From a virus: DNA of 21,741 nt. A program made the position numbers and the translations under genes. Positions 1 to 21,741 of the stretch are shown here, piece by piece. The notes beneath the pieces were generated by a model that did no database searches, was not told the origin of the DNA, and saw only the letters and a program-made list of their open reading frames with translations. Positions within the stretch are counted from its first letter, which is position 1, and each line of letters begins with the position of its first letter. The stretch is taken from IMG/VR virus record IMGVR_UViG_3300005664_000118, positions 1 to 21,741 of that record; one strand, written 5' to 3'.

Positions 1-396
1 GTGATGGCGGATAACCATTATCGGGAAACAGTAAGAGAGTATTTGGAAGAAGCCGGTCTCCCTCTCTTGCGCGCTCCGGATGGCGCAAGCGGTAAATCCA
101 CCTCTTACACAAGAGCTAAGACTTTGTTCAAAGAGGGCAGGGTCAAGATGCCCGCTCATGAAAAGCTATGCAAACAGCTAAGAGATGTTACATTTAGGCC
201 TACTTCCGGGGGAGGAGTAAGCGTATCGTCTCCTAGGGGCCCAGGTGGTCATGGTGACATTGTGTCAGCTTTGGTGCTTGCTCTGTGGCAGGGCCACGGT
301 GAAGAGTATTCAGATGTAACCACAGAAGAAATCGATGCGTGTGAAGAATGGAGGCTAAGGAATGTCAGTATCCAAAAAGAATGGTGGGAAGAGTAG
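1..396 (+). CDS. terL: Terminase large subunit, C-terminal part (5'-truncated by window edge)
   Basis: This is the end of the ATP-driven DNA-packaging motor, in the RNase H-like nuclease domain that cuts concatemeric DNA. The reading frame is open at base 1, so the true start lies upstream and the GTG there need not be a start codon. Visible residues fit the family: a basic stretch followed by a short Lys/Val strand (GRVKMPAH, about 46-53), then a Gly-rich loop and HGD at 84-86 followed by a hydrophobic helix (IVSALVLALW). In terminase nucleases the Asp of HGD/HDD is the last metal ligand, so D86 is the likely catalytic residue. The next genes are linker and portal, the usual order. The family call is strong; packaging type cannot be read from this fragment. 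Confidence 0.88.
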   Translation: MMADNHYRETVREYLEEAGLPLLRAPDGASGKSTSYTRAKTLFKEGRVKMPAHEKLCKQLRDVTFRPTSGGGVSVSSPRGPGGHGDIVSALVLALWQGHGEEYSDVTTEEIDACEEWRLRNVSIQKEWWEE

Positions 397-592
397 TCTG
401 TCACTAGCTGAGATAGGAGATGTTGTGGATTTGATGAGAAGGAAGGGAGTTGAGCGTATTTATTTTGATTGTGACGGGGGTGTTTCTATCAAGATGGGGC
501 CAGAGCGCCCTGTTATTATCGACTCGGAAGAGAAAGAACCAGGTAAGATGTCTTCAGAGGAGGCGCTTCTTTATGCAAGCGCTGGTATATAA
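362..592 (+). CDS. Small protein between terminase and portal, unknown function
   Basis: A 76-aa protein that overlaps the end of the terminase gene by 35 nt and stops directly before the portal ATG. A good ribosome-binding site (GGAGG at about 349-353) supports this start. The sequence begins with a basic serine-rich tail, then a predicted amphipathic helix (SLAEIGDVVDLMRRKG, about 13-28), then a beta-like segment (ERIYFDCDGGVSIKMG) and an acidic C-terminus. From memory, small proteins of this helix-plus-strand build sit between terminase and portal in many podovirus-like genomes; no function is established that I can name. It could be an accessory assembly factor, which is inference from position only. 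Confidence 0.7.
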   Translation: MSVSKKNGGKSSLSLAEIGDVVDLMRRKGVERIYFDCDGGVSIKMGPERPVIIDSEEKEPGKMSSEEALLYASAGI

Positions 593-2398
593 ATGGAATA
601 CAACTACACAAGCAATCGATGGTGGAAGGCAGCAGAAGAAGATAGGTATGCGGCTGTTATCAGCACCATATCCAAGATAAAGAATAGACAGCTTTATCGG
701 GATGATATGGTAATTCGCCATTTTAGGCTTTATCGAGATGTGCCTATCCTTGGACTTGCCGTGAGCTCCTATTCTCGTTTGGACTCTGGATACAGTACGA
801 CGAAAAGGCTTGCCTTCAATGTGGTCAGGAGTGTGGTTGATACTATCGCAAGTGAGCTAGCGCAAAGTCAGCCTGTGCCTATGTTTCTCACTGAGGGCGG
901 GAGTTTCGATCAAATGCGGAAGGCGAAGAAGCTGACCAAATTTATCGAAGGCATGTTTTATAAAACGAAGTTTCGTGACATTGTTCGCAAAGCGGTTGTC
1001 GATATGGGCGTCTTTGGCACGGGAATTGTTAAGTTCTTTGAGCAAGACGGGGAAGTGTGTGTTGAGCGCATTTTCCCTGGGGAGATGGTAGTAGATGACT
1101 ATGATTCTATGTATGGAGAGCCCAGGTCTCTTTACCAAACAAAGTGGATAGACAGAGGAGTCCTTAGGGGTGCATTCCCAGAGCATAAAGAGGCCATTGA
1201 TAACTGCAATTCCACGGCTTTCGATGACTATGCTATCGGGAAAGATGACATAGCTGACCAGATTATGGTGATAGAGGCATGGCATAAGCCATCATCAAAA
1301 GAGGCTGGTGATGGTAGGCACTCCATCTGCATTGACGGAAGCAACTTGCTGGATGAAGAATGGCATGATGATTTTCCATTCTGCTTCTTGCGCGCATCTG
1401 AGGATATTCTTGGATTCTGGGGAGTAGGCTTTGCAGAGCAACTCACAGGAATACAGCTAGAAATAAACAGACTAGCAAGGGATATTCAACGAGCTCAGTA
1501 TCTTTGCGGGACGTTTCGTATATTCCTAGAAAGAGGTTCTAAGGTAGTCCCGTCTCACATGAATAATGAAGAGGCTTCTATCGTGGAATACTCGGGGACA
1601 CCTCCTGTATTCGCAACACCAGCGGCTGTGCATCCTGAGCTCTATCAGCAATTGGATAGGCTTTACCAGAAAGCATACGATATCGTGGGAGTAAGCATGT
1701 TGGCGGCTAGGTCAGAGAAACCAGCTGGGCTAAATAGTGGGGCATCAATACGAGCTTATTCTGATGAGAAGAGCAAAAGGTTCATGACGTTGATGCGTAG
1801 TTATGATCAGTTTCATATTGATGGAGCTGAGCAAATCATCTCGCTTATGAAGCGGATTAGCAAAACGGATAAGAGCTATGATGTGGTCTACAAAGACAAG
1901 AATTCTATCGAGCGTATCAAGTGGTCCGATGTGGACCTAGATGCAGATAGCTACGCCATGCAAGTGATGCCGAGCGGATTTTTGCCAACAACGCCAGCGG
2001 GCAAGCTTGCTGCGGTGCAAGACTTGATGAACGCAGGTCTTATTGATAGCAAAGAGACATTCTACCGCTTGCTTGACTTCCCAGACTTGGAGGCTGAATC
2101 ATCTTTGGTGACAGCGCCAAGGGACTTGATTCAGCAACGCATTGAAAAGATACTTGATGAAGGTGAGTACTATCCGCCAGAGCCATTTATGAACCTACAG
2201 CTAGCTATGCAGGTGGCGGTCCTTTCGCTTCAGAAAGCAGAACTTACGATGGACATCGACGATGAGAGATTGGACATGCTTCGTCAATACATTACGGATT
2301 GCCAGGCTCTCATGGCACCTCCGGAGCAAGGGGCGCCTGATGTAATGGGGCCTCCTCCGCAAGATCAACAATCACTACCACCTGAGGGAGAAATATGA
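593..2398 (+). CDS. Portal protein
   Basis: A 601-aa protein that would form the dodecameric ring at the unique capsid vertex through which DNA is packaged and ejected. The N-terminal part has a helical segment rich in Arg/Tyr (IRHFRLYRD, about 41-49), and a region near 85-150 has the typical pattern of a helix followed by the strand-rich KFIEGMFYKTKF / VDMGVFGTGIVKF. The central GFWGVGFAEQLTGIQLEINR segment (about 274-293) resembles the portal stem region, where 'G...G..E....Q.eiN' is common. The C-terminus is Pro/Gln-rich and probably flexible. It follows the terminase block and precedes scaffold and capsid. The ATG abuts the upstream stop codon and no strong Shine-Dalgarno is visible, so translation is probably coupled. 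Length suits podoviral portals. Confidence 0.88.
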   Translation: MEYNYTSNRWWKAAEEDRYAAVISTISKIKNRQLYRDDMVIRHFRLYRDVPILGLAVSSYSRLDSGYSTTKRLAFNVVRSVVDTIASELAQSQPVPMFLTEGGSFDQMRKAKKLTKFIEGMFYKTKFRDIVRKAVVDMGVFGTGIVKFFEQDGEVCVERIFPGEMVVDDYDSMYGEPRSLYQTKWIDRGVLRGAFPEHKEAIDNCNSTAFDDYAIGKDDIADQIMVIEAWHKPSSKEAGDGRHSICIDGSNLLDEEWHDDFPFCFLRASEDILGFWGVGFAEQLTGIQLEINRLARDIQRAQYLCGTFRIFLERGSKVVPSHMNNEEASIVEYSGTPPVFATPAAVHPELYQQLDRLYQKAYDIVGVSMLAARSEKPAGLNSGASIRAYSDEKSKRFMTLMRSYDQFHIDGAEQIISLMKRISKTDKSYDVVYKDKNSIERIKWSDVDLDADSYAMQVMPSGFLPTTPAGKLAAVQDLMNAGLIDSKETFYRLLDFPDLEAESSLVTAPRDLIQQRIEKILDEGEYYPPEPFMNLQLAMQVAVLSLQKAELTMDIDDERLDMLRQYITDCQALMAPPEQGAPDVMGPPPQDQQSLPPEGEI

Positions 2399-3330
2399 TG
2401 GAAAATGAGCAGCCTATTGTAGCACAAACACCGACACAAGACGTAGCGCCAGTTGAGGCATCTAGTTCAGTCGAGACATCGGGGGCAGAGGGAGAGCAGC
2501 CTCAAGCTGCTCCTCCGCCCCAGTCCCCTGACAAAGTATTCGCCGCCCTTGCGCGCAAAAAAGCAAAACTAGCAGCGGAAAAACAAGCTCTCCTCGCAGA
2601 GAAGCAAAGATGGGAGATGGAGGTCACGTCCCGGAAAGGTGAGTTTGATGAGCTCAGCAAGTACAGAGAGCTGAATAAGCTAGCAAAAGAAGACCCTGTG
2701 AAGTTCATGGAGTCTGTAGGGATTGATTATAGTGACGTAACCAAACGTATTCTTGAAAGAGATACTCCTGACGAGAAGATAAAGGTTCTAGCAGCAGAGC
2801 TGGAGGCTGAGAGGAAAGCTCGCATGGAGAGAGAGCAAATGCTGGAGAAGCATTCTCTTATGACACAGCAGAGGCAGGCTGAGGACAAGTTCGTTTCTAT
2901 CGTAAATTCTTCTGACAAGTTCAAGAGCTTGCAGCTGCATGATCGAGAAGAACTCGTAGCGGCTGGTAATCAAATGGCTGACGCACTCAGAGAAAGGCTC
3001 GGAAGACCACCTACCTTGGAACAGGTGGCAGAGGCCTTGTCTAAGTCTGCAGAGGATTATCAAAGAAAATTCTATGAAAAGCTGAACTCGGTCTATGGGT
3101 CTCCTCCGGAAAGGAAAGCAAAGACTATCAGCAACAAGATGGCATCGGATGGTGTGATCGTGAAGGATAACATGACACATGAAGAGCGCATGAAAGCTGC
3201 TGTTCGTTTTATGGAACAGCAAGAAAAGCTTGAAATGTTAGAATTAAGCCGTACTATTGAGCTAGACAACGGACATATTTTGTCCGGACCACGCACTGGC
3301 TACGTGGCAGCTAATGACTGCAAAACCTGA
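2395..3330 (+). CDS. Capsid scaffolding protein
   Basis: A 311-aa, highly charged, probably all-helical protein that would guide capsid assembly and be lost or degraded on maturation. The first 45 residues are low-complexity (Pro, Ala, Gln, Ser, Glu). They are followed by a coiled-coil-like stretch (about 47-90, rich in Ala-Lys-Glu-Gln repeats) and a second one (about 125-165). A short basic C-terminal region follows. It overlaps the portal stop by ATGA and has a GAGGGAGA ribosome-binding site just upstream; a second ATG three bases downstream (2398) could serve equally. Position between portal and major capsid protein and the coiled-coil composition support the call. Scaffold proteins diverge quickly, so this rests on context more than motifs. 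Confidence 0.8.
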   Translation: MMENEQPIVAQTPTQDVAPVEASSSVETSGAEGEQPQAAPPPQSPDKVFAALARKKAKLAAEKQALLAEKQRWEMEVTSRKGEFDELSKYRELNKLAKEDPVKFMESVGIDYSDVTKRILERDTPDEKIKVLAAELEAERKARMEREQMLEKHSLMTQQRQAEDKFVSIVNSSDKFKSLQLHDREELVAAGNQMADALRERLGRPPTLEQVAEALSKSAEDYQRKFYEKLNSVYGSPPERKAKTISNKMASDGVIVKDNMTHEERMKAAVRFMEQQEKLEMLELSRTIELDNGHILSGPRTGYVAANDCKT

Positions 3331-3375
3331 GACGACATCGGGCGTCACTGAACAACAACTCAGAAAGGTTTTGCA

Positions 3376-4611
3376 ATGTCATCAGCTACAATTCTATCGC
3401 TCAATAGCGTCCTCAAACAACTTTATCCACAGAAGACCATTCGTGAAATTTGTTACGAAAACCACCCTCTTCTTGGTCTTATCCCAAAAAATACCATGTT
3501 TGGTGGTAAGAACTTGGTTCTAGCGAACCGTTATGGGACACAGCAAGGACGAAGCGCGCAGTTTTCTGATGCGCAAGCCGCAAAATCACCCAACTTGTAT
3601 GCAGGGTTTACGCTTACTCGCGTATCTGATTACTCACTAGGATCTATTGATGGAGAGTCGATTCGTGCAGCACGTGGTGACAAGAATGCTCTTGTTGAGG
3701 GCTTGGACGCTGAAATTCGCGGTGCTCTTTATGCTATCACACGAAGCTTGAGCTGGTCTTTGTATGGGAACGGCGGAGGCGCGATTGGGCAAACCAATAC
3801 AGCCGCTTTCGGTGTTAATACGATTCAGCTTACTGAGCCTGCGGATGTTGTGCATTTTGAAGTAGGACAGGTTATTACAGCAGCAACAACAGACGGAACG
3901 TCAGGTACTATCAAGCCTGGCTCTGTGACATTGACGGCTATCGACCGCGATGCTGGGACACTAACAACAGGCCCTGCTTTTTGGAATGCGGGAATACCTA
4001 CCATCGCCCAGAACGACTATTTGTTCGTAAAAGGTGACTTTGGCCGTAAGGTACGTGGTCTCCCAGCGTGGGTTCCAGCAACAGCTCCTACAACTGGTGA
4101 TAGCTTTTTTGGCGTAGACCGGTCTGTAGATCCATCCCGCTTGGGCGGATTGCGACTCAATGGTGGCGGAGCTCCTATTGAAGAAGTTCTTCAAGCGGCC
4201 ATGTCAAAAGTGTACCTCAACGGCGCAACCATCAGCCATATCTTCATGAATCCAATCGACATGAATTTGCTTACAACAGCTCTTGGTTCCAAGACTGTGT
4301 ACGTAAAAGATGTGTCCAAAGATGAACCAAGCGTAGGGTATCGTGGAGTCCACATTGTGGGTGAGATTGGAGATGTAAAGGTATTTGCTGATACAGACTG
4401 TCCAAAAGGCACTGCTTTCGGATTGAAGCTTGATACATGGAAACTCCATTCTCTTGGAGAATGTCCGGGCTTTTTGGAAGAAGAAGGTAGCATGAGAATT
4501 CTACGTGAATCCAATAGCGATGCTTATGAGTTCCGTATGGGTTATTATGCACAAGTTGGCTGTGAAGCTCCTGGTTACAACATCCGGATTACTCTATTAT
4601 GGCGAATCTAA
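3376..4611 (+). CDS. Major capsid protein, probably HK97 fold
   Basis: A 411-aa protein expected to build the icosahedral shell. The N-terminal part (IREICYENHPLLGLIPK, about 22-38, then GGKNLVLANRYG) is the pattern of phage capsid proteins in which a short helix leads into the first capsid strand. The middle holds a strand-rich, Thr/Gly-rich insertion (about 140-215), and the C-terminal half contains helix/strand segments compatible with the P- and A-domains of the HK97 fold. An AGAAAGG site at 3362-3368 supports the start. It follows the scaffold gene after a 45-nt gap, the only sizeable gap in this block. Nothing suggests a fused protease or a frameshifted extension. Confidence 0.83.
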   Translation: MSSATILSLNSVLKQLYPQKTIREICYENHPLLGLIPKNTMFGGKNLVLANRYGTQQGRSAQFSDAQAAKSPNLYAGFTLTRVSDYSLGSIDGESIRAARGDKNALVEGLDAEIRGALYAITRSLSWSLYGNGGGAIGQTNTAAFGVNTIQLTEPADVVHFEVGQVITAATTDGTSGTIKPGSVTLTAIDRDAGTLTTGPAFWNAGIPTIAQNDYLFVKGDFGRKVRGLPAWVPATAPTTGDSFFGVDRSVDPSRLGGLRLNGGGAPIEEVLQAAMSKVYLNGATISHIFMNPIDMNLLTTALGSKTVYVKDVSKDEPSVGYRGVHIVGEIGDVKVFADTDCPKGTAFGLKLDTWKLHSLGECPGFLEEEGSMRILRESNSDAYEFRMGYYAQVGCEAPGYNIRITLLWRI

Positions 4612-5009
4612 ACATGTATCCACCCCGGGCTAGGAACCGGGAGAACTTCATTATGAATGGGTCGTTTGCATCAAATGGAGCTGGCGCAATAAACAACGCT
4701 CTTAATGTAGGACTCAGTTTCCAGGCAATAAGGAATGGCGTGGGACTTTATTCGATCCAGTTTGTTGAAAGGCAGCAACAGACTGGTGCTGTGACAGCGA
4801 TGACGTTTCCTCGCCTTCTCAGCTTTGTGGTAACTCCTATTATCACGGGCACATCTCCTTGGACTTATCAAGTTCAGTCTGAGACTGTTGCTACAGATGG
4901 GAAGGTCAATTTCTTCTTGTACAACATTGTGGGAGCAGCTCTTGCCGACCCAGGAGCAGGCGTTCGCGTCCACTTCGTAGCGCATTTGCAGAATGCGAGC
5001 ACGATATGA
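4599..5009 (+). CDS. Putative virion protein after capsid gene (decoration-like)
   Basis: A 136-aa protein whose start overlaps the last codons of the capsid gene by 13 nt. After a polar N-terminus it is Gly/Val/Thr-rich and strand-predicted, with a conserved-looking core 'GVGLYSIQF' (about 48-56) and a C-terminal 'GAGVRVHFVAHLQN'. Small beta-rich proteins directly after the capsid gene are often head decoration or cement proteins, and this one has no membrane segment or signal. It could equally be a minor tail or fibre component. I do not recognise the family with certainty; the call is inference from composition and position. Confidence 0.6.
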   Translation: MANLNMYPPRARNRENFIMNGSFASNGAGAINNALNVGLSFQAIRNGVGLYSIQFVERQQQTGAVTAMTFPRLLSFVVTPIITGTSPWTYQVQSETVATDGKVNFFLYNIVGAALADPGAGVRVHFVAHLQNASTI

Positions 5010-5278
5010 AACCGATGGGCCTTATGATTGCCATTGGCAAACAGAAGCCCGCAATGGAGGAAGAGGAGGAAAGCAGTGATGTCTCTTCTTCTGAAATTGA
5101 ATCGGCTCAAAAAGAGGCAGTGTCGAAGCTATTGTCAGCAATGAAAAGCGATGATGCAGAGGCGGCATTGAAAGCCTTTAAGGAACTTCATATGCTTGAC
5201 CATGAGCTATGGGACAGAGAAGACGAAGAGCCTGAGGAAGAAGACTTATGCCAAGACTGGTCACCCGCAGTACACTAA
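5006..5278 (+). CDS. Small acidic protein, unknown
   Basis: A 90-aa, very acidic, helix-predicted protein with runs of Glu near residues 18-22 and again in the C-terminal quarter (DREDEEPEEED). It overlaps the preceding gene by ATGA and the following adaptor gene by 31 nt, so it is translated as part of the same tightly coupled operon. No motif identifies a function. An assembly chaperone or minor head protein would fit the location, but that is speculation. The charge-rich C-terminal part lies next to the region where the adaptor gene's ribosome-binding site (GAGGAAGAAG) is embedded, so part of the Glu-rich tail may be shaped by that site. Confidence 0.6.
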   Translation: MKPMGLMIAIGKQKPAMEEEEESSDVSSSEIESAQKEAVSKLLSAMKSDDAEAALKAFKELHMLDHELWDREDEEPEEEDLCQDWSPAVH

Positions 5279-5967
5279 GAACAAGGATACGTAATCGTGT
5301 GGATATGTCGAATCAGTATGTGTCGGATGCCGACCTCAATGATTTGATCGACACCTACGTAACGTCTCTGTATGACAAGCTTATTGCTGCGCGTGGCCAG
5401 GAGTATTACTTGAGAACCAATGTGTTCCCCACTGTTGCGGGGCAGACATTGTATCAATTGCCATCTGACTTCTATGAGTTGGTTGATGTGTATATTACGC
5501 AAAATAGTTGGCGATATATGCTCAAGCCATTCCAAAGGCAGAACACAGATTTGTATCTAAACCAAGGCACATCGTGGGGTGGATATGATTATGTGTATAG
5601 ACTGAGAGGACTTTGGGTTGCTGCGGCGGCTCCGGTTGCTCAAATTGAAATACTCCCTCCTCCCAGTGGCGTCTTTGACATCACAATAGACTACATACCC
5701 GTATGTACAATCAGCACCCAAAATGACCCAGAGTATGATGGGATAAATGGATGGGAAGAGTGGGTAGTTCTCAACTGTTGTATTATGATGATGCAGAAAG
5801 AGGAGTCTGACCCATCAGTGCTTATGGCACAACGTGGCATCATTGAAGATAGGATAGAGAAGTTGGCAAACAGCCGCGATGCTGGGGTGCCAGAGAAACT
5901 AATTGATTCAAGACGTGACCTGTTCGATGATTGGTATAACTTTCGTCGAGGCAGGTGGGCTCCGTGA
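5248..5967 (+). CDS. Head-to-tail adaptor (connector) protein
   Basis: A 239-aa protein likely to sit under the portal and connect head to tail. Its N-terminal part has the pattern 'R.R..NR.D....YVSDADLNDLIDTY...LYDKLI', followed by 'YYLRTNVFPTVAGQTLYQLPSDFYELVDVYI' (about 51-81). This is the helical start and 'TVAGQ..Y.LP.DFY.L' strand common to phage head-tail adaptors of the P22 gp4 / T7 gp11 type. A conserved Trp-rich segment and a C-terminal helical stretch follow (about 165-239). The start has a GAGGAAGAAG site. It is placed between capsid and nozzle-like genes, where such adaptors are found. Whether it is closer to gp4 or to a tail tubular A protein cannot be decided here. Confidence 0.78.
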   Translation: MPRLVTRSTLRTRIRNRVDMSNQYVSDADLNDLIDTYVTSLYDKLIAARGQEYYLRTNVFPTVAGQTLYQLPSDFYELVDVYITQNSWRYMLKPFQRQNTDLYLNQGTSWGGYDYVYRLRGLWVAAAAPVAQIEILPPPSGVFDITIDYIPVCTISTQNDPEYDGINGWEEWVVLNCCIMMMQKEESDPSVLMAQRGIIEDRIEKLANSRDAGVPEKLIDSRRDLFDDWYNFRRGRWAP

Positions 5968-6266
5968 ATAATCCTTATCGAAGACTCCGTTCAGCAGACC
6001 CAGTACAAACGTTCGCCAATGAGGCTGCCGCCTCTGACCTTGCGGGCGTACTTGATTGTCCGATATGGAACGGGGTGCTTTTGCAGGATGTTGCATTGGC
6101 CACAACGACTACCTCGTTTTTTCACAGACTAGATAGAAAGCCTATTGGATATCTGATAACGAGGATACGGGCTGGTAAGATAGATTTTATTGATACTGGT
6201 TTTACTGACACGCAAATAAACGTAACAGTTACGACAGCTGGAACCTTTGATTTCTGGGTATTTTAA
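5964..6266 (+). CDS. Small probable virion protein, unknown
   Basis: A 100-aa protein read from a GTG at 5964, which overlaps the adaptor stop as GTGA and has AGGCAGG at about 5950-5956 at a normal distance. Another in-frame GTG at 5955 would lie too close to that site. The C-terminal half is strand-predicted (VTVTTAGTFDFWVF) and ends exactly in a TAATG overlap with the large tail gene. The protein has no signal peptide or membrane span. Small beta proteins beside adaptor and nozzle genes are often minor tail or head-completion components, but this one is not recognised, so the role is open. Confidence 0.62.
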   Translation: MNNPYRRLRSADPVQTFANEAAASDLAGVLDCPIWNGVLLQDVALATTTTSFFHRLDRKPIGYLITRIRAGKIDFIDTGFTDTQINVTVTTAGTFDFWVF

Positions 6267-9200
6267 TGCCGAATAGTCCTACAAATATGCTGCAAATCCC
6301 TATGGTCGGAGGGATAGACGACGACATTGACGATAGGGTAATGCCGCTTGGCAACTTTAGTCAGCTCAACAATGCTGTCGTAACGCAAGCTGGATCTATC
6401 CAGAAGCGTAGTGGATATGGCCAGATAAACGATGCTCATCCTATGTGGTCAGGCATGTCATATAACTATGGCGATAGGATTACTGTCATTACGACAAACC
6501 AGAATGTGTCTGAGTTTTGGATGGGTGATGTGGCTACGTGGCTTGATAACAACGTTGGGTTTATCGGAGCAACAGCTGGGGGGTCAGAGTATGGGTTTAT
6601 CCCAGGTGATATCTCCTCCGACCTGAGTTGTAAAGAGATGGGTGTCCCTATTATTGTCAGCAGTGTTCTGATGAACACAGGATACCAAGGGGTATGTTGG
6701 ACAGGATATAGATTCCCAACAGCAGCATCTTTCTTGGGAACTTTTATTTATATAAAGCACCCCAATGGGCAATACCTATATCCTGGAGTCAACTTTCCAG
6801 TGGGGATGGATGGAAGTTCCCTAGCTTTTAATCTGAACTCAAAGATGGTTATTGCTGGTGTGGATAGCACAGGGCCAAGCATGTATGTCTCTTCTGTCGA
6901 TACAGATGTAGCTAACTTTTTGGGTCTTGCGACTGTTAATGTCGGAGCTGCTTTTAATGCAGTCTGTGTGGACGCAAATAAGATAAGTGAAGATATACTT
7001 GTTGTCGCTTACAAAACGGCAGCAGCAGTGTTGACTGTAAAGACAGTTGACTGCTCAGGAAACACTCCCACTGTTGCGGGCACATTCACCATCAATACGG
7101 GCGACCCAGTTTTGGCCGTAGCGATATGTGGGGACAGAGACACGCTCAACGTTCTTCATGTGTATTGGATAACAACAGTAGCTGGTGCTCTTACTTGCAG
7201 CGTGGCAAGCTTTAACTCTACGACATTCGCAGCCGGGTTCGCTGCAGGTATCGTATTTACTGGTGTTGCAGACCCAGGACAGATTCAATTCGACATTGGG
7301 GCTGAGCTCAATGTTATTAGAAATCGTTCTGTGTTTACGTTTTCGAATTGGGATACAGGACTCAGCTGCTCTTCTCGAATATTCAAAACGAATAACGCGG
7401 GAGTTGTTGTTGAGACTGTGCCCTATGAGGATGGGGCTATTACTCATAAGCCATTTATAGACCAGTTTGGTGGGGAGTATTTCTTTGCTAAGTGTGACAG
7501 TCTTTATAGTACATCTACGACTGAGCCTATGACCTTTTCTACTGGGACAATGAATCTCATAAAAGATGGACATGCGGTAGGGTTGCCGTATGGGACGGTT
7601 GGCTATTTCGATGTATTCTCAGCTTCTCGCTATGAGGGGATACTCAACACAAGATTTCGTCCACAGCTCCCAAGGCCTTGTGTAATATCTGACGATTCTG
7701 GAACATTGCCAACGGAGAGGATTCTGTGGGGCAGCTTGGGGGATGGAGCCAGAGGCAGGTTTGATATATCAACGACAGGGTTTGGCTCACTGGGAGCTTC
7801 TACACTATCTTTGCATGAATCTAACTTTACACTGACAAACTCGACAGTGGCGTTTGCTGCAGATGTCATGTTGTTTTCTTCGACAGCATTGATGCAATAC
7901 GATGATAGATTTCGAATCAATGTAGGATTTGTCAAAGCCCCTCTTGCTAAATACGTGTCTCAAGCCGTAGGTCTTGCTGGTCTTGCCGCAGGGACTTATA
8001 AATACAGAGCATCCTACGAGTACATTGACATGAAAGGGAATATCCACAGGTCAATCCTTGGCTCCATCACGACAGTGGTTGTGGCCGCAGCGAATACGAC
8101 TGTTGTCATGGATTTGGAAGTCCATAGCAGTGCCATCAAGCCATTCGGGGCAGATTTGAACCTTGCTGGGTGTTCTATCGTTCTCTACAGGACTCTTGCG
8201 GGAGGCTCAGTCTTTTACAGGATACCCCCTGACAGCATTGGGTCCATGACCAATATCCGGAATGTTGGCAGATTTATTAGCAGGAATGATGAGCTGCCGG
8301 ACGCTATGCTTGGTCTACACCCAGTCTCCTACGAAGACCTAGGAGAACTAGCCCCCTTCGCTCCACCTCCTCCTTATCAAGTCATTGAAGGCCTCAACCG
8401 AGTCTTTATCTTTAGCAAAGAAGACCCAACGAGGGTGTGGTTCTCCAAAGAAATATCGACATTTGGAGACTTTAGCTATGCCCCAGAGTTCAATCCAGCT
8501 CTCACCATCGATGTGGGTGGAGCTTCTGAATACATCACAGCGCTTGGAATTCTTGATGAGAAGCTCATTATATTCACAGCCAATAAAATATTCTTCGTCT
8601 CAGGGCAAGGCCCCAACAATGCAGGGACTGGCGCTTTCAATGGACCATTCCAGATAACATCGGATGTGGGATGTATTGATAGACAAAGTATTGTTGTTAT
8701 CCCTGCGGGCATGTTCTTTAGAGGGAAGAATGGGCTCAATTTGCTAGACAGGAGTTTGGCTGTCACATTCCCCGGCGACGCGGTTAAGGAACACATCACT
8801 GTGCAGGCTCCATTCAATCTTGTTCCTGTTCTCGACTCAAAAGAACAAAGGATTATGTGGCTGCAACAAGATGTGGGGCTAGGTGTATCCAGTTATATTG
8901 TCTATGACTATGACCATAAGTTCTGGAGCACATGGTCGGTTAATATGACTGGAGGAGTGAATACCTACTCCCACTGCATGGTAAACGATAAACACATTAT
9001 ACAATATTCTGACATACTGTATGAAGCCGGAGCCGGACCACACCCAGGGTACGACCACGATGATGATTATCCACAGCTAACAATAGAGACTCCGTGGATT
9101 TATGTGTCGGCTATTGGTGGATACCAGCGGATTAGGCGTCTTATTGTAGAGGGTAGGGCAAACTCAAACCACTTCATCGTAATAAACGTTTATTATGATT

Positions 9201-9454
9201 ACTCAGCAGTAGCCTCGCAGACTTATTCTTTCATTATCCAGCCCGCAACAATAGCGGAATATCCTGTTATCAGAATACAGCAAGAGCTTGTTGTTCAGAA
9301 ATGTCAGGCCATGAAGATAAAGATTAACGATGTGACCTATGAGAACCTAGGTCAGCCTACGGAGAACCCTACAGGGCCTAATATTTTTGGAATATCTCTT
9401 GAAACAATCGCTAAGGAAGGCAGGGTTAAACTGCCATACCAGAATAGGAAATAA
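6266..9454 (+). CDS. Large tail protein, nozzle / tail tubular protein B-like
   Basis: A 1062-aa, strand-rich protein that would form the distal tail nozzle or hub of a short tail. The N-terminus (PMVGGIDDDIDDRVMPLGNFSQLNNAVV, then QKRSGYG) resembles the 'GG.....D.R..P.GE....N......G....R.G.' opening shared by T7 gp12-type and related proteins. Near residues 700-870 comes a propeller-like block (VFIFSKEDPTRVWFSKE, ITALGILDEKLIIF, then a Gly-rich loop and SIVVIPAGMFFRGKNGLNLL). It is the largest gene in the window, directly downstream of the connector and upstream of the ejection-type genes. The start overlaps the upstream stop as TAATG. An adhesion role cannot be excluded; the family assignment is by pattern, not by search. 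Confidence 0.72.
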   Translation: MPNSPTNMLQIPMVGGIDDDIDDRVMPLGNFSQLNNAVVTQAGSIQKRSGYGQINDAHPMWSGMSYNYGDRITVITTNQNVSEFWMGDVATWLDNNVGFIGATAGGSEYGFIPGDISSDLSCKEMGVPIIVSSVLMNTGYQGVCWTGYRFPTAASFLGTFIYIKHPNGQYLYPGVNFPVGMDGSSLAFNLNSKMVIAGVDSTGPSMYVSSVDTDVANFLGLATVNVGAAFNAVCVDANKISEDILVVAYKTAAAVLTVKTVDCSGNTPTVAGTFTINTGDPVLAVAICGDRDTLNVLHVYWITTVAGALTCSVASFNSTTFAAGFAAGIVFTGVADPGQIQFDIGAELNVIRNRSVFTFSNWDTGLSCSSRIFKTNNAGVVVETVPYEDGAITHKPFIDQFGGEYFFAKCDSLYSTSTTEPMTFSTGTMNLIKDGHAVGLPYGTVGYFDVFSASRYEGILNTRFRPQLPRPCVISDDSGTLPTERILWGSLGDGARGRFDISTTGFGSLGASTLSLHESNFTLTNSTVAFAADVMLFSSTALMQYDDRFRINVGFVKAPLAKYVSQAVGLAGLAAGTYKYRASYEYIDMKGNIHRSILGSITTVVVAAANTTVVMDLEVHSSAIKPFGADLNLAGCSIVLYRTLAGGSVFYRIPPDSIGSMTNIRNVGRFISRNDELPDAMLGLHPVSYEDLGELAPFAPPPPYQVIEGLNRVFIFSKEDPTRVWFSKEISTFGDFSYAPEFNPALTIDVGGASEYITALGILDEKLIIFTANKIFFVSGQGPNNAGTGAFNGPFQITSDVGCIDRQSIVVIPAGMFFRGKNGLNLLDRSLAVTFPGDAVKEHITVQAPFNLVPVLDSKEQRIMWLQQDVGLGVSSYIVYDYDHKFWSTWSVNMTGGVNTYSHCMVNDKHIIQYSDILYEAGAGPHPGYDHDDDYPQLTIETPWIYVSAIGGYQRIRRLIVEGRANSNHFIVINVYYDYSAVASQTYSFIIQPATIAEYPVIRIQQELVVQKCQAMKIKINDVTYENLGQPTENPTGPNIFGISLETIAKEGRVKLPYQNRK

Positions 9455-9458
9455 GAAC

Positions 9459-10493
9459 ATGGCTGAGACTGATTATAGCAAGATGACTCCTGAGGAAGTC
9501 CTGAGATTGGCGTTGGGGCAAGATCCTAGTGGCGCACAAAAGCAGGACATGGGTCAAACTGGTGGCAAAGGGGCCGGGGGCGGTGCTGGAGAGGAAATTG
9601 ATAAGATGTTGCCCATCCCTGTATTCGGACAGTTTGGAGGGTATGAAAAAGTAAGGATTCCTTTCTATAAGCCCCAGCAAAGTGCTTACGGGGCCAATGA
9701 TATTCCTGACAAGTATAATCCCTATATCATGGGAGCCGGCCAACAGGCCGCACGCTTTCAAGACCGCAGGTACGACCCTATCAATATGCTAGAGCAGGCA
9801 GGTGATTATGATAATTCTCTAGCAGCAAGACGCGACCAGGGAGCGTTGCTTGAGTCCTACAATCAAGCTCTTGCTGGCAATGCCCCATCCGCTGCACAAG
9901 CACAACTCCAGTCTGGGCTAGACCAAGCTAACAGACAGACTCTAGCGATGGCAGCAAACTCACGAGGCGGAGCTGGTAATGCTATGGCGCTCTCTGATGC
10001 AATGAGACAAATGTCGAATGCAAGCACTGATGTAGCAGGCCGCGCCGCAGCCTTGCGGGCACAAGAGATGGACTCGTATCGGCAGGGGGCATCTGGACTG
10101 TCGCAGGCGATGAGAGGGCAAGATTTGGCTACAAGGCAGTCTTCCTTGGAGGCAGCACGTATGCCAGCAGAGATGCAGATGAAGCGATTCGCTCTCAATG
10201 ATGCTGCGGCTCAGGCCGAACGTGATAGGCAGCTGAAGCTATTGGGATTGCAGCAGGGGATGTATGACCGTGATCAAAGAGCTAATATCCAGTACCAACA
10301 AGATCTTATAAATTCATTTTATCGAAGCAGAGAGATTGAAGTAGGTGGCAATGCCCCAGGAGATAAAGATAGACGTGAGAGCTCGAGAGCATCCCTGGGA
10401 GCATTGCTGAAAGCAGTGGGGGTACCGACAGGATTATCAACATGGCATATACATCCTACAAGCAGTTCGCTCCGAACGGATATGAGTTTATAG
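9459..10493 (+). CDS. Internal virion / ejection-type protein 1
   Basis: A 344-aa protein starting at the ATG at 9459, which has AGGA at 9446-9449 nine bases upstream. The in-frame ATG at 9387 lies inside the preceding gene and is not preferred. After a polar, Gly-rich N-terminus, residues about 141-204 form an Ala/Gln/Met-rich helix with the pattern 'SAAQAQLQSGLDQA...MAANSRGG......A......ASTDVAGRAAALRAQEM'. I know this signature from proteins between nozzle and larger ejection genes in podovirus-like genomes, where they are thought to be internal virion proteins delivered with the DNA. The rest is highly charged and helical. It overlaps the next gene by 52 nt. A scaffold or chaperone role for the long tail proteins is the main alternative. 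Confidence 0.68.
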   Translation: MAETDYSKMTPEEVLRLALGQDPSGAQKQDMGQTGGKGAGGGAGEEIDKMLPIPVFGQFGGYEKVRIPFYKPQQSAYGANDIPDKYNPYIMGAGQQAARFQDRRYDPINMLEQAGDYDNSLAARRDQGALLESYNQALAGNAPSAAQAQLQSGLDQANRQTLAMAANSRGGAGNAMALSDAMRQMSNASTDVAGRAAALRAQEMDSYRQGASGLSQAMRGQDLATRQSSLEAARMPAEMQMKRFALNDAAAQAERDRQLKLLGLQQGMYDRDQRANIQYQQDLINSFYRSREIEVGGNAPGDKDRRESSRASLGALLKAVGVPTGLSTWHIHPTSSSLRTDMSL

Positions 10494-12385
10494 ACGACAA
10501 AACAGGCCAGACTGTTATGGCATCAGGTCCTGAGGCATCCCTCCATGCGCGCAAGATAGATAGCTTGTATGCCCCCGTGGACCCTATGATGCAACAGGCT
10601 GCCGCAAGCATGCAGGACGATCGCTTGGCTGAGGCTTCGCCAGGCTTTGTAGAAAGCATGCGGGACCAAGGGAAGACGTATCTAGACTCTGGTGAAACAT
10701 GGAATAATATCAAAAAATGGGTGCGAGGTGACACGGCTCCTCCTGTGGCTACGGATGCTGTAGGAGGGCCACTGGTTGCCTCATCGCCTCCTCCTATGAT
10801 TGCGGCGAATCCACCACCTAGGCTTGGAGCTGGTGACTTGGAGAGCAACGGAGGAGACGATATCTCTTCTCTCATGGATCTAAAAGAAGAAAAGCTTCGA
10901 GAGAAAGCTGGCTTTAAAAAAGAAACAAAAGCTCCAGCAGTGAAGACGCTAACGGCCGCTCCACGTCTTCCAGACCCTAACAACTGGAACATGGACAAGC
11001 CAGGCTCCCAATTCCTCACCGAGCCAACAACACGAGAGGCGATGGCAGAGAGAGCTTATATAGGGAACGAGATAGCAGCGGCTCAATCTCCTACCCCACC
11101 AGGCCCCATAGAAAAACTAGGCCCATCCGTACCCGTATCCAGGACAGGTATTGTAGGTGCAAGTCCAGCTGCTGTAGCCGATGCTATGGCTGCTCAAGAA
11201 GACCTAGCAAAAGCTAATGCTGCTGTAGAAGGTCGCGCTCTGGATAGGCAAGGTTTTGTGGACACAGAGCTCGCAAACATTGCCCAGACAACCAAAGCCA
11301 CGGTGGATAGGCAATCTGCCATGATAGAAAGAGATTTGGCGGCTAGAGAGAGAACAGAGGGCGTGATGAATAAGCTCAGGGAAGAGCTGAACATAGCCAC
11401 CGACCCCAACTCAGCATTTAATAAGAAATCTACAGGAGATAAGATTACGGCCAGGCTATCAGCTTTCATGACAGGGCTTGGCTCTTATCTTCTTGGAGCC
11501 AGAGGGAAAGAGGTCACCGACCAGATGGATGCCATCATAAATGATGACCAAAAGGTAGGGAAGATTACGAAAAGAATAGAAGAAGCCTATAAGGCAAGCG
11601 GTATGCTGGGAGACATGGCTGACAAGAAAAGAGCCATAGCAGCAACACAGGGACTGCTCCAGACCCAAGCTATTCTAGCTAAGATAGATGCTCTCAAAGC
11701 CGCCAACATGACACAGCTTCAACGAGACAAACTATCTCTTGTTGAGAGAGAGCAGCTGGCAAACCAAGCCATGTATACCAGAGACTTGGAAGCCCAAATC
11801 AACGGTACCGTCAACTATGCTCTTGCGGGCAGCATGAAGCCAAAGGGCGGAGGAGGCGAAGGCGGAGATAAAGCCCTAGATAATCTGATCAAATTCCAAC
11901 AGGGGAGACTTGCAAACACCTACAAACTGAGAGGCACCTCTTTTGAACTCCCTCCCCTTAATGAAGGCCTAAGCAGCAAACTGCATGAAAGAGTCAATGC
12001 TTTTTCAGCAGCAGACGCAGCCCTTCAAGAACTGGAAAAACTAGTGAAAAGTCATCCCAACTGGAAGTCTTATGACCCGATGAGTGCAGAGAGGCAAGCT
12101 ATCGAAGGATACGTATCAGACATTGCCGAGCTTAGGTCTGTCGGAAATGGGCAAGGAGCCGCTAACAAAGAGGCTATCGATAGGGACATTAATGCAGTTA
12201 AATTGGGAGGCGGAGAAAGAACAGCAAAAATACTACGAGAACGTCTCACTCCTAGCATTAATCGGCTTGAAGACGAATTGAATAGCTATGGAGGCCGTAA
12301 GGTCAATAGATTATGGCTGAAGAAAAAGACTATATACTTTATGACAACAATGGGAATCCGTTCACTGTTGCAGAAAGTCTTGTAG
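10442..12385 (+). CDS. Internal virion / ejection-type protein 2
   Basis: A 647-aa protein, Pro/Ala-rich and disordered in the first ~220 residues, then mainly charged helices (coiled-coil-like from about 255 to 320 and 470 onward). One short hydrophobic patch, SAFMTGLGSYLLGARG (about 340-355), could be membrane-active. Such architecture, next to a still larger Gly/Ala-rich protein, matches ejection proteins that leave the capsid and help DNA cross the cell envelope. An ACAGGA site at 10428-10433 supports the start. The last ~24 residues overlap the next gene in another frame and look atypical (Leu/Lys/Met-rich), as expected for coding forced by an overlap. No enzymatic domain such as a transglycosylase is visible. 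Confidence 0.68.
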   Translation: MAYTSYKQFAPNGYEFIDDKTGQTVMASGPEASLHARKIDSLYAPVDPMMQQAAASMQDDRLAEASPGFVESMRDQGKTYLDSGETWNNIKKWVRGDTAPPVATDAVGGPLVASSPPPMIAANPPPRLGAGDLESNGGDDISSLMDLKEEKLREKAGFKKETKAPAVKTLTAAPRLPDPNNWNMDKPGSQFLTEPTTREAMAERAYIGNEIAAAQSPTPPGPIEKLGPSVPVSRTGIVGASPAAVADAMAAQEDLAKANAAVEGRALDRQGFVDTELANIAQTTKATVDRQSAMIERDLAARERTEGVMNKLREELNIATDPNSAFNKKSTGDKITARLSAFMTGLGSYLLGARGKEVTDQMDAIINDDQKVGKITKRIEEAYKASGMLGDMADKKRAIAATQGLLQTQAILAKIDALKAANMTQLQRDKLSLVEREQLANQAMYTRDLEAQINGTVNYALAGSMKPKGGGGEGGDKALDNLIKFQQGRLANTYKLRGTSFELPPLNEGLSSKLHERVNAFSAADAALQELEKLVKSHPNWKSYDPMSAERQAIEGYVSDIAELRSVGNGQGAANKEAIDRDINAVKLGGGERTAKILRERLTPSINRLEDELNSYGGRKVNRLWLKKKTIYFMTTMGIRSLLQKVL

Positions 12386-14997
12386 CTAAAGCTATTCAGA
12401 AAAAAGGGCTTAAGCTAGACCCATCTAGCTCAATCCCCATCAAAGACAAAAGGACTGGAACCATATCATCCCTTAGCGGAATAGAAGCAACAGAAGCTCT
12501 ATCAAGGCCAGTCTCCACCCCATCAACCATCGCTTCCGACAAAGAATATGCAGCCTATCAAACGAAGAAAGCCGCCCAAGAAGAAGCAGGCTCTCTCACA
12601 GGAATGGGCAAAGCGGCTCTCGGAGGATTCGCAAGAGGTCTAACATGGGGTCTTTCTGATGACGCAGCGCGTAGGGTAGACCCAGAGGTCGTCAAGCAAC
12701 TTGCGGCAGTCAAAGAAGCCAACCCCATAACCTCTGGAGCGAGTGAATTCGTAGGCATGCTTGCTCCCCTTCTCGCAACGAGGGGAGCTTCTGCTGAAGC
12801 TCAGGTAGCAGCCAGAGGAGCCGGTCTCGCTGGCGCAGCTGAAGGGGCACTCGCTGCTGGTCGTGTGGCTGAAGGCACTGGACTTCTAAGTGGCGCCCTC
12901 CGCACTGCGGGCGTTATTCCAAGAGCAACGGCTGCCCTCGGCGGCGTCGTTGAACGCACACTTGCCCCTAGGATAGGAAGCATCGGAGCCAAAGCTGCAG
13001 CCATGGGTACCGAGATGGCTATCTATGGCATGGGCAACGAGGTGTCTCGCGCTGCTCTCGCTAACGAAGATCTAACAGCAGAGAAGCTTGTCGCAGGAGG
13101 GCTCGAAGGCTTTAAGTCTGGAGCTATGTTCGGAGCAGGAGCTGGCGCCGCAGGGGCCGCTTTCTCCAAACTGTTCAGCAAAGCCGGGACCGTCGCAGAA
13201 GCTGGAGAGGCAGCCAAGTCGAGCCTCATTGCTGACAAATACATCAAGATAGCTTCAGGTGGAGACAAGGCCCAGGAAGAGCTGCTTCGCAAAGTCTACA
13301 CAAGTGGAGGAGACTTTGTTGCTGAAGGAGAGAAGATTAGAGAGACGGCAATCCGCTCCATACAAAAAGACCTGGAAGCGGTTAGAGCCCATGCGAAAGA
13401 ACTAGCCGGGCTCAAGAGTGAAACCGCAACAATAAACAGATTTATCAGGCAAGGCGGAGAAGAAAAAGTAGCAGAACATGTAAGCGGTAACATGACCCGT
13501 CTGCGCCAGGTGACAGATGACATAATAGAAAACTCCAAAGAGTTCGGTGGCAAGAGGATGGCTACTGACCTGCGGGCCGCTATCGACGGCACAGACAAGA
13601 GAATAGCAGAGGCCTTGGGGAAGAAAGAATTCAACCAGGTTGCCTTCAAAGAGATGGATACTCTCAAGAGAAAGATTGATGAGTCAATCTACTCTAAAGC
13701 GCTTAGAAACAGCATGGACGGAGAGACCATTCAAGGCATTCTAAAGAAAGAGAATGACATCGTTCGGCTAGGTCTAGAAGACACAAACGTCTGGGGAGAG
13801 ATGGGCAATAAGCAAAAGGCCATCAATAAAGCTTATAGCGAATTGTCAGCTGCTAAGGATGTCTTTGACCCCACTCTAGCCACGCGTGTGGGCACTGCCG
13901 GGAAGAAGTTTATCGACCCAGCCAAGATAGACTCTTACATTAACACCCTAGGTATGGCTAAAGGGGCCAACAAAGAAAGCTTCGTTAATAACTACGTTGC
14001 CAAACTTGAGAACTATTACAACGTAGTCAACAAAGAGCTAGGTGCCAAAGTCGACGTCAGTCCCATAACAAGACTAAGGCAAAATCTAGAAAAGACAGAG
14101 AAAGAAGTAGCGCAGGTCAAGACTCTAAAAAACCTTATGGGCCAAGAGATGCAAGTGGGGAGCATCGCTTCAGGCACGCTCGGAGGCGTTATTGGAGGAG
14201 CTCCCGGAGCTGCTATAGGAGGAATTGTAGGAACAGGCATCAATGCCGTCACAGCCCCCCTCTCTACCGTTGCGCGCATAGCAAAGCTAGAGAACATCTA
14301 TAGAGGCACGACCGACGCCGTAGGCTCAGCTGTCAAAAGATTCGCATCCAGCACCAGCAAGCCCGCAGTGAGAGCCAGTGCTGAGTTCTTTCTCAAAGGC
14401 TCCAAGGATGTCGACAAAGAGTTCGACAACAACAAAAAACGCGTAGAGCAAGTCGCCCGCAACATCGAATCATCCCCTAATGCCTATATGGCCCTAGGCC
14501 CCGGCGTTGCCTCCAAGGTCATGGATACCCAGGCTCGTGCTGCCACGTATCTGATGAGCACGATGCCGAAGAATCCAGACGTAGGGCTTGTCAAAACCAA
14601 GTCCAAGAAAGACGGCACTCCCAAAATCGAGAAAGCCAAGTGGAACAACACCGTGGGTGCTATCATAGACCCGAAGAATGCTCTATCTAAGCTCAGCAAA
14701 GGTCATGTCACAAAGGAAGAAATGAATGCCATCAAGACGGTTTACCCATCTCTTCACGCATCGATTGTAAATAGCGTAGCCCAAAAGGTGGCAGATAAGC
14801 CCATGCCGTACTCAAAAAGACTACAACTGTCTACGGTCATGGGGACGGGCGTGGACAAAAGTACTAGCAAATCAAACACAATGCAGGTTCAGGCTATGTA
14901 TGCTTCAACTGCACAAAATAGGACTCCGAAGCCAAGAGCTAGACCTGTAAATATTGCATCGTCTTTTTCAACTAGAACCAATAGTATGACACGATAA
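12313..14997 (+). CDS. Internal virion / ejection-type protein 3, membrane-active segments
   Basis: An 894-aa protein overlapping its upstream neighbour by 73 nt. It alternates long charged helices with several Gly/Ala-rich hydrophobic stretches: about 155-210, about 262-290 (a GAGAGAAGAAF-type run) and about 617-650 (TLGGVIGGAPGAAIGGIVGTG, glycine-zipper-like). These are typical of proteins that insert into a bilayer without a signal peptide. With the two genes before it, it would make a three-protein ejection set comparable in role, not in sequence, to T7 gp14/15/16 or P22 gp7/16/20. No lytic transglycosylase motif is seen. Parts of the gene have C exceeding G on the plus strand, unlike most of its neighbours. 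Confidence 0.7.
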   Translation: MAEEKDYILYDNNGNPFTVAESLVAKAIQKKGLKLDPSSSIPIKDKRTGTISSLSGIEATEALSRPVSTPSTIASDKEYAAYQTKKAAQEEAGSLTGMGKAALGGFARGLTWGLSDDAARRVDPEVVKQLAAVKEANPITSGASEFVGMLAPLLATRGASAEAQVAARGAGLAGAAEGALAAGRVAEGTGLLSGALRTAGVIPRATAALGGVVERTLAPRIGSIGAKAAAMGTEMAIYGMGNEVSRAALANEDLTAEKLVAGGLEGFKSGAMFGAGAGAAGAAFSKLFSKAGTVAEAGEAAKSSLIADKYIKIASGGDKAQEELLRKVYTSGGDFVAEGEKIRETAIRSIQKDLEAVRAHAKELAGLKSETATINRFIRQGGEEKVAEHVSGNMTRLRQVTDDIIENSKEFGGKRMATDLRAAIDGTDKRIAEALGKKEFNQVAFKEMDTLKRKIDESIYSKALRNSMDGETIQGILKKENDIVRLGLEDTNVWGEMGNKQKAINKAYSELSAAKDVFDPTLATRVGTAGKKFIDPAKIDSYINTLGMAKGANKESFVNNYVAKLENYYNVVNKELGAKVDVSPITRLRQNLEKTEKEVAQVKTLKNLMGQEMQVGSIASGTLGGVIGGAPGAAIGGIVGTGINAVTAPLSTVARIAKLENIYRGTTDAVGSAVKRFASSTSKPAVRASAEFFLKGSKDVDKEFDNNKKRVEQVARNIESSPNAYMALGPGVASKVMDTQARAATYLMSTMPKNPDVGLVKTKSKKDGTPKIEKAKWNNTVGAIIDPKNALSKLSKGHVTKEEMNAIKTVYPSLHASIVNSVAQKVADKPMPYSKRLQLSTVMGTGVDKSTSKSNTMQVQAMYASTAQNRTPKPRARPVNIASSFSTRTNSMTR

Positions 14998-15009
14998 AGG
15001 AACATTACC

Positions 15010-15417
15010 ATGCCAATTATGCAGAGCCGCCTTGCGGACCACGTTTCTCCTCCAACTCGTTCTGAAGTGGCAGCTTTTGCTATCACAAATGCCTCTCAGT
15101 ACTATGCCCTACGCACAGCAGTCACAGGCTTCCCGCCGAACAATACTCCTGATGAATCATTTTGGTATGGCAGGTATGTAACAATGGAAACAGATGCTGA
15201 TGTATTTATTCTCTTCCACGATGATACTGTAGACATTGACATCACAGCAGCTCCGAATGGCGCAAATGCTATTAATTTGCCCATCAAGATGGTCGCTGGA
15301 GTTCCGAAGAATTTCCTTATGCCATCTAAAACTAGCTCTATCAGTTATTTGATATGGAAAGCAGCTGTTTCTGGAGGAATTCTTCGAATGTGGACATCAA
15401 GTCCGAAAGGGTTCTGA
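15010..15417 (+). CDS. Small strand-rich virion protein, unknown
   Basis: A 135-aa protein with a good upstream AAAGGA site (14996-15001) after a 12-nt gap from the ejection gene. Past a short helix it is strand-predicted, with Asp/Thr-rich segments (ADVFILFHDDTVDIDIT, about 63-79) and a C-terminal Trp-containing strand pair. It is co-translated with the LamG-like gene through a TGATG overlap. The build suits a small jelly-roll or fibre-base protein. In phages with this gene order, small beta proteins beside a lectin-like gene may form a tail or head fibre, which is the inference here; no family is recognised. Confidence 0.6.
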   Translation: MPIMQSRLADHVSPPTRSEVAAFAITNASQYYALRTAVTGFPPNNTPDESFWYGRYVTMETDADVFILFHDDTVDIDITAAPNGANAINLPIKMVAGVPKNFLMPSKTSSISYLIWKAAVSGGILRMWTSSPKGF

Positions 15418-16127
15418 TGAACAGAAGACTGCCTGGCCGTAGGGAATCTATTGGCCTCATAACACCAGGTCCATTTAACCCAATACAACTCGGCCCGAAG
15501 GCTTGGTATCGAGGAGGCGTTGATATCTCTAGAGTATTTTCTGCCATTATTTATTGGGGAGACCAAAGTGGCAATGGTTACCATCTGGAGCAGAACGTTG
15601 TAGCATGGCGTCCCACGCTAAACTATGTGGATGGGAAAGAATGCGTGCAGGGAGGTGGATTGGCTTTTATGGACAACACAGCTTTTAGCATTGGCGCACA
15701 ACCAATCACTGTAGCTGCTGTTTATAATACGAATTCATCACTAGGCTTCCTGCAAACCATGACATGCGGGGGTGCTGACACCGAATGCGCACAAGGTTAT
15801 TACTACAGCGGCTTGGATGGGTTTCTCTATGAATTTGCTGCAGGCCTGGATGTCTACGGAGGTCCCTTCGATCCAAGCGCAGTCCCTCGCGTTGGATTTG
15901 TTGAATTTAATACTGGAGCCAGCGCGATGTACGATGGCGTCACACTGCTTACCACAGGAACAGTCGGAGCAAGTGGCATGAGTAAACTCACGGTTGGAAA
16001 TCTATTCTCACAGACGGCTCCTTTTGCTGGGACTATGATGGAAATAATTATCTTCGATAAGGTTTTGACTGGTCCGGACAGGCAAAACCTGTATGATTAT
16101 TTTGCTACACAGTGGACTGTTGCGTAG
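15417..16127 (+). CDS. LamG / concanavalin-like jelly-roll protein, probable fibre or surface-binding protein
   Basis: A 236-aa protein read from the ATG at 15417, whose TGATG overlap and GAAAGG site (15404-15410) make it better than the in-frame ATG at 15354 inside the preceding gene. Residues about 35-63 (WYRGG...IYWGDQSGNGYHLEQ) and the C-terminal block about 207-233 (MMEIIIFDKVLTGPDRQNLYDYFATQW) are the start and end signatures of LamG-like jelly-roll domains. In these proteins a Trp-xx-QSGNG motif opens the fold and an 'EIIIYD..L...e...v..YL..KW' strand-helix closes it. The domain makes up nearly the whole protein. Glycan or surface binding is the usual role, so it may be a receptor-binding or capsid-surface protein. 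No signal peptide is present. Confidence 0.72.
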   Translation: MNRRLPGRRESIGLITPGPFNPIQLGPKAWYRGGVDISRVFSAIIYWGDQSGNGYHLEQNVVAWRPTLNYVDGKECVQGGGLAFMDNTAFSIGAQPITVAAVYNTNSSLGFLQTMTCGGADTECAQGYYYSGLDGFLYEFAAGLDVYGGPFDPSAVPRVGFVEFNTGASAMYDGVTLLTTGTVGASGMSKLTVGNLFSQTAPFAGTMMEIIIFDKVLTGPDRQNLYDYFATQWTVA

Positions 16128-16149
16128 AATCAACAATGGGGGTTAATTT

Positions 16150-16395
16150 ATGAAAGATATCTTGGAGTGGTGTCGAAGTCACCCAGGGGTTTGGGGGCCA
16201 ATGCTGGGGGTGCTGCTCTTGAGTATCTCTAAGATGAAAGAGCCAGAAAATAAATACCTTCGATTTATATGGAGGCTGGTTGTAACCTATCTAACTTTTA
16301 TGCCATGGGACAGATGGTTTGGGCCTTTGAAGCCGCCTGGCAAAGCTGTCCCTGAGATAGAACTGGTTGTCTCGAAGAGAGGAGAGGAGTTATGA
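16150..16395 (+). CDS. Small membrane protein, holin candidate
   Basis: An 81-aa protein with a GGGGG ribosome-binding site just upstream. It has a short hydrophobic segment at about 13-27 (GVWGPMLGVLLLSIS) and a second, Arg-containing one at about 39-53 (FIWRLVVTYLTFMPW), ending in a charged tail. Size, two hydrophobic segments, charged C-terminus and location in front of a lipoprotein gene and two hydrolase genes suggest a holin. The second segment contains Arg42, so it may be peripheral rather than spanning, and a one-span membrane protein remains possible. ATGA overlap with the next gene indicates coupling. Confidence 0.58.
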   Translation: MKDILEWCRSHPGVWGPMLGVLLLSISKMKEPENKYLRFIWRLVVTYLTFMPWDRWFGPLKPPGKAVPEIELVVSKRGEEL

Positions 16396-16568
16396 AATGG
16401 GTTCCTCTTTTTTTCCTTGCGGGCTGTTCTTATCTAAAGCCAGCATGCCAGATAGTAGATATTGCCAATGATGTCTGTATTGTTGTAAATACAAAGAATG
16501 GGTCCTACAGAGTGCCATCCTCTGTTCTTGTTGATGCTTCGGTTGCTAATGGTGTTAGGGTTCGATGA
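16392..16568 (+). CDS. Small lipoprotein (58 aa), spanin or exclusion candidate
   Basis: This short gene sits exactly between two ATGA overlaps (16392-16395 and 16565-16568). It encodes a very short signal sequence, MKWVPLFFLAGC, with lipobox L-A-G-C and the lipidated Cys at residue 12. The mature part is 47 residues and contains two further Cys (19, 29) that could form a disulfide, plus a strand-like region VCIVVNTKNGSYRV. It should be anchored in a membrane facing the periplasm, which supports a Gram-negative host. It might be an outer-membrane spanin subunit or a superinfection-exclusion lipoprotein. No classic Pro-rich spanin linker is seen, so function is open. Confidence 0.62.
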   Translation: MKWVPLFFLAGCSYLKPACQIVDIANDVCIVVNTKNGSYRVPSSVLVDASVANGVRVR

Positions 16569-17437
16569 GGGGGACAGGGTATCTGCAGGACCCGCTTGTT
16601 AGCGTATGGAAGAGTGGGGTGCTAGGTTCGGCTGCAGCTCTTTTGGATAGCACGCTACCATCTGCCAGCATTCGCGATTCTTTCGATGAGCCTCTTGACC
16701 AGGGCAAGACGCAAAGCTGTGTGGCGCATGCGCTATGTGCTGCCATAAAAGCCAGGTCAATTCTCCAAGGGATGCCACAGCATGTCGATTTGTCCAGGCT
16801 TTGGGTTTATAATAGAGCGAGACGGTTTCCCTTGGCTCTTCTGGGTGGAGACAGGCTTATATCCGTAGAAGATGAGGGGTGTTATCCAAGAGCGGCCATG
16901 GGCAGCCTCACGGTATCAGGTATATGTGAAGAGAATGTATGGCCATGGGACGAAGCGCAGATTAACGATAATCCATCCATCGCCGCCTTCAATAGGTCCT
17001 ATGACCAAAGAGGCACCGTTCAGCATTACAGGGTTAGCGACAGAGGAGGAGAAGATAGGGAAATGCAAGTAAGGTCAGCCCTGTCTAGCGATTTGCCAGT
17101 TATCTTTGGAACGTCTGTTGATGATGATTTTTTCGAAATAGATTCATCTGAGCCGTGGGAATTCTCTGGGTATCAAGTGGGTAGGCATATGATGGCCATA
17201 GTGGGATACGATAAGTGGGGTGTTGATGTTATCAACAGTTGGGGGACATCCTGGGGAGACGAGGGATTTTGCAAAATCAAATGGAGAAGCTTTCTAAGTC
17301 CAGCCATAACCACAGATGTTTATGTCATTGAATCTTGTCCCATATTTCCAAGCTATGAAAATCATTTATCTTTCTATCATGCTATCTGCTTGCTCAGCCA
17401 GGGCCCCCACTGCTTCTTATTGCGCGCAAGCGTGTGA
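16565..17437 (+). CDS. Papain-family (C1A) cysteine peptidase
   Basis: A 290-aa protein with the complete papain catalytic set. DQGKTQSC (45-52) supplies the oxyanion Gln46 and nucleophile Cys52 with the six-residue spacing found in papain (Q19/C25). GRHMMAIVGYD (206-216) carries His208, and VINSWGTSWGDEG (222-234) carries Asn224 and the flanking Trp of the C1A signature. There is no signal peptide or propeptide, so it would act in the cytoplasm, in the virion, or after release. The start overlaps the lipoprotein stop as ATGA. The C-terminal ~28 residues overlap the next gene and are probably unimportant. Possible roles are processing of virion proteins, host-protein cleavage or a lysis accessory. 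The family call is firm; the role is inferred only from neighbours. Confidence 0.85.
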   Translation: MRGTGYLQDPLVSVWKSGVLGSAAALLDSTLPSASIRDSFDEPLDQGKTQSCVAHALCAAIKARSILQGMPQHVDLSRLWVYNRARRFPLALLGGDRLISVEDEGCYPRAAMGSLTVSGICEENVWPWDEAQINDNPSIAAFNRSYDQRGTVQHYRVSDRGGEDREMQVRSALSSDLPVIFGTSVDDDFFEIDSSEPWEFSGYQVGRHMMAIVGYDKWGVDVINSWGTSWGDEGFCKIKWRSFLSPAITTDVYVIESCPIFPSYENHLSFYHAICLLSQGPHCFLLRASV

Positions 17438-17585
17438 TAGGGTGCATGAGCTCCACTGTGGGATAGAAAAGACTCCTGGAGGCGTATCTTGTATGGAATG
17501 GATGTGTCACGCAGAAAAAGAGGGGGGCAATGTTCTATGCGTAACGACAGCGAAGACATGTACCGATGCGGAGAAATGTCGCTAG
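17355..17585 (+). CDS. Cysteine-rich small lipoprotein
   Basis: A 76-aa protein read from the ATG at 17355, 83 nt inside the peptidase gene in another frame. A 12-residue signal ends in the lipobox LSAC with lipidated Cys13. The mature chain has eight more Cys (23, 27, 35, 46, 51, 62, 69, 75), enough for four disulfides, arranged as C-x3-C-x7-C, then C-x4-C, then C-x6-C-x5-C. I recall similar Cys-patterned small lipoproteins in other podovirus-like genomes but no known function. No Shine-Dalgarno is obvious, so translation is probably coupled to the upstream gene. An in-frame ATG at 17316 would destroy the signal peptide. A role in the host envelope (exclusion or lysis) is an inference. Confidence 0.62.
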   Translation: MKIIYLSIMLSACSARAPTASYCAQACDRVHELHCGIEKTPGGVSCMEWMCHAEKEGGNVLCVTTAKTCTDAEKCR

Positions 17586-17710
17586 ATGATGTTTGCCTAG
17601 CTGATTCTGATGAGCTCTGGATGCTCAACTATCTTTACAAAACAGGGGGAAAGCGATGCGTGGAGATTGTTCTGAATCGATACCTGACATTCTGTCAGGA
17701 AGACTGGTAG
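17537..17710 (+). CDS. Small acidic protein (57 aa), unknown
   Basis: Read from the ATG at 17537 because an AGGGGGG site lies at 17521-17527, nine bases upstream; an alternative ATG at 17576 overlaps the lipoprotein stop but has its purine run too close. The protein is acidic at the N-terminus (MRNDSEDM), then a helix 'ELWMLNYLYKTGGKRCVEIVLNRYL'. It overlaps the lipoprotein gene by 49 nt and the hydrolase gene by 55 nt. I recall short acidic helical proteins of this kind beside hydrolase genes in other phages, but no function is known. It could be a non-functional overlap product, which is why confidence is limited. Confidence 0.5.
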   Translation: MRNDSEDMYRCGEMSLDDVCLADSDELWMLNYLYKTGGKRCVEIVLNRYLTFCQEDW

Positions 17711-18288
17711 ATGCAGCTGTGTCCAAAATGGGAATGAACTCATCTCCTAAACACATGGGAGATTATTCTCGGTTTCTCTTCCCTCACCCAGACGATGATC
17801 CATTCCGCATCGTCATGGCCAAGCAAATGTCTAGCTGTGCTCTGTTTGCACTGTCGGTTATGCGAGAGGCTGGCATTGTGCATGACATGCTTGAGGAGCC
17901 CTATCATAAAAATATGGGCAAAGCGGTCTACATGGTATGCAAAATACTGACAGACCTCGGCTGCTGGCTGGGAGATAAAAGCTCAGACCAAATATGCGCA
18001 GGTGACATCGTTGTTGTGGGAGACAACACAAATGCTACCTACGGTGGCGTTGAGCATGTGTTCATTGTGGCATCCATTGATAGCGAAGGCATTATGGAAA
18101 CCATCGACGGAGGACAACGCAATGGTTCTGACTGGTGTATAGACGCCCGCAAGAGAAAAGTGGATGGAGCCTGGGTGCGCACATGCGACCATGAATACTC
18201 CATCGACAAACCTGGTAAGGGGAGAAGGATACGAGGCTTTGGATGCGTCAAGAAGATAACACATGGATTGCCTACATCATCGTTGTAG
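17656..18288 (+). CDS. CHAP / NlpC-P60-like cysteine hydrolase, endolysin candidate
   Basis: A 210-aa protein with an AGGGGGAAAG site before the ATG. A Cys61 at the start of a helix (SSCALFALSVMREAG, 59-73) and His134 at the start of a strand (GVEHVFIVAS, 131-140), followed by an Asp at 151 in TIDGGQ, form the Cys-His-polar layout of the CHAP and NlpC/P60 papain-like fold, which cleaves peptidoglycan amide bonds. Between them is the 'AGDIVVVGDN' strand usual in this fold. No signal peptide or separate wall-binding domain is seen. Located after holin and lipoprotein candidates, it is the best endolysin candidate in the window; a structural lysin or a toxin-like hydrolase is also possible. Confidence 0.7.
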   Translation: MRGDCSESIPDILSGRLVDAAVSKMGMNSSPKHMGDYSRFLFPHPDDDPFRIVMAKQMSSCALFALSVMREAGIVHDMLEEPYHKNMGKAVYMVCKILTDLGCWLGDKSSDQICAGDIVVVGDNTNATYGGVEHVFIVASIDSEGIMETIDGGQRNGSDWCIDARKRKVDGAWVRTCDHEYSIDKPGKGRRIRGFGCVKKITHGLPTSSL

Positions 18289-18329
18289 TAGGCATTATCC
18301 TCGCTTGGATAAACTCAGAATGGGATTGA
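18243..18329 (+). CDS. 28-aa single-span membrane peptide
   Basis: A short reading frame starting at ATG 18243 with a GAGG site at 18233-18236, six bases upstream. It encodes a polar N-terminus (MRQEDNTW), one hydrophobic span of 12-14 residues (IAYIIVVVGIILAW) and a short acidic tail. It overlaps the hydrolase gene by 46 nt and ends 15 nt inside the convergent SSB gene. A well-placed ribosome-binding site plus a perfect hydrophobic segment makes it more than a chance frame. It resembles small hydrophobic lysis or toxin peptides and pinholin-like components, but no homologue is claimed. Its length makes it easy to miss. Confidence 0.45.
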   Translation: MRQEDNTWIAYIIVVVGIILAWINSEWD

Positions 18330-18737
18330 GTCCGCTGCTTTTTTAGGCTTCGTTGCGACAATAAGCGCTTTGAACTTAGCTGCAAAGTCTGGGTTTTGCT
18401 GAGACTGTGCTGACTTAGGCTCATTCACCCATGCGACACGGGACTTGGTGACGCCATTGTATGTGTCATCCTGAACGGTAATGAGCACAACACAAGACCC
18501 AAATCCTCTCATGGTTACGATGTTATCGTCATCCCACCCACAGTACCTCAAAGACTCAATAGTCCTCTCAGCCGTTTTATCAGATGTGAAATATCCAGAC
18601 CACTGGAGTTCAGTGCCAGCATACTCTCCATCAAGGATTTCGAATACGACGTGCACAACTTCCGAGCCATTCTTTGTGTGAGCCAATTGGAAGCGGAGTG
18701 GTTTTGCTTGGTATTTACCTTCAGGTATAAGTGTCAT
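18315..18737 (-). CDS. OB-fold SSB-like protein
   Basis: A 140-aa protein that would bind single-stranded DNA during phage replication or recombination. A strand-rich N-terminal region contains ELQWSGYFTSDKTAERTIESLRYCGW (about 43-68), a conserved-looking block I associate with DUF669/SSB-type phage proteins. The C-terminus ends ADSIPF, which matches the acidic Asp-x-Ile-Pro-Phe tip that bacterial SSBs use to recruit partner proteins. A strong GAGGT site lies nine bases before the ATG, and the start overlaps the ATPase stop as ATGA. It is the last gene of the leftward operon. Function by family is reasonably sure; direct DNA binding is inferred. Confidence 0.75.
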   Translation of the reverse strand: MTLIPEGKYQAKPLRFQLAHTKNGSEVVHVVFEILDGEYAGTELQWSGYFTSDKTAERTIESLRYCGWDDDNIVTMRGFGSCVVLITVQDDTYNGVTKSRVAWVNEPKSAQSQQNPDFAAKFKALIVATKPKKAADSIPF

Positions 18738-19618
18738 TTTGATGTTACCTCGTTGATTTTGTTAATGATTCTTGTTAGCTCAGCTACGTCGTGCCCCGCC
18801 ATGATTGCTGCCTTGCGGGCATTTGCGCGCTTCTCTGGAGGGAGTTTATGAATAAGACCTTGTATCTCTGCGAAAAGGACAGAAGCTTGTTCTGGATTGA
18901 AAAGATTGATTTTGTTTTCTAGCTCAGTCCAATCAAGCGGAATCTGTTCTGGGAGCTTGTAACGGTTCTTGGCATCCCACGATGCCCCGTGCTGTGTTTT
19001 TGCGATACGGTCTCCGTTGGAAACGGCTTTACGCTGGTCTTTTTTAGCGAAGGTTTCGAAGTTAGCAAAGAGGACAATATCGCACCATTCTTTGATGAGG
19101 CCAGCAGCCTTATCGTGTAGCTTTAGAACGTACCGGTCATAGTCTTCTGTGGATGGGTCATGAAACGTTTTTATCGTTGCATGCGCAATAAGTATAACAT
19201 TTACGCCTTTATCTTTTATCTTATCAAGCTTGGCAATCAGCCTACGCCACTCATCAAGAGCTACTACATATCCTTTGCCATAACCAAACTCCTCTATGCT
19301 CTTTTTGGAGCCTATACGGCAAACAAAATCCCAACACAGTGGCTCAAGCCAATCCAGGCTGTCGATGACAACGGTTTCGTATGTGTGATCTTCTTTAGCG
19401 AGAACATCAAGAGCTTCTTGGATATCTTCCCATGATTCAGGTTTAGGAAATCTAGCCACACTCACATGCATGGTACCAGTCTCTGGACCAATGAATACAG
19501 GATTGGGCGCGCAAGCAGCGAATGTGGTCTTGCCTACACCTTCCACCCCATATACCAAGATTCTGACAGCGGAACGTGTGCTTACAGAAGAAATGCTGTT
19601 GAGTGTCATTTTGCCCAT
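18734..19618 (-). CDS. Sak4 / AAA_24-like RecA-fold ATPase
   Basis: A 294-aa nucleotide-binding protein. Residues 24-32 are the P-loop GVEGVGKTT, and VVIDSLDW (83-90) is a Walker B with Asp86. A downstream strand (GVNVILIAHATIKTF, about 138-152) fits the sensor strand of RecA-like phage ATPases (AAA_24 family, Sak4-type single-strand annealing/recombination proteins). Beside an SSB-like protein and a PD-(D/E)XK nuclease, it is likely part of a phage recombination or replication-repair unit. Start choice: M1 at 19618 gives a 13-nt overlap with the nuclease gene; M4 at 19609 would give the ATGA overlap seen at the other junctions of the operon, so it may be the true start. Confidence 0.8.
   Translation of the reverse strand: MGKMTLNSISSVSTRSAVRILVYGVEGVGKTTFAACAPNPVFIGPETGTMHVSVARFPKPESWEDIQEALDVLAKEDHTYETVVIDSLDWLEPLCWDFVCRIGSKKSIEEFGYGKGYVVALDEWRRLIAKLDKIKDKGVNVILIAHATIKTFHDPSTEDYDRYVLKLHDKAAGLIKEWCDIVLFANFETFAKKDQRKAVSNGDRIAKTQHGASWDAKNRYKLPEQIPLDWTELENKINLFNPEQASVLFAEIQGLIHKLPPEKRANARKAAIMAGHDVAELTRIINKINEVTSK
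18813..18830. repeat. Paired copies of the TTGCG(G/C)GC octamer
   Basis: TTGCGGGC (18813-18820) and TTGCGCGC (18823-18830) lie ten bases apart inside the ATPase gene. They are the closest pair in a window-wide set of 18 sites. Other sites begin at 67, 1388, 2549, 5047, 6040, 7074, 9241, 10053, 10547, 11823, 14270, 14455, 16417, 17420, 18145 and 19507. The sites at 2549 and 17420 are the full palindrome TTGCGCGCAA. Confidence 0.55.
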
Positions 19619-20403
19619 GATATTTTTCTCTCTCTTTCTTTATACGAATCAATCGATTTTGTCTTATTGCATACATCAAAAAAACCGCAGCTGGAGTTGA
19701 ACCCACGTCGGCATGATTTTGTATTCTTTGGATGCACACCATATGACATCATCTCTGCTATGTCCTGCATGTCGCTCACAGCGGAGTCTATATCAAAGCT
19801 TTCAATGGCCATGCATCGCATAGCCATGTGTTTCGTAGGCGAAGCTACCATTTGCTCTTTCGTCCCCCTTTTAATAGCATCAACCCACACGCCCTGGACT
19901 TTCTCTCCACTTTCTCTAAGAGCGAAGAGATAGAGACAAAGCTGCTGACTGACTCTCATCTGGTCCCAGTAGTTGGAGTGCCAAGAGATGTCACTGGAAG
20001 TTGTTTTGTGCTCCATAAGATAGAGACCAGACTCCGTATCGACAACGGCGTCCATGACTCCATAAAAGCAAACTCCATTGCCGAAATCGTGATGGATTTC
20101 TTTTTCCACATACAGTGTCTTCCATTGCTGTTGCAGGTCTTTGTATCGTTCCATATAAACATCAAGCATATCAATAGCATAGGACACATGCTCCATGTCA
20201 TACCCAGGAGATTCTGCGACCATGGATTTAGCATTAATCGCATCTCCATTCTTCCAAAAGCTAGCTGCTCCTATGTGGAAAAGATTCCCGATGTCAGTAG
20301 CCTCTGATTTATCTTCGGAGTCTTTCATGAGAGAATATCTGTAGTAGTGCTCTCGAGGACACCTTTGAAAGCATGCCATCTCTGACTGTGTAATCAGTTT
20401 CAT
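19606..20403 (-). CDS. PD-(D/E)XK nuclease with Fe-S-type cysteines (Cas4/RecB-like)
   Basis: A 265-aa protein with nuclease motifs in order: Cys11 and Cys15 near the N-terminus (ACFQRCP), GNLFH with His43, GVMDAVV with Asp118, and LMEHK with Glu131 and Lys133, the E-x-K catalytic pair. A C-terminal cluster Cys231, Cys239, Cys245 (C-x7-C-x5-C) together with Cys15 is the usual set that holds a 4Fe-4S cluster in AddB/Cas4-like enzymes. It is probably an exonuclease or strand-processing enzyme for phage recombination, working with the adjoining ATPase and SSB-like protein. Overlaps at both ends (ATGA upstream) support an operon. All key residues are present, so it should be active. Confidence 0.82.
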   Translation of the reverse strand: MKLITQSEMACFQRCPREHYYRYSLMKDSEDKSEATDIGNLFHIGAASFWKNGDAINAKSMVAESPGYDMEHVSYAIDMLDVYMERYKDLQQQWKTLYVEKEIHHDFGNGVCFYGVMDAVVDTESGLYLMEHKTTSSDISWHSNYWDQMRVSQQLCLYLFALRESGEKVQGVWVDAIKRGTKEQMVASPTKHMAMRCMAIESFDIDSAVSDMQDIAEMMSYGVHPKNTKSCRRGFNSSCGFFDVCNKTKSIDSYKERERKISWAK

Positions 20404-20669
20404 CGACCGAAAGCTTTCTTTTGATAATACATGATATCGGCAAACGACCTAGCCGTCCCATTTCTATCCTTGTGAGACAATGCCGTTGCTGTGCGTTGAA
20501 GAAGCTCCGATGGTTTATGCTCAGAAGCAAAGAAATTACCAGGACTATGGTTATGATGATAAGCATCCGCAATCTCCATAATTGAATTGAGCATTTGCTC
20601 AGGTGTTCTATTTCTAAATAGAAGCCATACTACATCAAATACAACACGCCCCAGTGATTCCTCATCCAT
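20400..20669 (-). CDS. First gene of leftward operon, unknown 89-aa protein, predicted leaderless
   Basis: An 89-aa protein with a helix-predicted N-terminal part (GRVVFDVVWLLFRNRTPEQML, split here by a polar turn) and a basic C-terminus (SFADIMYYQKKAFGR). No motif identifies it. Its ATG is seven bases beyond the last base of a near-consensus -10 box on the same strand, so the transcript would begin at or beside the ATG. A GGAG lies only two bases before the ATG, too close for a normal Shine-Dalgarno. It overlaps the nuclease gene by ATGA. Being first in the operon and directly under the switch, it could be an early regulator or a partner of the nuclease; that is inference. Confidence 0.65.
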   Translation of the reverse strand: MDEESLGRVVFDVVWLLFRNRTPEQMLNSIMEIADAYHHNHSPGNFFASEHKPSELLQRTATALSHKDRNGTARSFADIMYYQKKAFGR

Positions 20670-20675
20670 AGCTCC

Positions 20676-20703
20676 ACTATACGCATACTATTATTTTAGT
20701 CAA
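20676..20703 (-). promoter_or_regulatory. Leftward promoter of the recombination operon
   Basis: On the minus strand a -35 box TTGACT (complement of 20698-20703) and a -10 box TATAGT (complement of 20676-20681) are separated by 16 nt. Both match the sigma-70 consensus at five of six bases. The expected start, six to seven bases beyond the -10, falls at or next to the ATG of the 89-aa gene at 20669, so the mRNA would be leaderless or nearly so. Its -35 lies eight bases from the -35 of the opposite promoter. Confidence 0.68.
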
Positions 20704-20725
20704 TAGCAATGTTGACTATTTTAGT
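20692..20725. promoter_or_regulatory. Operator candidate: inverted repeat TAGTCAA/TTGACTA and direct repeat TATTTTAGT
   Basis: Perfect 7-bp arms TAGTCAA (20697-20703) and TTGACTA (20712-20718) flank an 8-bp spacer. In addition the 9-mer TATTTTAGT occurs as a direct repeat at 20692-20700 and 20717-20725, 25 bp apart. The inverted-repeat arms contain both -35 boxes, so a dimeric protein bound here would block both promoters. The adjacent XRE-type HTH gene is the obvious ligand; that link is inferred. Confidence 0.62.
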
Positions 20726-20739
20726 TTTTGTCGTATGAT
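20712..20739 (+). promoter_or_regulatory. Rightward promoter of the HTH gene
   Basis: A -35 box TTGACT (20712-20717) and -10 box TATGAT (20734-20739) with a 16-nt spacer, each matching the sigma-70 consensus at five of six bases. The expected start is at about 20746-20747, where the HTH gene's ATG begins, so the transcript would be leaderless, as is known for lambda cI from PRM. No Shine-Dalgarno precedes the ATG, consistent with this. Confidence 0.68.
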
Positions 20740-20746
20740 GTGACTT

Positions 20747-21043
20747 ATGACGAGTACGATTGGAGATAGATTGAGAGAAGCAAGATTGAAACGTGGGATT
20801 GGCACACAGCAATTGTCGCTGAAGATAGGCAAGTCACGTGGGCTGGTTACTCTTATTGAGAATGGATATACGAAGGACCCTGGATGCCGAACCATGTCGC
20901 TTCTGGCTCAAGAGCTGGGTGTAACTCTGGAATGGCTGGTGAACGGGTTATGGGGTGGGAGTTGCAAGTTGAGAAATACCTGGAGGGGCCTCTCAACGAC
21001 ATTGTGTTGCATTTTCAGCACAAAAAATCGAGCCATTCGGTAG
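20747..21043 (+). CDS. XRE-type HTH transcriptional regulator, repressor-like
   Basis: A 98-aa protein whose first 67 residues form a Cro/cI-type HTH domain: GDRLREARLKRG (6-17), then TQQLSLKIGKSRGLVTLIENG (20-40) as the helix-turn-helix, and MSLLAQELGVTLEWLVNG (50-67) as the closing helices. Residues after about 68 look unlike a normal domain (Cys/Trp/Arg-rich) and lie over the start of the next gene in the -1 frame. It has no ribosome-binding site and probably uses a leaderless start at the upstream promoter. It likely binds the adjoining inverted repeat and controls both divergent promoters. The extended fusion product is discussed under the slippery site. Confidence 0.78.
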   Translation: MTSTIGDRLREARLKRGIGTQQLSLKIGKSRGLVTLIENGYTKDPGCRTMSLLAQELGVTLEWLVNGLWGGSCKLRNTWRGLSTTLCCIFSTKNRAIR

Positions 21044-21741
21044 ACACCAAATGCCCTATATGTATTAGACGTATGTTCTTTAATATGTGGCTAGATTTGG
21101 TTAATCCAGTCGACCTTGATGGGAAGAAGCTCTTTACTAGAAGGTCTTGGATTTTGGCGGGCGAAGCGGCCCATGTTTTCATGCCATCACGTGGATACGC
21201 CGAAATGTATGATATTGATAAAGAAAATGTTTTCAATATTAAAAACAATGTTTTGTATGTTTTTGGCAAAAAGGTGAAATCCGTTTCGCTGGGAAGAAGT
21301 CCTATGCCAGTGATGTACGAAGGAGAGAAGGAGCCATCTGAGACGGATGTGCATCTCCAGGCAGGGTTTACCGAATGTCATTATAGACTGTATCCTGAGG
21401 TGACTTATGAGCCTAGTGATATAGGTATCATTTTGCCATGGGTGGCTTATCAGGTTTTTGATAAAGCGCTTCAGGTTTTTCTAGGTAACAATAGCATTTG
21501 GGATCTTTATAAAAGATGGAACGGTAACGGAATCGCTATCGAAGAATCAAACCTATTTATGAGAGAAAATGTTCTTAATAAAATACAAGACATGGACTTT
21601 AACATAGATAAAGAAGAGATGTGGGCTTGGGCTGCAGCAAATATAACAGCTGAGCTATCGTGTTATCTATTCTCTAGAAATGGAGGGGAAGACATTGCTG
21701 ACATATTGCGCTTGAAACCTCTGTTTCAACACCTTGTGGAA
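20950..21741 (+). CDS. Unrecognised protein, 3'-truncated by window edge
   Basis: An open frame of 264 codons from ATG 20950 to the last base of the window with no stop; it is not closed here, so the true length is unknown. The frame is open back to 20860, and ATGs at 20884 and 20932 are other start options; none has a good ribosome-binding site. The N-terminal region has His residues followed by a single CPIC (about 21-38), which might be half of a zinc site, but no second Cys pair is seen. The rest mixes strands and amphipathic helices and is more AT-rich than the structural genes. I do not recognise a family. It follows the HTH gene in the same orientation, so it could be an effector or partner of the regulator. 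Confidence 0.65.
   Translation, partial: MGWELQVEKYLEGPLNDIVLHFQHKKSSHSVDTKCPICIRRMFFNMWLDLVNPVDLDGKKLFTRRSWILAGEAAHVFMPSRGYAEMYDIDKENVFNIKNNVLYVFGKKVKSVSLGRSPMPVMYEGEKEPSETDVHLQAGFTECHYRLYPEVTYEPSDIGIILPWVAYQVFDKALQVFLGNNSIWDLYKRWNGNGIAIEESNLFMRENVLNKIQDMDFNIDKEEMWAWAAANITAELSCYLFSRNGGEDIADILRLKPLFQHLVE
21022..21028 (+). other. Possible -1 slippery heptamer A-AAA-AAT
   Basis: Within the HTH gene's frame the codons ACA AAA AAT create the heptamer A AAA AAT, of the X-XXY-YYZ type, five codons before the HTH stop. A slip of -1 here puts the ribosome exactly in frame with the following long open frame and would join the two products. A clear downstream stem-loop was not identified. This may be only a run of A bases. 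Confidence 0.25.

Follow-up and report, generated by a model that had tools for sequence, protein, structure and literature searches.

In phage 434, the OR region separates a repressor gene from an early operon, and its two promoters point apart from -35 boxes that adjoin. The annotated -35 boxes of PR and PRM overlap by 5 bp, and the region has three annotated 14-bp operators, with OR2 and OR3 spaced by 23 bp, an opposite Cro gene, and annotated ribosome-binding sites for both cI and cro; lambda also has three operators. In the immB region of phage PY54, divergent promoters produce leaderless cI and cro mRNAs, which begin at the AUG according to RACE, and a single operator (OR3) is recognised in the 116-bp cI/cro gap (PMC4488713). 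PY54 has a recognisable Cro opposite CI, as well as a strong cI promoter at the 5' end of cro. Leaderless mRNAs also encode lambda cI and the PaaR2 regulator of CP-933P, in which the paaR2/ydaS gap is 97 bp (PMC8630535). The CP-933P region carries four 18-bp palindromes and two opposing regulators.

The sequence analysed here (the window) is a whole IMG/VR viral record of 21,741 bases, probably a fragment, in which a 77-bp gap separates a leftward early operon from a gene for a helix-turn-helix (HTH) regulator and a second ORF (ORF2) to its right. The rightward late genes encode a portal, SU10-like capsid, tail and virion proteins, a papain-type protease and a CHAP protein; the papain-family cysteine protease domain (PF00112, E 3.6e-9) is found at 16565-17437 and adjoins the CHAP-domain protein (17656-18288). 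The first ORF (1-396) presumably resembles the C-terminal part of a large terminase, although Pfam and NCBIfam models gave no support for this assignment. No integrase or partition genes were recognised among the scanned proteins of this fragmentary contig. The features discussed below are as follows.

18315-18737, minus strand: SSB-like protein (DUF669; phrog_378)
18734-19618, minus strand: Sak4-like ssDNA-annealing ATPase (PF13479; phrog_124)
19606-20403, minus strand: PD-(D/E)XK exonuclease (PF12705; phrog_1218)
20400-20669, minus strand: 89-aa orphan that heads the leftward operon, predicted leaderless, GGAG 2 nt from the ATG
20670-20746, no strand: divergent intergenic control region, 77 bp, 31% G+C
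20676-20703, minus strand: sigma70-like promoter, TTGACT-16-TATAGT, 10/12 matches, expected start about 20669-20670
20692-20700, plus strand: direct repeat copy 1, TATTTTAGT
20697-20718, no strand: perfect inverted repeat TAGTCAA-N8-TTGACTA containing both -35 boxes, candidate operator
20712-20739, plus strand: sigma70-like promoter, TTGACT-16-TATGAT, 10/12 matches, expected start about 20746-20747
20717-20725, plus strand: direct repeat copy 2, TATTTTAGT, 25 bp from copy 1
20747-21043, plus strand: HTH gene, 434 CI-like DNA-binding domain at residues 4-67, predicted leaderless, no Shine-Dalgarno (dG -0.3)
20950-21741, plus strand: ORF2, in a different frame overlapping the HTH tail, coding signal in this frame from about 20950 onwards, truncated by the contig end

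The original prediction placed two sigma-70-like promoters facing apart within these 77 bp, and every coordinate was right when checked. Rightward, TTGACT (20712-20717) is followed after 16 bp by TATGAT (20734-20739) and by the ATG at 20747; leftward, TTGACT (the complement of 20698-20703) is followed after 16 bp by TATAGT (the complement of 20676-20681) and by the ATG that reads down from 20669. The two -35 hexamers are separated by the 8 bp inside TAGTCAA-N8-TTGACTA, and both -10 boxes end 6-7 bp 5' of an ATG. Both spacers are one base below the optimal length, which counts against the explanation that we favour below. To qualify, a promoter had to have at least 10/12 matches and a -10 box 5-9 bp before an ATG (the leaderless distance). 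Such a promoter appeared on one side in 0.34% of dinucleotide shuffles of the region and on both sides in 0 of 20,000. Our comparison set consisted of 2.8 Mb of phage and bacterial loci, in which start codons were counted where the ORF reached 60 aa, and 28 of these 51,673 start codons qualified one-sidedly; among its 30,046 divergent start pairs, the window's pair (together with its own copy in the set, L001) was the only one with at least 10/12 on both sides, the nearest other pair (in locus L137) scoring 10 and 9. The coincidence of promoters and ATGs is beyond chance and, given these shuffles and the lack of any other such pair in the 2.8 Mb, we regard the two divergent and probably leaderless promoters as very likely real.

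Neither ATG could be placed further upstream, since each follows closely on an in-frame stop (TGA at 20741-20743 on the rightward side) and has no alternative start before it. The ATGs are nearly equidistant from the centre of the repeat, as the original prediction had it (38.5 and 39.5 bp as measured), and transcription beginning about 7 bases past the -10 boxes would start on or beside them, so that both lead mRNAs are probably leaderless, again as proposed. The Shine-Dalgarno signal at the HTH gene start is among the weakest of the 24 gene starts scored, and it is stronger at most other starts in the window. Neither lead gene has a usable Shine-Dalgarno, with the caveat that the leftward gene has the GGAG noted in the list; such a motif 2 nt from the ATG is too close for normal ribosome-binding use, but the 89-aa gene may nonetheless have a short-leader start via this GGAG.

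The window resembles 434 OR in having two promoters that face apart, with neighbouring -35 boxes, in the space between repressor gene and early operon, but the opposite gene is the 89-aa orphan, followed by recombination genes, rather than Cro. With PY54 immB it shares two divergent promoters, with leaderless mRNAs that are known in PY54 and predicted in the window, but its gap is shorter (77 bp compared to 116 bp) and its -35 boxes are back to back. As in CP-933P paaR2/ydaS and lambda PRM-cI, an HTH regulator would be expressed from a leaderless mRNA (predicted in the window) beside a divergent promoter; CP-933P differs in its four palindromes and two opposing regulators, and lambda in its three operators. 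Describing the arrangement as unlike that of lambda was thus an overstatement, since -35 boxes overlap in 434 and PY54 combines one operator with leaderless cI and cro (PMC4488713). Because its features are shared by 434, PY54 and CP-933P, the layout is a compact form of the arrangement known from 434, lambda and PY54, with the 89-aa gene of the window holding the Cro position.

A Cro/cI-type HTH protein had been named as the rightward lead gene, and family searches bear this out: residues 4-67 match HTH_19 (9e-10), HTH_3 (6e-8) and phage repressor families, and phmmer matches the domain to the 434 repressor at 1.3e-7. Among solved relatives, the 434 domain is the nearest (36% over 64 aa), and 434-family repressors in phages also match at 36%. 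A repressor gene with an HTH_3/434-like domain therefore stands at a divergent promoter pair, as in lambda- and 434-type regions. The full extent of the protein is uncertain because its frame ends in a non-coding-like tail. Specifically, the codon bias of the HTH frame (20747-21043) weakens as the domain ends, and near 20950 the coding signal passes to ORF2 in the other frame (20884-21741); the switch falls right after the 434-like domain and beside a GGGG run (20952-20955). Hence, the regulator may be short, with a further gene overlapping its own on the downstream side, or it may be part of a larger protein whose two frames are connected by a frameshift or split by a sequencing error. The 98-aa HTH ORF lacks a self-cleaving S24/LexA-like C-terminal domain, and ORF2, truncated at the contig end, gave no family hit at E<=0.01. 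The ORF2 product (20950-21741) includes the residues CPIC. Single-sequence AlphaFold models were too poor to use (pLDDT 50 for the HTH protein and 55 for the 89-aa protein).

In the leftward direction, the genes for the 89-aa orphan, the exonuclease, the Sak4-like ATPase and the SSB-like protein overlap by 4-13 bp and hence form one operon. Neither Pfam nor PHROG gives a hit for the 89-aa protein at E<=0.01, nor does NCBIfam at E<=1, and its best Pfam match is Arc-like and insignificant (E 0.12); no Cro-type repressor is thus recognised as the opposing lead gene. Close relatives were not found by blastn against phages, by single-protein IMG/VR scans with the exonuclease, HTH, Sak4 and portal proteins, or by tblastn with the major capsid protein, ORF2 and the 89-aa protein, and no relative close enough to show the region conserved exists in the collections searched, which also counts against our favoured explanation. 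Among 160 distant loci gathered using a Sak4 alignment, an exonuclease match stands beside Sak4 in about 15, most of which have the SSB too; distant contigs, viral as well as bacterial, thus repeatedly carry the exonuclease-Sak4-SSB cassette. In one of these loci (L142), a small HTH_31/HTH_3 gene is divergent from and adjoins the exonuclease. In another (L137), the first gene of the cassette operon (1245-1505) is HTH-bearing and its ATG lies 6 bp beyond a near-consensus promoter, TTGACA-17-TAGGAT, although the start of its divergent partner is a GTG 139 bp away and less convincing. These two arrangements suggest that a regulator heading the cassette recurs in at least some relatives. The L137 gene may be leaderless too, given the distance of its promoter from the ATG; it has no homology to the 89-aa protein.

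The repeats are harder to interpret. The proposal that the -35 boxes are the arms of a perfect inverted repeat with an 8-bp spacer is correct to the base (TAGTCAA 20697-20703, spacer 20704-20711, TTGACTA 20712-20718), and the direct repeat that had been pointed out is present at both positions. However, any two identical -35 boxes that point apart necessarily form an inverted repeat, which for back-to-back TTGACT boxes is 6 bp long, so the inverted repeat is not independent of the promoters and is weaker evidence than the promoter pair; a perfect repeat with 7-bp arms alone occurs in 6% of shuffles. We found no further copies of the dyad elsewhere in the window, and ACTA-N3-TAGT gave only partial extra matches there, fewer than expected by chance. 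The arm pattern occurs 122 times in the collected loci, but good -10 boxes and start codons on both sides accompany only the window's copy, so that the other matches, among the IMG/VR matches listed, look like chance.

Taken together, we consider it reasonably probable that the gap serves a tailed phage as an immunity-type control region and that the HTH protein acts there as a repressor of both its own gene and the recombination operon. Under this hypothesis, two host sigma70-type promoters would stand back to back, one giving a leaderless mRNA for the small 434 CI-like regulator and the other a leaderless mRNA for the early recombination operon (the 89-aa protein, the exonuclease, the Sak4-like annealing protein and SSB). 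Two polymerases would probably hinder each other or compete because the -35 boxes are only 8 bp apart. The HTH protein would most likely bind somewhere in this 77-bp gap, covering or adjoining the -35 boxes, and thereby shut off the recombination operon and limit its own synthesis. The sequence itself shows the layout, the homology of the HTH domain, the contents of the operon and the coincidence of promoters with ATGs, whereas promoter activity, mRNA starts at the ATGs, contact of the HTH protein with this DNA and the sense in which control runs are what we infer. The parallels with 434, lambda, PY54 and PaaR2, together with the cassette regulators in L142 and L137, lend this immunity reading support by analogy.

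Alternatively, the region might be a multi-operator switch of the lambda/434 kind, in which the HTH protein would occupy several imperfect ACTA/TAGT sites one after another (e.g., 20687-20700, the central dyad and 20715-20725). ACTA/TAGT words occur five times compared to 1.6 expected, a count reached in 0.3% of shuffles (tempered by the fact that some 4-mer or other reaches five copies in 14%), and the 25-bp spacing of the direct repeats resembles that of OR2 and OR3 in 434. However, the candidate sites differ in half-site spacing (3, 6 and 14 bp), and a search of the region for operators with two dyad sites of any tested length gave nothing above shuffles. In addition, the positions of Q28 and Q29, which we take to be the recognition residues of the 434 repressor, read R and G in the aligned HTH protein, so an operator is not transferable from 434 by homology. 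Overall, we regard this alternative as unlikely, albeit with an appreciable chance of being right.

A plain early divergent promoter pair, with the HTH protein acting elsewhere (e.g., in an antitoxin-like role or together with ORF2) and the repeats representing promoter consensus only, would account for the repeat being largely the -35 boxes. Generic HTH_3 domains are also found in antitoxins (the HTH protein has a weak Y4mF antitoxin match, E 1.5e-4, far below the cutoff), and the overlap of ORF2 with the HTH gene makes co-expression possible. HTH regulators beside a divergent promoter, however, usually bind there, as is established for lambda, 434 and CP-933P PaaR2, and a small HTH gene is divergent beside the exonuclease in L142 too; we thus consider this reading quite unlikely.

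The minimal bistable switch of the original prediction, in which one operator (TAGTCAA-N8-TTGACTA) blocks both promoters and mutual exclusion yields two stable states, is improbable in our view. The repeat does cover both -35 boxes exactly, an HTH protein is encoded beside it, and PY54 provides a precedent for a one-operator switch with leaderless divergent genes. Nevertheless, the repeat is near-automatic from the two TTGACT boxes; as a dyad it spans 22 bp, with 15 bp between half-site centres, and so exceeds the annotated 14-bp 434 operator in width; and, with no set of two dyad sites above shuffles, we found no readable operator. Further, a single site shutting both promoters gives negative autoregulation and not by itself bistability, which would need an opposing regulator or strong non-linearity, and no second repressor was found, the 89-aa product having no significant family match. 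That a one-regulator, one-operator lysis-lysogeny switch operates here, with polymerase exclusion at the back-to-back -35 boxes and two leaderless mRNAs replacing the opposing Cro, appears very improbable.

The immunity-type control region that we favour opens no new class: -35 boxes that overlap were already known from 434, and PY54 already offered divergent switch genes that are leaderless and share one operator. As a natural example it is very compact, with two phage promoters pointing apart and a probably leaderless gene in the lead on each side, a layout that would suit tests of polymerase exclusion and leaderless translation, and it represents a case of a 434-like regulator tied directly to an exonuclease/Sak4/SSB operon.
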